The notes under the pieces: generated by a model
Told to the model about the DNA's origin: nothing
Databases searched by the model: none
Seen by the model: the letters and a program-made list of their open reading frames with translations, nothing else
Position numbers and translations under genes: made by a program
Part shown: piece after piece, positions 1-64,000 of the stretch
Numbering within the stretch: position 1 is the stretch's first letter
Layout of the letters: each line of letters starts with the position of its first letter
Source: Flavobacteriales bacterium
GTDB taxonomy: Bacteria > Bacteroidota > Bacteroidia > Flavobacteriales_D > Crocinitomicaceae
DNA: 64,000 nt
Assembly: GCA_947462255.1 (NCBI GenBank)
Contig: CANHOA010000014.1
Coordinates: 1 to 64,000, forward strand
Reading direction: 5' to 3'

Positions 1-1166
1 CCGGGCATTCCCATTGTTTCTATGAAAGTGTTGTTAAAAACAAAGACATTTTTGACACAATTATTTCCGACAATGCTAGTTACCCCCTCCCAAAAAGAAA
101 TCCCTGAACCTACTTTCTGTAATATGTTATTATAAATAAAAATACTATCTACATTAGGATAATAAACAGTTGGAAAACTACATTTTGTTTTACAATTTTC
201 AAATACTGGATTTGATCCAGTTGAACAAGACCCTTCGTTTGCAATTAAGATTCCATCTCCCGACCAAATAGCTGTTGTATCAGCCAGACAGCCTCGCCAA
301 TATTGCGATCCGATGTTAGGTGTATTATAGATCAAGTTTTCATGAAACATAATTTTGGATGAATTTTCATCATAGAAATTCAAATTGTTATCATGTAAAT
401 GATTGTTGTAAGCATTACATAGGGTACTATTTTGAAAGTTTAATCCTTCCCCGCGGGTATACGCTACTTCACAATTGTTTACAATACAAGTTGAATTGTC
501 CAATAATTTAATTCCACTGGGCCATTGACAAGGAGATATTGAATTTTCAAACCCAATCCTACTTGCATACAGAGACTTTGAATTTATGATAGATATCGTA
601 TCGACTGCTTTGGTCAACATGGAAAAAGACCCAACATGGTCTACCGTCACATGATCGATTAATATATTTCGTTGACGAGGATTTTCTCTTGCAATTAAAA
701 GTCCAATTCCTGAAGAATATTGTAATGTAATATTTTTCACAAAAATATGATCACCGCTCAACTGAAGTAAGTGGCCCGTTGATAAATTGCTCACTGTACC
801 ACCAATGATAACGTTACCTATTCCTTCGACGCTAATATCTTTATAGACACTATTATTTTGCCAGTTATTAGTATACTGCTGAAATCCTGATGTGGTCTGA
901 TAAAATCCTGGCTTCAACATAATTAAGCCATAAGCATGCCCCCCATTAATTCCTGCAGTTCCCCAAGGCAACATTTGAACAGCGGCAGCAAATGTTTGTA
1001 AAGGAGAAGAAAATGTCCCAAGGTTAGAATCGCTGCCTTGAGGATCCATATAAACGGTATCAGTAATTATATAATTCCCAACATTTAGTATGGGTGAGGG
1101 AATATTAAATTGGCAAAATACGGGCAAGTAAATAAATACAATTATTGATAAAATCAGTGATTTCAT
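1..1166 (-). CDS. Right-handed beta-helix repeat protein, partial (C-terminus beyond left edge)
   Basis: The reading frame opens with ATG at 1166 and runs off the left edge with 388 codons visible. Residues 1-19 form a signal peptide (hydrophobic core, cleavage near VFCQ). The next part has the pattern MDPQGSDSNLGT...SPL.TFAAAV, usual at the start of secreted beta-helix (DUF1565/pectate-lyase-like) proteins. The remainder is a ladder of short strands with Asn-rich turns, as in parallel beta-helices, for example around IDHVTVDHVG and NNCEVAYTRG. The protein is probably exported and surface-exposed. No catalytic residues can be named. Because the C-terminus is missing, a T9SS sorting domain cannot be confirmed. 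Confidence 0.8.
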   Translation of the reverse strand, partial: MKSLILSIIVFIYLPVFCQFNIPSPILNVGNYIITDTVYMDPQGSDSNLGTFSSPLQTFAAAVQMLPWGTAGINGGHAYGLIMLKPGFYQTTSGFQQYTNNWQNNSVYKDISVEGIGNVIIGGTVSNLSTGHLLQLSGDHIFVKNITLQYSSGIGLLIARENPRQRNILIDHVTVDHVGSFSMLTKAVDTISIINSKSLYASRIGFENSISPCQWPSGIKLLDNSTCIVNNCEVAYTRGEGLNFQNSTLCNAYNNHLHDNNLNFYDENSSKIMFHENLIYNTPNIGSQYWRGCLADTTAIWSGDGILIANEGSCSTGSNPVFENCKTKCSFPTVYYPNVDSIFIYNNILQKVGSGISFWEGVTSIVGNNCVKNVFVFNNTFIETMGMP

Positions 1167-1352
1167 AAGCCTAGAATTTAAATTGATAAGTGGTAGCTTC
1201 AACTACCTTCTAAAGTACTTTTTGTGAAGATAATAAAAACTAGATTCAATTACTAATGCGAGTATTAATCAAGTTTAATAGAAAAATTAACTATCTGAAG
1301 CAGAGCTAGTTCATGATAGCCGAGACGATGTAAACTATAATTTAGGTTCAAT

Positions 1353-1910
1353 TTAAAATGCACGAATGGCCCTTACTAAAAATTTACTGGTTTTATCGTA
1401 ATAATTTGAGGGTTTATCATCTTTAAAATCATAAAACCAAGCAGCCATCTCGTTAGATTGGGTTGAGGTCCAATACAAATCCAACACCATAGGTTCTGCA
1501 TCAACTAGTTGAGTTAAGGCGCGGTCTACTAAATATGAACTCTGTTTAATAGCGGATAATTCATGGAGCGCTGGTAAATACCAGTCAGAATAACCATCAT
1601 AGCTGTAGTTCGCACAAAGACGAGCAGCAATATACTCAGTGGAATCTGCTTTTAAAATAGCTGCAGTATTCGCCTGTCCATTCCAATTACTTTCACATTC
1701 TTCCACATTCAAACCTTTTTGCCCCCACTCCACATCAACAGCGAGGTGAATGACAGATAAAACTAAACCATGTTGAATACCATCTCCCGATTCGTACAAA
1801 TAATAAATGACACCCCCTTGTGCTCGTTGCCCGATGTGATACGATTGTTTTTGAGCAAGAACAGAGAATGAAATGATACTCAGTAACGCGCAAAAGATTT
1901 TTCTCTTCAT
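1353..1910 (-). CDS. DUF1566 (Lcl C-terminal-like) secreted protein
   Basis: A 185-residue protein with a signal peptide at residues 1-19 (SFSVLAQ cleavage region). The mature part begins with the typical segment HIGQRAQGGVIYYL and contains GYSDWYLPALHEL, the hallmark of the DUF1566/Lcl_C fold found in Bacteroidota and Fibrobacter exported proteins. Six Trp and paired Cys residues (NVEECESN, ARLCANYS) fit an extracytoplasmic fold. The family's function is not established; it is related to lectin-like or adhesin-associated domains. It is transcribed leftward on its own, with 186 bp separating it from the beta-helix gene and 67 bp from the DUF2461 gene. Confidence 0.75.
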   Translation of the reverse strand: MKRKIFCALLSIISFSVLAQKQSYHIGQRAQGGVIYYLYESGDGIQHGLVLSVIHLAVDVEWGQKGLNVEECESNWNGQANTAAILKADSTEYIAARLCANYSYDGYSDWYLPALHELSAIKQSSYLVDRALTQLVDAEPMVLDLYWTSTQSNEMAAWFYDFKDDKPSNYYDKTSKFLVRAIRAF

Positions 1911-1977
1911 CTGTTAAAGATACTAAAATGCTCGAACTAAACTAATGCTGCAAAAATTTAATGATTTGATAAAAGAA

Positions 1978-2652
1978 TTACTTCGTTTGAATAAATTGAT
2001 TGAAAAACTGTTCGAGCGGTCTAGAAACATGGTAAGCATGCAATAATTTATCTAAAAGCTGCTTTTCAAAAAGCAATTCCACTGGATATTCAACATAAAA
2101 ATACCATTGTTTATTAAAAATTAATGCTTGTTCTTGGGCACTTTCTCTAAAATCAGGATGAATTATTTTGTTTTTTTCACCTCGAACATGGCCAAAAGTA
2201 GCTATAAACTCAGGCGCATTAATCAAGTCAGAGAATTGACTTAAATTGCTATAAATTCCTTCACGAACTGCAAATAAATCATCTTTTTCAATTTCATAAA
2301 CTCCACTATAAAAACGCACATGTTCCGGAGTAAATTCAAAATAAATTCCATTAATGGCTTTACTCTTTTTCCCATTAGGCGTTATAATCGCAGAGCACAT
2401 CAATTTATAGGGCTGTTTATCTTTCGAAAAGCGTACATCACGATTTATTCGAAAAATACAATCCTTGGCTTGAAGACCAATAAAATCATTATTAAGCAAA
2501 GCGATAGAATCAATTGCTAACTGAGTAAATTCCTTAAATGGGAGCTTAACGTTTTTTTCATACCGCGAACGGTTAATATCAAACCAATCTTTATGATTGT
2601 TTTGAGATAATTCTTTGAAAAATTGAACGTAATCTGAGTTAAAATAATTCAT
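1978..2652 (-). CDS. DUF2461 domain-containing protein
   Basis: I place the start at the ATG at 2652, giving 224 residues from MNYFNSDYVQFFKELSQNN. The open frame extends upstream to 2757, but those extra 35 residues overlap the divergent rpsF promoter and are not family-like. The pattern FFKELSQNNHKDWFDINR followed by FRINRDVRFSKDKQPYK is characteristic of the TIGR02453/DUF2461 family. That family is widespread and cytosolic, with no established function. A possible leftward -7 box (TATGTTTG read on the minus strand) lies at 2669-2676. The gene is divergent from the ribosomal protein operon. Confidence 0.8.
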   Translation of the reverse strand: MNYFNSDYVQFFKELSQNNHKDWFDINRSRYEKNVKLPFKEFTQLAIDSIALLNNDFIGLQAKDCIFRINRDVRFSKDKQPYKLMCSAIITPNGKKSKAINGIYFEFTPEHVRFYSGVYEIEKDDLFAVREGIYSNLSQFSDLINAPEFIATFGHVRGEKNKIIHPDFRESAQEQALIFNKQWYFYVEYPVELLFEKQLLDKLLHAYHVSRPLEQFFNQFIQTK

Positions 2653-2706
2653 GAAAGCTGTTTGGGAACAAACATAATAAAAGAAAGAGAAAAAGAGCCT
2701 AATAAT

Positions 2707-2736
2707 TTGCTTCAACGAAATAAATGAGTATCTTTG
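2707..2736 (+). promoter_or_regulatory. Bacteroidota-type promoter of rpsF-rpsR-rplI
   Basis: TTG at 2707-2709, a 19-bp spacer and TATCTTTG at 2729-2736 match the Bacteroidota TTG / TAnnTTTG consensus at ideal spacing. The rpsF ATG lies 38 bp downstream of the -7 box. Confidence 0.75.
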
Positions 2737-2773
2737 CACCCCTAAATTATTAACCAATAAATTGTTAAATCTT

Positions 2774-3124
2774 ATGAATTCTTACGAAACTGTTTTCATT
2801 TTAACTCCCGTTTTGTCTGATGATCAGGCAAAGGAAGCAGTGCAGAAATTCGAAAGCGAGATCAAAACCTTTGGAGGTAAGATCAAGTATTCCGAAAACT
2901 GGGGCTTGCGCAAGTTGGCGTACCCAATCCAGAAAAAATCGACCGGTTTCTACTATTTAGTAGAATTTGAAGCGGGCGGTACCGTTGTAGCAGATTACGA
3001 ACTGATGATGAAACGAGATGAAAGAGTCTTGCGTTTTTTAACAGTGAGAATGGATGCTGACCATGTTACCTACGCAGAACGAAGAAGATCAAAATCTGGC
3101 CAATCAGCCACTGCACAATCATAG
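2774..3124 (+). CDS. rpsF: 30S ribosomal protein S6
   Basis: A 116-residue protein. I use the ATG at 2774 ([18 protein letters not shown]) rather than the TTG at 2762, because S6 proteins start just before the YETVFIL strand. The signature [19 protein letters not shown] and the segment YYLVEFEA are standard for bS6, which binds the central domain of 16S rRNA together with S18. It is the first gene of the conserved rpsF-rpsR-rplI operon, 24 bp upstream of rpsR. The C-terminal tail is basic and then Ser/Gln-rich. Confidence 0.97.
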
Positions 3125-3148
3125 TACTAACCCAGTAAAAAAATTAAC

Positions 3149-3409
3149 ATGTCAAACGATATCCGTTACCTTACCCCGATTAATATAGATATTAAAAAGG
3201 ATAAATATTGCCGATTCAAGAAGAGCGGCATCAAGTTCATCGATTACAAGGACCCGAACTTTTTGTTGAAATTGATTAACGAACAGGGTAAAATTTTACC
3301 TCGTCGAATCACTGGAACTTCTCAAAAGTTTCAAACAAGAGTCAACAAAGCCATCAAGCGTGCGCGTCACTTGGCCATTTTGCCATATGTTGGCGATATG
3401 TTAAAATAA
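3149..3409 (+). CDS. rpsR: 30S ribosomal protein S18
   Basis: An 86-residue protein of normal bS18 length. The core [18 protein letters not shown] and the C-terminal helix pattern [29 protein letters not shown] are diagnostic. It binds the 30S platform as a heterodimer with S6. It lies 24 bp after rpsF and 31 bp before rplI in the standard operon order. Confidence 0.98.
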
Positions 3410-3440
3410 TCGATTGTATAACAAAAAATAGTATTGAATC

Positions 3441-3887
3441 ATGGAAGTAATTCTTAAGAAAAATGTAGATAAACTTGGATATGCTAACGATGTTGTTAGT
3501 GTAAAACCAGGATACGGCCGAAATTTTTTAATTCCGCAAGGATATGCAATTTTAGCTACAGCAAGCGCCAAAAAAGCGCACGAAGATATGATGAAGCAAA
3601 AATCTCACAAAGAAACGAAGTTAGTAGCTGAAGCTGAGGAGATAGCAACTAAAATTGCTGGTTTAACAGTAACTATTTCTACGAAAGCTGGAGAGAATGG
3701 TAAGATTTTCGGATCTATTAATACCATTCAATTGTCTGAAGCATTGAAAAAAGAAGGTTTTGATATTGACCGTAAATCATTGAAAATAAAAGATGAGCCA
3801 ATTAAAGAAATTGGCACATTCGAAGCGGAAGCACTTCTTTTCAAAGGGGTTAAACAAAGCTTTAAATTTGAAGTGGTTAGCGAATAA
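3441..3887 (+). CDS. rplI: 50S ribosomal protein L9
   Basis: A 148-residue protein. The N-terminal rRNA-binding domain has MEVILKKNVDKLGYANDVV followed by KPGYGRNFLIPQGYA, matching the bL9 signature. A central helix (about residues 45-75) joins it to the C-terminal domain ending VKQSFKFEVV. It binds domain V of 23S rRNA near the L1 stalk. It is the last gene of the S6-S18-L9 operon and is followed by a strong terminator hairpin. Confidence 0.98.
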   Translation: MEVILKKNVDKLGYANDVVSVKPGYGRNFLIPQGYAILATASAKKAHEDMMKQKSHKETKLVAEAEEIATKIAGLTVTISTKAGENGKIFGSINTIQLSEALKKEGFDIDRKSLKIKDEPIKEIGTFEAEALLFKGVKQSFKFEVVSE

Positions 3888-3910
3888 ATCGCGATCAAAA
3901 AAATATGCTA

Positions 3911-3943
3911 AGCCTCTAGTTAATTACTAGGGGCTTTTTTTTT
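3911..3943 (+). terminator. Rho-independent terminator of the rpsF operon
   Basis: A 9-bp stem (agcctctag 3911-3919 paired with ctaggggct 3927-3935, one G-U pair) has a 7-nt loop and is followed by nine T. The T-run touches the stop codon of the convergent gene at 3942. Confidence 0.9.
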
Positions 3944-4565
3944 ACTTACGAAAAAATTGATCTACTTCATCCATTGCCCTAACCCCAAAACGATCATTAT
4001 GCCATGCCTTTACAGCGTGGCCATTTTCTGAAAGAAGATACGTTGGGAATTCGCCCTTGGTCAGTTTTAGCATCGCCTTTATAGGTTCTCGCACTATTGA
4101 ATCACCTTTTTTATATAAAGAAACATCCCCCAATTGATTAATTAATCTTTGATACTTTATTTTATCATTCATGTGGTTTCCAATCACTTTTATTTCGAGC
4201 TGTATTCGTTTATTATTAAAAAGCATATTCTTTAGCGTAGAAGTGGCTTGAATACAATATGGACAATTTGATAAAACATAAACAGTTAATTGTTTTTTAT
4301 CAGGGAATCGATTCTCACTTGAAACAGTATACCCAGAATTTGAAAAATCACCTTGATAGATAGGAGAATAAACAAAATAAAGTGAGAATGGCAAAACGAA
4401 TATTGCCAAAGAAATGATAATCTTTAAAGGCTTTAAAAGCTTAAATTTCTTGTAAAAAATAACTGAAAAGGGAAATCCAATTATAAGAAATAGAATATAA
4501 GGAAGTAACTTAGACAATGTCCAAGATAAGCCAAGGGAGGATAAAAATATTTCAAGTGTATTCAT
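3942..4565 (-). CDS. Membrane-anchored thioredoxin/glutaredoxin-like protein with CPYC motif
   Basis: A 207-residue protein. Two hydrophobic segments in the N-terminal half (about residues 17-37 and 48-68) suggest membrane anchoring. They are followed by a thioredoxin-fold domain starting at about residue 90 with LTVYVLSNCPYCIQA, which contains the redox motif CPYC. The later KGEFPTYLL resembles the cis-proline loop (x-P-T) of thioredoxin folds. CPYC is the glutaredoxin-type dithiol motif. The domain probably faces the periplasm, where it could reduce or isomerise disulfides; substrate unknown. The gene lies directly downstream of a cysteine-rich lipoprotein, and its first codons are duplicated at 4930-4959. 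Confidence 0.65.
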   Translation of the reverse strand: MNTLEIFLSSLGLSWTLSKLLPYILFLIIGFPFSVIFYKKFKLLKPLKIIISLAIFVLPFSLYFVYSPIYQGDFSNSGYTVSSENRFPDKKQLTVYVLSNCPYCIQATSTLKNMLFNNKRIQLEIKVIGNHMNDKIKYQRLINQLGDVSLYKKGDSIVREPIKAMLKLTKGEFPTYLLSENGHAVKAWHNDRFGVRAMDEVDQFFRK

Positions 4566-4575
4566 AGAAACTAAT

Positions 4576-4593
4576 AAGGGGCTCCTGCCCCTT
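4576..4593 (-). terminator. GC-rich hairpin between lipoprotein 1 and thioredoxin-like gene
   Basis: The stem aaggggc / gcccctt has a tcct loop, read on the minus strand after the lipoprotein gene. It has only a short U-rich tail, so it may attenuate rather than fully terminate. A near-identical hairpin is found at 4969-4988. Confidence 0.5.
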
Positions 4594-4618
4594 TATCAAA
4601 TTTATTGATGAAGTTCAA

Positions 4619-4834
4619 TTATTGAATCTCACAATCAAATGTATCAATTAAATTGGCTGTATCACCCTCATCGCAGGATGTTTTAGCCTTATTTTTTGTA
4701 CCCGTTATAGTAGTTGATGTGGAACCAATGACAGTTCCTGAAGATCCTGTTTGAGTGCATTTACACGTCCATTCTTTAGAGCAAGAAGATAGAGTAAATA
4801 CTGCAATACCAGCAATAAAAAATACTTTTTTCAT
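4619..4834 (-). CDS. Small cysteine-rich lipoprotein (copy 1)
   Basis: A 71-residue protein with a lipoprotein signal peptide: MKK charge, hydrophobic core and lipobox LSSC at Cys18. The mature part has four further Cys (24, 26, 54, 68), enough for two disulfides, in a Ser/Thr/Gly-rich background (WTCKCTQTGSSGT, CDEGD). It is about 65 percent identical to the product at 5013-5228, with all five cysteines at identical positions. Function unknown. Small lipoproteins with WTCxC motifs recur in Bacteroidota. It arose by the local tandem duplication and lies just upstream of a CPYC thioredoxin-like gene, which suggests but does not prove a redox link. Confidence 0.7.
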   Translation of the reverse strand: MKKVFFIAGIAVFTLSSCSKEWTCKCTQTGSSGTVIGSTSTTITGTKNKAKTSCDEGDTANLIDTFDCEIQ

Positions 4835-4885
4835 AACTAACTAATTATAATTCTCACAATAGTAAAAATAATTATTGAATCGAAC

Positions 4886-4931
4886 TTAATTATAATCCAA
4901 ATTATCAAACAACTTCAGCTTTAATTTTTCT
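4886..4931 (-). pseudogene. Remnant 3' end of the small membrane protein gene
   Basis: Read leftward, this encodes EKLKLKLFDNLDYN then a stop, matching the last residues EKLKQKMFDNLDGN of the gene ending at 5280. No upstream coding continues. It is a duplication leftover, not a functional gene. Confidence 0.75.
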
Positions 4932-4959
4932 AGATAAAAAAAATCTCAAGCGCATTCAT
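4930..4959 (-). pseudogene. Remnant 5' end of the thioredoxin-like gene
   Basis: Read leftward, this gives MNALEIFFI and a stop. It matches the start MNTLEIFLS of the gene beginning at 4565, exactly 394 bp away. It marks the junction of the tandem duplication. Confidence 0.75.
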
Positions 4960-4967
4960 AGAAACTA

Positions 4968-4988
4968 AAAAGGGGCTTCCGCCCCTTT
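4968..4988 (-). terminator. Terminator after lipoprotein copy 2
   Basis: The stem aaggggc / gccccttt has a 4-nt ttcc loop. On the minus strand the stem is followed by a run of five T, making it a better terminator than its duplicate at 4576. Confidence 0.6.
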
Positions 4989-5012
4989 ATCAAATTAGTT
5001 GATTAAGATCAA

Positions 5013-5228
5013 TTATTGGATCTCGCAATCTTGGGTAAAACCAAATCCTGAACCATCACCCTCATCGCAGGCTGTTTTAACATCATTTTTTTTACCCGTT
5101 ACGGTTGATGATGAAGTACCAACAATTGTTCCTGAAGAACCTGTTTGAGTACATTTACAAGTCCAATCTTTAGAGCAAGAAGCTAGGGTAAGCAATGCAA
5201 TTCCAGCAATAAAAAATACTTTTTTCAT
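5013..5228 (-). CDS. Small cysteine-rich lipoprotein (copy 2)
   Basis: A 71-residue paralogue of the gene at 4619-4834 with the same start MKKVFFIAGIA, lipobox LASC (Cys18), and Cys24, 26, 54 and 68 conserved. The stretch CKCTQTGSSGT is identical, while the region after CDEGD is variable and Gly/Phe-rich (GSGFGFTQDCE). It is probably anchored in the outer or inner membrane with two disulfides. The substitutions keep the reading frame and cysteines intact, so both copies appear to be under selection. It lies 51 bp downstream of the small membrane protein gene. Confidence 0.7.
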   Translation of the reverse strand: MKKVFFIAGIALLTLASCSKDWTCKCTQTGSSGTIVGTSSSTVTGKKNDVKTACDEGDGSGFGFTQDCEIQ

Positions 5229-5279
5229 AAATAAATAATTTTAATTCCCACAATAATAAAAATAATTTTTGAATCGAAC

Positions 5280-5645
5280 TTAATTACCATCCAAATTATC
5301 AAACATCTTCTGCTTTAATTTTTCTTGTTTATCCATTTCACTAATAGTTTCTAACTCATTAGTAACATACATGGAATACCATGCAATAGTTGCAGATGGA
5401 ATTACATCCGTCATGGGAACTAATTCTTCTATAAAAGTAAAGGCAGCCCATTTTAATTTCCTGCCAAACAGAACAAATACTAAAATAGCAGAAATTGGAG
5501 CAATTGCAAGATCAAAAATCTCACCTAAACCGGGAATTAAGTACGATAACATTCCCAATAAATCGATCCCCAAGGCGATGAACAATTTGAATTGTTTCTC
5601 TTTTTCGAAACGAATCCTAAGGGCATTATCCTTGGAATCAAGCAT
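5280..5645 (-). CDS. Small two-helix membrane protein, unknown
   Basis: I prefer the ATG at 5645 (MLDSKDNALRIRFEKEKQFKL, 121 residues), which overlaps the acyltransferase stop codon by 8 nt as in tight operons. An alternative ATG at 5678 would overlap by 41 nt. Two hydrophobic segments (about 25-45 and 48-63) contain the Gly/Pro-rich LIPGLGEIFDL, followed by an amphipathic stretch (KWAAFTFIEELVPMTDVIPS). The C-terminal tail is charged (KQEKLKQKMFDNLDGN). I do not recognise a named family. As the last gene after the phospholipid-type cluster it may act at the membrane. Its 3' end is duplicated at 4886-4931. Confidence 0.6.
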   Translation of the reverse strand: MLDSKDNALRIRFEKEKQFKLFIALGIDLLGMLSYLIPGLGEIFDLAIAPISAILVFVLFGRKLKWAAFTFIEELVPMTDVIPSATIAWYSMYVTNELETISEMDKQEKLKQKMFDNLDGN

Positions 5646-6303
5646 GGTCTTTTTTCTTGGGTTTGTATTGTTTGTCAAAATTATCTTTTAGTTGAATAAT
5701 CTCAGAATGCACCTCTTGCACAATGGATTCCACTTCTTTGGACTTCACCCAAGATGCTTCTCCAAAAGTAACATACGCATCAAAAGGCACTAACAAACGC
5801 TCGCCTTTTGGCAATACTTTTCCTAGACCCGATATGTAAACAGGAATATAAGGGATGTGCGGATACAAGGTGAGAAGTACTCCAATACCTTTGTGAAATT
5901 CCTGCATTTTTTCTGGCTCTCCGCGCGACCCTTCAGGAAATAATATCAATGATTTTCCTTCTGACAGCGCCTTACTCATCTGATCAAGTGGTTTTTCGCC
6001 CGCCTCATCCTTCGATCTTTTTATTAGAATGGCGTTAATGAGAAACTTAGAAACACGCGCTTTAATACCAGTGCCTCCGAAATAGTCAGCAGCGGCGATT
6101 GGATGTGTATCTGGTAATTGCTTCCAATTAAGAGATGCCATTAATGCCATAGCATCTAAATGACTGTTGTGATTACCCACCAAAATAAATTGTTTCTGCG
6201 CCTTTAAAACCCTTTTGTTGATGTATTTTACCCCAACGATTAATTTTAAAAAAAACCGCATGCATCCTAAATAAATGATGCGAAGGGTGAATTTTTTTAT
6301 CAC
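5638..6303 (-). CDS. Lysophospholipid acyltransferase (PlsC family)
   Basis: A 221-residue protein with the acyltransferase motifs of the PlsC/LPLAT family. The HX4D catalytic motif is NHNSHLD (His45, Asp50). The FPEGSRG motif at about 122-128 binds the glycerol phosphate, and IPVYISG is motif IV. The family transfers acyl chains from acyl-ACP or acyl-CoA to lysophospholipids at the inner membrane face. Its start overlaps the cytidylyltransferase gene by 4 nt. Being clustered with that gene and a YnbA-like phosphotransferase argues for a phospholipid or head-group role, and this may not be the main housekeeping PlsC. Confidence 0.85.
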   Translation of the reverse strand: MIKKFTLRIIYLGCMRFFLKLIVGVKYINKRVLKAQKQFILVGNHNSHLDAMALMASLNWKQLPDTHPIAAADYFGGTGIKARVSKFLINAILIKRSKDEAGEKPLDQMSKALSEGKSLILFPEGSRGEPEKMQEFHKGIGVLLTLYPHIPYIPVYISGLGKVLPKGERLLVPFDAYVTFGEASWVKSKEVESIVQEVHSEIIQLKDNFDKQYKPKKKDHA

Positions 6304-7259
6304 GCGTAATGAAGGTTATAAACTAAATAGAAGAAGACCGGAGCGGTAATGGCTAATGAGTCCACACGATCCAAAATACCACCATGACCAGGAATGGCGC
6401 TACCCGTATCTTTGATTCCAATATCTCGCTTAACTGCCGATACAATGATGTCCCCAATAAAACCAGCAAATCCGACAATGGCGCCTACAAACCAAGACTC
6501 CATAGCTGTGAATGGCGTTAAAAACCTCAGGAAATAAGCCATAAAAATGGTACTTACTAAGCCGCCAATAAAACCCTCCCAAGTCTTATTTGGACTAACT
6601 TTTTCAATGATTTTATGCCTTCCAAATAATTTTCCCCAAATAAATTGAAACACATCATTCATCTCAGTAAGAAATACAACGTAAAGAAGAAGACCTCTTC
6701 CACCGGCATTAAAATTTGGTATTTCAGGCAAAGATAAAAGGTAAGCTAAGTGACTGATTGAAAAGACAGTAAACATCAACTGAGTTGGTAAAATACTCAT
6801 AGAACTTGAGATCCTAGTGGTATATCCTCTAACAACAAGTATAAAGGGAATCCAAATGAACATAAGGACAGGAATAAAAATGATGAACAAATTAAACCAA
6901 CCGATATATGCTAGATAATATTGTACTGGAATGGCCAAATAACACCAAATAATCACACCTCGGTCTTCATTGCGCATGTTTGTACTTATACTGGCAAGTT
7001 CCCGCAAAGCAACAAAAGAAAGTAAGCCAAAAGCAATAAAAGAAATGATGGGATGAACTACAGTAGCGGTAATGAAAATGGTAGCCATAATCCACCAAGA
7101 ACGAGTTCTACGCTTTAACTCCGTTGTTTGTTCACCTGGGTATAATCTCCCTAAAATATAGAATATAACCGTTGCCAGAATGAGTATACCAATAATTACC
7201 CCAATGATAGAATATACTTCCTTATGCTGTTCGAAACCAATTTGATCAAGGATATTCAT
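6300..7259 (-). CDS. Phosphatidate cytidylyltransferase (CdsA/YnbB-like)
   Basis: A 319-residue polytopic membrane protein. The CdsA signature near the C-terminus is intact: SAVKRDIGIKDTGSAIPGHG and then GGILDRVDS, including the metal-binding Asp residues. The family converts phosphatidic acid and CTP to CDP-diacylglycerol and PPi. The order on the minus strand is YnbA-like gene, this gene, acyltransferase; E. coli has a similar pair, ynbA-ynbB. It starts 1 bp after the upstream stop and overlaps the downstream gene by 4 nt, so the three are clearly co-transcribed. Confidence 0.88.
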   Translation of the reverse strand: MNILDQIGFEQHKEVYSIIGVIIGILILATVIFYILGRLYPGEQTTELKRRTRSWWIMATIFITATVVHPIISFIAFGLLSFVALRELASISTNMRNEDRGVIIWCYLAIPVQYYLAYIGWFNLFIIFIPVLMFIWIPFILVVRGYTTRISSSMSILPTQLMFTVFSISHLAYLLSLPEIPNFNAGGRGLLLYVVFLTEMNDVFQFIWGKLFGRHKIIEKVSPNKTWEGFIGGLVSTIFMAYFLRFLTPFTAMESWFVGAIVGFAGFIGDIIVSAVKRDIGIKDTGSAIPGHGGILDRVDSLAITAPVFFYLVYNLHYA

Positions 7260-7260
7260 A

Positions 7261-7860
7261 TTATTCGAGCTTAATTGATTTTTTCACTCGAATAAAAGTA
7301 CTCAGTAATAATAGAAGTACAACCACAACAAAAACATAATTCATTATCCACTTTTGTTCTGAAAAAATCGAGAGGAAGATACAAGACAACCCAACAACCA
7401 AAGCCCTATCACTTTTTCCCATTGGACCTTCATAACGCCGAACCCCACTAATCGCTTTACCTAAGATACCAGCAAATTCGTTTAAAATGGATAACATTAA
7501 AAAAAATACTAATAAAAGGGGTTTAAGCATAAACAGAACCCCTAAAGGGTAGAACATCACAAAATCGGAAAACACATCGCCTACCTCATTTAGAACTTCG
7601 CCTTTCTTGCTTTGCATTTGGTAATTACGAGCCATCATGCCATCTAAGGCATTGAGCGCCATACGCAACAGAAGAGCAATTGGCATAATAATCAAAGCCC
7701 AATATCCTGGAAAAATGAAAAGGTAAATACCGGTGGCTAATGAAAGCAGAATAGACAAAATAGTAATCATATTAGCTGTTATTCCGAACTTATACAAAAA
7801 CCTGAGAATAGGCATCAATAAGGCCTGAAATTTTGGTTTTAAATGATATACTGAAATCAT
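7261..7860 (-). CDS. CDP-alcohol phosphatidyltransferase, YnbA-like
   Basis: A 199-residue membrane enzyme of the CDP-OH-P transferase family. The signature region is LNALDGMMAR, eight residues, then GEVLNEVGDVFSD. Compared with the usual D-x2-DG-x2-AR-x8-G-x3-D-x3-D, the first and third Asp are Asn (Asn70, Asn91), while Asp73 and Asp95 are kept. To my recollection E. coli YnbA shares these Asn residues and the later GPxGKSDRAL block, also seen here, so this is a subfamily trait rather than decay. Substrate alcohol unknown. It leads the operon with the cytidylyltransferase and acyltransferase. Confidence 0.8.
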   Translation of the reverse strand: MISVYHLKPKFQALLMPILRFLYKFGITANMITILSILLSLATGIYLFIFPGYWALIIMPIALLLRMALNALDGMMARNYQMQSKKGEVLNEVGDVFSDFVMFYPLGVLFMLKPLLLVFFLMLSILNEFAGILGKAISGVRRYEGPMGKSDRALVVGLSCIFLSIFSEQKWIMNYVFVVVVLLLLLSTFIRVKKSIKLE

Positions 7861-7976
7861 AGCTCATCAAATTTAACTAAATGAATCAAATAAACTATAT
7901 TTTCTTTGACTTCAAAATAAACCATAGTCAAAATATTTTCTAAACATCTTGAATTAAATAAAAGAGATTTTAACAC

Positions 7977-8005
7977 TTGCTAATAAAGACATATTTTTAA
8001 CTTTG
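7977..8005 (+). promoter_or_regulatory. Promoter of fabI
   Basis: TTG at 7977-7979, an 18-bp spacer and TAACTTTG at 7998-8005 fit the Bacteroidota consensus. The ATG is 15 bp downstream of the -7 box, giving a very short leader. Confidence 0.75.
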
Positions 8006-8019
8006 TAAAAAAAGACATT

Positions 8020-8835
8020 ATGGCTAACAATCTATTAAAAGGAAAAAGAGGGATTATTTTTGGTGCATTAAACGATCAGTCTATCGCTTGGAAAGTGGCA
8101 GAACGTGCACATGAAGAAGGCGCAATTTTTGTCCTTACCAATGCTCCAATCGCTATGAGAATGGGTGAAATAAATAATTTAGCCACGAAGACAAATAGCC
8201 AAGTAATTCCCGCTGATGCTACGAATGTAGAAGAGATTGATCATTTAGTAGCTCAATCAATGGAGATATTAGGCGGTAAAATTGATTTTGTACTGCATTC
8301 GATTGGTATGTCGCCGAATGTTAGAAAAGGCAAACATTATACAGAAAGCAATTACGGCTACTACAACCAAACCATGGATGTCTCCGCGATGTCACTTCAT
8401 AAAACACTCGCTTCCTTATACAAACAAGATGCGATGAACGAATGGGGATCTGTTGTAGCACTTAGTTATATTGCTGCACAGCGTATTTTTCCTGATTACA
8501 ATGACATGGCAGATGCAAAATCCTTATTGGAATCCATCGCTCGATCTTTTGGTTATCATTATGGTATTAAAAAGAAAGTCCGTGTTAATACCATCTCACA
8601 ATCACCAACTGTTACTACAGCAGGACAAGGGATCAAAGGCTTTAAAGAATTTATTAATTTTTCAGAGCAAATGTCACCTTTAGGAAACGCATCGGCTGTT
8701 GCATGTGCTGACTATTGTGTTTCTATGTTCTCTGATTTAACACGCTATGTAACCATGCAAAATCTATTTCACGATGGAGGATTTTCAAATACTGGCGTAA
8801 CTCAAGGTGTTATAGAGCGATTTGGAGAAGAATAA
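8020..8835 (+). CDS. fabI: Enoyl-[acyl-carrier-protein] reductase (NADH), FabI
   Basis: A 271-residue short-chain dehydrogenase. The FabI active-site pair Tyr-x6-Lys is present as YNDMADAK (Tyr160, Lys167). The cofactor region GIIFGALNDQSIAWKVA and the segment VLHSIGMSPN are typical. The SQSPTVTTAGQGI stretch forms the substrate loop and differs from the E. coli sequence, as in other Bacteroidota FabI proteins. It catalyses the last reduction of each fatty-acid elongation cycle in the cytosol. It is monocistronic, divergent from the phospholipid cluster, and has a good promoter just upstream. Confidence 0.95.
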   Translation: MANNLLKGKRGIIFGALNDQSIAWKVAERAHEEGAIFVLTNAPIAMRMGEINNLATKTNSQVIPADATNVEEIDHLVAQSMEILGGKIDFVLHSIGMSPNVRKGKHYTESNYGYYNQTMDVSAMSLHKTLASLYKQDAMNEWGSVVALSYIAAQRIFPDYNDMADAKSLLESIARSFGYHYGIKKKVRVNTISQSPTVTTAGQGIKGFKEFINFSEQMSPLGNASAVACADYCVSMFSDLTRYVTMQNLFHDGGFSNTGVTQGVIERFGEE

Positions 8836-9291
8836 GAATTTTTGAGTTTTCTATTTCGTATCACCGATCAAAATCCTAAACAAATTGATAACTAGATAAT
8901 TAATTTTAATTTCAATAATTATTCTATTTGTCTTTCTTTTTTCCTTGACAAAAAAAGAAACACCACGAAGTAGCAGCGAAGCTAAAAAAGTCAAGGCTCT
9001 AAATTTCTATTTTTCCGCCGTGGCGTAAATTTTTACTCCTTTCTGAAACTGAAATTTTTCAAAAATGTTCTTGCAGAAATTTTAAAAATTAACAGTTTTA
9101 GTTCAGTATCAAAAACCATGAAATTTAAGGCCAAATATTTACGTCGGGGCGAACGCTAACATTCACTATATAACTCTAATTTCGAAACAATTCTTGAATT
9201 TTTCTTAACATCAAATTATCATACAAGTACAATTACGAATATTCAACAAGAATTTATTCAAAAACATAAAAAAAAGCCCTAAAGAAAATCT
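8836..9291. other. 456-bp gene-free stretch after fabI
   Basis: No convincing reading frame is seen on either strand. The centre (about 8941-9157) holds nested inverted repeats described separately. The right end runs into the bidirectional hairpin at 9274-9300. No tRNA-like structure was found. Confidence 0.6.
8943..9151. repeat. Structured intergenic element with nested inverted repeats
   Basis: Two hairpin-forming parts lie side by side. The first has perfect 7-bp arms, ccttgac at 8943-8949 and gtcaagg at 8990-8996. The second has imperfect 15-nt outer arms at 9016-9030 (cgtggcgtaaat) and 9137-9151 (atttacgtcggggcg), with inner arms ctgaaactg at 9043-9051 and cagttttagttcag at 9093-9106. 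Local GC is higher in the arms than around them. It could be a dispersed intergenic repeat, a small non-autonomous element or an untranslated RNA; the sequence alone does not decide. Confidence 0.5.
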
Positions 9292-9304
9292 TTAGGGCTT
9301 TTTT
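9268..9304 (-). terminator. Strong terminator at the end of the DAB operon
   Basis: A perfect 12-bp stem (9274-9285 with 9289-9300) has a 3-nt loop. On the minus strand it is followed by eight T; on the plus strand by six. It ends the leftward operon and overlaps its last codons, and could also stop rightward transcripts from fabI. Confidence 0.9.
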
Positions 9305-10077
9305 GTTGGCCATGAATGACATCTTATCTTAAATTTTGTAAAATCTATGTTGTAAGTAGTAGAAAACCAAAGCGTATGGTTCCTTTCAACTTTAATTCCA
9401 TCTGATTTAAATACCATCTGATTTAAATAACCTACTTGAATATTAAAATTAGGATTGAATCGCCAACCTAAGGCTGCAATAAATCTATTTTGATCTAATA
9501 CATTTTTTGCAACACCTTTTCCAAAACCTAAGAATACCTCATCATTTACATTCAAGAAAAGGGTGTTATTCGCCATTTCCTTGCGACTCAAGGGGATATT
9601 TACCATCATTCTATATCGAACACGATTTCGATAATTATCTTTTCCTTGCACAAAAGCACCTGAAGAATTAGTCCAATTATCAATTAATCGTTGCTCCATC
9701 CGATAGCGATGTTGCATATCAAAACGACCATATTTAGCCTTTAAATTTACCTGTTCCCAAATACGGTTTTCATGTGACTGATGACTAATGGGCTGTTCAC
9801 CATATTGATAAGAAATAATGGAAGCATATCCAGCCGTAAAGGAGATGTTTGGATTGTGATAATAGTCTAAACCAACCCTAAGTAAAGATTGTTGCCAATC
9901 GTTAAAGAAATCAGCTCTTCGCCATTGGTACTCCGTATGGACACCAAATTTCTTGCTGATTTTATGATTCCCCGTATATAAAACCCAAGCATTATTTTGA
10001 TTTGAAATTATTTTTTGAGCATAGCTCCCTCCTACTATACATAATACGAGGAAAAATATTGAAATTAATTTATTCAT
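9292..10077 (-). CDS. DUF2490 domain-containing protein, predicted outer-membrane barrel
   Basis: A 261-residue protein with a signal peptide at residues 1-20 (CIVGGSYAQ). The mature part is alternating hydrophobic/aromatic beta-strand sequence (HTEYQWRRADFF, QQSLLRVGLDYY, NISFTAGYASI, ENRIWEQVNLK), typical of DUF2490, a Bacteroidota family predicted to form outer-membrane beta-barrels. The final residues WPTKKP are encoded inside the terminator stem. It starts 1 bp after the SulP stop codon, so it belongs to the DAB operon. I infer that it could provide an outer-membrane path for the transported anion; no direct evidence exists. Confidence 0.7.
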   Translation of the reverse strand: MNKLISIFFLVLCIVGGSYAQKIISNQNNAWVLYTGNHKISKKFGVHTEYQWRRADFFNDWQQSLLRVGLDYYHNPNISFTAGYASIISYQYGEQPISHQSHENRIWEQVNLKAKYGRFDMQHRYRMEQRLIDNWTNSSGAFVQGKDNYRNRVRYRMMVNIPLSRKEMANNTLFLNVNDEVFLGFGKGVAKNVLDQNRFIAALGWRFNPNFNIQVGYLNQMVFKSDGIKVERNHTLWFSTTYNIDFTKFKIRCHSWPTKKP

Positions 10078-10078
10078 G

Positions 10079-11713
10079 TTATTTCTTCTTTCGCTTTGCG
10101 GCTAAATGATGTTTCGATTTGCCTATATTTTTTAATTCCTCAATACCTAGAATGGTCAAGCTACCTCCTTCGGTTGTAAAATCATTTTTTATATGATACA
10201 ATGTCTCAATAACAGAATGATCAATAAAAACGCAATCAGTTAAGTCCAAAATTACATCATCTGTAAATTTAAATGAATGAATTTTATTTTTTACTTTAAT
10301 AAAATTACTAAAAACGGCAGCGTTATAAACCGTTATTGTTTTTCCGTGAATTTGTGATTTCGCAGAAAAAAGACTTCTGAATTTTACCCCTCTACCCAAA
10401 TGTAATAACAATTTTAAAATTATTCCAGCACCAATTCCAATTAACAAATCAGTAGCTAAGGTAAAAATGATGGTCGTAATAAAAACGGCAATTTGATCCG
10501 ATCCAATTTTTGCCATGTGGCCAAATTCTTTTGGATGCGCCAATTTCCAACCCACGCCAATTAACATGGCGGCTAGAGCAGTTTTAGGAATTAAGTCACT
10601 AAATGAAACGGCAAATAATAAAAATAATAAAATGAAAACACCATGAAAGAAATTTGCCCAACGTGTTTTGGCGCCATTATTAACATTAGCAGACGAACGA
10701 GCCACCTCACTGATCATGGGAATGCCACCAAGTATACCAGCAAAAATATTACCCGCTCCCACAGCTATTAAGTCTTTATTTGTATTGGACCTTCTTTTGA
10801 ATGAATCCAACTCATCAATTGCTTTGATGGTTAATAATGATTCTAAGCTTCCAACCAAAGCAAACATGATCACAAATTTTATAAAAGTCCCCGTCTGCGA
10901 CATTCCTTCAAAACTAACATTCACTCCAATGATGTCTTTGAGTCCTTTTTTAAACTCTAACAAAGGAGAAAAGGCCTCTTGAATAATTACACCATGGGCA
11001 TTTTTGATTTCTTGAATATTATGCACCCCCAAAAGCATCACTAAAGGAATTGAAACAACTAATACTACAAGTGCCGCAGGAATTTTCTTTAAAAATTTAA
11101 TAGGAATTAGTGGCCAACAAAAAACGATAATTAAACTGACCAACCCGATTTCGTCAACCTCTTTGTGCTTAAAAATATGAAGAATTGTATTTTTTAATTC
11201 AGCTAACAACTCTAGAGGTTCAACCATTGGTTTTCCTGATTCTGTTAAAGGATTCATACCGACAAGAATATGCAATTGCTTACTGATAATGATAATCCCA
11301 ATTGCGGCAAGCATTCCATGAACAGCAGATAATGGGAAAAAATCACTTAAAGAACCTAACTTTAATAAGCCGAAAATTACTTGAAGAACACCCGCAATTA
11401 CGACTGCTCCTAATGCTAATTTCCAACCAAGATCTGAATTACCATGACCTAATTCAGAAACAGCTCCAGCTACAATTACAATAAGTCCAGCTGCAGGACC
11501 TTTTATCGTTAATAAAGAACCGGCAAAGAAACTGACCACAAGTCCACCAATCATTGCGGTAATCAAACCATAAACCGGTGGAAAATCACTTGCACCTGCA
11601 ATACCTAAACTTAAAGGCAGTGCCAATAAGAAAACTAAAAAACCTGATAGCGCGTCACTTGAAAAATTTTGTTTCAAACCTTCGAAACCATCTTTTGGCA
11701 AACTTTTTTTCAT
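10079..11713 (-). CDS. SulP-family inorganic anion (probable bicarbonate or sulfate) transporter
   Basis: A 544-residue polytopic protein. The N-terminal part LSGFLVFLLALPLSLGIA...FPPVYGLITAMIGG and the GPAAGLIVIVAGA segment match the SulP/SLC26 transmembrane core. The segment GGIPMISEVARSSANVNNGAKT is the conserved cytoplasmic turn. A short STAS domain follows (about residues 440-530, DDVILDLTDCVFIDHSVIETL), then a basic tail. SulP proteins exchange or cotransport sulfate, bicarbonate and other anions. It lies 29 bp after dabB in the same operon, so bicarbonate is the likeliest substrate, by inference only. Confidence 0.88.
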   Translation of the reverse strand: MKKSLPKDGFEGLKQNFSSDALSGFLVFLLALPLSLGIAGASDFPPVYGLITAMIGGLVVSFFAGSLLTIKGPAAGLIVIVAGAVSELGHGNSDLGWKLALGAVVIAGVLQVIFGLLKLGSLSDFFPLSAVHGMLAAIGIIIISKQLHILVGMNPLTESGKPMVEPLELLAELKNTILHIFKHKEVDEIGLVSLIIVFCWPLIPIKFLKKIPAALVVLVVSIPLVMLLGVHNIQEIKNAHGVIIQEAFSPLLEFKKGLKDIIGVNVSFEGMSQTGTFIKFVIMFALVGSLESLLTIKAIDELDSFKRRSNTNKDLIAVGAGNIFAGILGGIPMISEVARSSANVNNGAKTRWANFFHGVFILLFLLFAVSFSDLIPKTALAAMLIGVGWKLAHPKEFGHMAKIGSDQIAVFITTIIFTLATDLLIGIGAGIILKLLLHLGRGVKFRSLFSAKSQIHGKTITVYNAAVFSNFIKVKNKIHSFKFTDDVILDLTDCVFIDHSVIETLYHIKNDFTTEGGSLTILGIEELKNIGKSKHHLAAKRKKK

Positions 11714-11742
11714 AACTAAAATTTTAGATTAATAAATAAACA

Positions 11743-13611
11743 TTAAGAAGAGCGCTTGGCTACTTCGTGGTAATTTTTAACATGTGGCCCCAAGAATATT
11801 CGGGCATAAATTCGAATGGTGGCTAGACCATTTATGATTAAACTTAAAGCAGTAAACAATGCTAATCCAACCTGATGGTAATGGATATGTGAAAAGATTA
11901 AATCTTCACCGATAAACGTAGGAGTAATCGGAAATCCAGCAAAACCTAAACAACACAATAGAAAAATCAATGCTGTTTTGGGGTGTTCATAAGCATGTCC
12001 GTAAAATTGATTGAGACTGATCCATACTTCTCTTTTTCGAAGGTAATTAATGACCATTAATCCAACAAACCAAGAACCAAGAACACCACTCAGGTACCAA
12101 ACATGATGCATCCAATCAAAATGCGCATTGAACGAAATAGCAATTGCTATTGCTAAATGATTAAATAAAATCAGCGTCCAACTCTTCCGAACACTGTCTC
12201 TTTCCGAGAAGGCTTTGATGGCTATTAGAAAACCAAAAACTGAGAAAAAGAGAGGTAATTGATGCTTGACTTCAATATCAATTTTGTCGCTAAAATAAAG
12301 AAGGACAAGACCCAAACTCATCATAAATGCAATGACATAAAAGATATACTTGAAATTCATCCAAGTCCATCTACCCCCAATTCGTTTTATCGGATTCCAT
12401 AAATAACGATACATCAAACTATCTAAATTCCATTCCTTTAGACTTAAAATGAAGATGGTGTTTTCGATACGTTTAGGCAAAGTATCTTCAAAATTTCTAA
12501 TTCGTGGTTTATATTCATACAACTGTTCCCTTATCTTATAACTCACAACAGAGGGGGAAATCAACAATTGATACGTTCTCAAAAAGGCATTTCCAGCAAT
12601 ATGAATTAGCGCAATAATTTCTAAGCCAAAAGCTATCTCAATAAAAATCAATCCAATTTGTGCAATAGAAGAATAGGCAATTTGACTTTTAATTGAACTT
12701 TGAACACGTGAAATAAAAGTGGCAATTATAGCTGTCAGCGCACCGGAAATAATTAAAATGATCTTAAAAATTGTTTGAAACTCCCAAAATGGATAAGTCC
12801 TTAACAATAAAAATGCCCCAATGTGAACCGACAAAGAGCCATAAAATATAGCACTTGAGGGCGTTGGACCTTCCATAGCTCGAGGTAACCAAGAAGAAAA
12901 AGGTAATTGAGCAGATTTCGCTGAAGCAGAAATAAAAATCATTAAGGCAATTGCTAACCCAACCAAGGAATTATCCGCCAAATGATGATGTACCAACTCT
13001 GTATTATTTATCTTCAGAAAAGAAATGTTTTCATGCCACAAATGATGCGATAACCACATGGCTAATATTAATCCCACATCCCCAATTCTATAAATTGAGA
13101 ATACTTTTACCGCATTTTTAACAGGAAGATATCGATCACGATAAAATGCTATTAGTAAAAAAGAAGAAATTCCTAGAATTTCCCATCCAATAAATAAGGT
13201 TTCAATATTTCCGGAAAAGATGATGATGTTAAATCCTGAGTAAAAGAAAAGAACAGCATTAAAAAAACGTTTATATCCCTCTTCTCTGTGAAGATAATAC
13301 CTACTATAGACCGTAATAACGAAAGTAATTAAAGATCCTAGAAGCAGGTAAACCAATGTGATTCTATCGACATAAAAATCAATAAAAAAATCATAATTAT
13401 TGGCTTTATAAATTGAGAATTCTTTTAAGTTTAAAATGGGAGTCCCCTTACTTATCCATAAGATCAAAAATAACACTGCTGCTATAAATTGTAAGCCCAC
13501 CGAAACAAAAGCAACGCGTGATAAAAGGCGTTCTTGTTTTTTTGGAATCATCACACTTACCATAAATGCAACGATCGGCAGAAGAATAAAGAGGTGAATA
13601 AACTTTTCCAT
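11743..13611 (-). CDS. dabB: DabB, NuoL-like membrane subunit of the DAB inorganic-carbon pump
   Basis: A 622-residue polytopic membrane protein of the NuoL/MrpA antiporter-like family. The proton-path residues of this family are visible: Glu144 in FIGWEILG and Lys232 in SASAKSAQLP, followed by WLPRAMEGPTPSSA. His263 lies in SVHIGAF. The C-terminal long helix of true NuoL is not evident, and no other complex I genes are nearby. With its neighbour dabA 3 bp upstream this forms the DabAB pair, in which DabB is thought to couple ion or proton movement to CO2 hydration by DabA. Its 3' end lies 29 bp before the SulP gene. Confidence 0.9.
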   Translation of the reverse strand: MEKFIHLFILLPIVAFMVSVMIPKKQERLLSRVAFVSVGLQFIAAVLFLILWISKGTPILNLKEFSIYKANNYDFFIDFYVDRITLVYLLLGSLITFVITVYSRYYLHREEGYKRFFNAVLFFYSGFNIIIFSGNIETLFIGWEILGISSFLLIAFYRDRYLPVKNAVKVFSIYRIGDVGLILAMWLSHHLWHENISFLKINNTELVHHHLADNSLVGLAIALMIFISASAKSAQLPFSSWLPRAMEGPTPSSAIFYGSLSVHIGAFLLLRTYPFWEFQTIFKIILIISGALTAIIATFISRVQSSIKSQIAYSSIAQIGLIFIEIAFGLEIIALIHIAGNAFLRTYQLLISPSVVSYKIREQLYEYKPRIRNFEDTLPKRIENTIFILSLKEWNLDSLMYRYLWNPIKRIGGRWTWMNFKYIFYVIAFMMSLGLVLLYFSDKIDIEVKHQLPLFFSVFGFLIAIKAFSERDSVRKSWTLILFNHLAIAIAISFNAHFDWMHHVWYLSGVLGSWFVGLMVINYLRKREVWISLNQFYGHAYEHPKTALIFLLCCLGFAGFPITPTFIGEDLIFSHIHYHQVGLALFTALSLIINGLATIRIYARIFLGPHVKNYHEVAKRSS

Positions 13612-13614
13612 TTC

Positions 13615-16101
13615 TTAATGATTTAATTCCATTACAGGTAAATTCTCGTGTTCCATAGTCAACAAATTCAATAATTCATCGTCTTGAATTGGAGTCAATG
13701 ATTTCACTATTCCTTCATAGGGTACAAAAGCTCCTTTAATAAATAAATAAGCCTTTTTTTCAATAGGATGAAGCACCACTATTTTAACCCATTCATTTTT
13801 AAACCACTCATAAGTTGCAGGATTGATCTGCATAGTTTGTAAAACAACAGCTGGAAAATGTTCTACAATGACCATCAATCGCAAAGGGTCGTGTACTTCA
13901 ATCATTTGAGATGGAAGTCCCGTTCGTAAATCTCCATCTACACCATTTGCCACACCAATTAATCCCATAACATTATGAGGAAGCTTTGTTCCAGCACCTA
14001 ACATCTGATTATCAACCCTTGAGAAATAATATTCCAAATTGATGCCACCGCAAACAGGAGCAACTGCATTTAGAATTCCTAAAAGATATTTACCTGTTGG
14101 ATCAACGGTGTAATCAAAAGAATTTAGAAATGAACGCCTATCTAAAAACAATTCTTGCGTCACTGATCTTCGCCCGACTATGCATAAGGTATTGGTTGCA
14201 TGATTCAGTTCAGGCCGAGGTTCAAATAAAGATACGGCTCTTAATTTCACCTTTCTGTGCACTTTTTTTAGTGACTTAGAAGAGTCCATAACCACAAAAC
14301 GACGAGATCTTTCTTGAGAATTTAAGTCTAATGCTTCCAAATAATATACTTTATTTTGTGCATGTAGCATTATATTTTCTGCATTCATTATTCCTTCGTC
14401 AAAATAACTCATTTCATCTCGACAGGTATCGTGTAAAATACCTACAAATTGAGTAGCAGTAGGGATTTCAATTCCACGCTTTACTAATTCTTTACGCACC
14501 TCATCATGATTTCCTATAAAACTCATTACCCTTGCATTTACAGAACCTGGCCGACCAGAACATGCTCCGCAATCATACCCAGCATAATGCGTATTATTAG
14601 CACTGCTAGAACCATGTCCAACAATATATATAAGTGGCGCGAAATTTTTGTTGAGTCCAATACTCATTAACAATCCTTCCAAACGATCGGCCATTTGTTC
14701 AACAGTAAAACCAATTTGCAATCCATCCTCTGAAAATTCACCTGCTTTATGTTCAATCGTTAAACATGCAGCAGTATCCATATGTCGAGAAGACGAAACA
14801 GATGCCGCATTTTGAATTGGCTTAAAAATGGACGCTAACAATTTCAATCCAGACCAAAACCCAAGCGTATGGGACGCCAAGAGTCCTGGCAACAATCCTT
14901 GAACCTTATTATTAAAATGCCATTCTTTTTTTCTTGTACTTGGATTCTCAATTTCTTTAATTAAAAATCGAGGAGTAATTGGAGCGGGACAAACTTTTGT
15001 ATAAAAAGGACTGTGCTCGGGCTGAAAATAAAACTCCACATTAAAATGCCCTGCTGTTCCGTAAGTTTCTATGGCAGGATGTAGCTGTTCAATGTGTCTT
15101 CTCAAGGAACATTCCCGATCATCAATACAAAAGATAGATTGCAATAAAGGAGTCGATTTATGAGGGACAGATGTCTTTTGAAGCAATCCATTTATCACCT
15201 CGTCGTAATAGGTTTTTTCATAAGCATCTTGCCAAATCGCCCGCACAGTTGCTAATTCATTTGGTAACGTAGGGGCAAATAATGCAGCTATGTCTTCCTT
15301 AATTCGATAACTAATTGGGGACCAAATTTCACCGAAATAATAATCTAATGCATCAATTTCCAACAACAATTCAAAATGAATAAACTCTTGAAAATCTATC
15401 CGCTTTCCATCAAGAAGTGCCTTATCATCTTCAGACAATACGGCCACCATCCCCGACCAACCTGGATGCGAAAATTGTTGATCAAAAAGATAATGCTCAA
15501 AGAGCTTTTCTTCTCCAACAACAAGACTTAACAGGTCTAATAGTGAAGTTTCCTCATCATGTAATAATTCGCGTGCATGTTTACCCCTAAAGAAACTTGT
15601 CGCACTTGATTTTTCAACTTGTCGAATGGCAGATAAAAAACCATCATTTGAAAAAGGTGAAATCCATGTCGCAATCCCCTGATCTAAATAACTGCTTAAT
15701 ATTCTAAACAAAAGAGGATGCACCATGGCATCCATATCCATGTGAAAAGATGCTTTCCAATGTTTTCGCACATTTTCGATGCGGGGAATTACATTCTCAT
15801 CAAAAATCTCATTCAACACTTTTTCTTTAATGTGGATTGAATTGTGCTCAATTAATGAGTAATCAAGTGCATTTTGGCTTATTTTCCCCTGTTCGAACAA
15901 TTGTCGATAATCCGATACTTGCAAGTAGGTTTTATAGCCAAATATTTCATTCGCACGATTCAAGGCATCATGGAATGAGCTTTGCTGAAAAGCATGTAAA
16001 GTATTATGATGTATAAAATCTTTGAGTGGGGATTGGGCTGGTAGATGATGCTTTAAATCATGCAAAACCTTATCCAAATCAAAGGAAAGGGTATTTTTCA
16101 A
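13615..16101 (-). CDS. dabA: DabA, DUF2309/UPF0753 carbonic-anhydrase-like subunit of the DAB pump
   Basis: An 828-residue soluble, peripheral protein. All four predicted zinc/active-site residues of the beta-carbonic-anhydrase-like centre are present: Cys325 and Asp327 in FCIDDRE, His496 in VGHGSS and Cys511 in YDCGAC. Their spacing (171 and 15 residues) agrees with the described DabA of Halothiobacillus. The start FDLDKVLHDLKHHLPAQSPLKDFIHHNTL is typical. With DabB it forms an energy-coupled vectorial CO2-to-bicarbonate system at the inner membrane. It is 3 bp upstream of dabB and 62 bp downstream of a small secreted protein gene. Confidence 0.95.
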   Translation of the reverse strand: MKNTLSFDLDKVLHDLKHHLPAQSPLKDFIHHNTLHAFQQSSFHDALNRANEIFGYKTYLQVSDYRQLFEQGKISQNALDYSLIEHNSIHIKEKVLNEIFDENVIPRIENVRKHWKASFHMDMDAMVHPLLFRILSSYLDQGIATWISPFSNDGFLSAIRQVEKSSATSFFRGKHARELLHDEETSLLDLLSLVVGEEKLFEHYLFDQQFSHPGWSGMVAVLSEDDKALLDGKRIDFQEFIHFELLLEIDALDYYFGEIWSPISYRIKEDIAALFAPTLPNELATVRAIWQDAYEKTYYDEVINGLLQKTSVPHKSTPLLQSIFCIDDRECSLRRHIEQLHPAIETYGTAGHFNVEFYFQPEHSPFYTKVCPAPITPRFLIKEIENPSTRKKEWHFNNKVQGLLPGLLASHTLGFWSGLKLLASIFKPIQNAASVSSSRHMDTAACLTIEHKAGEFSEDGLQIGFTVEQMADRLEGLLMSIGLNKNFAPLIYIVGHGSSSANNTHYAGYDCGACSGRPGSVNARVMSFIGNHDEVRKELVKRGIEIPTATQFVGILHDTCRDEMSYFDEGIMNAENIMLHAQNKVYYLEALDLNSQERSRRFVVMDSSKSLKKVHRKVKLRAVSLFEPRPELNHATNTLCIVGRRSVTQELFLDRRSFLNSFDYTVDPTGKYLLGILNAVAPVCGGINLEYYFSRVDNQMLGAGTKLPHNVMGLIGVANGVDGDLRTGLPSQMIEVHDPLRLMVIVEHFPAVVLQTMQINPATYEWFKNEWVKIVVLHPIEKKAYLFIKGAFVPYEGIVKSLTPIQDDELLNLLTMEHENLPVMELNH

Positions 16102-16163
16102 GAAGACTATTTTAAATTAGTAACTATTCTAATAAGGGCTATGCCACAATTAATAGTTATAAT

Positions 16164-16541
16164 CTAAATCCTGAAATTTTGAAATTGAATAAATAGAGGT
16201 AATGGAAAAAATAAGCCTTTCCTTTCCGTATCCCTAAGGACCAATTTAGAAGTGAAAATAGAGGCCGAATATTCGTAAAACTTAGAATATAAAACAGAAA
16301 GGTCAAATTCCTTGTGATTTTCAGCTCCCTCATCATCAGAAGAATTATTGAATTCTTCATCGGACTCTTCATTTTCTTGAATGGGAAATGAAAGATTTTT
16401 GGATTGGTCTGAAAAACACTCCGTTTTACTTGATGGCGATGTTACAGCTAATTTATTAACTGCATAGCCATAAAATGAATTGAAGAAAATAGTTATGGCA
16501 ACTATACAAGAAAGTAATTTGCTAAACATTTTCAATATCAT
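16164..16541 (-). CDS. Small secreted/membrane protein preceding dabA, unknown
   Basis: A 125-residue protein starting at the ATG at 16541; an in-frame ATG at 16529 (MFSKLLSCIVAITIFFNSF) is equally possible and fits better the short distance to the -7 box at 16546-16553. A signal peptide or anchor (about residues 5-27) is followed by an acidic linker (EENEESDEEFNNSSDDEG) and a C-terminal Phe/Leu-rich part (SVLYSKFYEYSASIF, GLFFPLPLFIQFQNF). I do not recognise the family. As the first gene of the leftward unit, 62 bp before dabA, it is probably co-transcribed and may be an accessory or an independent small envelope protein. Confidence 0.55.
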   Translation of the reverse strand: MILKMFSKLLSCIVAITIFFNSFYGYAVNKLAVTSPSSKTECFSDQSKNLSFPIQENEESDEEFNNSSDDEGAENHKEFDLSVLYSKFYEYSASIFTSKLVLRDTERKGLFFPLPLFIQFQNFRI

Positions 16542-16600
16542 TTAGCAAAACTACTGTTATTTTATTAAATAAGTACAGTTGGATATAAAATTTGCTAAAT
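16518..16600. promoter_or_regulatory. Three TTTGCTAAA sites in the divergent dab / rocD region
   Basis: TTTGCTAAA occurs at 16518-16526, inverted (TTTAGCAAA) at 16541-16549, and again direct at 16591-16599. The first two form a perfect 9-bp inverted repeat with a 14-bp gap, covering the start codons of the small gene. The second overlaps the leftward -7 box, and the third lies between the rightward -33 and -7 boxes. They look like operator sites for one regulator; the first pair could alternatively form an RNA hairpin over the start codon. Confidence 0.45.
16546..16553 (-). promoter_or_regulatory. -7 box of the DAB operon promoter
   Basis: Read on the minus strand this is TAGTTTTG, matching TAnnTTTG. 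No clear TTG is seen at the usual -33 distance, which would suit an activator-dependent promoter. It overlaps one TTTGCTAAA copy. Confidence 0.45.
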
Positions 16601-16612
16601 TCTATATCTTTG
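16579..16612 (+). promoter_or_regulatory. Promoter of the ornithine aminotransferase gene
   Basis: TTG at 16579-16581 and TATCTTTG at 16605-16612 are separated by 23 bp, somewhat longer than optimal. The -7 box is a full match and lies 29 bp before the ATG. Confidence 0.55.
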
Positions 16613-16641
16613 TGGCACCATTATAAACGGTACAATTCCTT

Positions 16642-17910
16642 ATGACTAATCAGCCAACACACTACATAGAACAAGAAAATCGCTTCGGCGCTCATAATTA
16701 TCATCCACTTCCTGTCGTACTGGCAAAAGGAGAAGGTGTCTTTGTTTGGGATGTGGAAGAAAAAAAATACTTCGATTTTCTATCTGCTTACTCAGCGGTT
16801 AATCAAGGTCATTGTCACCCAAAAATTGTGGAAGCATTAATTTCACAAGCGCAAGAATTGACGTTAACATCCCGAGCTTTTTATAATGATTCCCTTGGAC
16901 CGTACGAAGAATATATGCACCAATTATTCGGCTTTGATAAAATGCTACCCATGAATACGGGAGCGGAAGCCGTAGAAACAGCCATTAAAATTTGTAGAAA
17001 ATGGGCCTACGAAAAAAATAACATCGATGAAAATAAAGCGATAATCGTGGTTTGTGATGGCAATTTTCATGGCCGCACCACTACCATCATTTCATTTTCC
17101 AGTGATCCAGACTCCAATAAAAATTTCGGGCCGTATGCTCCCGGTTTTATTTCCATACCTTATAACGATATTGCAGCATTGGAACAGGTGCTAACACTAC
17201 CAAATATTGCTGGATTTCTGGTTGAACCAATTCAAGGTGAAGCAGGTGTTTATACCCCATCAACAGATTACATCGCTAAAGCACATCAATTGTGTAAAAA
17301 AAATGGTGTCTTATTTATTGCGGATGAAATTCAAACAGGCATCGCTCGCACAGGAAGTCTTTTGGCTGTATGTGGGAATTGTACCTGTGAAAGTCAATGT
17401 GAAAGACAAGCAAGCTACGTAAAACCTGACCTTTTAATTTTAGGAAAAGCGCTTTCTGGTGGCGTCTATCCCGTTTCTGCTGTGTTAGCAGATGATGAAA
17501 TCATGATGGTGATACAACCAGGTCAACATGGTTCCACATTTGGGGGAAACCCAATCGCAGCCAAGGTCGCAATTGCTGCATTAGAGGTGGTAAAAGAGGA
17601 ACAGCTCATTCAAAATGCACGCGTATTAGGAGATTTGTTCCGACGGGAAATACAGCGAATTATTGATAAAAACGATCTGTTAGTGCTCGTCAGAGGAAAA
17701 GGCTTACTCAACGCAATTGTCGTAAACGATTCAACTGAAAGCTCCACTGCATGGGATATTTGTGTCGATTTAATGCACAATGGATTATTAGCAAAACCAA
17801 CTCATGGAAACATCATTCGCTTTGCACCACCCCTTACCATTACAGAAGTACAATTGATGGAATGTATTGCAATTATTGAAAAAACGATTCTTAACTTCAT
17901 AAAAAAATAA
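16642..17910 (+). CDS. rocD: Ornithine--oxo-acid aminotransferase
   Basis: A 422-residue class III PLP-dependent aminotransferase. The PLP lysine is Lys269 in [10 protein letters not shown], with Asp228 in FIADEIQTG. The substrate-binding region [16 protein letters not shown] at residues 12-27 and [10 protein letters not shown] are diagnostic for ornithine aminotransferase, which makes glutamate semialdehyde and glutamate from ornithine and 2-oxoglutarate. A short insert after RTGSLLAV contains four Cys (244, 247, 249, 253; [10 protein letters not shown]), absent from the classic Bacillus and human enzymes. I believe flavobacterial homologues share it. The phosphomutase gene follows after 5 bp. 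Confidence 0.93.
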
Positions 17911-17915
17911 TTATT

Positions 17916-19325
17916 TTGGGAGAGAAAATAAAATTCGGAACTGATGGATGGCGCGCAATAATCGCAGATCAGTTTACAGTAGAAAATGTAGCACGTGTCG
18001 CTGAGGCAACTGGCTTATGGTTATTAAAAAATTATTCGTCCCCAAAAGTGGTGATTGGTCACGACTGTCGTTTTGCGGGTGAATTGTTTACTGAAACGGT
18101 AGCAAAAGTGTTTTTAACACAAGGTATTCCTGTTAAAATGGCACGTGGTTTTGTTTCTACACCAATGATTTCATTAGCCGCTTTTCAGCTTGAATGTGAA
18201 ATCGGTGTGATTATTACTGCAAGTCATAACCCTCCTAGCTATAACGGATTTAAACTGAAAGCATTCTTTGGTGGACCACTATCACCCGAAAATGTGCAAG
18301 AAGTTGAAGATATTATTCCTGATTCATGTAGCGTTGATTATAGCAAAGTTTCAATTGAAAATGCTATACATTCAGGCCAACTAGAAATTGTGGATCTCGA
18401 AACACGCTATGTGGAACATGTAAAGAAGAATTTTGATTTAGATGCCATTAATCGTTCTGGGCTAAACTTAGTATATGATGCAATGTATGGCGCTGGACAG
18501 CTCGTTATGCCAAGGATTTTACCTAATGTTAAGCTCCTGCATTGCGAATACAACCCAACTTTCATGGGGCAAGCGCCTGAACCGATCGCGAAAAACTTGA
18601 AAGGACTAGAAGAATATATTGCGCTAAACCCAGGTATTCATTGTGCTTTAGCAACTGATGGTGATGCTGATCGCATTGGATTATATAATGGAAGTGGGGA
18701 ATTTATTGATTCACACCACATCATCTTATTATTAATTCATTATTTGTTTAATTACAAAAAATTAACGGGTAAAGTAGCCATTGCTTTTAGTGTTACACCT
18801 CGTGTTGAACAACTTTGCGAACATTATGGGCTTGAGGTAGAAATAACCAAAATAGGCTTCAAGGAAATTGCATCGATTATGATTCGAGAGGATGTGCTGC
18901 TTGGAGGAGAAGAATCTGGAGGAATCGCTGTAAAAGGACATATTCCAGAACGAGATGGCATCTGGATGGGATTAATTATTTGGGAATTCATGGCCCTTTC
19001 TGGCAAAACATTAGACGAATTAATTGATGAAGTTTATGCGATTGTAGGCGCCTTCAAATTTGAACGAAGTGATTTGCATATTACAGAAGAATTAAAACAA
19101 AAGATCATAGCAAATTGCAAGGCAGACAACTATAAATCCTTCGGGAAATATAAAGTTCGTAATATAAAAACTACGGATGGATTCAAATACTTCTTCGACG
19201 ACGAAAGATGGGTCATGATAAGACCTTCCGGAACCGAACCAGTACTTCGAACCTATGCAGAAGCTCCTACTTTAGCAGAGGTAAGGGAAATCCTTAAAGC
19301 GACAGAAGAAACTATTTGCAAGTAA
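17916..19325 (+). CDS. Phosphoglucomutase/phosphomannomutase family protein
   Basis: A 469-residue alpha-D-phosphohexomutase. The catalytic phosphoserine is Ser103 in ITASHNPP, the metal loop is TDGDADRIG, the sugar-binding loop is GGEESGG and the phosphate-binding loop is RPSGTEPVLR. The N-terminal IKFGTDGWRAIIADQFT is family-typical. I take TTG at 17916 as the start, since no ATG or GTG lies between the upstream stop and the conserved FGTDGWR. It interconverts hexose 1- and 6-phosphates; glucose versus mannose preference cannot be read from sequence. It is probably co-transcribed with rocD. Confidence 0.9.
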   Translation: MGEKIKFGTDGWRAIIADQFTVENVARVAEATGLWLLKNYSSPKVVIGHDCRFAGELFTETVAKVFLTQGIPVKMARGFVSTPMISLAAFQLECEIGVIITASHNPPSYNGFKLKAFFGGPLSPENVQEVEDIIPDSCSVDYSKVSIENAIHSGQLEIVDLETRYVEHVKKNFDLDAINRSGLNLVYDAMYGAGQLVMPRILPNVKLLHCEYNPTFMGQAPEPIAKNLKGLEEYIALNPGIHCALATDGDADRIGLYNGSGEFIDSHHIILLLIHYLFNYKKLTGKVAIAFSVTPRVEQLCEHYGLEVEITKIGFKEIASIMIREDVLLGGEESGGIAVKGHIPERDGIWMGLIIWEFMALSGKTLDELIDEVYAIVGAFKFERSDLHITEELKQKIIANCKADNYKSFGKYKVRNIKTTDGFKYFFDDERWVMIRPSGTEPVLRTYAEAPTLAEVREILKATEETICK

Positions 19326-19386
19326 TTGCAATTAGTAATAATTTATTTTATTTAACCTCTATATAAATCTATAAACTATTTTAACC

Positions 19387-19947
19387 ATGCGTTTCTTATT
19401 CTTATTACCATTTATTGCCATTCTTTTTGTTTCACAAAATGCAAATGGACAAAAAGTTATTTCAGGTGTAACCTTCTTTTCTGATATGTATTTAGGCGGA
19501 GAAAAATTAACCATAAATGGTGGTGGGCTTCGAGAAAAATATTTTATTGATTTGTATGTTGCTGCACTTTATATCAAAAAGAAAACCAAAGAGGCATCAA
19601 CAATTATAAATAATGATGAACCAATGGGAATTACAATAAAATTGGTTTCGAATAGTGTAACGAAAGAAAAATTTATTGAATCTGTTAATGAAGGCTTTAA
19701 AAATGCAAGTCATGGAAAGGCTACTAAAGAAGAAATAACCAAATTCACTAGTGCCTTTATTTTAGAGTTTAAAAAAGGGGATATAATTAACTTTAAATAT
19801 ACAACTGAAAGTGGTGTATTAATCGAAAAAAATGGTGTAAAACTCACAACAATACCTGGACTAGATTTCAAAAAAGCACTCTTTTCTATCTGGTTAGGAA
19901 AAATACCAGCCGACGAAACCCTTAAAAATGGCATGTTAGGGAATTGA
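19387..19947 (+). CDS. Chalcone isomerase-like secreted protein
   Basis: A 186-residue protein with a signal peptide at residues 1-21 (FVSQNANGQ). The mature domain (VTFFSDMYLGGEKLTINGGGLREKYFIDLYVAALYI) matches the bacterial chalcone-isomerase-like (Chalcone_3) family, and the pattern FIDLYVAALYIKKK is highly typical. Bacterial members are exported and probably bind fatty acids or small hydrophobic ligands rather than chalcone. The C-terminus ends IWLGKIPADETLKNGMLG, the usual end of this family. It stands 61 bp after the phosphomutase gene. Confidence 0.85.
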   Translation: MRFLFLLPFIAILFVSQNANGQKVISGVTFFSDMYLGGEKLTINGGGLREKYFIDLYVAALYIKKKTKEASTIINNDEPMGITIKLVSNSVTKEKFIESVNEGFKNASHGKATKEEITKFTSAFILEFKKGDIINFKYTTESGVLIEKNGVKLTTIPGLDFKKALFSIWLGKIPADETLKNGMLGN

Positions 19948-20017
19948 TTCCATTGCATAAATAGCCCGTTTGTTGATTATAGAACCTATAAATCAGTTGC
20001 GAAAACGATCGTTTTTT

Positions 20018-20839
20018 TTATCCTAATCCAACATCCAATATCATCATAACTAAAAATCCGCCGATAAATCCCATTACGGCGACATCGGTGTATTTATCTC
20101 GTTGGGTTTCTGGAATCACTTCTTCGACAACTACAAAGATCATGGCTCCTGCAGCAAAGGCCAAAGCATAAGGCAAGATTGATTGCATATAAATTACAGA
20201 TACTGCTCCAATAACACCAGCAATTGGTTCCACAATGGCAGAAAGTTGTCCGTACCAAAAACTCTTAAATCGACTCGCTCCTGCCCTGCGCAAAGGCATC
20301 GCCACAGCAAATCCTTCGGGAAAATTTTGGATCGCAATACCAATTGTTAAAGCTATCGCTCCAGCATAAGTTGCTCCTTCCATGCCATTCGCTGCAGCAC
20401 CAAACAAAACACCAATTGCCAATCCTTCTGGAATATTATGAAGTGTAATGGCTAATACCAATAACGTTGTTTTATGCAGCTGTGTTTTTACTCCCTCAGA
20501 TTCATTCTCATTAAAATTAAGGTGCAAGTGGGGTAATAGTTTATCCAATCCAAAAATGAAAATGGCACCAAGTGCAAAACCCAATGCAGCAGGAAATACT
20601 TTTACAAATCCTTCTCCTGGACTCATTTCTATAGATGGCGCGAGTAAACTCCAAAAACTTGCCGCTACCATAATTCCCCCTGTAAATCCAAGCATGCCAT
20701 CTAACATGCCTCGATGCATTGATTTGATGCCAAAAACCATTGCTGCCCCTGCAGCAGTAACAAGCCATGTAAATGTTGTGGCTAATAATGCTGCTAAAAC
20801 AGGGTGGATTTGGGAAAACCAAGATATAATTGCCTCCAT
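20018..20839 (-). CDS. ZIP family divalent metal transporter
   Basis: A 273-residue polytopic protein with about eight hydrophobic segments. The two metal-binding helices carry HNIPEGLAIGVLFG and NFPEGFAVAMPLR, the paired (H/N)xPEG motifs of ZIP proteins, and a variable loop is rich in His and acidic residues (HLHLNFNENESEG). Length and motifs fit the GufA/ZupT-like branch, which imports zinc, iron or other divalent cations; selectivity cannot be told. It is monocistronic, and a palindromic AAAACGATCGTTTT followed by T lies at its 3' end (about 20003-20018). Confidence 0.9.
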   Translation of the reverse strand: MEAIISWFSQIHPVLAALLATTFTWLVTAAGAAMVFGIKSMHRGMLDGMLGFTGGIMVAASFWSLLAPSIEMSPGEGFVKVFPAALGFALGAIFIFGLDKLLPHLHLNFNENESEGVKTQLHKTTLLVLAITLHNIPEGLAIGVLFGAAANGMEGATYAGAIALTIGIAIQNFPEGFAVAMPLRRAGASRFKSFWYGQLSAIVEPIAGVIGAVSVIYMQSILPYALAFAAGAMIFVVVEEVIPETQRDKYTDVAVMGFIGGFLVMMILDVGLG

Positions 20840-20878
20840 CCTCTTATCAATCTAAATTAATTTATAGTGCTAATTTCG

Positions 20879-20912
20879 CAAAAGTAATTCAATTCCGTAT
20901 ATTTGAATCCAA
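20879..20912 (-). promoter_or_regulatory. Promoter of the ZIP transporter gene, overlapping a rightward -7 box
   Basis: On the minus strand the -7 box TACTTTTG is at 20879-20886 and a TTG lies at 20910-20912, with a 23-bp spacer. Within it, the rightward box TATATTTG at 20898-20905 serves the lipoprotein gene. The two promoters overlap, so their firing may be mutually exclusive. Confidence 0.5.
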
Positions 20913-20926
20913 TTAAAACTATTTGT

Positions 20927-21283
20927 ATGAAAAGTATTTTGATTATTTCCTTACTATTTATGCTAGGCATCACCTTAGGATGCCAAAAACAAGATGATAC
21001 GATCTATCGTGTTTATGTTTCCCTAAATGGTCAACCTAAAGTAAATGCCAAAGTACGGATCTATGGTGTTAATTCCGTTAACCCTCCTGCTATCGATTTA
21101 ACGGAATATACAGATGCCAATGGTTTAGCTGAGTTTAATCTTAACGACTATATAAAAGCCGGTTCATCTGGTGGATTAACCATTGATAATTATGTACACT
21201 TACTAAAATTTGGACCCGTGGATACGGTAAAAACAGTCTTTGTTGAAGGTTTTAAGACCACTAAACAAGAATATAAATTTTAA
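20927..21283 (+). CDS. Small lipoprotein with Ig-like/carboxypeptidase-regulatory-like domain
   Basis: I use the ATG at 20927 (118 residues); an upstream in-frame ATG at 20903 would place the -7 box inside the gene. Residues 1-19 are a lipoprotein signal peptide with lipobox ITLGC. The mature part (IYRVYVSLNGQPKVNAKVRIYGVNS, then YTDANGLAEFNLNDYI) has the pattern of a single carboxypeptidase-regulatory or Ig-like beta-sandwich. Function unknown. It stands alone between divergent ZIP and downstream proS. Confidence 0.65.
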   Translation: MKSILIISLLFMLGITLGCQKQDDTIYRVYVSLNGQPKVNAKVRIYGVNSVNPPAIDLTEYTDANGLAEFNLNDYIKAGSSGGLTIDNYVHLLKFGPVDTVKTVFVEGFKTTKQEYKF

Positions 21284-21315
21284 GCAAAGTATACTCAATA
21301 AATAAGCGTTTCTTC

Positions 21316-21323
21316 TAACTTTG
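21316..21323 (+). promoter_or_regulatory. -7 box of proS
   Basis: TAACTTTG, a full match to TAnnTTTG, 20 bp before the proS ATG. No TTG is visible at the expected upstream distance. Confidence 0.5.
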
Positions 21324-21342
21324 TCAGACCTATTCTACCAGC

Positions 21343-22815
21343 ATGTCTCAAAAATTAACAAGCCGTTCGGAAGACTATTCCAAATGGTATAATGAATTAG
21401 TAAATCGTGCAGATCTCGCAGAGCATTCAGATGTTAGGGGATGTATGATCATAAAACCCTATGGCTATGCCATCTGGGAAAAAATGAGGGATATTTTAGA
21501 TGTTAAATTTAAAGAAACTGGTCACCAAAATGCCTATTTTCCTTTATTTATTCCTAAATCATACCTCAGCAAAGAAGCAAGCCATATTGAAGGATTCGCG
21601 AAAGAATGTGCCGTTGTAACCCACTATCGATTAATGAACGCTCCAGATGGCAGCGGCGTTGTTGTTGATCCAAGTGCAAAATTAGAGGAAGAACTAATTA
21701 TTCGGCCAACTTCCGAAACAATCATTTGGAATTCGTATAAAAATTGGATTCAATCGTACCGTGATTTACCGATTTTAATTAACCAATGGGCAAATGTTGT
21801 TCGATGGGAAATGCGTACTCGATTATTTCTAAGAACAACTGAATTCTTGTGGCAAGAAGGGCATACTGCACATGCAACCAAAGCAGAAGCAATTGCTGAA
21901 GCTGACCAAATGTTGCACGTTTATGCGGATTTTGCAGAAAACTATATGGCGATGCCTGTGCTCCTTGGACGAAAAACAGAAAGTGAACGTTTTGCAGGCG
22001 CAGAAGACACACTTTGTATTGAAGCCTTAATGCAAGATGGTAAAGCCCTGCAAGCTGGGACTTCTCATTTTTTAGGCCAAAATTTTGCGAAAGCCTTTGA
22101 TGTAAAATTTGCGGACAAAGAAGGGAAATTAGATCACGTTTGGGCAACTTCTTGGGGTGTGTCAACACGTTTAATGGGTGCCTTAATTATGACGCATTCC
22201 GATGATGAAGGCTTGGTTCTTCCGCCATCATTAGCTCCAATTCAAGTGGTTGGAATTCCTATTTATAGAAATGATGACGAATTGAATGCCATTACTGAAA
22301 AATTTATCACCTTAGGAAAATCACTGAAATCGCTAGGAATTTCCTTTAAATTTGACAATGACGACAACAGAAGGCCAGGATGGAAATTTGCAGAATATGA
22401 GTCTAAAGGTGTTCCAATTCGACTTGCAATGGGTCCTAGAGATTTGGAAAATGGCAACGTGGAATTAGCAAGACGCGACTTAAAGACAAAAGAAATTGTT
22501 GCTTTTGATGGAATAGAAAGCATGATACAAAAAGTATTAGATGCCATTCAAGAAAACTTACTGCAGCGATCAAAAGATTTTCGCACTGAGCACACATATA
22601 GTGTAGATTCATACCAAGAATTCAAGGAAAAAATTGATGCTGGTGGATTTTTTATGGCGCATTGGGACGGCACAAAAGAAACCGAAGAAAAAATTAAAAA
22701 CGAAACGCAGGCTACTATTCGTTGTATTCCATTGGACTTTATCCATGAAGAAGGAAAATGTATGGTAACAGGGGCACCTTCTAAGGGAAGGGTCGTTTTT
22801 GCAAAAGCATATTAA
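21343..22815 (+). CDS. proS: Prolyl-tRNA synthetase (ProS type 3)
   Basis: A 490-residue class II synthetase of the short, eukaryote/archaea-like type common in Bacteroidota, lacking the YbaK-like editing insert. It starts [38 protein letters not shown]. Motif 2 is visible in [26 protein letters not shown]. The [17 protein letters not shown] segment and the C-terminal Cys-containing zinc-type domain ([30 protein letters not shown]) complete the domain set. It charges tRNA-Pro. It ends 3 bp before the methyltransferase gene. Confidence 0.97.
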
Positions 22816-22818
22816 TCA

Positions 22819-23520
22819 TTGTCCAAATTTCGTTTCAAGGAATTCTCCATTCAACAAGATATCAATGCGCATAAAGTTGGCACAGATGCCATGCTGCTTG
22901 GCGCTTATATCGATGCTTCTAAGCAATCTTTAGGCTTAGATATCGGCGCAGGAACAGGGGTATTATCCTTGATGCTTGCACAAAGAAATCCCAATATTCA
23001 AATTACCTGCATCGAAATAGATAAAAAAAGTTCGGATGAATGCTCAGCAAACATTATGGAATCTCCATGGTCTAATCGGATTCATTTAATTAACCATGAC
23101 TTTATTGAGTATCAATTTACGCAAAAATTCGACCTTATTTTCACCAATCCACCCTATTATCTTACGGATAATTCATCCAACGAATCCAATGAAAGAACCA
23201 AGCATATTACACCTGAATCATTGCTAAGTTGGTTGAATAAAATTGCGGAGCTACTGACAACAAAAGGGGAATTTTGGATGATTTGGCCTAGTGAAACGAG
23301 TCAAAAAATTATTGAGATAGCTCATGATTCAGATCTCCATGTTGCAAAAAAAATCGCTATTTACAGCAAAATAAATAAGTTGTCAAGGAATATACTATGC
23401 TTTAGTAGGGAGAAAAAAGAGGCGTTTAATGACGAACAATTAATCATTCGTAATCATGATAATTCCTACTCAGATGCCTATCGTAGTTTAACCTCCGATT
23501 TTCATTACACAGAATTTTAA
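22819..23520 (+). CDS. tRNA1(Val) (adenine-N6)-methyltransferase-like protein
   Basis: A 233-residue Rossmann-fold methyltransferase. The SAM-binding motif is LDIGAGTGVLSLML at about residues 39-52 and the catalytic motif is NPPYY at about 111-115. The N-terminal FKEFSIQQDINAHKVGTDAMLLGAY is characteristic of TrmN6 (YfiC), which methylates A37 of tRNA-Val1. I take TTG at 22819 as the start because no ATG precedes the conserved FRFKEFSI. It lies 3 bp after proS, so translation coupling is likely and a tRNA role fits the context. Confidence 0.85.
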   Translation: MSKFRFKEFSIQQDINAHKVGTDAMLLGAYIDASKQSLGLDIGAGTGVLSLMLAQRNPNIQITCIEIDKKSSDECSANIMESPWSNRIHLINHDFIEYQFTQKFDLIFTNPPYYLTDNSSNESNERTKHITPESLLSWLNKIAELLTTKGEFWMIWPSETSQKIIEIAHDSDLHVAKKIAIYSKINKLSRNILCFSREKKEAFNDEQLIIRNHDNSYSDAYRSLTSDFHYTEF

Positions 23521-23544
23521 GCCATCCTGTTACTTAAAAAATCG

Positions 23545-23552
23545 TACTTTTG
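23545..23552 (+). promoter_or_regulatory. -7 box of the DUF983 gene
   Basis: TACTTTTG, a full match to TAnnTTTG, 17 bp upstream of the ATG at 23570. The -33 element is not obvious. Confidence 0.4.
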
Positions 23553-23569
23553 TGAATTAAAAGGGAAAA

Positions 23570-23965
23570 ATGAAAAAAGGATCAAAAATATACAGCATTT
23601 TGCACTTTAAATGCCCTAAATGTCACGAGGGTCGTTTTTTTATTTCAACACCTTACCGCCTTAAAACAACAGGAGACGTATTAGAAACCTGTGAAAAATG
23701 TGGAAATAATAATATGCTAGAGCCCGGGTTTTACCAAGGAGCAATGTATGTTTCTTACGCACTTGGAGTGGCTCTTTTTGTAAGTATTTGGGCTGGAACA
23801 AGTTTATTTACACCAGACATGCAGTCGTGGCTTCAAATATGCATTGTCGCGATTTCAGCGATTGGATTAAGTCCGTTACTCTATTCACTATCTAAAATTT
23901 TGTATGCAAATATTTTTATAAAATATGACCATAAAGCATTGGCGAACCACATGAAACAATCATAG
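23570..23965 (+). CDS. DUF983 domain-containing protein
   Basis: A 131-residue protein. The N-terminal part has two zinc-ribbon-like pairs, CPKC at about residues 15-18 and CEKC at about 42-45. The family signature LEPGFYQGAMYVSYALG follows, then two transmembrane helices (about 61-80 and 89-113). DUF983 proteins are small membrane proteins of unknown function, common in Bacteroidota and Proteobacteria. It is convergent with prfC. Confidence 0.85.
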   Translation: MKKGSKIYSILHFKCPKCHEGRFFISTPYRLKTTGDVLETCEKCGNNNMLEPGFYQGAMYVSYALGVALFVSIWAGTSLFTPDMQSWLQICIVAISAIGLSPLLYSLSKILYANIFIKYDHKALANHMKQS

Positions 23966-24057
23966 GACCGTTCAAATTAGAGAAAGTAATTCCAATTAGA
24001 CAAATTGGTGAAGGAGGAATTTCAATTGATCAAGAAGGTAATTTCAATTTTAAATAA
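23951..24057 (+). pseudogene. Short coding-like tail, possible remnant of a lost gene
   Basis: In a frame different from the DUF983 gene, GPFKLEKVIPIRQIGEGG and then ISIDQEGNFNFK end in TAA at 24055-24057, exactly abutting the prfC stop. A stop codon upstream limits the frame to about 38 codons. The composition looks protein-like rather than random, but I cannot match it to a family. Confidence 0.25.
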
Positions 24058-25656
24058 TTACTTCTTTTCCGTTAACATAAATTCAGAGGTCTGATGAAAG
24101 GTAATGTCTGGATAATCTTGCTCAGCCATTGACAACAGGAAAGGAGTTTCAGCTAAAAATATCAAATATCCATCTTTATCACTTGCCATACTAGACGATT
24201 TTGCGCGTTCAAATGCAAGTAGTTTTTCCGGTTTTTCAGCTGTTACCCAACATGCCTTAAAGAAATTTCGATGAACAAATCGACAATTCGCGCCATATTC
24301 ATGAATTAATCGATAATTAATCACCTCAAATTGAAGTTGTCCAACCGTTCCAACAATTTTTCGATTTCCAGGCTGCTGAATAAATAATTGAGCTACTCCC
24401 TCATCAATAAGCTGCCGAATTCCTTTTTCTAATTGCTTAGATTTCATTGGATCTAAATTCTCTAATTCTTGGAAAATTTCTGGTGAAAAGCTTGGTATTC
24501 CTTTGTAGATGAATTTTTCGCCTGAACTTAAGGTATCGCCAATTTTGAAATTCCCAGTATCGTAAAGCCCCACTACATCACCAGGATATGCCTCATCAAT
24601 GATGCTCTTATCTTGGGCTAAAAAGGAGGTTGGGTTTGAAAATTTTAGTTTTTTATCTAAGCGCACATGATAATAAAACGTGTTTCGTTCAAATTTTCCT
24701 GAAACTACGCGTAAAAAAGCAATTCTATCACGGTGTTTAGGATCAAGATTTGCATGAATCTTAAATACAAATCCCGAAAACGCTTCTTCATTGGGTTCAA
24801 CGCGCCGAACATCTGTATCTCTTCCAATTGGAGAGGGAGAAATTTCGCAGAAGGTATCTAGTAATTCTCTGACACCAAAATTATTAACAGCTGAACCAAA
24901 AAATACCGGAGCAATATCGCCCGATAAATAGTCTTCGCGTTTAAATGGGTCATAAATATTTTCAACTATATCTAATTCTTCACACAATTCAGCTGCTGCT
25001 TTTTCTCCAATAGTAGCCGCTAATTTCTCATCCTTTACATCCGAAATTTCCAATACCTTTTCTTCAATTTTTGTTTTATTTGCTGAAAATAAATTCAAAC
25101 TTTGTTGATAGATATTATAAACTCCCTGAAATCGATCCCCCATTCCGATCGGCCAAGTAAGTGGTCGAACTTTAATCGCCAAGGTCTGTTCTAATTCATC
25201 TAATAAATCAAAAGCCTCTTTACCATCGCGATCCATTTTATTAATGAAGACAATCACTGGGGTTTTGCGCATTCGACAAACTTCCATTAGTCGCTTGGTT
25301 TGCTCTTCCACACCATTCGCGCAATCAATTACTAAAATCACGCTGTCAACAGCCGTTAATGTACGAAAAGTGTCCTCTGCAAAGTCTTTGTGACCTGGCG
25401 TATCTAAGATATTGATTTGCTTATTTTTATATTGAAAAGCCATCACAGATGTCGCAACGGATATACCGCGTTGCTTTTCAATTTCCATAAAATCGGAAGT
25501 GGCCGTTTTTTTAATCTTATTATTCTTAACTGCCCCAGCTGTTTGGATTGCACCACCAAAAAGAAGTAATTTCTCCGTTAAGGTTGTTTTACCAGCATCA
25601 GGATGGGAAATAATCCCAAACGTTCTTCTCTTCTCAATTTGTACTTGATCACGCAT
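24058..25656 (-). CDS. prfC: Peptide chain release factor 3
   Basis: A 532-residue translational GTPase. The G1 motif is [15 protein letters not shown]3 is [15 protein letters not shown] and G4 is FINKMDRDG. The start [24 protein letters not shown] and the length are typical of RF3 rather than EF-G. RF3 uses GTP to recycle RF1 and RF2 from the ribosome after peptide release. It is separated from ndk by a terminator at 25672-25693, so it must have a promoter within about 15 bp or depend on readthrough. Confidence 0.96.
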
Positions 25657-25671
25657 GCATTATAGTGGTAT

Positions 25672-25693
25672 AAAAAAACCGCTAGTTGCGGTT
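25672..25693 (-). terminator. Terminator between ndk and prfC
   Basis: The 6-bp stem aaccgc / gcggtt has a 5-nt loop (25677-25693), followed on the minus strand by seven T. It ends the ndk transcript. Confidence 0.75.
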
Positions 25694-25720
25694 CTTAAAT
25701 AGTAAGTCTAAAGGATTAAC

Positions 25721-26140
25721 TTAAATTATTTCGCTCGAATTGAAATGAAATTCTCCTTCAATTTGGGCGTTTTCATCCGAGTCAGAACCATGAACAGCAT
25801 TCTTTGCCTTACTTTCAGCAAACGACTTTCTAATTGTTCCTTCTGCTGCATCTGCAGGATCAGTAGAACCAATTAATGTTCTGAAATCAGCTACAGCATT
25901 GTCTTTTTCTAAAATTGCAGCTACAATAGGACCAGAAGTCATGTACTCAACCAACTCCATATAAAATGGGCGTTCTGAATGCACCTCATAAAATTTCATC
26001 GCTTGTTCCTTGCTTAACTGCGTATATTTCATCGCTTTTATCGTAAAGCCCGAATGAATAATTAAGTCAATAATCTTTCCCATATGCCCATTTTCGATAG
26101 CATCTGGCTTTAACATTGTAAAGGTTCTATTTGTCGTCAT
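25721..26140 (-). CDS. ndk: Nucleoside diphosphate kinase
   Basis: A 139-residue protein starting at the ATG at 26140 ([18 protein letters not shown]). An earlier in-frame ATG at 26161 overlaps the -7 box and is rejected. The phosphohistidine lies in NAVHGSDS, and TMLKPDA and the Kpn-loop region are standard. It transfers gamma-phosphate between nucleoside triphosphates and diphosphates in the cytosol. The C-terminal tail ([17 protein letters not shown]) is normal for Bacteroidota. Confidence 0.97.
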
Positions 26141-26158
26141 TTTTTCTAAATTTGAGTG

Positions 26159-26166
26159 CAAAGATA
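26159..26166 (-). promoter_or_regulatory. -7 box of ndk
   Basis: The minus strand reads TATCTTTG, a full match, 18 bp upstream of the chosen ATG at 26140. It supports the downstream start. Confidence 0.55.
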
Positions 26167-26212
26167 AGTAATTAAAAAAAAGTTTACTTTTATTTCTTTA
26201 ATCATTTAGTGT

Positions 26213-26755
26213 ATGGCGCCAATTAAATTTATGTTTATTATCCTCACAGCATCTTTATTATGCTGCTGCAGCGAAACAAAAACTAAAAAGGTGAAAAAAC
26301 CGCGAATTGTCCCAAGCTCAGAAACAACTACAACTCCCCCAATTAATAAAGTAGACTCAGCGGAAATCACAAAGGAAATACCCAAAAAAAAAACGAGAAA
26401 AATAAACCCTCGAGAGAAAACTGAAAAAAAGAACGATACCCTTACTAATGAAGAAATTATACGTGACAACAAAATCCCTGCTATTTGGGAACAAACCTTT
26501 TCAAGCAACAAAAAATGGATGGAATTATATGACTTAAGCAAAGCGTCATTTATTACAGGGTGGAGAAATGAATTTGACGCTAAACCAAGCACGCGCATTA
26601 ACGAATACGAACTTGTATTTGCCTATCGCAGAAGAATGGAAAGTACCTTTAATAAATCTCCTGAATTCATCGAATTCAGCGTACAACGTTTTTCAAAAGA
26701 TGCTGATTTTTTATCTTTTATTAAGTCATTTCCAATACAAGTGAAACCAGACTAG
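26213..26755 (+). CDS. Lipoprotein of unknown function with basic linker
   Basis: A 180-residue protein with a lipoprotein-type signal peptide ending in three consecutive Cys (SLLCCCS, residues 16-18). A Lys/Thr/Pro-rich linker (about residues 21-78, with KKTKRK-like clusters) leads to a compact C-terminal domain (IPAIWEQTFSSNKKWMELY, YRRRMESTFNK). No family is recognised. The linker suggests that the C-terminal domain is held away from the membrane and contacts peptidoglycan or another envelope component. It is divergent from ndk and its stop overlaps the convergent TonB receptor gene by 4 nt. Confidence 0.55.
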   Translation: MAPIKFMFIILTASLLCCCSETKTKKVKKPRIVPSSETTTTPPINKVDSAEITKEIPKKKTRKINPREKTEKKNDTLTNEEIIRDNKIPAIWEQTFSSNKKWMELYDLSKASFITGWRNEFDAKPSTRINEYELVFAYRRRMESTFNKSPEFIEFSVQRFSKDADFLSFIKSFPIQVKPD

Positions 26756-29172
26756 TTTGCTTTTCTTTTGTTCGCAAATTCAACAATTATTCCAATAGTT
26801 GGCTGTACAATTCCGGAGGTGTTTTCAACAAATTTGGCCTTATATCGAGTCGCATCGTTGGGGTCTTCGATGGGAGTTCCATTATTATCGGTTTCTACCA
26901 AAAGAATGGGAGCTAATTTGGCTTTAAATCCGTAGGCATTTTGAATGTCTAAATAAAAATTTAAATTCATCCTATTCAAAAATATTTTCTTGTCGACTCT
27001 TACATTAAGCTGATGAAAACTCGATTCTCGTTTCGTATTTAATGCATTGTAATCCAAAATACCAAAGCCATTTATGTCCCAGTTTTGCTTTAAGGTTGAA
27101 GTTTCTACATCATAAGGTGTATAAGGTGATCCACCTGAGAATAACCACCTAAATCCTACTTCCCAACCTTTCTTAAAGCGCTTTCCTCCTGTAAAAGAAA
27201 CGATGTTTTTGCTATCCCAAGCGGTTGGCACATATAGGTTATTTTTATCCTTGAATTCCGAAACAACAAAAGTGTAGGCCAGAATAGCATAGAACCCTTT
27301 AAATAGTTTCTGTTGATATAAAAATTCTGCGCCATAGGTCCGCCCTTTCGAATTGGAAGAAACGGCTTCATTACCAACAATTCCAAAATCAGAACCAACA
27401 TTAGCAAGCGATATTGAATCCTTGATTGAAAATGGGTATTTATCGTATTTCTTAAAGAAACCCTCAAGGGTGAATCGAGAATTTAATTTCGTTAAATATT
27501 CCGCGCCGAACACAAAATGATCGGCCTGAATGTAGGTGAGGTTATTTGATTTATTAAATAAATCCCCCGACATATCTCTGTAACCCAAAATTGTATAAGA
27601 AGGAAGTTGATGATACCTTGCAACGTTTGCATTCAAGGCAAAAGAAGGGGTAATTCGATAGTTAATGGAAAAACTCGGTGATAGTTGATTGAATGGATTC
27701 ATCATTCCAGTTGAATAATTACTGATGTCGCTCCGGATTCCAACGGAAAGATTCACCTTTTCACCAAAAAAACCTTTGCTGAGTTGCGAGAACAAAGCCG
27801 CTTTGCTCATGAATAAATCCGATTTAAAATCGATAGTAAGTGGATTGCCTTGAACAGTAATTTTATTGAATGTTGAATTGAAATACCGCGCGTATTCATA
27901 CCCCAAACCTACATTCCACTTCCATCCGTTATTTAAGTAAGTATGCTCCATTCTTAGCTTATTCTCTGCTTCAAACGAACTGTAATCCTGTAACTTATTG
28001 GCTTCGGTTTCAATAAAATCCTTGTACCTTGACGAAGTATTATTCAACATGTTTCTACTCAAGACGATCGTTTGAACACTGTTTTTAGAGGTATGACTGT
28101 AATTAATGCCTAGTGTGTAATTCCATTGTTTTTGTAGCGGTAAATTACCCAAAATGAAATCATTGTATTCTCGCTGAATGGTATCGGTGATGTTGTCATT
28201 CACAGTAGTATTTAAACGAAAGTCATCGATGGCGCCCAGACCAATAAAGGAGATTTTGTTTTTGTCATTTAGTTTTACATTCACTTTGTACTGAAAATCG
28301 TTGTATGTCGGTAAAATGGGCAACTTTAAAGCTGCAAATAGGAATTGAAGGTAAGAGCGTCGGGCTGAAAAGATAAAATTGACCTTTTTTCCAATTGGTC
28401 CATCAAAAGTAAGAGCTGCATCACTTGAACCTAAAGCGAAGTTAGTAATCAAACCATCTTTATTCCCATCTTTTTGCTTAAACGATATCACGCTACTCAA
28501 GCCATTGGCGCGATTAGCAGGAAAAGCACCCGAATAGAAATCTACCTCTCGGATAAAATTCACATTTAATAGACCGACTGGTCCACCGCTGCTTCCTTGC
28601 GTAGCAAAATGATTAATGTTTGGCACTTCAATACCGTCTAAATAAAACTTATTTTCTCCTGGCGAGCCCCCTCGAATAATAATATCGTTTCTAAATGTAG
28701 CCCGAGAAGCAACTCCTGGAAGTGCAGCAATAACTTTACTTACATCTCGATTTGCACCAGGCAAACGTTCGATTTCGGTTGCATTGAGCGACTTCAATGA
28801 TAAAGGGGATTCCACATTTCGCTGAAAACGATTGGCACGAATAGTCACTTCCTTCTGTTCAATTACAATCACTTCTAAAAAGAAATCTAAATCGATCGAC
28901 CGTGCATTGGTAACCGTTATCTCATTAATGATTTGGTCTTTAAACCCAGGAGAAGAGGCCTTAAACGAATATACTCCAGGGGCAATTCCTTTAATTTCGT
29001 AACTACCATCATCAGAAGAAATTGCTCCTATCTGCTGATCCAATAACTGTATTTTAACCAATGGTAATCCTACATTTGAACTTGCACTAACAACTTTTCC
29101 ACGCACAATACCAACCTGACTTTGAACGTAACTTATTAGAAATAGGAAAGATACGATGAATAAATATTTCAT
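26752..29172 (-). CDS. TonB-dependent outer-membrane receptor with N-terminal carboxypeptidase-like domain
   Basis: An 806-residue protein. It has a signal peptide at residues 1-18, a carboxypeptidase-regulatory-like domain (about 20-105, GIVRGKVVSASSNVGLPLV) and a plug domain (about 120-240, RLPGANRDVSKVIAALPGVA and DIIIRGGSPGENKFYLDGIEV). A 22-strand-type barrel with many aromatic girdle residues follows. It imports an unidentified ligand through the outer membrane using TonB energy. No SusD partner is adjacent, so it is not a classical polysaccharide utilisation pair. Its start overlaps the end of the glutaminase gene by 1 nt. Confidence 0.9.
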   Translation of the reverse strand: MKYLFIVSFLFLISYVQSQVGIVRGKVVSASSNVGLPLVKIQLLDQQIGAISSDDGSYEIKGIAPGVYSFKASSPGFKDQIINEITVTNARSIDLDFFLEVIVIEQKEVTIRANRFQRNVESPLSLKSLNATEIERLPGANRDVSKVIAALPGVASRATFRNDIIIRGGSPGENKFYLDGIEVPNINHFATQGSSGGPVGLLNVNFIREVDFYSGAFPANRANGLSSVISFKQKDGNKDGLITNFALGSSDAALTFDGPIGKKVNFIFSARRSYLQFLFAALKLPILPTYNDFQYKVNVKLNDKNKISFIGLGAIDDFRLNTTVNDNITDTIQREYNDFILGNLPLQKQWNYTLGINYSHTSKNSVQTIVLSRNMLNNTSSRYKDFIETEANKLQDYSSFEAENKLRMEHTYLNNGWKWNVGLGYEYARYFNSTFNKITVQGNPLTIDFKSDLFMSKAALFSQLSKGFFGEKVNLSVGIRSDISNYSTGMMNPFNQLSPSFSINYRITPSFALNANVARYHQLPSYTILGYRDMSGDLFNKSNNLTYIQADHFVFGAEYLTKLNSRFTLEGFFKKYDKYPFSIKDSISLANVGSDFGIVGNEAVSSNSKGRTYGAEFLYQQKLFKGFYAILAYTFVVSEFKDKNNLYVPTAWDSKNIVSFTGGKRFKKGWEVGFRWLFSGGSPYTPYDVETSTLKQNWDINGFGILDYNALNTKRESSFHQLNVRVDKKIFLNRMNLNFYLDIQNAYGFKAKLAPILLVETDNNGTPIEDPNDATRYKAKFVENTSGIVQPTIGIIVEFANKRKAN

Positions 29173-29747
29173 TAGATAGATTTTAAATTCTTTACAAATT
29201 GAACAAAATTAGAAAGGATTTGTTCTCCATATTTAGTTAAAACTGATTCTGGGTGAAATTGAACACCAAATAGCAATTCGTCTTTCGATTCAATTGCCAT
29301 GACAACACCGCTTGCTGAAATTGCGCTTACGAATTTATCTTCGAGGCCTTCAACTTTCCAACTGTGATATAATCCCACATTGATCTTTTCTGGCAAACCT
29401 TTAAAAAGTTGTCCGCTAGAAATTATATTTATTGTTTCCATTCGACCATGTTTCACCTCAGATTGATTTACTAATGTCCCACCAAGTACCTCAGAAATAG
29501 CTTGCATTCCCAAACAAATGCCTAAAATCGGTATGCTATTACGACATAATGTAATTACGGAAAATATGTTTTTTTTCTCAGATGGTAATCCCGGACCAGG
29601 CGACAATACCACGCAATCGTAATCATGAAGAAGAGCAAGATCTACCTTATCCTCGAGAATTACATCCACCTCACAGCCAAGATTCACAAAATAATGTTGA
29701 ATATTGTACGTAAATGAATCGTAAAAATCTATTAATAATACTCGCAT
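29172..29747 (-). CDS. Anthranilate/aminodeoxychorismate synthase glutamine amidotransferase
   Basis: A 191-residue class I glutamine amidotransferase. The nucleophile Cys is in GICLGMQAI and the catalytic His-Glu is in QFHPESVLT. The start LLIDFYDSFTYNIQHYF and the KHGRMETI block are those of the TrpG/PabA family, which delivers ammonia to chorismate. The synthase partner (TrpE/PabB) is not in this window, so tryptophan versus folate use cannot be settled; an orphan copy beside a receptor gene favours PabA. A -7 box lies 24 bp upstream. Confidence 0.85.
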   Translation of the reverse strand: MRVLLIDFYDSFTYNIQHYFVNLGCEVDVILEDKVDLALLHDYDCVVLSPGPGLPSEKKNIFSVITLCRNSIPILGICLGMQAISEVLGGTLVNQSEVKHGRMETINIISSGQLFKGLPEKINVGLYHSWKVEGLEDKFVSAISASGVVMAIESKDELLFGVQFHPESVLTKYGEQILSNFVQFVKNLKSI

Positions 29748-29770
29748 CTTCCACTTTTGTTTTTACTTTG

Positions 29771-29778
29771 CAAAAGTA
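29771..29778 (-). promoter_or_regulatory. -7 box of the pabA/trpG-like gene
   Basis: The minus strand reads TACTTTTG. It forms a near-palindrome with the adjacent rightward TTACTTTG at 29763-29770, which may serve the RidA gene, so the two divergent promoters are interlocked. Confidence 0.4.
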
Positions 29779-29800
29779 CAAAAGAGATTAAACCTAAAAT

Positions 29801-30181
29801 ATGGATAAAAAAAAATTCTTTATTCCTGGAGCACCGCCTCCAATCGGACCCTACTCTCCTGCCCTTTTAGTAAATGATACACTTTACATAAGTGGTCAAG
29901 TACCCATAAACATAGAATCAGGTAATTTAATCACTGAAAATATCGAATTAGCAACACACCAGGTACTACGAAACATTAAAGCTCTCTTAGCTGAGGCGGA
30001 TATGACCTTGGAAAATGTGGTTAAATGCACTATTTTTATGACCGATTTAAATGAATTTCAAAAAATGAATGCTGTATACGCTAGCTATTTTGAAGGAGTA
30101 GCCCCTGCGCGAGAAACGGTGGAAATTTCTAGATTGCCCATGGATGCTACGATTGAAATTTCCTGTATTGCCATAAAATGA
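29801..30181 (+). CDS. RidA family reactive intermediate/imine deaminase
   Basis: A 126-residue protein of exact RidA length. The family patterns PIGPYSPALLVNDTLYISGQ, NVVKCTIFMTDLNEF and the signature ARETVEISRLPMDATIEI are present, including the Arg that binds the substrate carboxylate. RidA trimers hydrolyse reactive enamines and imines, such as 2-aminoacrylate from PLP enzymes. Its stop overlaps the glycosyltransferase start by 4 nt (ATGA). Confidence 0.95.
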   Translation: MDKKKFFIPGAPPPIGPYSPALLVNDTLYISGQVPINIESGNLITENIELATHQVLRNIKALLAEADMTLENVVKCTIFMTDLNEFQKMNAVYASYFEGVAPARETVEISRLPMDATIEISCIAIK

Positions 30182-32145
30182 CCAATAACATAAGCCCTGA
30201 AATAGACGTTTCTATTATTATCGTTAATTATAACGTAGAATATTTTCTGGAACAATGCTTGAATTCAGTCATGCTTGCCGCCAAGAATGTAAACTGTGAA
30301 GTAATTGTAGTCGATAATAATAGTTCAGATGGCTCCAATGAAATGCTCAATGCAAAATTTCCAAAAGTCCAAGTAATTCAAAACAGCGAAAATGTAGGGT
30401 TTTCAAAAGCAAATAATCAAGGCATAAAAATAGGTAAGGGAAAATATATTTTATTACTAAACCCAGATACGGTAATCGATGAGCAAACGCTAACTAAGAT
30501 TACGGAGCGGATGAATGCCGATGATCAGATTGGCGGATTAGGAGTAAGAATGGTGGACGGAAAGGGTGTTTTCTTACCAGAATCAAAACGAGGTTTACCA
30601 ACCCCTATGGTAGCTTTTTATAAAATTTTTGGCCTCTCATCAATCTTTAAAAAATCGAAACGTTTTGGGCGCTATCATTTAAGCTATTTAGATGAGTTTG
30701 AAGAAAATGAAATTGATATTCTCAGCGGTGCATTTATGTTTATGCGAAAAGAAGTACTCGACAAAATAGGACTTCTTGACGAAGCATTTTTCATGTATGG
30801 TGAAGACATTGATTTATCCTATAGAATTCAAAAAGCAGGGTACAAAAACCTTTATTTTCCCCAAACAACTATAATACATTACAAAGGAGAAAGCACCAAA
30901 AAAAGCTCCGTTAATTACGTCTTTGTCTTTTACAGAGCTATGATTATTTTCGCCAAAAAACATTTTGGCCAAAAGAATGCCTTTCTTTTCTCCACTGCAA
31001 TTAATACTGCAATCTACATTAGAGCTGCTTTAGCGATTGCAAAACGATTGCTTAGCTTTCTAGCACCCATTTTATTCAATACTACGGTACTTCTTTGTGG
31101 CTTATTTGCACTAACCAATCAGTGGCGAATTAGAAATATTTCCTTTCCAGATGAAGCATACTATTTTTTAATTCCCGGCTATTTTGCGATTTGGTCGCTG
31201 AATTACCTCATCTTGGGGGCTTTTGATGAGCCAGTAAAACTAATCAAACAATGCAAAGCCATTATCATTGGCACTATTATCATTCTTGTGTTTTATGCCC
31301 TGCTGCCAAAAGATCTTCAGTTTTCTCGACTTTACATTTTAATTGGGGGCCTTTGGTATTTCTCTTGGCTGATTCTGAATAAAGCCTTATTAAATTTATT
31401 CTCTGGAAAAGGACTAAGCCTCAATCGATCAACTAAACGGAGATTTTTAGTCGTGGGTGACGAAAATGAATTTCACCGTGTAAAAGGAATTATTGAACAA
31501 AATTTTCAATCAATCGATGTGATCTACCCCTTGGCTACATCAGAGTCGTTCAAAGAATCCATTGGCGATATCCGCCAAATTGAACAAATAATTCACGACA
31601 AAAAAATAGATGAAGTTATTTTTTGCGCCAAAAATATTCCCGCTGGAAAGATAATTGAACTAATGACAGCGATCAAAATATCCGATATCGATTTTAAAAT
31701 TGCTCAACCAGATGCCCAATTTATTATTGGAAGCAATTCAATTGATGCCGCTGGAGAAATGTATGTATTGAACATTAATGCACTTAATAATCCGGGCAGT
31801 CTACGATCTAAACGTTTGTTGGACGCATCAGTTTCTATCCTTTTTCTTTTGATGTATCCGTTGCTATTTATAGGATTTAATAAGAAAATAAACCTGCTGT
31901 ACAATCTAGTTGATGTGCTCTTTGCGAAGAAAACCTTGGTGGGGTTTTGCGAAAATGAAAAAATGATTGATTCCCAATTACCTCAATTAAAAAAAGGAGT
32001 GTTGAATTTGATGGACGACTTTGAAAATTTAGACTCCAGCAATATCGATAAAGTTAACTTAATTTATTGCCGAGATTATACTCTATTAAAAGACCTAAAA
32101 TTAATACTAAAACATTGGAAAAAATTAGACAGAAGAACTATATAA
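30178..32145 (+). CDS. Family 2 glycosyltransferase fused to a membrane and degenerate sugar-phosphate-transferase-like region
   Basis: A 655-residue protein. Residues about 8-240 are a GT-A family 2 domain with VDNNSSDGS, LLNPDTVI (nucleotide/metal site) and MYGEDIDLSYRI (catalytic acidic pair), most like rhamnosyl/galactofuranosyl-type WbbL proteins. Four or more transmembrane segments follow (about 280-400). Next comes a nucleotide-binding-like fold (from about 420, RRFLVVGDENEF) and a C-terminal part (from about 541, LRSKRLLDASVSILFLLMYP) that resembles the anchor of undecaprenyl-phosphate sugar transferases without their catalytic core. It probably builds a surface polysaccharide at the inner membrane. 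Confidence 0.8.
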   Translation: MTNNISPEIDVSIIIVNYNVEYFLEQCLNSVMLAAKNVNCEVIVVDNNSSDGSNEMLNAKFPKVQVIQNSENVGFSKANNQGIKIGKGKYILLLNPDTVIDEQTLTKITERMNADDQIGGLGVRMVDGKGVFLPESKRGLPTPMVAFYKIFGLSSIFKKSKRFGRYHLSYLDEFEENEIDILSGAFMFMRKEVLDKIGLLDEAFFMYGEDIDLSYRIQKAGYKNLYFPQTTIIHYKGESTKKSSVNYVFVFYRAMIIFAKKHFGQKNAFLFSTAINTAIYIRAALAIAKRLLSFLAPILFNTTVLLCGLFALTNQWRIRNISFPDEAYYFLIPGYFAIWSLNYLILGAFDEPVKLIKQCKAIIIGTIIILVFYALLPKDLQFSRLYILIGGLWYFSWLILNKALLNLFSGKGLSLNRSTKRRFLVVGDENEFHRVKGIIEQNFQSIDVIYPLATSESFKESIGDIRQIEQIIHDKKIDEVIFCAKNIPAGKIIELMTAIKISDIDFKIAQPDAQFIIGSNSIDAAGEMYVLNINALNNPGSLRSKRLLDASVSILFLLMYPLLFIGFNKKINLLYNLVDVLFAKKTLVGFCENEKMIDSQLPQLKKGVLNLMDDFENLDSSNIDKVNLIYCRDYTLLKDLKLILKHWKKLDRRTI

Positions 32146-32148
32146 TCT

Positions 32149-32179
32149 TTGATTTACTAAGATTTTTTACCTAATTTTG
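32149..32179 (+). promoter_or_regulatory. Promoter of the E2 acyltransferase gene
   Basis: TTG at 32149-32151, a 20-bp spacer and TAATTTTG at 32172-32179 match the Bacteroidota consensus, 22 bp before the ATG. Confidence 0.65.
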
Positions 32180-32201
32180 CCCTCAATAATAGTAAAAAGA
32201 A

Positions 32202-33515
32202 ATGGCTGAAATAGAAATCAGGCTACCAAAAATGGGTGAAAGTGTTACGGAGGCTACCATAACCAACTGGTTAAAAGTTCCTGGTGACAAAATTGCACTC
32301 GATGAAGCACTGGTTGAAGTTGCTACAGATAAAGTTGATAATGAACTACCATCGGAAGTAGCAGGGACCTTAGTAAAATGTTTTTTTGAAAAGGATCAAG
32401 TTGCACAAGTCGGCGACGTTATTGCAATCATATCAACGGATGGACCATCCGAAAATGTAGTGATTTCAAAAACAGAAACGGCAGTAGTTCCAACAACTGA
32501 ATCCCCTCAGGTAAGTAATGCCCCACAAATAGACAAAACTCCTGAACAACCAATTACAGCTGCTTCGAGCGCTCAAGCGCCTCTTGGAGAAAAGAAATTC
32601 TATTCTCCATTGGTGAAAAGCATCGCTCAAAAAGAAAATATTAGCCGTGATCAATTAGACCAAATAAAAGGTACTGGACAAGATGGCCGAGTGACAAAAA
32701 AAGATATTTTAGCATTTCTTGAAAATAAAACAGCAAATCCAATTGCAAAAACTCCTCTGACAATTGCCGATACAAAAATCAGCGCCCCAATTTCAATAGT
32801 AAGTGGAGATGATCAAATTATAGAAATGGATCGCATGCGCAAATTAATTGCGGATCATATGGTGATGTCAAAGCATGTTTCACCACATGTTACCTCTTTC
32901 GTTGAAGCGGACGTTACCAATATTGTAAATTGGAGAAATAAAGTGAAAAGCAAGTTTTTTGACACTTATGGCGAAAACATTACGTTCACCCCTATTTTTA
33001 TTGAAGCTATTGTAAAAGCGATCAAAGATTTTCCAATGATAAATGTATCCGTTAATGGAACAACAATTATTAAGAAAAGTGCCATCAATATCGGAATGGC
33101 AACAGCGCTTCCATCTGGTAATTTAATTGTGCCAGTCATAAAAAATGCAGATCGTCTTAATCTTTTAGGATTAACAAAAGCTGTTAATGAATTAGCAAAT
33201 AATGCTAGAAATAATAAGTTAAAGCCAGATGATACATCCGGTGGAACGTATACCATGACAAACGTTGGTTCTTTTGGAAACGTGATGGGAACACCTATTA
33301 TTAACCAACCTCAAGTAGCCATAATGGCGGTTGGTGCAATACGAAAAATGCCTGCCGTTATTGAAACCCCTGAAGGTGATTTTATCGGTATACGACACAA
33401 AATGTTTTTGTCGCATTCATATGACCATAGAGTTGTAGATGGTGCGCTTGGTGGACAATTTGTGAGACGAGTTGCTGATTATCTTGAGAAATTTGATATT
33501 ACACAAACATTTTAA
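32202..33515 (+). CDS. Dihydrolipoamide acyltransferase E2 of a 2-oxo acid dehydrogenase complex
   Basis: A 437-residue protein. The N-terminal lipoyl domain carries the lipoylated Lys44 in VATDKVDNE. A Pro/Ala/Thr linker follows, then the E1/E3-binding domain (about residues 132-172, YSPLVKSIAQKENIS...GTGQDGRVTKKDI) and the catalytic acyltransferase core with the active-site motif SYDHRVVDGALGG near the C-terminus. Succinyl-, branched-chain and acetyl-transfer E2 cannot be separated with certainty; the PKMGESVTEATI start fits the oxoglutarate/branched-chain type. No E1 or E3 gene lies next to it. lipA, which makes its cofactor, is elsewhere in this window. Confidence 0.88.
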   Translation: MAEIEIRLPKMGESVTEATITNWLKVPGDKIALDEALVEVATDKVDNELPSEVAGTLVKCFFEKDQVAQVGDVIAIISTDGPSENVVISKTETAVVPTTESPQVSNAPQIDKTPEQPITAASSAQAPLGEKKFYSPLVKSIAQKENISRDQLDQIKGTGQDGRVTKKDILAFLENKTANPIAKTPLTIADTKISAPISIVSGDDQIIEMDRMRKLIADHMVMSKHVSPHVTSFVEADVTNIVNWRNKVKSKFFDTYGENITFTPIFIEAIVKAIKDFPMINVSVNGTTIIKKSAINIGMATALPSGNLIVPVIKNADRLNLLGLTKAVNELANNARNNKLKPDDTSGGTYTMTNVGSFGNVMGTPIINQPQVAIMAVGAIRKMPAVIETPEGDFIGIRHKMFLSHSYDHRVVDGALGGQFVRRVADYLEKFDITQTF

Positions 33516-33541
33516 CTACATTTAAGGCTAAAATCTTTATT

Positions 33542-35854
33542 ATGAAGCATTTTCTTTTACTATTTTCTATCATCTGTTTCTCAAAGCTAACCTTCGGCCA
33601 ATTAACGGAAATAGAGGTTAAAAATATGATAAACTCATCAGCGGAGAAAGATTTAATCGCTGAAAACTCAAGGTTTATGCAAGAGAATTTTTTCCATTTT
33701 GCTAATCTTGTTGCCGATAAACTACTGGTTTTTAATAAAGAAAATGCGAATTATAATTATCGAAAAGGGTACATTCTATTAGAAATGAACCTAAATCATG
33801 AGCTAGCCATTACGCACTTAATGAAGGCCGTTAAAAAGGTAAGTACAAACTACGATGTTTATTCACCAACAGAAGAAAGTGCCTCAGTTGATGCCTTTTA
33901 TCATTTAGGGCGAGCACTACATATTGATATGCAATACGATAAAGCCATTGAAAACTATAAAAAGTTTTTAGAGAAATCGACCAATCAATCCGAATTAATT
34001 GCCGAAGCTAATACCAGAATTATCCAATGCTCCGTGGCGAAACGATTAAGTGCTAATCCAATTGGGGCAATTCCTATGCTAATGGGAGGAGGAATCAATA
34101 CACCCTTTTCAGATATGAATCCTCAAGTTTCCATGGAGGGACAAACACTTTATTTTTCATCCCAGCGGCCTTGGGAAGATAAATCATCGGATGCAGGCAA
34201 AGATGTTATGTTCAATACAAATCCAGATGATATTTACTTTAGCAATAAAGATAAAAATGGTGCATGGTTATCACCTACTATGTCTGCGCTATCCCTACCT
34301 TTAGTAGCGGAAGAACTTTCTAATATGTCTGCAGATGAGCGAATGGCTTACATTTATTCTAATGCTGGCAATTACTTATTTTCTTCAGAATTTAAAAATA
34401 ATAGCTATAGTAAATTGATTGCATTAAAGTCTCCCTTGACTCTTAAAAGTAAAAGCAAAGATATTCCTTGGAACACACATTATTCCGTATCACCAGATGG
34501 TAAAATGATATTTTTTGTTTCTAATGCCGAGGGTGGTCGTGGAAAACGCGATATTTATTGTATTGAAAAAAATAACGGGGTTTGGGGGCAAGCACAAAAT
34601 ATGGGTGGAATGATTAATACTCCAAATGATGAAGAAACACCATTTGTAGGTTTAAATAATAATGTACTTTATTTTGCGAGTAATGATACATCCAGTATGG
34701 GTGGATTTGATATTTTTATGTCGATTCGAGATGAAAATGGCATGTGGTCAAAAGCAAAAAACATAGGCTTTCCTTTTAATTCTCCAGCTGATGACTTTTA
34801 CTTTACGCATACAGCAAATGGAAAAAATGCATTCGTTTCATCAAATAGAAAAGGTGGAATTGGCATGTATGACATTTACAGCATTGATTTCTCCAATAAC
34901 CAAGTAGAAAACATTGCTTTCCTAGACGGACGAATTATTAATCCAAAAGGAGCACTAATCCCTGAGGGTTCTTACATTACATTAAAATGCTCTAATTGTA
35001 ACGACAATACAGAACAACTAATTACGCCACGTATGAGAGATGGTGTATTCGTAGGTAAACTCGAAAAGTGTAAGGAGTATGAGTTGACATATTACTACAG
35101 CAATATGACTAAAAATCCTTACACCAATAAATTTTCTACTAACTGTGATGAGGCTTATCAAGTGATCACCAAACGAGTGCTAATCGACGATAACAATCAA
35201 AAAATTATTCCTTTTCCTAAATACCATATCAATGGAATTGCTACTGATAAAGAATCAGGTCAAGCCATTGCAAATGCATCTATCAAGTTAACAATAGATG
35301 GAAATACTGACAATGAACTTACAGCTGCCAAGGGAAATTATGCTTCTGACATCTTGAAGGATTATTTATATGAGTCATCAATAAATGGACAAATAGTGGC
35401 GAGTGCTGACGGTTATTTAGCACAATCCATTGATGTGAAAAGTGATCTATTATTTGATTCTGTGATTACTGTTAATTTCAATTTGGAAGCTACTGCTCGT
35501 GGATTCTTAGGTCCTTATATTGTTAATTATCAGTACAACAAATCTAATTTAACAGATTATTCTAAAAATAAATTAGTGGAGGTTATTAAAATAATGAATG
35601 ATAATCCAAATCTAAAAATAGAAATTGCTTCTCACACAGACAGTAGAGGTCCTGCTGTATACAATCAATGGCTATCTGAAAAAAGAGCTGAGACTGCAGT
35701 GGCATATATCAAATCTAAAATTGTGAATCCGGATAGAATTGAAGCAAAAGGATACGGAGAAGAAAAATTATTAAATGACTGTTCAGATGGTAACCCATGT
35801 AATGATAAATTACATATTCAAAATAGAAGAACTGAATTTATTATTATAAAATAG
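33542..35854 (+). CDS. OmpA family protein with TPR, PD40 propeller and CRD (PorE-like architecture)
   Basis: A 770-residue protein with a signal peptide at residues 1-19 (KLTFGQ). TPR-like helices (about 55-165) include a pattern such as AFYHLGRALHIDMQYDKAIENYKKFL. WD40/PD40-type repeats (about 180-450) contain several SPDGKMIFF and LYFASND motifs. A carboxypeptidase-regulatory domain (about 557-640) is followed by a C-terminal OmpA peptidoglycan-binding domain (about 656-770, ASHTDSRGPAVYNQWLSEKR). This is the domain order of PorE, a T9SS accessory protein, but many paralogues exist, and there is no lipobox Cys here. It probably anchors an envelope complex to peptidoglycan. Confidence 0.82.
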   Translation: MKHFLLLFSIICFSKLTFGQLTEIEVKNMINSSAEKDLIAENSRFMQENFFHFANLVADKLLVFNKENANYNYRKGYILLEMNLNHELAITHLMKAVKKVSTNYDVYSPTEESASVDAFYHLGRALHIDMQYDKAIENYKKFLEKSTNQSELIAEANTRIIQCSVAKRLSANPIGAIPMLMGGGINTPFSDMNPQVSMEGQTLYFSSQRPWEDKSSDAGKDVMFNTNPDDIYFSNKDKNGAWLSPTMSALSLPLVAEELSNMSADERMAYIYSNAGNYLFSSEFKNNSYSKLIALKSPLTLKSKSKDIPWNTHYSVSPDGKMIFFVSNAEGGRGKRDIYCIEKNNGVWGQAQNMGGMINTPNDEETPFVGLNNNVLYFASNDTSSMGGFDIFMSIRDENGMWSKAKNIGFPFNSPADDFYFTHTANGKNAFVSSNRKGGIGMYDIYSIDFSNNQVENIAFLDGRIINPKGALIPEGSYITLKCSNCNDNTEQLITPRMRDGVFVGKLEKCKEYELTYYYSNMTKNPYTNKFSTNCDEAYQVITKRVLIDDNNQKIIPFPKYHINGIATDKESGQAIANASIKLTIDGNTDNELTAAKGNYASDILKDYLYESSINGQIVASADGYLAQSIDVKSDLLFDSVITVNFNLEATARGFLGPYIVNYQYNKSNLTDYSKNKLVEVIKIMNDNPNLKIEIASHTDSRGPAVYNQWLSEKRAETAVAYIKSKIVNPDRIEAKGYGEEKLLNDCSDGNPCNDKLHIQNRRTEFIIIK

Positions 35855-35872
35855 TTTAAAATAAACATGACA

Positions 35873-35906
35873 AAAAGTCCCCTATACATTGGGGACTTTT
35901 TTTTTT
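35873..35906 (+). terminator. Terminator after the OmpA-family gene
   Basis: A perfect 10-bp stem (35873-35882 with 35891-35900) has an 8-nt loop and is followed by ten T in all. Confidence 0.92.
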
Positions 35907-35917
35907 AATAAAAACCT

Positions 35918-36760
35918 ATGAAACTAACTCTCCATAAACCACTTTGTGTTTTTGACCTTGAAACAACTGGGGTACAAATTACAAAAGATAGAATCGTTCA
36001 AATCGCTATCATAAAAATTAACCCTGATGGAAGTGAATTGGAATACAATCAAATCGTAAATCCTGAAATGGAAATACCACTAGAAATCTGCGAAATACAT
36101 GGCATAACAAATGAAATGGCTAAAAAAGCACCTACTCTTAAGGAATTAGCACCTGCGATTATGGCTTTTATCGGCGACGCTGATTTGGCCGGATTTAATT
36201 CCAATAAATTTGATATTCCTGTCTTAGTAGAAGAACTCATTCGGGTAGGTGTTGATGCAGACTTTTCCAATAAAGCGTTTGTGGATGTGCAAAATATTTT
36301 TCATAAAATGGAACAAAGAACCCTTTCCGCGGCTTGCTTGTTTTATACAGGTAAACCTATGGAAAATGCACATAATGCTCTTTTTGATACCCGAGTTACC
36401 TGGGAAGTCTTAAAAGCACAAATTGAACGCTACGATAATCTCGAGGGTGATGTCACTTTTTTATCTGATTTTTCGCGCCATAGTAATTTTGAGATGGTAG
36501 ATTATGCAGGTCGTTTAGCGAAAAACGAAAACGGAGAAACCATTTATAATTTTGGGAAACATAAAGGAAAAACTATTCAGCAAGTAAATCAAAGCGAGCC
36601 TGGCTATTATGGATGGATGCTTGAAGCTGATTTTACGAATCATACTAAGCTTTGCCTTCGTAAAGAAATGGACAAGATAAAATTAGAAAAAGAACAAAAA
36701 AAAGAACAAGATCTCTCGGACAAATTAAATTCCTTAACAAATAAATTTAATTCCAAATGA
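35918..36760 (+). CDS. DEDDh 3'-5' exonuclease (DnaQ/ExoX-like)
   Basis: A 280-residue protein. The ExoI motif is VFDLETTG (catalytic Asp and Glu), ExoII lies in LAGFNSNKFDIPVL and ExoIII is HNALFDTRVT with the DEDDh His. The N-terminal nuclease domain covers about residues 5-180. A C-terminal segment (about 205-245, YNFGKHKGKTIQQVNQSEPGY then YGWML) matches the small domain found at the end of ExoX-like exonucleases, followed by a Lys/Glu-rich helix. It probably trims DNA or RNA 3' ends in repair. It overlaps the next gene by 4 nt. Confidence 0.9.
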   Translation: MKLTLHKPLCVFDLETTGVQITKDRIVQIAIIKINPDGSELEYNQIVNPEMEIPLEICEIHGITNEMAKKAPTLKELAPAIMAFIGDADLAGFNSNKFDIPVLVEELIRVGVDADFSNKAFVDVQNIFHKMEQRTLSAACLFYTGKPMENAHNALFDTRVTWEVLKAQIERYDNLEGDVTFLSDFSRHSNFEMVDYAGRLAKNENGETIYNFGKHKGKTIQQVNQSEPGYYGWMLEADFTNHTKLCLRKEMDKIKLEKEQKKEQDLSDKLNSLTNKFNSK

Positions 36761-37362
36761 AAATCATTTGTATTGGAAGGAATTATAGCGATCATGCAAA
36801 AGAAATGGGTGCTGCAATCCCAAGTGAACCGGTATTTTTCATGAAACCTGATACCGCCCTTCTAAAAGAAAATAAGTTTTATTATCCTTCAATTACCAAA
36901 GATCTACACTACGAATGTGAACTCGTTGTGAAAATTAGTAAAGCGGGAAAATGTATCGAGCCACAATTTGCCAAAAATTACTATAATCAAATAAGTTTAG
37001 GGATAGATTTCACAGCACGTGATCTTCAAGCGCAATGCAAGGAAATGGGACTCCCTTGGGAGAAAGCGAAAGCATTTGACAATAGTGCGCCAATTTCTGA
37101 AAAATGGCTTGATGTAGCACAATTAACTTTTCCTTTGCATTTCGAATTCTACCAAAATAATGAACTCAGACAAAAAAGTAATTCTGGGGAAATGCTATTT
37201 AGTATCGACCAAATCATTGCCTACGTCTCTAGGTTCGTCACCTTGAAAACTGGTGATTTAATTTTTACTGGGACACCAGCTGGCGTTGGACCTGTTGCGA
37301 TAGGCGATCATCTTTCAGGAAATATAAACGGCGAAAAAATGTTTGATTTCGTGGTGCACTAA
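36757..37362 (+). CDS. Fumarylacetoacetate hydrolase (FAH) family protein
   Basis: A 201-residue protein. It starts IICIGRNYSDHAKEMGAAIP and EPVFFMKPDTALL, the hallmark of short FAH-fold enzymes. Metal ligands appear in YECELVV (two Glu) and GIDFTARDLQ (Asp), and the terminal GDLIFTGTPAGVGPV loop is conserved. Members hydrolyse or decarboxylate oxo acids, for example acylpyruvases or oxaloacetate decarboxylase of FAHD1 type; the exact substrate is unknown. It is translationally coupled (ATGA) to the exonuclease and convergent with the T9SS gene 2 bp away. Confidence 0.9.
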   Translation: MKIICIGRNYSDHAKEMGAAIPSEPVFFMKPDTALLKENKFYYPSITKDLHYECELVVKISKAGKCIEPQFAKNYYNQISLGIDFTARDLQAQCKEMGLPWEKAKAFDNSAPISEKWLDVAQLTFPLHFEFYQNNELRQKSNSGEMLFSIDQIIAYVSRFVTLKTGDLIFTGTPAGVGPVAIGDHLSGNINGEKMFDFVVH

Positions 37363-37364
37363 GC

Positions 37365-39602
37365 TTAACGTTTAATCATGCGCACCACACCCGAATAATC
37401 CTCTGCTTGAAGGAAATACTGACCATTTGAAAGGAAAGATAGATCAACAATTGTGGTATTGGAATCAATAAAAATAGTATGGCATTTTCGTCCAAATTGA
37501 TCCATAACATAAAGTGAGAACCCAGTTTTTTGACTTTCAATGTAAAATACTCCCCCCGTCGGATTAGGATGTATCGAAAATTCAATCCCTTTTTCAATGG
37601 CTGTTGTTCCAAGTGAACTAGAAGCATCGTGTTCCAAATGAAAAACGCCTCCTAAATCTTGCCCAACAAACATGTCCAATTTGCCATCACTATCAATATC
37701 AACAATCGCACAAGCACTGTAAGCCCCTAGGTCTAGCCCTAAAAAATGATCCGTTCGAAGATGGAAACTACCATTTAGAGAACCATCAATACTATCGTAA
37801 AAGCGTATTTGTCCGTCGTAAGCACCTACCAATAAATACGTTGTATCGTTGTGAAGAAAAAAATGAGGATATGGAAATCCATCGGGTGTTGTTGTCGATA
37901 CATCAACATTGCCTAAGAAATTCGTTTCCAACTGGAAAGATGGAACCGTACTTGTTCCAATATTTTTGTAATACATTATTTCACCTGTTTTCTGTCCAAT
38001 AAGTAAATCTAATTTCCCATCTTTATTTAGATCAAAAAGTTGAGGCGAAGCAAATTGACCTGCATTAATAGGCGTTCCATTATTATCTTGATAAGAAGCA
38101 GTAGCGGAAGCAAATAATGGAGTTGAACCAGTACTTATATTTTTACGAAAGATGATCGAACCATTCTCCAATCCTATGAATAAATCCGGTTTAGAATCGC
38201 CATCCACATCGCCAAAGGTTGCCACCATTCTTAAGCCATAAGTAGATTGAGATAAATTCAAAAAATCATCATCAATAAATGTAAACACTGGCTGAGAAAG
38301 CGTCCCTGTATTTTTATAATAAGCAATTCTACTTTCCTTTGCTAAGGTAGGTTTATAAGCAAAAAAATTACAAATAAACATGTCTTTTAAGCCATCTCCA
38401 GTTAGATCCGCAAAAATAGGAATGGAACCCGTTCCATGCTCAATCATATCTTCTTGGAGAAAAGCTTTTGTCTGATAAACAAAATTACTCACTGCATTTG
38501 ATCCTGTATTTTTATAATACAATAAGCTCTTTTCATTTTCAGAAACACCTCGAGCATTTGGAGCAACCAATAGATCTTTGACACCATCAAAATCGACATC
38601 AACGGAATACGCAGCTGGAAATAATTGCATGTTAACTGCAACACTATTACTCGGAAAAGCAGGGTCAACAGAAACCATCAAGGAATTAGTATTTGGAGCT
38701 GTACCGCCATTGATTAATAGATTCATGGTAGGATAAGAAACATCGCCAATAATTAAATCCTTTACACTACTAGCATCGATATCGATGGCTAAAAGAGTCG
38801 AGCCCGAATGTGCTTTCGAGTCAGCAGAACTCGGTTTGTTATGAATTGGGTGTTCTGGATTAGGAACATTCCCTGAAATACACGGAGAAGCTAGATCATT
38901 TAAAAATAACGCATTCGACGTAACATCTTCTCGAAACCCACCCCAACATTCATTTTTTAAGGTAAAAACGAGGGAGTCAGAGTGCCCATACAACTCTACA
39001 CTCTGATTTTGATGGTACTGAACATGCGCTCCTCCTATATGATACGTTAACACATCCAAATCACCATCCAAATCTACATCAACAATCGCAGGAATATCGC
39101 TAGAACTAACATACAAATTTAAATTTGCACCCCAATAATCAGAATAGAGCAAACTTTTTGCTAGCGACCATGTGAGTCCCGTTGTTGCATTCCCAGTATT
39201 TTTAAAGACTGTAATACCTCCTACACCATAGGTGAATAAATCGTTCTTTCCGTCACCGTTATAATCTACCATAAAAGCACGATAGCGTATATCAGGTGGG
39301 AACAATCCATAACTATTTGGCAAAAATGAATACTGATGATTAATACCAACGACATCATGTTGAAATACCCGAATTTGATTATTGCTTCTGTCGAACACAA
39401 ATAGATCTTTGTCATTATCGTAATCAATATCAATTTCTGATACCTGAGCATAGTTCAATCCACCAGCCCAAGGAAGGGTTAAACCAATGCCGAATTTGTT
39501 GACCGCAATAGATTGTTGATATGAAAATTGAAATTGAGAAAGTACGAGATGTATGCTGAAGAAACAAAAGGAAACAACCAAATAAGTCCGCATGTATTTC
39601 AT
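37365..39602 (-). CDS. T9SS-exported FG-GAP/VCBS repeat protein
   Basis: A 745-residue protein. A signal peptide covers about residues 1-22. The body has at least seven copies of an FG-GAP/VCBS-like Ca-binding pattern, D-x-D-x-DGxxDLF (DIDYDNDKDLFVF, DYNGDGKNDLFTY, DVDLDGDLDVLTY, DLTGDGLKDMFIC, DVDGDSKPDLFIG, DLNKDGKLDLLIG, DIDSDGKLDMFVG), indicating a beta-propeller. The last ~70 residues (HPNPTGGVFYIES... ending VVRMIKR) are a type A T9SS sorting domain. It is probably a surface or secreted adhesin-like protein. Confidence 0.92.
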   Translation of the reverse strand: MKYMRTYLVVSFCFFSIHLVLSQFQFSYQQSIAVNKFGIGLTLPWAGGLNYAQVSEIDIDYDNDKDLFVFDRSNNQIRVFQHDVVGINHQYSFLPNSYGLFPPDIRYRAFMVDYNGDGKNDLFTYGVGGITVFKNTGNATTGLTWSLAKSLLYSDYWGANLNLYVSSSDIPAIVDVDLDGDLDVLTYHIGGAHVQYHQNQSVELYGHSDSLVFTLKNECWGGFREDVTSNALFLNDLASPCISGNVPNPEHPIHNKPSSADSKAHSGSTLLAIDIDASSVKDLIIGDVSYPTMNLLINGGTAPNTNSLMVSVDPAFPSNSVAVNMQLFPAAYSVDVDFDGVKDLLVAPNARGVSENEKSLLYYKNTGSNAVSNFVYQTKAFLQEDMIEHGTGSIPIFADLTGDGLKDMFICNFFAYKPTLAKESRIAYYKNTGTLSQPVFTFIDDDFLNLSQSTYGLRMVATFGDVDGDSKPDLFIGLENGSIIFRKNISTGSTPLFASATASYQDNNGTPINAGQFASPQLFDLNKDGKLDLLIGQKTGEIMYYKNIGTSTVPSFQLETNFLGNVDVSTTTPDGFPYPHFFLHNDTTYLLVGAYDGQIRFYDSIDGSLNGSFHLRTDHFLGLDLGAYSACAIVDIDSDGKLDMFVGQDLGGVFHLEHDASSSLGTTAIEKGIEFSIHPNPTGGVFYIESQKTGFSLYVMDQFGRKCHTIFIDSNTTIVDLSFLSNGQYFLQAEDYSGVVRMIKR

Positions 39603-39638
39603 TTGTTAGTTTCTTGTAAATTTACACATACTTTTTTT

Positions 39639-40754
39639 ATGAAGAAATCATACTATATCTATTTTATTCTATTAGTTCTAGGAATTAATGTCATGATTTG
39701 GTATTTGATTAAGCCCTCAGGATCAAAAACAATAAAGAAAGAAAAGGAAAGTCTTTGCACCTTAATTCAGTATTCAACAGCAAAATACGAAGAGCGCGAC
39801 TTTCCGATTTATTCAATTGCATATTGGGACTTACCTTTCACCAGCAACCTCGTATTTGAAGTCAGTGGAAAACTAGAACCGAGCACAATCAATTGGGTAA
39901 TCGGAAAACAGTTTAAAGCGAATGAAATAGTTTGTTCCCTTAATGCTGAGGCAGCCTATTACAATTTAACAGAAAAAAAACAAGCCTTAATTCAAGATTT
40001 CGGTAGCGTATTCACAGAAATTGAAACTAAGTTCCCAACTGAAAAAGACAAATGGTATTCCTTTCTGGAAAAAATTTCACCCGGAACCAAAATCCCATCT
40101 TTACCCGCCTTCAGTTCAGAAAACGAACGAATTTTCATGAGTAAAACCGGTCTACTAACAACTTATTACGCTATTAAACAGCTTGAAATAAATATGAAGA
40201 ACTATTATTTTTTAGCACCATATGATGGTAAAATAGCCTCTATTAATTTTCAACTCGGATCATATATTGGCAAAAATAACATTGTCGCTCAATTAGAAAA
40301 AAATACTCCCCCTACTCTTGTGGTTCAAGTTCCCAATTCATTAGTAGAAAAATATATAAAAGCAGCTGTAGTAAGCGTAAGATCAGGCAATACGAATTAT
40401 GGAAACGCCAACTTTCTTAAACAAGGCTACGCCAATGAAAAAACGAATGGATTTACCCCTTTATACTATAAAATAAAGTTAGATAAGCTGCCAAATACGA
40501 CCAGCGAATATGTTGCTTGCCTCCTTGAAAAAGAACATGTTTCTGGATTTATCGTACCCAAAAATGCTCTATCAGGAAATAAAATATGCCTCGTAAAAGG
40601 CGAGGTTTTAATTCATAAAACCATCAGTATTTTGAAAGAACTGGGAGACTCCATTTTTATACTTGGACTGGAAAAGAATGATCAATATGCCATTCAATTT
40701 GTATCAGGAAAGGGAAAAGGAATTTTTGCGTTTAAAGCAGAAAAGCAACATTAG
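39639..40754 (+). CDS. HlyD/membrane-fusion-like periplasmic adaptor, orphan
   Basis: A 371-residue protein starting at the ATG at 39639 (MKKSYYIYFILLVLGINVMI). The open frame upstream to 39528 is antisense to the T9SS gene and lacks a promoter. One N-terminal transmembrane anchor (about 5-24) precedes a biotinyl-lipoyl-like half motif near residues 200-220 (YFLAPYDGKIASINFQLGSYI) and a beta-barrel-like part, the layout of membrane-fusion adaptors. The usual partner RND or ABC transporter is absent. The first half is atypical and carries a hydrophobic WDLPFTSNLVF segment. Function unknown. Confidence 0.6.
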   Translation: MKKSYYIYFILLVLGINVMIWYLIKPSGSKTIKKEKESLCTLIQYSTAKYEERDFPIYSIAYWDLPFTSNLVFEVSGKLEPSTINWVIGKQFKANEIVCSLNAEAAYYNLTEKKQALIQDFGSVFTEIETKFPTEKDKWYSFLEKISPGTKIPSLPAFSSENERIFMSKTGLLTTYYAIKQLEINMKNYYFLAPYDGKIASINFQLGSYIGKNNIVAQLEKNTPPTLVVQVPNSLVEKYIKAAVVSVRSGNTNYGNANFLKQGYANEKTNGFTPLYYKIKLDKLPNTTSEYVACLLEKEHVSGFIVPKNALSGNKICLVKGEVLIHKTISILKELGDSIFILGLEKNDQYAIQFVSGKGKGIFAFKAEKQH

Positions 40755-42154
40755 ATTGAGGCCATGTGCAATGGATCTAATAAATCCAATGCCGATTTAA
40801 CTGGGCTAAACGTTTCATTAGGAATTTCAACAAAAACTGAATTCCAAAAATACATGCTGCCATTCCATAAACCAGGCAATTCAATAAAACGCACTTCTTG
40901 TTCTTCAAATGACTTGGTACTATTGAGATACGTATCTTGATCTACAAAATCAGAAAGTTCAAGTGGCATATCATTAAGGTCATTTTTACAAATCACCATC
41001 ATTACGGGATTAAAGTGAGTACTTGAAAACAATAGATTTTCAGCAGCATTATCAACGACTTGAACCTTTTCGATAATCTGCTTTGTAACAACACCATTTT
41101 TTTCAACCATAAAAGGTCCACCGCCCGGAAATCCCTCATTCTTTACCATACCACAAACACGGATCGGTCTATTAATTAATGATAAAAATTGTTCTGGTAA
41201 CTCATTTTTACTTAGCTCAGAATCGGTATATAAACCATACCGATTATTTATCTCAACTAATTTCTCAAAGGATGGATTATCATTTACTATTTTTAAAGCG
41301 GTACGAATTTCAGCTAGCAAACCAGCTAAAGCACTCCAAGCTAAAATTGAGATCGAAGATTTAGAAAAGTGCTGAATATTATCAATATTTTTTATAAAGA
41401 TGATTGAACTATCAATAGATTGCAAATTTGGAAGCAAAGCACCGTGACCTGCTGGTCGACGAATAAAATTGCCCTTACTATCTTTTAAAGGTTCTTTAAG
41501 CGCATTAAAAACAAAAGCATCAGAGCTTTCATCTTGTTCGGAATATGAAACATCAAACTTCTTTTGAGTAACTATTTCGATTTTCTCAATCTCCAAGGCA
41601 ATTGCCTTAACAAAATGTTTCTGAATCGTAAAATGAAAGGAAATCGAAGGTGCATTAATTAAGGTCGACTGCTCAATATGTTCTGCAATAGCACTTCTTA
41701 CACCATCAGCATACAGATGAAAAGGAAATAAGCCCTTTGGTAATTCGCCATAATTAAGCCCTTCTTTGTCCATTAAAAAGGATAATAAAAATCGCCAATC
41801 CACCTCGCCAGCAAAGATTCGTTGCTTTATTTCTTCTGAAAATAAATCAAAAAAAGCAAAGTCGGGGATTTGACGAAACATCTTTTCAACAAGTAAACGG
41901 GACTTCTCCGAAGGTCTATATAAATAATCACGAACAAATTCGAACATTCTAGAACCCGATCCAGAGGCAGGGATAAAGACACAAACCTTATGACGACCCT
42001 CTTCAAAGATTGTTTTGTAATTATTAAAATCATCCATTGAAAAATGAAGAATACCATCTCCAATTGTGCAAGGCTTAATTATCGTTAACTGCTGTGGCTC
42101 ACCAAAAATTTTTTCCTGCTGAATTTTCAATAAATTAAGTTGGTTTACGGTCAT
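40751..42154 (-). CDS. DUF4301 domain-containing protein
   Basis: A 467-residue cytosolic protein almost restricted to Bacteroidota. The N-terminal CVFIPASGSGSRMFEFV resembles the G-x-G-x-R signature of nucleotidyltransferases. Further conserved-looking blocks are YGELPKGLFPFHLY, RRPAGHGALLPNLQ and RPIRVCGMVKNEGFPGGGPF. The resemblance to sugar-1-phosphate nucleotidyltransferases suggests a nucleotide-sugar role, but this is inference. It overlaps the convergent adaptor gene by 4 nt. Confidence 0.8.
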   Translation of the reverse strand: MTVNQLNLLKIQQEKIFGEPQQLTIIKPCTIGDGILHFSMDDFNNYKTIFEEGRHKVCVFIPASGSGSRMFEFVRDYLYRPSEKSRLLVEKMFRQIPDFAFFDLFSEEIKQRIFAGEVDWRFLLSFLMDKEGLNYGELPKGLFPFHLYADGVRSAIAEHIEQSTLINAPSISFHFTIQKHFVKAIALEIEKIEIVTQKKFDVSYSEQDESSDAFVFNALKEPLKDSKGNFIRRPAGHGALLPNLQSIDSSIIFIKNIDNIQHFSKSSISILAWSALAGLLAEIRTALKIVNDNPSFEKLVEINNRYGLYTDSELSKNELPEQFLSLINRPIRVCGMVKNEGFPGGGPFMVEKNGVVTKQIIEKVQVVDNAAENLLFSSTHFNPVMMVICKNDLNDMPLELSDFVDQDTYLNSTKSFEEQEVRFIELPGLWNGSMYFWNSVFVEIPNETFSPVKSALDLLDPLHMASI

Positions 42155-42180
42155 TTAAAAACGATTTCTTTACTTTGTAT

Positions 42181-42951
42181 ATGAATATAGGGTTCGAATT
42201 TATAAAATATAGCTTGATTGCGAAAGGAAGACACGGTATTCATTCTCCTTTTGTTTACAACTTATGTGATCAAGTGCTGCGAAAACCAATCAGCGAGGAA
42301 GTAAAATCTAGGCAAAATAGATTGTTTAAAGCCTTGAAAAATGACGCCACCATTATCAATTTTCAAGAATTTGGCGCGGGTTCCAAGCATTTAAAAAAGC
42401 AGCGCAGTGTAAAACAAATAGTTTCTACCAATTCGACAAAAAATAAGTATGGGAATTTGTTATATCGCTTAATGGAAGCCTATAAACCTATGAATGTGTT
42501 AGAATTTGGCACCTCAATAGGCTGCGGAACATTACAATTACATTGGGGTAATCCAAAGGCAAAAATAAGCACCATCGAAGCTTGTAAAGAAACCTATGAA
42601 TTCGCAAAAAAAACAATTGGGCAGTATCAAATCAGTAATAATATTCAACTTATTAATAGCACTTTTAATAATTTTTTAGAGGGGGAAATTCTTGAGAAAT
42701 TTGATCTAGTATTTATTGATGGTCATCATGATGGTAAATGTTTAATTGAATACGTCAAAAAACTTGAGAAACATACCCATAACGATACAATTTTTATCCT
42801 TGATGATATCCGCTGGAGCATAGATATGCTCAACGCTTGGAATTCCCTAGTGAATTATGAGCAGTACCACCTGAGTATTGATTTCTTTAAAATGGGTGTG
42901 TTAATTAGGCAGAGTAACAAACGCAAAGAACATTTCATATTGAGAAAATAA
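42181..42951 (+). CDS. Class I SAM-dependent (O-)methyltransferase
   Basis: A 256-residue protein starting at the ATG at 42181; a TTG two codons earlier is also in frame. The SAM-binding motif VLEFGTSIGCGTLQLHWG lies at about residues 99-116 and the acidic motif ISTIEACKETYEFAKK follows. FDLVFIDGHHDGKCLIEY is characteristic of methyltransferase_24-type enzymes. The substrate is unknown. It is divergent from DUF4301, with 26 bp between the start codons. Its last bases form the first of two direct repeats flanking the next gene. Confidence 0.8.
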   Translation: MNIGFEFIKYSLIAKGRHGIHSPFVYNLCDQVLRKPISEEVKSRQNRLFKALKNDATIINFQEFGAGSKHLKKQRSVKQIVSTNSTKNKYGNLLYRLMEAYKPMNVLEFGTSIGCGTLQLHWGNPKAKISTIEACKETYEFAKKTIGQYQISNNIQLINSTFNNFLEGEILEKFDLVFIDGHHDGKCLIEYVKKLEKHTHNDTIFILDDIRWSIDMLNAWNSLVNYEQYHLSIDFFKMGVLIRQSNKRKEHFILRK

Positions 42952-42962
42952 GCTCAATAGGC
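42932..42962. repeat. Direct repeat, left copy
   Basis: atttca.at..gaaaataagctcaataggc at 42932-42962 recurs at 44215-44243, with 18 bases (aaaataagctcaataggc) identical. Further similarity continues at 42977-43003 (ttccatatcg, tgaagattca) to 44309-44348 inside the anti-sigma-like gene. Confidence 0.65.
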
Positions 42963-43074
42963 TCCAAAGTATGAATGTTCCATATCGTTTTTGATGAAGA
43001 TTCACTATAACCATTATATTATTTTTCTTCAGAACTACTTGCATTTTGGTTTTTTTTAGTACTTTTCAAGTGTT

Positions 43075-44199
43075 ATGATTTGGAGACTTAAAAAAATTGC
43101 TAAGAAGAAATTCAAGGAAACTGAAAACAATAATGACCTTATTGATTTTAGTATAAATTCTCAAGAATTAAAAGAAATCCAATTTATTTACAGGAGAACC
43201 ATGCTCATTTCTGGAAGTATTGGAGCGCTAATCATATTCATTTATTATATGCCGCTTCATGGAGCTCCTGATTTTTTTAATAATTGGATAATGAATATTA
43301 ACCTATTTGGTTATAAGTTTGATTTCGCACCTCTACCAGCTTTATACAATATTTTATTATTAATTATTGAACTTTCAATTTTAGGTGTATTACATATTAA
43401 TGCTGTTCGAAAATTAATTGTTTTAACCCAATTTCCAGACCCTAAATCCAATGATTATTCTTTTCATTTTTCAGAAATGATCGATTTGACATTAGGAAAT
43501 ACTAAATCTAGCGAAAAACTGTTGGGATTAAATCCTTATTATGGTTTGCCTAAGTTTTATATTGCTGGAATTTTTATATTAAATAAAACGAAAGCATTTT
43601 TAAGTAATGTTATCATTAAATCGGTCTTTAATAAATTATTGGGTCGATATATATTACGTATCTATACTGATTTAATGGGAATGCCAGTCTTTTTCTTTTG
43701 GAACGCATACTCCACTCGTTCGATTTACCTGAAAGCTAAGTATTATATCTTTGGTCAAAGCATGGTATATTTTTGTGTTCAACATTTCGGAAATAAATAC
43801 AAAGACAACCCATTGTTCAAAGATCAAATTTATGAGATACTTTCCCAGATTTCCATACACAAAAGATCTTTCAATAAAACCCATTATTTTTATTCAAATA
43901 AACTTCTTAAGCAATTCGAAATTGATGTGATTCCTGATTTTATGCCCAATTTCAACTTTAAATCGATCATAAATGAATTGTCCGAAGAAATGGCTAAGGA
44001 TGTAATCACCCTATTTGTAATAGGAATTGTGATTGATGGAGATATTAATCGACGTGAGAAAAACACATTAAATTTAATAACAAGCGAGGCTAACTTTACC
44101 ATCCCAGCAGTTGATAAACACAAAGAACTTTTAAAGGCCTTTAGAATGGGTTACGGAGTTGAATTTTTACAAAATTTGATTCATGAGAAGGATAACTAA
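43075..44199 (+). CDS. Unknown membrane protein with TerB-like C-terminal segment
   Basis: A 374-residue protein. A short charged N-terminus (KKIAKKKFKETENNNDL) is followed by two transmembrane segments (about residues 45-63 and 88-108), an amphipathic middle rich in Lys, Phe and Tyr, and a C-terminal part (about 310-370, KDVITLFVIGIVIDGDINRREKN) that recalls the helical TerB fold with its acidic GDI motif. I recall similar proteins grouped as LBF_2804-like, but am not certain. The flanking direct repeats suggest that this segment was inserted next to the sigma-factor operon. No good -7 box is visible upstream. Confidence 0.6.
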   Translation: MIWRLKKIAKKKFKETENNNDLIDFSINSQELKEIQFIYRRTMLISGSIGALIIFIYYMPLHGAPDFFNNWIMNINLFGYKFDFAPLPALYNILLLIIELSILGVLHINAVRKLIVLTQFPDPKSNDYSFHFSEMIDLTLGNTKSSEKLLGLNPYYGLPKFYIAGIFILNKTKAFLSNVIIKSVFNKLLGRYILRIYTDLMGMPVFFFWNAYSTRSIYLKAKYYIFGQSMVYFCVQHFGNKYKDNPLFKDQIYEILSQISIHKRSFNKTHYFYSNKLLKQFEIDVIPDFMPNFNFKSIINELSEEMAKDVITLFVIGIVIDGDINRREKNTLNLITSEANFTIPAVDKHKELLKAFRMGYGVEFLQNLIHEKDN

Positions 44200-44214
44200 T
44201 TTTATCCAAGGAAA

Positions 44215-44243
44215 ATTTCACATGAAAAAATAAGCTCAATAGG
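44215..44243. repeat. Direct repeat, right copy
   Basis: Partner of the repeat at 42932-42962. It covers the stop codon and last codons of the anti-sigma-like gene, so this copy is probably the original. Confidence 0.65.
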
Positions 44244-44934
44244 CAGCGAAAAGAACATCTAACATTTCAGGCATCGCATTTATTTGAGAGGTAGTAACGC
44301 TTCTATATTCCATATCGCTTCTTTCTTCCTCGTCTTTTTCTGAAGATTCAGCAAAAGCAAATGTTCCATTTCCTTTGCTATCATCATCTTGAATTGCAAA
44401 CATCATATCCTCGGAAGGCGCGGGTACAAACTTTGTGTCAGCATTACTAGTTTTAGGCAAATCTATCGTTGCAACTAGAGTTTTTTCCTCCTCCTTAAAA
44501 ATAGGAATTGGAGTGGCATTTTTATTTTCTTTCGTATTGCTCTTTGGAGCAATTTCCTTTTTTTGTTTTGGGGTTTCAGCTAATTTGCTAGGTTCGTTGG
44601 AATTAAACCGTAAAAACAAAAAGGCAACAAGAAAAATTACACTTGCTGCTGCCAAATAAAATATCGGTCGTTTGTAGCGCTTGAATTGTAGGATAGGCCT
44701 TACCTGCTTATTTTTCTCTGAATAGGTAGCATTAAAAAGTAAATCTAATTTTTCTTTTACAGTGGAATCTACTTGAGTATTCTCTTCCTGATACAAATCC
44801 GAAGCTGTAAACATTTCCTTTAACACATTAAATTCAGCCTCATTAGAACAATATTCGGACAAAGCCGATATTTCTTCAAAGGTTAATTCATCAAAAAACT
44901 TTGATTTAATAATTGTTTCAAGTTCAGTTGTCAT
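44236..44934 (-). CDS. Putative membrane anti-sigma factor
   Basis: A 232-residue single-pass protein. The N-terminal ~75 residues are helical and cytoplasmic in type (KSKFFDELTFEEISALSEY), as in anti-sigma domains. One transmembrane segment (about 91-108, FYLAAASVIFLVAFLFL) is followed by an extracytoplasmic Lys/Pro/Thr-rich linker and an acidic tail. It lies 15 bp downstream of the ECF sigma gene and is surely co-transcribed. No zinc-type HxxxCxxC motif is seen, so assignment rests on context and topology. Confidence 0.7.
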   Translation of the reverse strand: MTTELETIIKSKFFDELTFEEISALSEYCSNEAEFNVLKEMFTASDLYQEENTQVDSTVKEKLDLLFNATYSEKNKQVRPILQFKRYKRPIFYLAAASVIFLVAFLFLRFNSNEPSKLAETPKQKKEIAPKSNTKENKNATPIPIFKEEEKTLVATIDLPKTSNADTKFVPAPSEDMMFAIQDDDSKGNGTFAFAESSEKDEEERSDMEYRSVTTSQINAMPEMLDVLFAAY

Positions 44935-44949
44935 GTTTTTTCTGTTAAT

Positions 44950-45537
44950 TTAATTCGTCAATACTAATTTAAATTCCTTTAATTTTTCAGCCAATTGCTT
45001 TGTCGCATAAAATAAGCGAGACTTAACAGTTCCCTCATTTATTTCTAGCACATCTGCTATTTCTTTTAAGGAAAATCCTTGAAGATGGCGCAAGGCGAAA
45101 ACATCCCTGTGCTTATCATCTAATTGTGCTATTCCCTTATCAAAAGCAGACATAAACATATTATTCTGCACCTCATCAAATACATTATCGTCACTTCTTA
45201 CCGAATGATGATTATCGACACCTAAGAAAGTGTTTTTTCGCACTTCTTTACGCTTATATTCATTCTTGCACATGTTACACGCTACAGAAAACAACCATGT
45301 TTTAAACGATCTTGTAACATCAAATGCATCAGGGTTAACAATTATTTTGGCAAAAATATCATGAACTAAATCTTCCGCTTTTTCACGATCACGCCACAGC
45401 ATTTTATTAAAGTAGCCAAAAAGAATTCCAGCATAACGATTATATAGCTCATCAAACGCCAATTTCTCCCCTTTTGATAGCTCAGCCATCAAATCTTCGT
45501 CGGAAAAAGAATCAAAACGTTTTTTGAAGAATCGCAT
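44950..45537 (-). CDS. ECF-type RNA polymerase sigma factor
   Basis: A 195-residue protein starting at the ATG at 45537 (MRFFKKRFDSFSDEDLM); the open frame continues to 45582 but would overlap the upstream gene. The sigma region 2 motif is EDLVHDIFAKI with FKTWLFSVACNMCKNEYK. The region 4 helix-turn-helix is FALRHLQGFSLKEIADVLEI then NEGTVKSRLF. It directs RNA polymerase to an alternative promoter set when released by its partner. The start is 1 bp after the stop of the secreted-protein gene, and the membrane partner follows 15 bp downstream. Confidence 0.93.
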   Translation of the reverse strand: MRFFKKRFDSFSDEDLMAELSKGEKLAFDELYNRYAGILFGYFNKMLWRDREKAEDLVHDIFAKIIVNPDAFDVTRSFKTWLFSVACNMCKNEYKRKEVRKNTFLGVDNHHSVRSDDNVFDEVQNNMFMSAFDKGIAQLDDKHRDVFALRHLQGFSLKEIADVLEINEGTVKSRLFYATKQLAEKLKEFKLVLTN

Positions 45538-45538
45538 A

Positions 45539-46717
45539 TTAATGTTTCTTGATAAAGCTAACTTTTCCAGACTTTTCAGCAACAGTGCCTATTTCCTTTT
45601 CTATATGTATTAATTTATCTACTTCATTATTAAGCAAATATGATGACTTCAAAAAAAGCAACATGGGTAAATAATTAGACGATAAATTATTGCTTTCCAT
45701 AGATTTATATTGATAAACGTTTTGTTTTTCTAAAGAAGTATTCCATAATTGCTCATTTCTAGCGACCAAAGAAGGCTCACTAATTGAATTTTCTTTTCGG
45801 TATTCAAAAACCAAACCAACTGGAAATAAAAACGATTGTATCGGAAGCAAATAATCTTTAGGAATTGTCATTGACAACGCTAGTTTTTTATCATTATTCA
45901 ATGAGCAAAAAGAAGAAAGATAATCGGTATTGATTACCGTTTCACTTGGTAATATATACCCTGCTTGAGCTAATCCATTCCGATATATTTCACTTTGTAA
46001 TAGATCGAGTGAAATAAGTTTAATTTCTGGATGAATGCCCTGAACAATTTGTTGGTAAGCCACACCGTAGGAATCTAGAAATCCATGGGTAATTAATGCC
46101 TGATTATCAGTGCTAGATTCAAGTAAGTCGGTAGCGTATGAGATTGATTCATTCGATAGTAATTGATTTTCTTTTATTTTCTGCAAATAGGTTAAGGTAG
46201 AAATTTTATCCTCTTTTACGATGGCATTTGCTAAACATTGCGTTAGAATGTCGGGATCTAAAGGCTTCATTGCTTCTGCTAATTTTAATTCTTTTTCCCT
46301 ATCAACATTGTAATTACCCGACATATAATAAAACAAATAATATTCAAACGAATTAGGTGACTCGAGTTTTAAGATTGAAACATCTTCATCCATTTTTTCT
46401 TGTAAAGGAGCATCGGCAGATCGAGATCTTGGCTGATTAGAAGCCACTTTCTTTTTCTGAATAAATTTATCGGAAGTAGTACTAATCGATTTAAATTCCT
46501 GCTTTGAATTGGAGACATCCTCCTTGTTTTTACTTGATTTTTTCGTGCTAATTATTTCTACCTCATTCAAATTTTCCAATTGAATGGAATCCATTACTAT
46601 TATTGGATTTGCTGAATTAGAATTGAATGATGAATTTATTACCTTATTTTCTTCCGGTGGTTGTGAAAATAAGATCGCAACTTGAAAAAACGCAAAACAA
46701 AAAATTAGAGTTTTCAT
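45539..46717 (-). CDS. Secreted protein of unknown function upstream of the sigma factor
   Basis: A 392-residue protein with a signal peptide at residues 1-18 (FFQVAILFSQ). A Ser/Asn/Lys-rich low-complexity part (about 20-110) is followed by a largely helical domain (DREKELKLAEAMKPLDPDI, YLQKIKENQLLSNESISYATDLL). No domain is recognised; the helical repeats could be TPR-like. It forms one tightly spaced unit with the sigma and anti-sigma genes (1 bp and 15 bp gaps), so it may sense or transmit the envelope signal. Confidence 0.6.
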   Translation of the reverse strand: MKTLIFCFAFFQVAILFSQPPEENKVINSSFNSNSANPIIVMDSIQLENLNEVEIISTKKSSKNKEDVSNSKQEFKSISTTSDKFIQKKKVASNQPRSRSADAPLQEKMDEDVSILKLESPNSFEYYLFYYMSGNYNVDREKELKLAEAMKPLDPDILTQCLANAIVKEDKISTLTYLQKIKENQLLSNESISYATDLLESSTDNQALITHGFLDSYGVAYQQIVQGIHPEIKLISLDLLQSEIYRNGLAQAGYILPSETVINTDYLSSFCSLNNDKKLALSMTIPKDYLLPIQSFLFPVGLVFEYRKENSISEPSLVARNEQLWNTSLEKQNVYQYKSMESNNLSSNYLPMLLFLKSSYLLNNEVDKLIHIEKEIGTVAEKSGKVSFIKKH

Positions 46718-46839
46718 GGTATTTTTTTTTCATTTACAACCTTAAGGCAGGAAGGTTCAATATATTGCATAATTAAACTAAAGAATAAAGGTATTTATTT
46801 ATTATGGATTGAAAATTGGTCATGAAAAAGAAATGGGAA

Positions 46840-46873
46840 TTGTTTATTAAAACCCTAATAATACGTAGATTTG
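46840..46873 (+). promoter_or_regulatory. Possible promoter of the beta-helix lipoprotein gene
   Basis: TTG at 46840-46842, a 23-bp spacer and TAGATTTG at 46866-46873, 14 bp before the ATG. Confidence 0.45.
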
Positions 46874-46887
46874 CCCGTTGAAGAACC

Positions 46888-48273
46888 ATGAATAAAAAAA
46901 TATTCTCTTTCATTCTCTTTAGTTTCGTACTCGGATTACTATCCCTTACAACAAGTTGTGGGAAAAATAATTCATTTTCAAAAAAGCACCTGAGTTTTTC
47001 AGTTGACACCTTGGTATTTGATACTGTCTTTACAACAATTGGCTCTACCACTCAACAATTTAAAATTTACAACAACGATAATAAAAGCGTAATAATAGAA
47101 GAAATTGAATTGATGGGCGGCTCCAACTCATTCTTTAGAATGAACGTTGATGGAATAGCGCTTGATATGATTAAAGATACAAAGCTATTAGGAAGAGATA
47201 GCCTTTTTGCTTTTGTAGAAGTAACCCTAAATACGAATGGTCAAACCTTACCATTAATTATTGAAGATTCAATTCGTTTTCGAACAAATGGCGTCGATCA
47301 ATATATAAAATTAGCCGTCTGGGGACAAGATGCCTATTTCCATTATAAAGACTTAAACGAGGGAATTTGGCCCAATGATAAACCACATGTCATTTATGGT
47401 TATGCCGCTGTTGATTCTTCAAAGACATTGACCATTCCAGCCGGAACACAAATTCATTTGCATAAAAACGCACTCCTATATGTCTATAAATCAAGCTTGC
47501 ATATTGAAGGCACATTGGGCAATGAAGTGGTGTTTAAAGGCGACCGACTCGAACAAATGTATCAAGATGTTGAAGGTCAATATTATGGCATTTACTTTCA
47601 TGAAGCAAAGGAATCAACGATTGATTATGCCATCATAAAAAATGGTACTAGCGGCATCCATGTCTATTCCAATGATGCTTCCAATCCAAATTATACCCTT
47701 ACCCTTACAAACAGTAAAATATTCAATCATTCCCGGTACGGTATTTTTATCTATTCTGGAGGCAAAGTAAAAGCTGAAAATTGCATCGTCTCAAAATGTG
47801 GGACACATGCATTGATTATATTAGAAGGAGGCGATGTTAATTTTAACCATTGTAATTTACTAGGTTATGGCAATTCTCAATCGCCAGCAGTAGGGATAAG
47901 TAATTTTTACAACGATTATTTTAATGGCGTAACCAACGTAGGATCAATTAATGAAGGAAAATTTTATAATTGTATTATTTCAGGGAATTTAAACAGTGAA
48001 TTGGCTATTGATACCATTCAAATGAACGGGGTAAGCCTGAATTTTGATTTTAAGAATTGCTTAATTCGTTCCGAAACTATATTTCAAGATACATTTTACC
48101 AAAATACATTATGGAATGATAATCCACTATTTGAAGATACGGCTCAAGGAGACTTTTTATTTACTTCAAATTCAACATTAAATGGAAATGGTGTAGTAAG
48201 CTCAGTAACTAATGACATTTTGGGTTCGCCACGAAACAATCCGCCTGATATTGGTGCGATTGAATTAAATTAA
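46888..48273 (+). CDS. Right-handed parallel beta-helix lipoprotein
   Basis: A 461-residue protein. It has a lipoprotein signal peptide with lipobox LTTSC at about residue 24. An N-terminal beta-sandwich-like region (LSFSVDTLVFDTVFTTIGSTT, resembling an abnormal-spindle-like/ASH Ig fold) covers about residues 35-165. A beta-helix follows (about 190-430, with HIEGTLGNEVVFKGD, IDYAIIKNGTSGIHVYS, TNSKIFNHSRYGIFIYSG and AENCIVSKCGTHALII). The C-terminal SPRNNPPDIGAIE is the ending common to beta-helix/choice-of-anchor proteins. It is surface or periplasm-facing; no substrate is known. Confidence 0.82.
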   Translation: MNKKIFSFILFSFVLGLLSLTTSCGKNNSFSKKHLSFSVDTLVFDTVFTTIGSTTQQFKIYNNDNKSVIIEEIELMGGSNSFFRMNVDGIALDMIKDTKLLGRDSLFAFVEVTLNTNGQTLPLIIEDSIRFRTNGVDQYIKLAVWGQDAYFHYKDLNEGIWPNDKPHVIYGYAAVDSSKTLTIPAGTQIHLHKNALLYVYKSSLHIEGTLGNEVVFKGDRLEQMYQDVEGQYYGIYFHEAKESTIDYAIIKNGTSGIHVYSNDASNPNYTLTLTNSKIFNHSRYGIFIYSGGKVKAENCIVSKCGTHALIILEGGDVNFNHCNLLGYGNSQSPAVGISNFYNDYFNGVTNVGSINEGKFYNCIISGNLNSELAIDTIQMNGVSLNFDFKNCLIRSETIFQDTFYQNTLWNDNPLFEDTAQGDFLFTSNSTLNGNGVVSSVTNDILGSPRNNPPDIGAIELN

Positions 48274-48297
48274 AAAAAAAAGCGCTTAAAAGCGCTT
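48272..48297 (-). terminator. Terminator of mdh
   Basis: The stem aagcgc / gcgctt is within the repeated aagcgctt palindromes at 48280-48297. On the minus strand it is followed by about nine T. Confidence 0.75.
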
Positions 48298-48319
48298 CAA
48301 CGTTAGCATTTAATTTATT

Positions 48320-49258
48320 TTAAGCGCTAGCATTCATATTATCCAAAACATCCATTACGCTTTTAACTGCCTCAGCAGATTCTGCAAGTAATGTTTTCTC
48401 CGCGTCATTTAAGTCTAACTCGATGATTTTCTCAATCCCATTTTTACCTAAAATAACCGGGACTCCTAAATAAATATCGCTCAAGCCATATTCACCTTGA
48501 AGCCATGCGCAAACAGGGAAAATCCTACGTTGATCGCGAACAATTGCCTCAACCATTTGTGCTGCTGCAGCTCCAGGAGCATACCAAGCGGAAGTGCCAA
48601 GCAACTTTACAATTTCTCCCCCACCAAACTTGGTGCGTTCAATTATCTCGTTTAAAGTATTTTCTGCAATTAACTCGGTAACTGGAATACCCGCAACAGT
48701 AGTATAACGAGGAAGAGGAACCATGGTATCACCGTGTCCACCCATCAAAACTGCTTGAATATCTTTTGGAGAAACATTTAACTCAGTTGCTAAAAAAGCA
48801 CGGTAACGAGCAGTGTCTAATACTCCAGCCATACCAAAAACCTTATTCGGATTTATTTTAGCATGTAAAAAAGCGCAGTACGTCATGACGTCTAATGGAT
48901 TAGAAACGACAATTATGATAGCATTTGGTGAAAATTTAACAATGTTCTCTGTAACTGTTTTAACTATTCCTGCATTCGTAGCAATTAAGTCATCTCTTGA
49001 CATGCCGGGCTTTCTTGGCAAACCAGAAGTAATGACAACTACATCTGAATCCTTTGTTTTTGAATAGTCATTGGTTGATCCAATGACCTTTGAGTCGTAT
49101 TGATTTACTGGAGATGTTTGCCAAATATCTAGGGCTTTTCCCTCGGCAAATCCTTCTTTTATATCCAACAATACAATCTCATTGGCAATTTCACGATAAG
49201 CAAGCACATCAGCACAAGTTGCGCCTACATTACCTGCTCCTACAACAGTTACTTTCAT
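48320..49258 (-). CDS. mdh: Malate dehydrogenase
   Basis: A 312-residue protein from the ATG at 49258; a TTG two codons earlier is possible. The NAD-binding GAGNVGATCAD motif, the substrate-binding loop SGLPRKPGMSRDDLI and the catalytic His in GGHGDTMV place it in the LDH-like bacterial malate dehydrogenase group. The Arg residues of the PRKPGMSR loop favour malate over lactate. It interconverts malate and oxaloacetate in the TCA cycle. It is monocistronic with its own terminator. Confidence 0.95.
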   Translation of the reverse strand: MKVTVVGAGNVGATCADVLAYREIANEIVLLDIKEGFAEGKALDIWQTSPVNQYDSKVIGSTNDYSKTKDSDVVVITSGLPRKPGMSRDDLIATNAGIVKTVTENIVKFSPNAIIIVVSNPLDVMTYCAFLHAKINPNKVFGMAGVLDTARYRAFLATELNVSPKDIQAVLMGGHGDTMVPLPRYTTVAGIPVTELIAENTLNEIIERTKFGGGEIVKLLGTSAWYAPGAAAAQMVEAIVRDQRRIFPVCAWLQGEYGLSDIYLGVPVILGKNGIEKIIELDLNDAEKTLLAESAEAVKSVMDVLDNMNASA

Positions 49259-49398
49259 TTTCAAAATTTGTTTTATATATAATGATTACGAAATTAATAC
49301 ATTTGTCGATATTTACTTTAATTTAAATATCTTTTTCGGTATTAAATTATAAAGAAAGCAACCCTGCACTATACAGTGCGTTTATAAAATGAAAAACT

Positions 49399-49971
49399 TT
49401 GGATAACATTGATAAAATAAAACAAATTGTAGAAGGTTGTCTTCAAAAAGACCGAAGGTCTCAGGAAGCCTTTTTCAAAATGTATTATGGAAAAATGATG
49501 GCAGTATGTTTGCGATACATAAGTGATCGAGACAGTGCGCAAGAGGTTCTTCAAGATGGATTTATAAAGATCTTTGACAAATTGGAACATTTTGATTTCC
49601 GCGGCTCAATAGACGGCTGGCTAAGGCGAATTATTTCGAACACTGCCATAGACGCTATACGAAAAGCAAAAAAAAATCCTTTTCTCACTGACAACGATAA
49701 TGATTTTAAGCAGTTAGCTGAAAATGAATTAGAAAAAAAAGAAAATGAAATTTATATAGAATTAAAAGCGCAAGTTGCCATGGATGAAATTGAAAAATTA
49801 TCTCCTGCTTATCGAACCGTTTTCAATTTATATGTATTTGAAGAATACACTCACAAAGAAATAAGTGAGATATTAGGCATAAGTGAAGGAACATCAAAAT
49901 CCAATTTATCAAAAGCAAAAATGAATTTACAGAATAGATTAAGTATAAAATTTTCAAAGATTCAAGAATGA
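49399..49971 (+). CDS. ECF-type RNA polymerase sigma factor (second)
   Basis: A 190-residue protein. I take TTG at 49399 as the start because the only nearby ATG (49389) is out of frame. Region 2 is seen in AQEVLQDGFIKIFDKLEHFD and GWLRRIISNTAIDAIRK, and region 4 in LYVFEEYTHKEISEILGISE then GTSKSNL. The small inverted repeat gcact-atac-agtgc at about 49365-49378 lies 20 bp upstream and could be a regulatory site. The next gene overlaps by 4 nt and is the likely regulator. Confidence 0.93.
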   Translation: MDNIDKIKQIVEGCLQKDRRSQEAFFKMYYGKMMAVCLRYISDRDSAQEVLQDGFIKIFDKLEHFDFRGSIDGWLRRIISNTAIDAIRKAKKNPFLTDNDNDFKQLAENELEKKENEIYIELKAQVAMDEIEKLSPAYRTVFNLYVFEEYTHKEISEILGISEGTSKSNLSKAKMNLQNRLSIKFSKIQE

Positions 49972-51233
49972 CAAATAAAAATATAGAAGAACTTTTTAAA
50001 CAAGCACTTGAGGGGCACGAATTACCTTATGATGCGTCTGCTTGGGAAAGTTTAAATAACAAATTAAATAAAAACACCCCAGCTCAAAGCCCCGTTAAAG
50101 TATGGCGATGGGTTCTTGGTAGTATCGCAATGCTCATCATTTGCTCACTTGCTATCTGGAAAGTTGCTCCAAACACAAGTAAAAAAGAAATCGCAAAAGA
50201 AATTAAGCAAACATCTCCTGTTAAAACTCCAGCGCTAGATGTAAAAAAGAATTCAACAAAAGCAGATCCAAAACAAGATAATAAAAATGGTATAATCTTA
50301 CCGAAACAAAATGAGAATGAGATACAGCAAGAAAATAATCAAACCTTAAAGCAAAAATCGAATGATGCTCTTTCTGATAATACCGTTAGAAGCAATGATG
50401 AAAAGGAAGCTGATGGTGTGGTAAAATCAAATCAAGTTGCTGAGAATTTACAAAATGAAAATGTGAAAATGGTCTTTCCAACATTAACATTTAATTGTGT
50501 GGGAGATCAAACGGTGATATCAAATAGTAATTCGAATGAGCTTGTTTTATTAAGCCCAAGTAATATTACCTACACTATTCCTGCTGAAAGTGAATTACCG
50601 ATATCAATTGATGAAAAAGGCTACTATCGTATTGGTACAATGACTTCCAAAGGTGAATTTTCTGAAAATGCAAAGCAATTGGTAAATGAATCACCAGTTT
50701 TAGATTTTGTGATAGAAGAACTGAATTACTTGAATGGACTTCCTACACTTCCTTTAACTGTAAAAAGTACCGAAAGCACTTTTAGCCTTTATATTAATGA
50801 CCAATTTGTTCAGAGCAATACTAAAAAAGAACTTGAGGTATATGTTTTTGATAAAGGCAGTAATAAAATCATGATTTGTTCAAGCAATGATTTAGCATGC
50901 AAAACAACTATTACAAAAACAATTTCGGTTGAAAATGACTATAATTTGCTTGCAGTAAATGCTTTTGATCCTTTTTCAAATGATCTAAGAAAAAGTACAT
51001 TTATGCCATTTGCATTATTAAAGAGAGGAACACCGTTTACACTGATCATTATAGACCCTTCAGATGGCGGCATTGTATTCTCATCTAGCGATGCAAGCAA
51101 TGCCTGGGATGGTAATGACAAACGCAATGGTAAAATGGTCGCTCCAAATAAGGCCTTCATTTGGAAAGTTACCATTTCAAATCCTGAGCAAAAAGAAAAG
51201 CAAGAATATAAAGGAACGATAGTTCGGTTGTAA
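49968..51233 (+). CDS. Membrane sigma-factor partner with CHU_C-like C-terminal domain
   Basis: A 421-residue single-pass protein coupled by ATGA to the ECF sigma gene. The N-terminal 45 residues (EELFKQALEGHELPYDASAWESL) match the cytosolic part of Bacteroidota sigma partners. A transmembrane segment (about 47-65) is followed by a long Asn/Lys/Gln-rich linker (70-160) and beta-rich extracytoplasmic sequence. The last ~95 residues (AFDPFSNDLRK... DASNAWDGNDKRNGK... IWKVTISN... KGTIVRL) resemble the gliding-associated CHU_C domain. It may anchor or sense surface material and transmit the signal to the sigma factor. Confidence 0.65.
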   Translation: MTNKNIEELFKQALEGHELPYDASAWESLNNKLNKNTPAQSPVKVWRWVLGSIAMLIICSLAIWKVAPNTSKKEIAKEIKQTSPVKTPALDVKKNSTKADPKQDNKNGIILPKQNENEIQQENNQTLKQKSNDALSDNTVRSNDEKEADGVVKSNQVAENLQNENVKMVFPTLTFNCVGDQTVISNSNSNELVLLSPSNITYTIPAESELPISIDEKGYYRIGTMTSKGEFSENAKQLVNESPVLDFVIEELNYLNGLPTLPLTVKSTESTFSLYINDQFVQSNTKKELEVYVFDKGSNKIMICSSNDLACKTTITKTISVENDYNLLAVNAFDPFSNDLRKSTFMPFALLKRGTPFTLIIIDPSDGGIVFSSSDASNAWDGNDKRNGKMVAPNKAFIWKVTISNPEQKEKQEYKGTIVRL

Positions 51234-51255
51234 AAGACAATAAGATTTCTTTAGT

Positions 51256-51288
51256 AAGGATTATTTTCGCAGATAATCCTTATTTTTG
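51256..51288 (+). terminator. Terminator after the sigma / partner operon
   Basis: The 9-bp stem aaggattat / ataatcctt (51256-51264, 51273-51281) is followed by a T-rich tail. Confidence 0.8.
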
Positions 51289-51406
51289 TTTATACGCTTA
51301 TGGCAACGACAACACAATACCAATACTTCTCAAAATTCGATACTCAACATTTCTGCAAAGAGCGACTTATCTCTTTTTCAGGAAATAAAATAATGCAACA
51401 AAATCC

Positions 51407-53224
51407 ATGAGTATCATCCGATTATTGCCAGATCACATTGCTAATCAAATAGCTGCAGGTGAAGTAATCCAGCGGCCAGCATCCGTTGTAAAAGAATTGG
51501 TGGAAAATGCTATTGATGCCAATGCTACTAGTATTAAAGTAATAATTAAAGATGCCGGCCGAACACTCATTCACATCATAGACGATGGAAATGGAATGAA
51601 TCAAGAGGATAGTATTCGTTGCTTTGACCGACATGCTACCAGCAAAATAAACGAAGTTGGCGATTTATTCAAATTACAAACCAAAGGGTTTCGAGGTGAA
51701 GCATTGGCTTCGATTGCATCAATCGCTCAAGTGGTATTAAAGACGAAAGTCGAAGATGATCCTATTGGCCATTTGGTTGAAATAGAAGCGAGCAAAGCAA
51801 AAAAAGAAGGTGAAATTGTATGCAGTAAAGGGAGTAGTTTTGAAATTAAAAATCTTTTTTATAATGTGCCTGCACGTAGGAACTTCCTTAAATCTGACTA
51901 TGTTGAATTTGGACATATCGAAGATGAATTCATCCGTATTTCGTTGGCGCACCCCGAATGTAAATTTCATTTAATACATAACGACCAAGAAATTTACATA
52001 TTGAATCCGAGTATATTGCGCAAAAGAATAGTTGATATTTTCGGGAGAAATAGCAATGAAAAATTAGTCCCTATTGAAGCAGAAAGTGATATTATCAAAC
52101 TATCAGGTTATATTGGGAAGCCAGAATCGGCGCGTAAAACAAGAGGGGAGCAATACCTCTTTGTGAATAACCGTTATTTTAAGGATGCATATTTTAATCA
52201 TGCCATTAACAAATCTTTCGAGGGATTAATTCCTGAGAAATCCTATCCATCGTACTTCATATTTTTGGAAGTTGATCCCAGTAAAATTGATGTAAATATC
52301 CACCCAACAAAAACAGAAATAAAATTTGAAGAAGACCGCTTCATATATGCCATAATACTAAGTTCTATAAAACAAGCCTTAGGCCAATATAATGTAAGTC
52401 CTACCTTAGATTTTGAGATAGAAACTAGTTTTGACATTCCCACTTCGTACCGAAAAAACGACGTAATTGAACCTAAAATAGACATCAATCCAAATTTTAA
52501 TCCTTTCCATTCATTTCCAAAATCATCGGTGAAACAAGGTAATTCATCAGGAATTGAAAAACAAGGATTTGGACAACTCAATACCCAAGAAAACGATTGG
52601 GAAAATTTTTATGCTATCAATACCTCAGCGGAAGCTAAACAGCAGCAGATTGAACTAAACGATGAATATTCTCATGTGCCTCATTATTTAATTCGAGGAA
52701 ATTACTTGTTAACAAACTGTAAATCAGGTGTGTTAGTGATAGATATAAAACGAGCGACTGAACGAATACAATACGAGAAATTAATAAGTAATTTCATTAA
52801 GTCTCCCATCAATGCGCAAATGCTACTCTTTCCTTACCTTAAATCACTTAACAAACAAGAGGCAATAATCTGGCAGGAAAATAAATCATTATTGGAGCAA
52901 CTTGGATTTAAAGGAGAGTTACAAGATAATGATCTAGAATTAACTGCTGCACCTGGTCTTTTAAAAGAACAACAGATTGATGCCTGCATAAGTGAATTAT
53001 TTGAATTATTAATCCATACGATTATTGATAAAGGAGATATCGCTCATAAAGTTGTTGCCATTATCGCAAAAACTAGTGCAAGATTGGCCAGTGTGCAAGT
53101 CCAAGAGCAAGCAATTGCATTAGTCAATGAATTATTTGAATTAAAAGAACACGTATATACGAACACTGGATTACCGATATTAAAAACAATAACAATAGAA
53201 GACATCGAATTAAAATTTAAATAA
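51407..53224 (+). CDS. mutL: DNA mismatch repair protein MutL
   Basis: A 605-residue GHKL ATPase. The N-terminal motifs IAAGEVIQRPASVVKELVEN, AIDANAT, IDDGNGM and TKGFRGEALASIASI are complete. The C-terminal dimerisation domain starts at about residue 415. A DQHA(x)2E(x)4E endonuclease motif is not evident: where it would be expected I see GVLVIDIKRATERIQYEKLI. It couples MutS mismatch recognition to strand removal. It heads a rightward operon of six or more genes with 1-nt to 11-nt overlaps. Confidence 0.95.
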   Translation: MSIIRLLPDHIANQIAAGEVIQRPASVVKELVENAIDANATSIKVIIKDAGRTLIHIIDDGNGMNQEDSIRCFDRHATSKINEVGDLFKLQTKGFRGEALASIASIAQVVLKTKVEDDPIGHLVEIEASKAKKEGEIVCSKGSSFEIKNLFYNVPARRNFLKSDYVEFGHIEDEFIRISLAHPECKFHLIHNDQEIYILNPSILRKRIVDIFGRNSNEKLVPIEAESDIIKLSGYIGKPESARKTRGEQYLFVNNRYFKDAYFNHAINKSFEGLIPEKSYPSYFIFLEVDPSKIDVNIHPTKTEIKFEEDRFIYAIILSSIKQALGQYNVSPTLDFEIETSFDIPTSYRKNDVIEPKIDINPNFNPFHSFPKSSVKQGNSSGIEKQGFGQLNTQENDWENFYAINTSAEAKQQQIELNDEYSHVPHYLIRGNYLLTNCKSGVLVIDIKRATERIQYEKLISNFIKSPINAQMLLFPYLKSLNKQEAIIWQENKSLLEQLGFKGELQDNDLELTAAPGLLKEQQIDACISELFELLIHTIIDKGDIAHKVVAIIAKTSARLASVQVQEQAIALVNELFELKEHVYTNTGLPILKTITIEDIELKFK

Positions 53225-53991
53225 TGTTTGCAAATTTACCCCAAGTTACCAAAAACATTTTGCTACTAAACATCATGTTTTTTGTCGCCACTTTAATTTT
53301 AGAAAGCCAAGGAATCGACCTAACCTCTAAATTAGGAACACATTATGTGAATTCTCCACTGTTCGAGCCATACCAAGTGGTAACGCATTTCTTCATGCAT
53401 GCTGGATTTTTTCACATTCTAATGAATATGTGGTTATTCGTTATGTTAGGTGCATACCTCGAGAATTTATGGGGCCCCAAGCGATTTTTTATTTTCTATC
53501 TTGCTTGTGCATTAGGCGCATTTGCCTTGCATAATGCCATTGGGTTTTATCAAATACATGAATTAAGAAACCATCTTTCAAGTAGCTCGATTCCCATGAA
53601 TGAAATAGATTCAATCATTAAAAATACCGACAGGAGTAATTTAATTCCAGTTATAGAAGAATTTTTTAAGAAAAACAATTACGCTATTGATGCAGATTTT
53701 ACTTCCTATTTTCAATTATGTATTACTCCAATGGTTGGGGCCTCTGGTGCAATCTTTGGTGTACTATCGGCATTCGCTATTTTGTTTCCTAACACTGAAT
53801 TTAGATTATACTTTGCGATTCCAATAAAAGCAAAGTATTTCGTGGGCGCTTACTTATTATTGGAAATATATCAGGCATTCGAAAATCAGACGGGTGATTC
53901 TACAGCTCATCTAGCTCACATTGGAGGTGCCATTGTTGGAGGTGCATTAGTACTAATTTGGCGAAAAAAAGACCGTCAAAATTTCTATTAG
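53224..53991 (+). CDS. Rhomboid-family intramembrane serine protease (first copy)
   Basis: A 255-residue six-helix protein. The catalytic Ser lies in GASGAIFGVLSA and the His in AHLAHIGGAIVGG, with the HAGFFHILMNMWLF helix near the start. A 50-residue insert between helices (ELRNHLSSSSIPMNEIDSII to DADFTSYFQ) is unusual and predicted extramembrane. It overlaps the mutL stop by 1 nt and is followed by a second rhomboid gene. Substrates are unknown. Confidence 0.92.
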   Translation: MFANLPQVTKNILLLNIMFFVATLILESQGIDLTSKLGTHYVNSPLFEPYQVVTHFFMHAGFFHILMNMWLFVMLGAYLENLWGPKRFFIFYLACALGAFALHNAIGFYQIHELRNHLSSSSIPMNEIDSIIKNTDRSNLIPVIEEFFKKNNYAIDADFTSYFQLCITPMVGASGAIFGVLSAFAILFPNTEFRLYFAIPIKAKYFVGAYLLLEIYQAFENQTGDSTAHLAHIGGAIVGGALVLIWRKKDRQNFY

Positions 53992-53993
53992 CG

Positions 53994-54872
53994 ATGAATA
54001 ACAACCGGAATATATTTCAAGAATTAAAACAGACATTTCTTCAGGGAAAAATGACGCATCGTTTAATTATCGTAAATGTAGCTGTATTTGTATTGATTCA
54101 AATTTACCTGGCTATCTTTCGACTAGGAGGCTTGGTATCTGAAGACCTTCCAAATACACTTTTTACATTAGATACCAGCCTTACAGGCTTTTTATATAAA
54201 CCATGGGGTATTATCACTAGCATATTTGCACATTTTGACTTGTTTCACTTATTTTCTAATATGCTTTTTCTATATTTCTCAGGGAAATTTTTCGAGCAGA
54301 TCTGGAGTGGGAAGCAACTATTAATTACCTACATACTCGGAGGGATTTTTGGAGGAATTGCTGAAATTGCGGTGCAATCTATCTTTTATTCAACAGAAAA
54401 TAATGGCGCTTTAGTAATTGGAGCAAGCGGATCTATCATGGCAATATTTATAGCAGTAGCGTTTCATAGTCCCCAAACTCAACTTTTATTGTTTGGTAAA
54501 TTTTCCATTCGTCTTTATTTCTTAGCTATATTCTTTTTAATTCAAGACATTATTGGTATTGGAACAAAAGATACCACTGCCCATTTTGCGCACATAGGAG
54601 GAGCTATATTTGGCATATTATCAATAGTAAAAATGAAGTTTATCACTGCGAAAAATCCAAATTCCAAAGGGTTTTTTAATCAGCTCTTTAAATCAAGTAA
54701 AAAGAAAACCGTGGCGCCTAGATTTAAATCTGATGAAGCATATAATCAAGAAAAAAGAGCGCATCAAGAAAAGACAGACAGTATATTAGATAAAATTTCC
54801 AAAGGCGGTTATGAATCGTTAAACCAAAGTGAAAAAGACTTTCTTTTTAAACAGAGTAAAAATGGAAAGTAA
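53994..54872 (+). CDS. Rhomboid-family intramembrane serine protease (second copy)
   Basis: A 292-residue protein starting at the ATG at 53994, 2 bp after the first rhomboid stop. The catalytic Ser is in GASGSIMAIF and the His in AHFAHIGGAIFG, with HFDLFHLFSNMLFLYFSG near the start. A cytosolic C-terminal tail (about residues 225-292) is basic and Lys/Glu-rich and resembles the tail domain of Bacteroidota rhomboids (ISKGGYESLNQSEKDFLFKQS). Paired rhomboids of this type after mutL recur in Bacteroidota. Substrates are unknown. Confidence 0.92.
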   Translation: MNNNRNIFQELKQTFLQGKMTHRLIIVNVAVFVLIQIYLAIFRLGGLVSEDLPNTLFTLDTSLTGFLYKPWGIITSIFAHFDLFHLFSNMLFLYFSGKFFEQIWSGKQLLITYILGGIFGGIAEIAVQSIFYSTENNGALVIGASGSIMAIFIAVAFHSPQTQLLLFGKFSIRLYFLAIFFLIQDIIGIGTKDTTAHFAHIGGAIFGILSIVKMKFITAKNPNSKGFFNQLFKSSKKKTVAPRFKSDEAYNQEKRAHQEKTDSILDKISKGGYESLNQSEKDFLFKQSKNGK

Positions 54873-55968
54873 GAAAAGTAACTACCCCATTTTATCACTA
54901 ATCATGAAGGGAATTTGCTCTCTAACCTTACTGTGTTTACTGCTGAGTTACCTAGCTCCTTATTTTCATCCAAGTACCATCACAATACTTCCTTTTTTCG
55001 GAATCGCCTACCCTATTTTCGCAATCGCGACTTTCTGTTTTGGGCTGTTTTGGGCTGTTTTTCGTTCAAAATGGGCGATTATTTGCCTTTTTACGCTATT
55101 AATTGGTGGAAAATTGCATTTTCGCACTTTTGCTTTTCAATTATTACCTGGAGAAATAGTTCCCGAAAACGCTTTATCTGTATTAAGTTATAATGTACGT
55201 CTTTTTGGCATCTATGAAGAGGATTCCTACAACAATCGTAATGCTATTTTCGCCTATTTGAGAGCTGAAAATCCAGATGTTGCATGCTTTCAAGAATATT
55301 ACAAACAGGATAAACCAACAAAATTTGAAACAATTGACTCGCTCGTTCAGGCATTAAAAAGTATTGATTATCATGAACGTACTGCCCATAAAATCAAGGG
55401 ACGTAAAAACTTTGGTGTGGCGATGTTTTCAAAATACCCTATGATTGCAAAAGGTGATGTGATATTTGAATCACAAGGAAAAGCTGATTTCAACTTTTGT
55501 ATTTTCGTAGACATTGTTAAAAATAAAGATACCTTCAGGATCTATAACGTGCATCTTCAGTCAATCAAATTAACGAGCACAATGTCGTCGATAGAAGAAA
55601 ACAAAGAAGATTTAGATAAAAAATCTATTTTAACCATGTTAAAAAAACTAAAAGTTGCCTATATAAAAAGAGCTGACCAATCGAGAAGAATAATCGCTCA
55701 CATGAACGCCTCTCCTTATCCGGCAGTGATTTGCGGCGATTTCAACGATACACCAATGTCCTATACCTACAATCAATTCGACCGATTTTTAATTGATGTA
55801 TTTAGAAATTCGTCGTGGGGAATTGGCCGCACGTATATTGGTAAACTTCCAGCAGGTAGAATAGATTATATATTTCACACCCCCAATTTATCATCGGCAG
55901 AATTTAAGATTCAAAAAGAAAGATTGAGTGATCATTTAGCCATATCGTGTAAAATTTACAAACCATGA
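54862..55968 (+). CDS. Endonuclease/exonuclease/phosphatase (EEP) family membrane protein
   Basis: A 368-residue protein from the ATG at 54862, overlapping the rhomboid by 11 nt; a GTG at 54829 is less likely. Three hydrophobic segments (about residues 13-30, 38-62 and 66-80) precede the EEP domain (from about 100, LSVLSYNVRLFG; PDVACFQEYYK; AVICGDFNDTPMSYTY; ADRIDYIF-type ending GRIDYIFHTPNL...LSDHLAISCKI). The motifs of metal-dependent phosphohydrolases are complete, so it may cleave phosphodiesters at the membrane. It is coupled by ATGA to the next gene. Confidence 0.85.
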   Translation: MESKKSNYPILSLIMKGICSLTLLCLLLSYLAPYFHPSTITILPFFGIAYPIFAIATFCFGLFWAVFRSKWAIICLFTLLIGGKLHFRTFAFQLLPGEIVPENALSVLSYNVRLFGIYEEDSYNNRNAIFAYLRAENPDVACFQEYYKQDKPTKFETIDSLVQALKSIDYHERTAHKIKGRKNFGVAMFSKYPMIAKGDVIFESQGKADFNFCIFVDIVKNKDTFRIYNVHLQSIKLTSTMSSIEENKEDLDKKSILTMLKKLKVAYIKRADQSRRIIAHMNASPYPAVICGDFNDTPMSYTYNQFDRFLIDVFRNSSWGIGRTYIGKLPAGRIDYIFHTPNLSSAEFKIQKERLSDHLAISCKIYKP

Positions 55969-56582
55969 TAGTTGAACTTGACCGCAATTCAATCGACGAT
56001 CGAAAGATTAAACAAATTGTGGACCATCTAAAAGATGGTGGCATTGCCATTGTTCCAACAGATACCATCTATGCCATAGTTTGCAATCTTCATTCACAGA
56101 AAGGATTGGAAAAGCTTGCCTTATACAAAAAGGAAAAAATAGCTAAGGTAAAATTTTCACTCTTATTCAATGATTTCGATCAATTAGCAGCCTATACAGC
56201 TCCAATCGACCGATCTATATTTCGCTTATTAAAAAGCAAATTGCCAGGGCCATTCACCTTCATTTTGAAAGCAAACAAACAAGTAGTGAAATTATTTTCA
56301 ACAAACCGGACTGAAATCGGGATGCGAATTCCAGATAACAAAATTATCAACGCTATAATTAGTACTTTAGGTTCTCCATTAGCGTCTACATCATTGCATC
56401 ATACCGAAGATAATATCAGGGTATATTTTTCAGAGCCAACAGAAATATATGAGTATTTCTCAGATAAAATTGATTTAATTGTTTTAGGCGGGGCAGGAAA
56501 TTTAACCCCATCCACTGTGGTTGATTGTACGCAAGGAGAGCCTATTATTACTCGACAAGGCTTAGGTATTTTATTCGAATAG
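55965..56582 (+). CDS. L-threonylcarbamoyladenylate synthase-like (Sua5/YciO/YrdC)
   Basis: A 205-residue YrdC-domain protein. The N-terminal IKQIVDHLKDGGIAIVPTDT and IYAIVCNLHSQKGLEKLALYK, then KLPGPFTFILKAN and GMRIPDN, follow the family order. It makes the precursor of t6A37 in tRNA, or belongs to the YciO side branch. The KxR-SxN set cannot be assigned confidently; AKVKFSLLF replaces the usual RPLSLL, which points to YciO. It sits 1 bp before the amidotransferase gene. Confidence 0.8.
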   Translation: MIVELDRNSIDDRKIKQIVDHLKDGGIAIVPTDTIYAIVCNLHSQKGLEKLALYKKEKIAKVKFSLLFNDFDQLAAYTAPIDRSIFRLLKSKLPGPFTFILKANKQVVKLFSTNRTEIGMRIPDNKIINAIISTLGSPLASTSLHHTEDNIRVYFSEPTEIYEYFSDKIDLIVLGGAGNLTPSTVVDCTQGEPIITRQGLGILFE

Positions 56583-56583
56583 G

Positions 56584-57156
56584 ATGATTTTAATTATAGA
56601 TTGTGGGAGTCAAAAGATTAGGTTTCTTGAAGAAGCCATAGAAGAATTAGATGATCACAAAACGATTAAGCTACTGGATTTTACCAAGGAAGGAATAGAA
56701 GAATATCGGGGCATTATATTTTCAGGAGCTCCGTTATTAATTACAGAGATAAACATGGCTAGCTACCTTGATAAACTTCAATGGATAAAAGAAGTAGATA
56801 CGCCAATTTTAGGCATTTGTTTTGGGCACCAACTATTGGGAATGTTATATGGCGCATATCCATCTAAAATGCGAGAAGATCGTGATTGGCAGGAAATAGA
56901 GCAACTTGAAGACGATCGCTTACTAGACAAATTACCAAGCGTATTTTCAATGATGGAAGATCATTGCGAAAGTATTTCTATTCCGCAACACTTTACCTTG
57001 TTGGGGGCCTCAGACGCATGTGTAAACGAAGTAATGCGACATGAATCCAAAGATCTTTATGGGGTGCAATTTCATCCGGAAATATCTGGTAATAATGGGA
57101 TGATCATTTTTCAAAATTTTTACCAAATTTGCCTTGAGAAAGAACTAAAAAGATAA
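56584..57156 (+). CDS. Class I glutamine amidotransferase-like protein
   Basis: A 190-residue protein. The Cys nucleophile is in GICFGHQLLGM and the His-Glu pair is in YGVQFHPEIS. The start ILIIDCGSQKIRFLEEAI resembles the GuaA glutaminase domain (IL.lDfGSQ), but the synthetase domain is absent. It is a stand-alone GATase-like protein of unknown partner, the last gene of the mutL operon, followed by a terminator. Confidence 0.85.
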   Translation: MILIIDCGSQKIRFLEEAIEELDDHKTIKLLDFTKEGIEEYRGIIFSGAPLLITEINMASYLDKLQWIKEVDTPILGICFGHQLLGMLYGAYPSKMREDRDWQEIEQLEDDRLLDKLPSVFSMMEDHCESISIPQHFTLLGASDACVNEVMRHESKDLYGVQFHPEISGNNGMIIFQNFYQICLEKELKR

Positions 57157-57167
57157 TTTTTAGACAT

Positions 57168-57193
57168 AAAAAAAGGCGACCGTGGCCGCCTTT
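57168..57193. terminator. Bidirectional terminator between convergent genes
   Basis: The 7-bp stem aaaggcg / cgccttt (57172-57178 and 57187-57193) has A-rich and T-rich flanks on both sides, serving the amidotransferase and the 974-residue T9SS gene. Confidence 0.75.
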
Positions 57194-57212
57194 AGATTTT
57201 ATGCAATAGCAA

Positions 57213-60137
57213 TTACATTTTAATAAATTTCACGGATTCAACTTGTTTCCCTGACTCAAACTTTACAATGTAAACACCATTTGGAATATCATTTCCATCA
57301 ATAAACAAATTATTTTCTCCAGCAGGAACATTATTTTCCTCTACCGTTTTAATTAATCGTCCGGTAACAGAATAAACATTTGCTGTAACCTTACCTGCTT
57401 TGTTTAAATTAAAGGAAAGGGTGGTTGAATGATTGGTTGGATTCGGATATACTTTCATTTTTGTTTTAAAGCTAGCTCCTGAATTATTACCGTTATTATC
57501 ACCGATACCTAAATAAGCAGCAGAACTCCAAATTCCTCTTCCATAGGTTCCAATATAAATTTCACCAGGACGATTATTTCCTTCTTCAAATGTACGCCAA
57601 GACTGTCTTACTTCAAATACCGGTGTACCTTCAAAACCTGCTGATGAATTATCCCAAGAGGCACCACCATTTTCGGTAACAAAAACACCACTTGAAGTAC
57701 CAACAACAATAATATCTGAATCATCTCTGTCAATAATTCCATCATAACAAGCTGGTTGTCCACCAGTTATTATGCTTCCTAGTGAAGTAAACGTCGGTGA
57801 GGCTGTGGATGCATTTAATGACCTTCTGTTGACGCCGTTAAACCCTGCGAACAAAACGATATCATTTTCATCATTAGGATTAACCGCTAAGCCCTCATAA
57901 CTAGTTGTCGTAATTTTTGTGGCTGTTGTATAGGTTGGGGTAGTTGCACCTGGCCCAGTTCCAATATAAGCGACTTTAGTATTGAAAGCAGGATCACTTG
58001 TATAGACGCTTCCTAAACCATCAATGCGCCATATACCATTCCCAGCGGAAACATAACAATTTTCTAAATCTCTTGAAAATTCTATATCAATATTACCAGA
58101 GCCAATACCTTTAGCGACACAAACCCAATTCACGAAAGTTGTCGACAAGCGCAATGCATTTCTCGTACCCCATAATTCACCCCCATTGATATTAACATAT
58201 GCTAAAAACCATGATTGATATGGATCTTGAACACGAAGCGTATCCCATGCAACGTTGTATAAAACAGTATCAGTTCCCATATTGACTGTTTCACCAGTAG
58301 CTAGGTTTTGGCCATAGTTAATACCTCCAGCAGTTAAAGCAGGATTATACTCAAGCGTGTCATCGAAATATAAATTAGTTGAAGCAATAAGCGTTATAGA
58401 ATCACCCGAAGAAGCACTTGATACTCTCACTATATCACCTGCATCATAGTTTTTAGTAGCGATAAAAGTAACTGAATCTTCCGAATTTAAATCATAATGC
58501 TCGGCCAATACAAATTCAGTATGGAAAGGGTGAATAGGGTCTTCTGTTCCAGGATCAGCATAGGTTCCGGGCAATACCATATTGAAAGAGGTAGATGTAA
58601 CCCCTTTGTCACCCGAACGACGTATTGAATTATTATAAATCGATGTGAACATCACCTTAGGATTAAAGTAAGAAATTTCGCATTCGAATCCATCACCGCC
58701 AGAGACTTCAGTAAATTGCTGGAAAGTTGACATCGTATGATCGTTGTAAAGAGTACCATTATCTTGTGCTCCTCCCATCACAGCACCATCTCTATCGAAA
58801 GCAATTCCATAAAACTGTGTTACGTTATACCCTCTGTTAGTTGGATACCAAATTTCGCCGAAATTATTTGAAACATTAACACCTCCATCGTTTCCGATAT
58901 ATAATCGGTTATTAGCATCCCATTTCATTTCGTGGTTGTCGGCGTGAACATATATAGGACTACTAGGATTAACAAACCACTGACTTATTTTTTCAAAACC
59001 ACCAGAAGGAGGGTTGTTTACCGTTTGTTTCCATTTCCAGATATCAATTCCACCGATAAGAATATGTTCTGGATCAGTAGGTTTAACACTCACAATAGAA
59101 TTATAATTACCCTGATCTCTATAAATATCAAAGTCATTTGGTGGACCTGAAGCACCAACAAACTGCGACCATGTTTGACCATCATCGTGAGAAACGTGCA
59201 TGCTCAATAAGTTTGAATTTGTTCGAACTGCATACAGAGAGTACTTGTTTGAACTATTTTTTATTGGAGAAATAGCATATTCGATTCTTGCCGCTCCATT
59301 AGGAACTAAATTATTGGCGGAGGTTCCAGTTTTATCTAAAAAAGTTGCACCGCCATCAGTGGAGACATACGTTTTGTTGGATAAAAAAGCAGCAACGATT
59401 ACCAGACCATTTTTCGACATTTCTAATGAGAAACACCCTCCAGTAGCAGCAGCAACAGAGGTCATAGCTGCATCTCCAAGCTTCCATTTTTTCAACCCGG
59501 AGCTAGTAGCCATCCAAACATAGTTATCTGCATCTGAACTAACCAATTGAGTGCAACTATTTGTATTAGGAATATTATCCCAAGTAGCTCCAAAGTCTGT
59601 TGAATACCAAACACCATTACCATTCCAACCTTCTTGATTGGAACCAGTAGCCACAAACAAAGTTCCATCTAATGTTTGCGTCATACTAGAAATGTATGGG
59701 TTTGCACCTGCAGCAATATACTCATTAACACGCGTCCAAATATTTCCTTTGTTCAGTGAAACGAATAAACCACCAGAAACACCACCAGCCCAAACACGGT
59801 TAATGTTTGTTCTGTCCGGTTGCACGGCGCGTGTACGCCCACCAATATTATCAGGACCTTGCTCCATGAAACTAATCGTTTTGGAGATTTTCATTTTGGC
59901 AATTTTACCTTGAATTTCGGCAAGAGCTTCTGGTGTTATAGCTTGTCCAGTATTGACATCAATATACCGAGCTTTTAGCCATTCCGCAGCATCATCTGCT
60001 TTTGTTTCTTTTAAAAATGAGAACCCTTTAGCCTTATATGCCGAAGATGATTTGATCGTTTCCCAAGGGGAAATAAAAAATGCAAGGGCTGAAGAAACTA
60101 AAACAATACTGGCAATTAGTAAGTACTTTTTATTCAT
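57213..60137 (-). CDS. T9SS-exported BNR/sialidase-like propeller protein
   Basis: A 974-residue protein. A signal peptide covers about residues 1-20. The body has several BNR-like or Asp-box-like motifs (STDFGATWDNI, STDGGATFLDK, SHDDGQTWSQF, TENGGASWDNS), and the start of the domain is GPDNIGGRTRAVQPDRTNIN. These are typical of two-propeller exo-alpha-sialidase/VPS10-like secreted proteins. The C-terminal ~80 residues (KMKVYPNPTNHSTTLSFNLN... GVYIVKFESGKQVESVKFIKM) form a type A T9SS sorting domain. No catalytic sialidase residues can be assigned. Confidence 0.92.
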   Translation of the reverse strand: MNKKYLLIASIVLVSSALAFFISPWETIKSSSAYKAKGFSFLKETKADDAAEWLKARYIDVNTGQAITPEALAEIQGKIAKMKISKTISFMEQGPDNIGGRTRAVQPDRTNINRVWAGGVSGGLFVSLNKGNIWTRVNEYIAAGANPYISSMTQTLDGTLFVATGSNQEGWNGNGVWYSTDFGATWDNIPNTNSCTQLVSSDADNYVWMATSSGLKKWKLGDAAMTSVAAATGGCFSLEMSKNGLVIVAAFLSNKTYVSTDGGATFLDKTGTSANNLVPNGAARIEYAISPIKNSSNKYSLYAVRTNSNLLSMHVSHDDGQTWSQFVGASGPPNDFDIYRDQGNYNSIVSVKPTDPEHILIGGIDIWKWKQTVNNPPSGGFEKISQWFVNPSSPIYVHADNHEMKWDANNRLYIGNDGGVNVSNNFGEIWYPTNRGYNVTQFYGIAFDRDGAVMGGAQDNGTLYNDHTMSTFQQFTEVSGGDGFECEISYFNPKVMFTSIYNNSIRRSGDKGVTSTSFNMVLPGTYADPGTEDPIHPFHTEFVLAEHYDLNSEDSVTFIATKNYDAGDIVRVSSASSGDSITLIASTNLYFDDTLEYNPALTAGGINYGQNLATGETVNMGTDTVLYNVAWDTLRVQDPYQSWFLAYVNINGGELWGTRNALRLSTTFVNWVCVAKGIGSGNIDIEFSRDLENCYVSAGNGIWRIDGLGSVYTSDPAFNTKVAYIGTGPGATTPTYTTATKITTTSYEGLAVNPNDENDIVLFAGFNGVNRRSLNASTASPTFTSLGSIITGGQPACYDGIIDRDDSDIIVVGTSSGVFVTENGGASWDNSSAGFEGTPVFEVRQSWRTFEEGNNRPGEIYIGTYGRGIWSSAAYLGIGDNNGNNSGASFKTKMKVYPNPTNHSTTLSFNLNKAGKVTANVYSVTGRLIKTVEENNVPAGENNLFIDGNDIPNGVYIVKFESGKQVESVKFIKM

Positions 60138-60250
60138 AACAATAATTTAATTTTTTTTTATACTTCAATGACAAATATAATGAAAAATTGTTTTTAATAA
60201 ATATATTTTTATTGAGTTTTTTAGGAAAAAAAACAATTTGCTTGGGCCTA

Positions 60251-61117
60251 TTAAAACAAATGTTTTTCAGCATGGTAAGAAGACCTTACCAAAGGTCCTG
60301 ATTCCACGTATTTAAAGCCCTGATTCAGTGCGAATTCTTTGTAATATTGAAATTGATCTGGCGTAACAAATTCCACTACGGGAAGATGCTTTGCTGTTGG
60401 CTGCAGGTATTGGCCTAAGGTGAGTACATCAACGTGAACATTCGCCAAATCTTGAATTGTTTCAAGCACCTCCTCTACACTTTCACCTAATCCAAGCATA
60501 ACACCAGATTTGGTTCGTACGCCTCCTTTTTTTAGGCGGAATAGCAATTCTAAACTACGATCGTATTTCGCTTGAATTCTTACTTGTTTGGTTAACCTTC
60601 GAACGGTTTCTAAATTATGTGACACCATTTCTGGAGCAACATCAATAATTTGTTGCAGGTTTTCCCATTTGCCGGCAAAATCTGGTATGAGCGTTTCCAT
60701 GGTGGTATTGGGAGATTGAGCACGAATAGCCTTAACTGTTTGCACCCAAATCGCTGCGCCGCCATCCTTTAGATCATCGCGATCAACCGAAGTAATTACA
60801 GCGTGCTTCACCCCCATTAACTTGATACTATTCGCTACTCGTCCAGGTTCAAATTCATCAACGGCCTCCGGTCTACCTGTTTGCACAGCACAAAAACCGC
60901 AAGAACGCGTACAAATATTGCCTAAAATCATAAATGTAGCCGTTCCCTCGCCCCAACATTCTCCCATATTCGGACAGCTTCCACTTTGGCAAATGGTATG
61001 TAATTTATGCTCATCAACCAAGCTTCTAACCTTACGGTAGCTTTCTCCAATAGGCAGTTTAACCCTTAGCCAACTTGGTTTCTTTACACGTTCTATTTCA
61101 TTTGATTGATCCATCAT
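60251..61117 (-). CDS. lipA: Lipoyl synthase
   Basis: A 288-residue radical SAM protein. The auxiliary cluster Cys are in [12 protein letters not shown] (Cys43, 48, 54) and the SAM cluster in CTRSCGFC (Cys69, 73, 76), the CX4CX5C / CX3CX2C pair unique to LipA. The C-terminal Ser in [14 protein letters not shown] also binds the auxiliary cluster. It inserts sulfur at C6 and C8 of protein-bound octanoyl groups, providing the cofactor for E2 proteins such as that at 32202. It is monocistronic and divergent from osmC. Confidence 0.97.
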
Positions 61118-61208
61118 AGTCGGTACAAAATTCGTAAAAGTTCGTGAATTTATAATACTTTTAAATGAATAGTTTTTTTCATTGTAGATAAGCCTTATTA
61201 AAAAGCAG

Positions 61209-61216
61209 TAACTTTG
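61209..61216 (+). promoter_or_regulatory. -7 box of the osmC/rlmB unit
   Basis: TAACTTTG, a full TAnnTTTG match, 15 bp before the ATG at 61232. A TTG at 61182-61184 gives a 24-bp spacer, longer than usual. Confidence 0.5.
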
Positions 61217-61231
61217 TTTTTTAATAAGGTC

Positions 61232-61630
61232 ATGGAAATCTCAACTGTTAATTACCTAGGAAGTCTTAGTACTGAATGCATTCATCACTCGGGAAGTAAA
61301 ATAACAACCGACGCACCAGTTGATAATCACGGATTGGGAGCTGCTTTTTCGCCAACTGATTTAATGGCTACCTCCCTAGCATCGTGCTTTATTACCATTG
61401 TAGGTATTTATTGCCAACAACATGACATACCGTTTACCCATTGCTCTGCAAAAGTTGAAAAAATTATGGCTTCGAATCCCCGAAAAATAGAAAGAATAAA
61501 CATACATTTTAATTTTTCTGGTAACCAATGGGATGACAAAACGCTTAAAAAAGCGATTGCCGCGGGCAAGACGTGTCCGGTGCACCTCACCTTAGATGGC
61601 AACGTAGAGATTACGTATATTTTTAGTTAA
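61232..61630 (+). CDS. OsmC family peroxiredoxin-like protein
   Basis: A 132-residue protein from the ATG at 61232; an earlier in-frame ATG at 61214 overlaps the -7 box. The two conserved redox Cys are in [18 protein letters not shown] and [10 protein letters not shown], the OsmC/Ohr pattern. [18 protein letters not shown] is family-typical. It detoxifies organic hydroperoxides with thiol chemistry in the cytosol. The RNA methyltransferase gene follows 1 bp later. Confidence 0.9.
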
Positions 61631-61631
61631 C

Positions 61632-62414
61632 ATGGAAAGAGAAAAGAACTACACACGGAAAGAAAAGTTAGATATTATTTTTGGCATCCGCACCGTTATA
61701 GAAGCCGTACAAGCGGCGCGAGAAATCAATAAAATATTGATTCAAAAAGGAATGAATAAAGATTTATTCATGGAACTTAAGAACGAATTGGCCGACAAAG
61801 ACTTCCAATTACAATTTGTTCCAGTTGAAAAACTGAATGCCCTAACATCTGGAAACCATCAAGGCGTTATTGCTTTTGTTTCACCGATTGTCTATGGCGA
61901 TATCCAAGTTATTGTTGACGATATGTTGCTAAAAGGCGAGAAACCGTGCATCTTAGTATTGGATCGCATTACAGACGTTCGAAATTTCGGAGCCATTGCC
62001 CGAACAGCAGAATGCCAAGGAATAGATGCGATATTAATTCCATCAAAAGGATCAGCTTTGGTAACAGCCGACGCCATGAAAGCATCAGCGGGTGCATTGA
62101 ATAGAATTACAGTTTGTAAAACAGACGAATTAAAAAACACCCTTTTTTACCTTCAGCAATCAGGCTTGAGAATAATCGCTTGTACAGAAAAAGCAAGCGT
62201 GCCGATTCAAAGTATTAACCTTCGCGGACCAATGGCCTTGCTTTTCGGATCAGAGGAAAGCGGGATCACTTCCGACTTAATATCCATGTCGGATGCTCGT
62301 TTAAAAATACCAATGAAAGGCGAAATCGCTTCTTTGAATGTAAGTGTTGCAGCTGGAATCGTGATGTATGAAAAAATGCGCCAAGAAGCTGAAGTACTTT
62401 TTAAAAAAGACTAA
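61632..62414 (+). CDS. rlmB: SpoU/TrmH family 2'-O-ribose RNA methyltransferase (RlmB-like)
   Basis: A 260-residue protein with a deep trefoil knot SPOUT fold. The N-terminal RNA-binding part begins FGIRTVIEAVQAAREINKIL. The methyltransferase motifs are LDRITDVRNFGAIARTAECQ, LLFGSEESGI and IPMKGEIASLNVSVAAGIV. It most resembles RlmB, which methylates Gm2251 in 23S rRNA, but other TrmH members share the motifs. It is co-transcribed with osmC and its stop overlaps the convergent phosphatase gene by 4 nt. Confidence 0.88.
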   Translation: MEREKNYTRKEKLDIIFGIRTVIEAVQAAREINKILIQKGMNKDLFMELKNELADKDFQLQFVPVEKLNALTSGNHQGVIAFVSPIVYGDIQVIVDDMLLKGEKPCILVLDRITDVRNFGAIARTAECQGIDAILIPSKGSALVTADAMKASAGALNRITVCKTDELKNTLFYLQQSGLRIIACTEKASVPIQSINLRGPMALLFGSEESGITSDLISMSDARLKIPMKGEIASLNVSVAAGIVMYEKMRQEAEVLFKKD

Positions 62415-63124
62415 GCACTTAACAATCGGGCAGCCTTCTGCGGTATTTCGCTTAAATCAGTAATTCTATTCTCAAATTTCAAGGTGTTATTTTCATTTGG
62501 TTCAAACCAAAGTGCATGCATCCCTGCGTTTATTGCTCCAGAAATATCAGCACGATAGTCATCCCCTATCATAACTGAATTGTGTGCTTCCGCATTCGCT
62601 TCCTTTAGTGCATGCTTAAAAATATTCGGGTGAGGTTTACTAAATCCTATGTGTTCAGAGCAAACGACCACATCAAAAAACGGCGAGAGACCCGCATTTT
62701 CCATTTTTTCAAATTGCACCTCAACAAAACCATTCGTAATAATGTGTAAATTAAAACCCATGGACTTCAAATCAGCTAATACATTCAAGGCATTAGGGAA
62801 AAGTAATTTTTGTTTTGGCGATATTTCAACATATGCATCACCTATTCGAAGAATTTGTTCCTCATCTAGAACATTAAAAACCTTTAGCGCTGATCTGAAA
62901 CGCTCGTAGCGAAGCACGTCTTTGGTTAATTTACCCCTTCCGTATTTTTTCCAAAGGAGCGCGTTTTTTTGATGATATACTTTATAGAACGAATCAAATC
63001 CCAAACATTTTTCCAATAATTTTTCTTGTTCAAGAATAGATCTTAATGCAAACTTAGAGTTACTATCAAAATCCCACAGCGTTCGGTCAAGATCAAAAAA
63101 AAGATGCTTATTTAAAAATAACAT
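62411..63124 (-). CDS. YjjG-like noncanonical pyrimidine nucleotide phosphatase (HAD family)
   Basis: A 237-residue HAD protein. Motif I is FFDLDRTLWDF (nucleophile and acid/base Asp), motif II is HIITNGF, motif III is SKPHPNIF and motif IV is IGDDYRADI. The L-W-DF cap entry and length fit the YjjG/YfnB family, which removes noncanonical nucleotides. It overlaps the upstream membrane-protein gene by 17 nt. Confidence 0.85.
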   Translation of the reverse strand: MLFLNKHLFFDLDRTLWDFDSNSKFALRSILEQEKLLEKCLGFDSFYKVYHQKNALLWKKYGRGKLTKDVLRYERFRSALKVFNVLDEEQILRIGDAYVEISPKQKLLFPNALNVLADLKSMGFNLHIITNGFVEVQFEKMENAGLSPFFDVVVCSEHIGFSKPHPNIFKHALKEANAEAHNSVMIGDDYRADISGAINAGMHALWFEPNENNTLKFENRITDLSEIPQKAARLLSA

Positions 63125-63572
63125 ACGCTAGAAATGTAGTAATGGCCCCATTTAATAACATTCCAAAAGCTATAAATAAAAAGGTGTTTTTATCTCCGCC
63201 ATAAAATTTAGCCGCAATGATACTACCAATAGGAACAGATAAAAAGAAAGGAGCCCAAAAACAAATTCCTACTTTACCAAGGTTACGTCTAAGCCGAGCA
63301 ATAAACTTATTAGATCGGGTGAATTTCTTTTTCTCTATAATTTTTTTCCCACTTGCTGTGAACTTATTATTTTTTAATTCAGCACGCTTTATAAAATACG
63401 CCATCAATCGACCACTACCAAAGTAAAAAAAAGCAGAACTTAACGTTCCCCCAATCACCGCTGCAAAATAAGTCTCATAAAAATGCAAACCAAGCGGAAC
63501 GCCTGCAAAAGGAGCAAATAAAAACTTTACTGTTGATAATAAAAAGATACTAGTAATTCCTCCCCAATCCAT
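63108..63572 (-). CDS. Small membrane protein, unknown
   Basis: A 154-residue protein with four hydrophobic segments (about residues 5-22, 30-50, 103-120 and 131-152) and a central highly basic loop (KKIIEKKKFTRSNKFIARLRRNLG). The segment WAPFFLSVPIGSIIAAKFYG between helices resembles the small SNARE-associated or multidrug-export membrane families, but I cannot assign it. It is translationally close to upp (2 bp gap) and to the phosphatase gene (17-nt overlap), so all three are one leftward unit. Confidence 0.6.
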   Translation of the reverse strand: MDWGGITSIFLLSTVKFLFAPFAGVPLGLHFYETYFAAVIGGTLSSAFFYFGSGRLMAYFIKRAELKNNKFTASGKKIIEKKKFTRSNKFIARLRRNLGKVGICFWAPFFLSVPIGSIIAAKFYGGDKNTFLFIAFGMLLNGAITTFLAYVIFK

Positions 63573-63574
63573 CC

Positions 63575-64000
63575 TTAAACTTTTACGCCGAAAGCCAAAT
63601 CCCCTGCATCACCTAAACCCGGAACAATGTACGATTGTGCTGTTAATTCCTTATCAATAGCGCCAACCCAAATTTCTGTATTGCTTGGAGTATGTTGTTG
63701 CACCAATCGAATGGCTTCAGGAGTTGCAATAGCTGAAGCAATGACAATACGTTTTGGGTTCCCTTGACTTTTAAGTGCATTGAGCACTGCCACCATTGAA
63801 TTTCCCGAAGCAAGCATTGGATCACTTATTACCCAGATACGATTATCTAAAGATGGAGCGGCAAGATATTCTACAAAAATTTCAAAATCTTCCGGAGTTG
63901 TATGCTTCCGATACGCCGAAACGAATGCACTTTCAGCACGATCAAAGGTTCTCACTAATCCCTGATGCATGGCTAAACCAGCTCGAAGAATCGTGATTAG
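63575..64000 (-). CDS. upp: Uracil phosphoribosyltransferase, partial (N-terminus beyond right edge)
   Basis: 142 codons are visible; the frame is open through the right edge as LITILRAGLAMHQG. The PRPP loop VISDPMLASGNSM and the uracil-binding C-terminal YIVPGLGDAGDLAFGV are the UPRT signatures. It forms UMP from uracil and PRPP in pyrimidine salvage. The internal ATG at 63970 is not the true start, because the conserved ITILRAGL precedes it. It leads a unit with the small membrane protein and the phosphatase, fitting a nucleotide-salvage theme. Confidence 0.93.
   Translation of the reverse strand, partial: LITILRAGLAMHQGLVRTFDRAESAFVSAYRKHTTPEDFEIFVEYLAAPSLDNRIWVISDPMLASGNSMVAVLNALKSQGNPKRIVIASAIATPEAIRLVQQHTPSNTEIWVGAIDKELTAQSYIVPGLGDAGDLAFGVKV

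Follow-up and report, generated by a model that had tools for sequence, protein, structure and literature searches.

Genes and features of the operon

The operon lies on the minus strand of the window, by which we mean the whole analysed stretch of 64,000 nucleotides, and its five genes stand at the places given in a preliminary description, on which ORF coordinates and Pfam agree. The head is formed by a small exported ORF of 125 aa (16164..16541) that belongs to no Pfam or NCBIfam family. It is followed by dabA (13615..16101; 828 aa, TTG start), recognized by PF10070 and residue alignment; dabB (11743..13611; 622 aa, NuoL-like), recognized by Pfam and alignment with NuoL; sulP (10079..11713; 544 aa), an anion transporter gene of the PMISEVARSSAN type by Pfam and motif; and a gene for a 261-aa DUF2490 protein (9292..10077) with a signal-like N-terminus, a predicted outer-membrane β-barrel. 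The coordinates leave gaps of 62 bp between the small ORF and dabA, 3 bp between dabA and dabB, 29 bp between dabB and sulP, and 1 bp between sulP and the DUF2490 gene. Two RNA features are predicted on the same strand: a junction stem (16102..16181) that takes in the final codons and the stop codon of the small ORF and extends to a point just upstream of the dabA start codon, and a terminator-like stem (9270..9304) of 16 pairs with a T-rich tail, which overlaps the last DUF2490 codons. A search of Rfam over 9000-17200 returned nothing near gathering scores, and its four weak matches all overlap the terminator. We infer that the five genes are co-transcribed. That they form more than a chance set is borne out by their recurrence across Bacteroidota genomes.

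DabA matches PF10070 over its full length (701.2 bits, cut-off 25), and DabB, adjoining at 3 bp, matches Proton_antipo_M/N with 141.6 bits for PF00361 (cut-off 21.5), which places the pair in the DAB/DAC family. SulP scores 217.2 bits with PF00916 (cut-off 23.2), its STAS match lying just under the Pfam cut-off (20.1 of 22.6), and the DUF2490 protein scores 185.5 bits with PF10677 (cut-off 29.8).

Active-site positions of DabA and the longer DabB

Bacteroidota loci were divided into type A, with dabA before dabB, and type B, with dabB first; L123 and L139 were left untyped, L141 has no DabA gene model, and one of the 36 genomes of the order with dabA, G110, was left out (dabA contig 3.7 kb). 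The DabA residues C325, D327, H496, and C511, already singled out in the preliminary description, align with Cys351, Asp353, His524, and Cys539 of the solved DabA2. The zinc ligands C325/H496/C511 and the Asp-Arg dyad D327/R329 are kept in 64/64 type A proteins. Two further positions differ from DAB2. His634 takes the place of DAB2 Leu658, with hhalign concurring, and His is found there in 64/64 type A DabAs as against Leu in 12/12 type B and 6/6 outgroup DabAs; PMC13144422 terms this active-site position strictly conserved and gives Gln/His as its canonical residue. The Glu of DAB2-type enzymes, the vectorial CAs of chemolithoautotrophs, at finger position 444 is absent from the window protein, where His411 stands instead, again in agreement with hhalign, in a region that aligns poorly and for which phmmer puts the Glu444 equivalent elsewhere. 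No type A protein has Glu at this position (0/64), Gln being present in 37/64, and Ser occurs in 7/12 type B proteins. The loss of this residue in type A makes DAB2-style proton coupling uncertain.

In DabB, E144 and K232, both named in the preliminary description, align with NuoL E144 and K229, and each is kept in 61/61 type A DabBs. Type A DabBs are about 100 aa longer than those of type B. The window protein ends in a C-terminal stretch GFPITPTFIGEDLIFSH with E569, D570, and H575, of which the Glu-Asp motif is conserved in type A. Residues 543-608 match 391-456 of cyanobacterial NdhF by a 5-bit segment, which is a lead rather than proof. The VIA-align rows for DabB stop at about residue 447 of 622 and barely cover the C-terminal part, and 9rd0_B was absent among the best 50 rows in each of two DabB searches. 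The enlarged DabB may compensate for the missing finger glutamate. His634, the missing Glu444 equivalent, and the longer DabB all lie outside the list of the preliminary description.

Type A thus shares with DAB2 of Halothiobacillus neapolitanus (DabA2/DabB2, PDB 9rd0; PMC13144422) the DabA family, the Cys2His and Asp-Arg sites, and a NuoL-like DabB, and differs in its dabA-dabB order, in both active-site positions, in the longer DabB with the Glu-Asp motif, and in the linked sulP, barrel, and small genes. MpsAB of Staphylococcus aureus represents DabA/DabB relatives in a non-autotroph (PMC6689103). In a plasmid relative from S. pettenkoferi, dabB precedes dabA, the two positions carry Leu and Glu, and the stretch retrieved contains no annotated sulP. 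The coupling of CO2 hydration to ion flow in DAB systems is still debated on the basis of a single solved complex, and type A, with another active-site residue, no finger glutamate, and a DabB that may compensate, offers a natural comparison clade.

SulP, the predicted outer-membrane barrel, and the small exported ORF

The neighborhood comparison across Bacteroidota suggested in the preliminary description reveals a conserved sulP linkage. Among loci from two genome draws with room for sulP, the gene lies in the same-strand run in 29/34 type A loci versus 0/13 type B loci; the 34 include L084, a sulP-free locus added manually, the 13 include L097, which stops just after dabA, and L070, L073, L092, and L095 were excluded because they end within or just past dabB. 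Two more type A loci have an adjoining but divergent sulP, and one further type A locus encodes a natural SulP-DabA fusion of 1394 aa. At L084 and L129, which have dabAB, sulP was not found in the fetched stretch. SulP also keeps company with soluble carbonic anhydrases: L137 reads sulP (in two pieces)-betaCA-dabA-dabB, L195 small-sulP-betaCA, and the genome of the window has two SulP matches in total, one in the operon and the other directly upstream of a β-CA. The linkage, the fusion, and the sulP-betaCA pairs together favor SulP as a true DAB partner, and they point to a transporter partner of DAB systems with one natural fusion.

Pairs and fusions of SulP with carbonic anhydrase were reportedly described by Felce and Saier in 2004. 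Those pairs, and BicA, resemble the present case in that SulP adjoins or is fused with a CO2/bicarbonate enzyme; here the partner is DabA instead of a soluble β-CA, and the window SulP is of the PMISE and not the PITQV type (the motif pattern left 8/62 SulPs unmatched). The window protein reaches 124.9 bits with the NCBIfam BicA equivalog NF050096 (cut-off 880) and 187.6 of 380 with the NCBIfam sulP model, scores that lie far below cut-off and assign SulP no substrate. Two home-made profiles, and Pfam for one protein, found no fused β-CA behind the SulPs of about 730 aa; a β-CA end was seen in one SulP alone, the second of the L075 copies.

The outer-membrane slot is filled by two different barrels. 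A barrel gene is part of the same-strand run in 17/25 loci of the order, 13 with DUF2490, 4 with an ExtI-like porin, and none with both, while the run lacks one in the other 8/25. The AlphaFold2 model of the DUF2490 protein (pLDDT 81.5, 11 listed strands) superimposes on PcoB (Z 15.4), NanC (Z 13.9), and KdgM (Z 13.1), although the best Foldseek E was 3e-3, with nothing at E <= 0.001; the modeled fold is a barrel close to the NanC/KdgM type. The protein of about 450 aa in the same slot elsewhere, absent from the window, resembles the ExtI porin model NF040900 at a best E of 1.7e-20, below its cut-off, and PDB sequence searches with the DUF2490 protein and the ExtI-like alignment gave no match at E up to 10. 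DUF2490 was already known as a putative porin, TCDB 1.B.81, according to PMC4827864; the DAB-linked proteins share this membership and the predicted barrel. In the DUF2490 tree most DAB-linked copies fall into one 40-row set (SH-aLRT 91), with L022 and L116, also DAB-linked, outside.

The small ORF combines a signal-like N-terminus, an acidic middle, and a C-terminal tail PLPLFIQFQNFRI at the stop. It was rightly called unrecognized: neither Pfam nor NCBIfam has a family that it matches over cut-off, the two Pfam matches (E 0.09 and 0.1) being at chance level. An ORF of this kind is present at 60/61 type A loci, the exception being L129, and a leave-one-out profile ranks it first in 55/60, the window included, but not in L024, L075, L076, L095, and L132. 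The N-terminus is hydrophobic and signal-like in 59/60, the middle has 18% D+E versus 7% in control ORFs, and a C-terminal pattern, drawn by eye and then counted, occurs in 31/60 versus 29/964 control ORFs. In 6/6 pairs dN is below dS, and the family is greatly diverged except in the tail. The family tests exclude L002, L078, and L080 as duplicates but still contain near-duplicates among named contigs. Judged by sequence, the ORFs are a homologous, fast-evolving exported family. A genome search with profile A1, which itself contains most of the best matches so that only weaker places are informative, gave 20 non-dabA places at E up to 0.0014, of which 15 were fetched (without G023:C9, G064:C8, G069, G072, and G120); 9/15 head MFP-RND operons and 3/15 adjoin sulP without dabA. 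An unnamed family is thereby common to DAB and RND-efflux operons.

The junction downstream of the small ORF is predicted to be structured. The 107-base stretch around the window stem has an MFE z of -3.3. Over 55 loci, junctions average a z of -2.30 versus -0.40 for a stretch inside dabA, and they exceed other same-strand gene gaps by a modest margin (-2.75, n=52, versus -1.75, n=54; p 0.002); ten other small-headed operons reach -3.71 (p 0.001). Pairs bridging the gap are a weaker measure (p 0.008, and 0.10 for the ten other small-headed operons). RNAalifold found no consensus pairs in an alignment of nine junctions, which makes the RNA evidence weak.

Probable bicarbonate supply and alternative readings

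No RuBisCO gene was seen in the window, as stated earlier, and the whole genome (95% complete) has no match to the large-subunit family PF00016. Of RuBisCO large subunit, PEP carboxylase, the pyruvate-carboxylase domain PYC_OADA, and ATP-PEPCK, only ATP-PEPCK was found, which leaves the proposed anaplerotic use, and with it a clear demand for bicarbonate, unsupported. Two β-CAs are present, and DAB is therefore not the sole CA-like enzyme. The reading as a CO2/bicarbonate system itself gained support from DabA/DabB identity, the zinc ligands, and the SulP linkage, and the operon likely supplies bicarbonate, as far as sequence can tell. We favor, at a probability of roughly 0.6, that type A is a Bacteroidota subtype of DAB/DAC and a module raising cytoplasmic bicarbonate in a cell in which no RuBisCO was found. 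DabA, a zinc β-CA-like protein bound to the NuoL-like DabB, would hydrate CO2 diffusing in; ion flow through DabB would make hydration one-way; and SulP would carry bicarbonate over the inner membrane, as is thought for SulPs with ordinary β-CAs. The barrel, DUF2490 here and the ExtI-like porin elsewhere, would provide a general outer-membrane path that is not DAB-specific, and the small ORF could be a leader/regulator or a periplasmic helper common to several kinds of envelope-transport operon. A literature search for DUF2309 with Bacteroidetes found nothing, and Desmarais 2019 or Schmid 2021 may have mentioned the linkage earlier.

A rival to ion-driven hydration is that type A DabA may be a standing CA, not strictly ion-driven, which pairs with SulP as a CA-transporter working in either direction for bicarbonate or pH balance. 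This fits the His at the canonical transition-state position, uniform in type A and replaced by Leu in type B and the outgroups, and the lost finger glutamate: in PMC13144422, changing DAB2 Glu444 to Ala or Gln abolishes activity, yet Gln is the natural residue in the 37 type A proteins; the SulP-betaCA pairs and the SulP-DabA fusion suit it as well. However, the same source reports that Leu658Gln lacks CO2 hydration in vitro while several Leu658 changes keep in vivo activity, so a single residue need not decide coupling; the type A DabBs retain E144, K232, and the Glu-Asp motif as though ion flow matters still, and the poor finger alignment also weakens the case, which we consider rather unlikely. 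A sulfate (or other anion) transporter placed beside dabAB for shared regulation only is more improbable again. The Pfam family name, sulfate permease, and a protein following the operon at L071 that reads by eye as cysteine synthase speak for it, but a relative of that protein occurs in 1/68 type A loci, L071 itself, and the fusion, the β-CA neighbors in the window genome and others, and the contrast of type A with type B linkage all run counter to it.

For the outer-membrane slot, it is close to an even question whether the DUF2490 barrel gene is a long-standing resident serving a function of its own, with the small-dabA-dabB-sulP block gained and lost next to it. At least 143 of 150 genomes of the order match the family; in seven genomes of the same genus that have no dabA match, the gene is retained at this site, next to the same aminotransferase gene (neighbors were examined for the best 72 of the matches listed), and on the tree these DAB-free copies interleave with DAB-linked ones in three starred clades. 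Against residence alone stand the dabA-dabB-sulP-DUF2490 order at other sites and in other families, L134, where sulP and DUF2490 remain together although the two-gene unit is divergent, and the ExtI-like porin in the same slot elsewhere. A partner role and an independent function are compatible. DUF2490 is not DAB-specific. The preliminary description's outer-membrane slot is supported; a dedicated anion path is not, given the wide distribution, the retention without dabA, and the putative-porin record in the source cited above.

The small ORF had been suggested as an accessory; that it encodes a periplasmic protein binding DabAB or SulP is a reading we hold somewhat short of even. Its signal-like N-terminus, acidic middle, and dN below dS suit such a helper, whereas the weaker relatives at RND-efflux operons or by sulP, the divergence outside the tail, and the modest junction structure do not, and the relatives suggest that it may be a leader and not a subunit. 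What survives is a real small-gene family, and its members are no less likely to act as leaders common to several operon kinds than as DAB accessories. By analogy of layout, the ORF may act through nascent-chain arrest: SecM/VemP and the candidate Bacteroidota NAP-stop/NSP-stop leaders of PMC10987492 also have an upstream export-signal ORF, a variable middle, a conserved C-terminal end, and a structured junction, and precede secA, secDF, or yidC where the present family precedes dabA. It is a long shot that SulP and DabAB form one CA-transporter unit, an inorganic-carbon machine peculiar to Bacteroidota with the canonical CA histidine in DabA and a half-channel in DabB, and that an exported leader peptide from a new family sets translation of the operon and also governs RND-efflux and SulP-betaCA operons. 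Such a unit would place the ion half-channel residues in the enlarged DabB rather than in the DabA finger.

Conserved linkage of sulP to dabA-dabB

The operon in the window runs on the minus strand from 16541 to 9292 and consists of a small ORF, dabA, dabB, sulP and a DUF2490 gene, as defined by ORF coordinates and family searches. Pfam identifies a divergent class-III aminotransferase gene upstream and an enoyl-ACP-reductase-like gene beyond the downstream end. A terminator-like stem (9270–9304) follows the operon and overlaps the final codons of DUF2490, a gene that ends later here than in aligned relatives.

Searches detected DabA in 36 of the 150 order genomes and in 20 of 296 Bacteroidota genomes. 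We inspected 35 of the 36 order loci (window included) and 19 phylum loci, and typed them by gene order, dabA then dabB being type A and the reverse type B; the order draw gave 29 type A and 6 type B loci, and the phylum draw 9 and 7. Among type A loci with room, the same-strand run includes sulP in 23/25 of the order draw (a scripted 23/24 plus locus L084, entered by hand) and 6/9 of the phylum draw. The sulP linkage noted for the window in the preliminary description recurs in 29/34 type A loci of the two draws, as compared with 0/13 type B loci (Fisher 6e-8, kinship ignored); the type B set includes L097, which breaks off right behind dabA. As for the type A exceptions, L091 encodes SulP and DabA in a single 1394-aa frame with both Pfam domains, sulP is divergent and adjoins the operon in L133 and L134, and the fetched stretches of L084 and L129 contain no sulP. 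The outgroups, six loci on plasmids (from Staphylococcus, Halobaculum, Mycolicibacterium, Methylocystis, Pantoea and Azospirillum), all have dabB first, with no annotated SulP in the fetched stretch, where the gene table is incomplete. In the Mycolicibacterium plasmid (L199), an annotated carbonic anhydrase gene follows the dabB-dabA pair. Split or interrupted ORFs occur in the DAB operons of L013, L098, L094 and L137, with DUF2490, dabB and sulP each seen broken into two pieces and dabA carrying an in-frame stop. A genome without a dabA match carries a 235-aa dabB-like piece adjoining DUF2490 (L111), together with a partly duplicated NDH-2-like gene.

Among SulPs matched by pattern, those at DAB loci carry the motif PMISE[VI][AV]RS[ST][ASN]N, and PITQV[VI]VRSSAN is found in three SulPs that adjoin a beta-CA or are joined to one (L100, L195 and the second copy of L075). 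SulP is matched just twice in the window's genome, in the DAB operon and immediately before a beta-CA gene; substrate-specific NCBIfam models do not discriminate for the window SulP. Some DAB-linked SulPs (L007, L012, L133, L134 and others) reach ~710–734 aa through a C-terminal extension of ~190 aa, over which the one SulP searched (L007) showed no Pfam domain.

RuBisCO large, PEPC and PYC_OADA all went unmatched in searches of the window's genome (95% complete), which contains ATP-PEPCK and two beta-CAs. The lack of RuBisCO first noted for the window is also seen, for the large subunit, at genome level, and the proposed supply of anaplerotic carboxylation is not upheld. Other carboxylases would probably create a demand for bicarbonate. 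The second beta-CA gene (L101, C34) lies right after a bestrophin-like gene.

A variant DabA/DabB pair in type A

The zinc ligands and the Asp-Arg dyad of DabA are invariant in 64/64 type A (67 rows less three duplicates), 12/12 type B and 6/6 outgroup sequences. Two positions differ from the solved DAB2 complex of Halothiobacillus neapolitanus. At Leu658 of DAB2, all 64 type A DabAs have His, whereas all 12 type B and 6 outgroup proteins keep Leu; PMC13144422 describes this Leu as strictly conserved among 150 homologues, in place of the canonical Gln/His. Since changes of Leu658 were harmless in vivo (PMC13144422), the type A His alone need not alter function. At Glu444 of DAB2, where replacement by Ala or Gln abolished activity (PMC13144422), Glu occurs in 0/64 type A DabAs (Gln 37, His 13), as against five of the type B proteins (Ser in seven) and 6/6 outgroups. 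In the window, hhalign places His411 at this position, and phmmer places the region otherwise.

Type A DabB is longer than type B (median 622, n=61, vs 522, n=13). A GFPxxxxFxG-ED motif is found in 55/62 type A DabBs but in 0/12 type B and 0/6 outgroup proteins, its second acidic place being Asp in 60/62 type A. The predicted model of the window DabB (pLDDT 83.0) shows this region as a broken helix (residues 544–558 and 564–574), which recalls that of NuoL, whose Lys-Asp pair is replaced by Glu444 in DAB2 (PMC13144422). We infer that in type A the half-channel may lie in DabB rather than in DabA.

The small exported gene heading the operon

An ORF of 80–190 aa ends just before the first operon gene in 60/61 type A loci with >500 bp upstream, and in 54/55 with >2500 bp, for which control windows gave 17, 8 and 8 of 55. 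A profile made after removing the row under test together with its near relatives placed the small ORF top among all ORFs of its locus in 55/60 (E <0.01 in 54). The family has a hydrophobic N-terminus (59/60), an acidic middle and a C-terminal tail, e.g. PLFIQFQNFRI, and dN < dS in 6/6 pairs. Run against the 150 genomes of the order, profile A1 has its top 18 matches (E <=1.7e-12) at dabA coordinates without exception; most of these are rows of the profile itself. Of 15 weaker places fetched, nine head an MFP-RND pair (L184–L188, L191, L192, L194, L196), the small exported ORFs of these efflux operons being akin to the window's; three lie by sulP without dabA, at L182 along with the ExtI-like porin, at L195 along with a beta-CA and at L190 on the downstream side of sulP, and three elsewhere. 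The small gene of the preliminary description belongs to a homologous family; given these relatives, a shared leader role is at least as likely as the suggested role of DAB accessory. It may be a leader or encode a periplasmic helper, both readings standing; candidate exported leader ORFs with a motif at the stop, upstream of sec genes, are already described in Bacteroidota (PMC10987492). The RNA of the small ORF-dabA junction is predicted to be structured, with no support from the alignment.

A barrel slot filled by DUF2490 or an ExtI-like porin

A barrel gene lies in the run of 17/25 order-draw type A loci, 13 being DUF2490 and four a ~450-aa protein; the two never occur together (0/25), and eight runs have neither. 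In the phylum draw, 3/9 type A runs have a barrel, one DUF2490 and two the ~450-aa protein. The nine ~450-aa members of the first locus set have no Pfam match (9/9), and 5/5 tested match NCBIfam porin_ExtI under the model cut-off. The window DUF2490 is predicted as a barrel (pLDDT 81.5, pTM 0.74, alignment of 10 sequences), whose best structural neighbours include PcoB, BrkA, NanC and KdgM.

A role of DUF2490 dedicated to DAB, as an anion path in the preliminary view, is not supported, because the family is matched in at least 143/150 order genomes, and seven genomes of the genus in which dabA has no match (L102, L104–L108, L110) retain it next to the aminotransferase gene seen in the window. 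DAB-linked DUF2490s are clustered, yet not one clade (13 label changes); a 40-row set on the tree holds all of them but those of L022 and L116. Because the same-site copies without dabA interleave with DAB-linked ones in three starred clades, they may reflect repeated loss of the rest of the operon.

Among the best-scoring 72 DUF2490 matches, with neighbours read by eye, 15 lie in DAB operons or contig-broken parts, one after sulP and an ion transporter, one after a truncated dabB, seven as same-site orphans, two immediately before a beta-CA gene (L113, L146), one after a bestrophin (L112) and one after a phosphate transporter (L119), the remainder being beside other genes; Pfam confirms the neighbours in these last four loci. 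In L113 and L146, the DUF2490 gene is 13 and 61 bp upstream of the beta-CA, whose N-terminus resembles a lipoprotein signal. Two genomes from a different family (L178, L180) have cysteine-synthase-like genes close to DUF2490, which in L178 comes 40 bp after an aminotransferase gene resembling the one beside the window operon.
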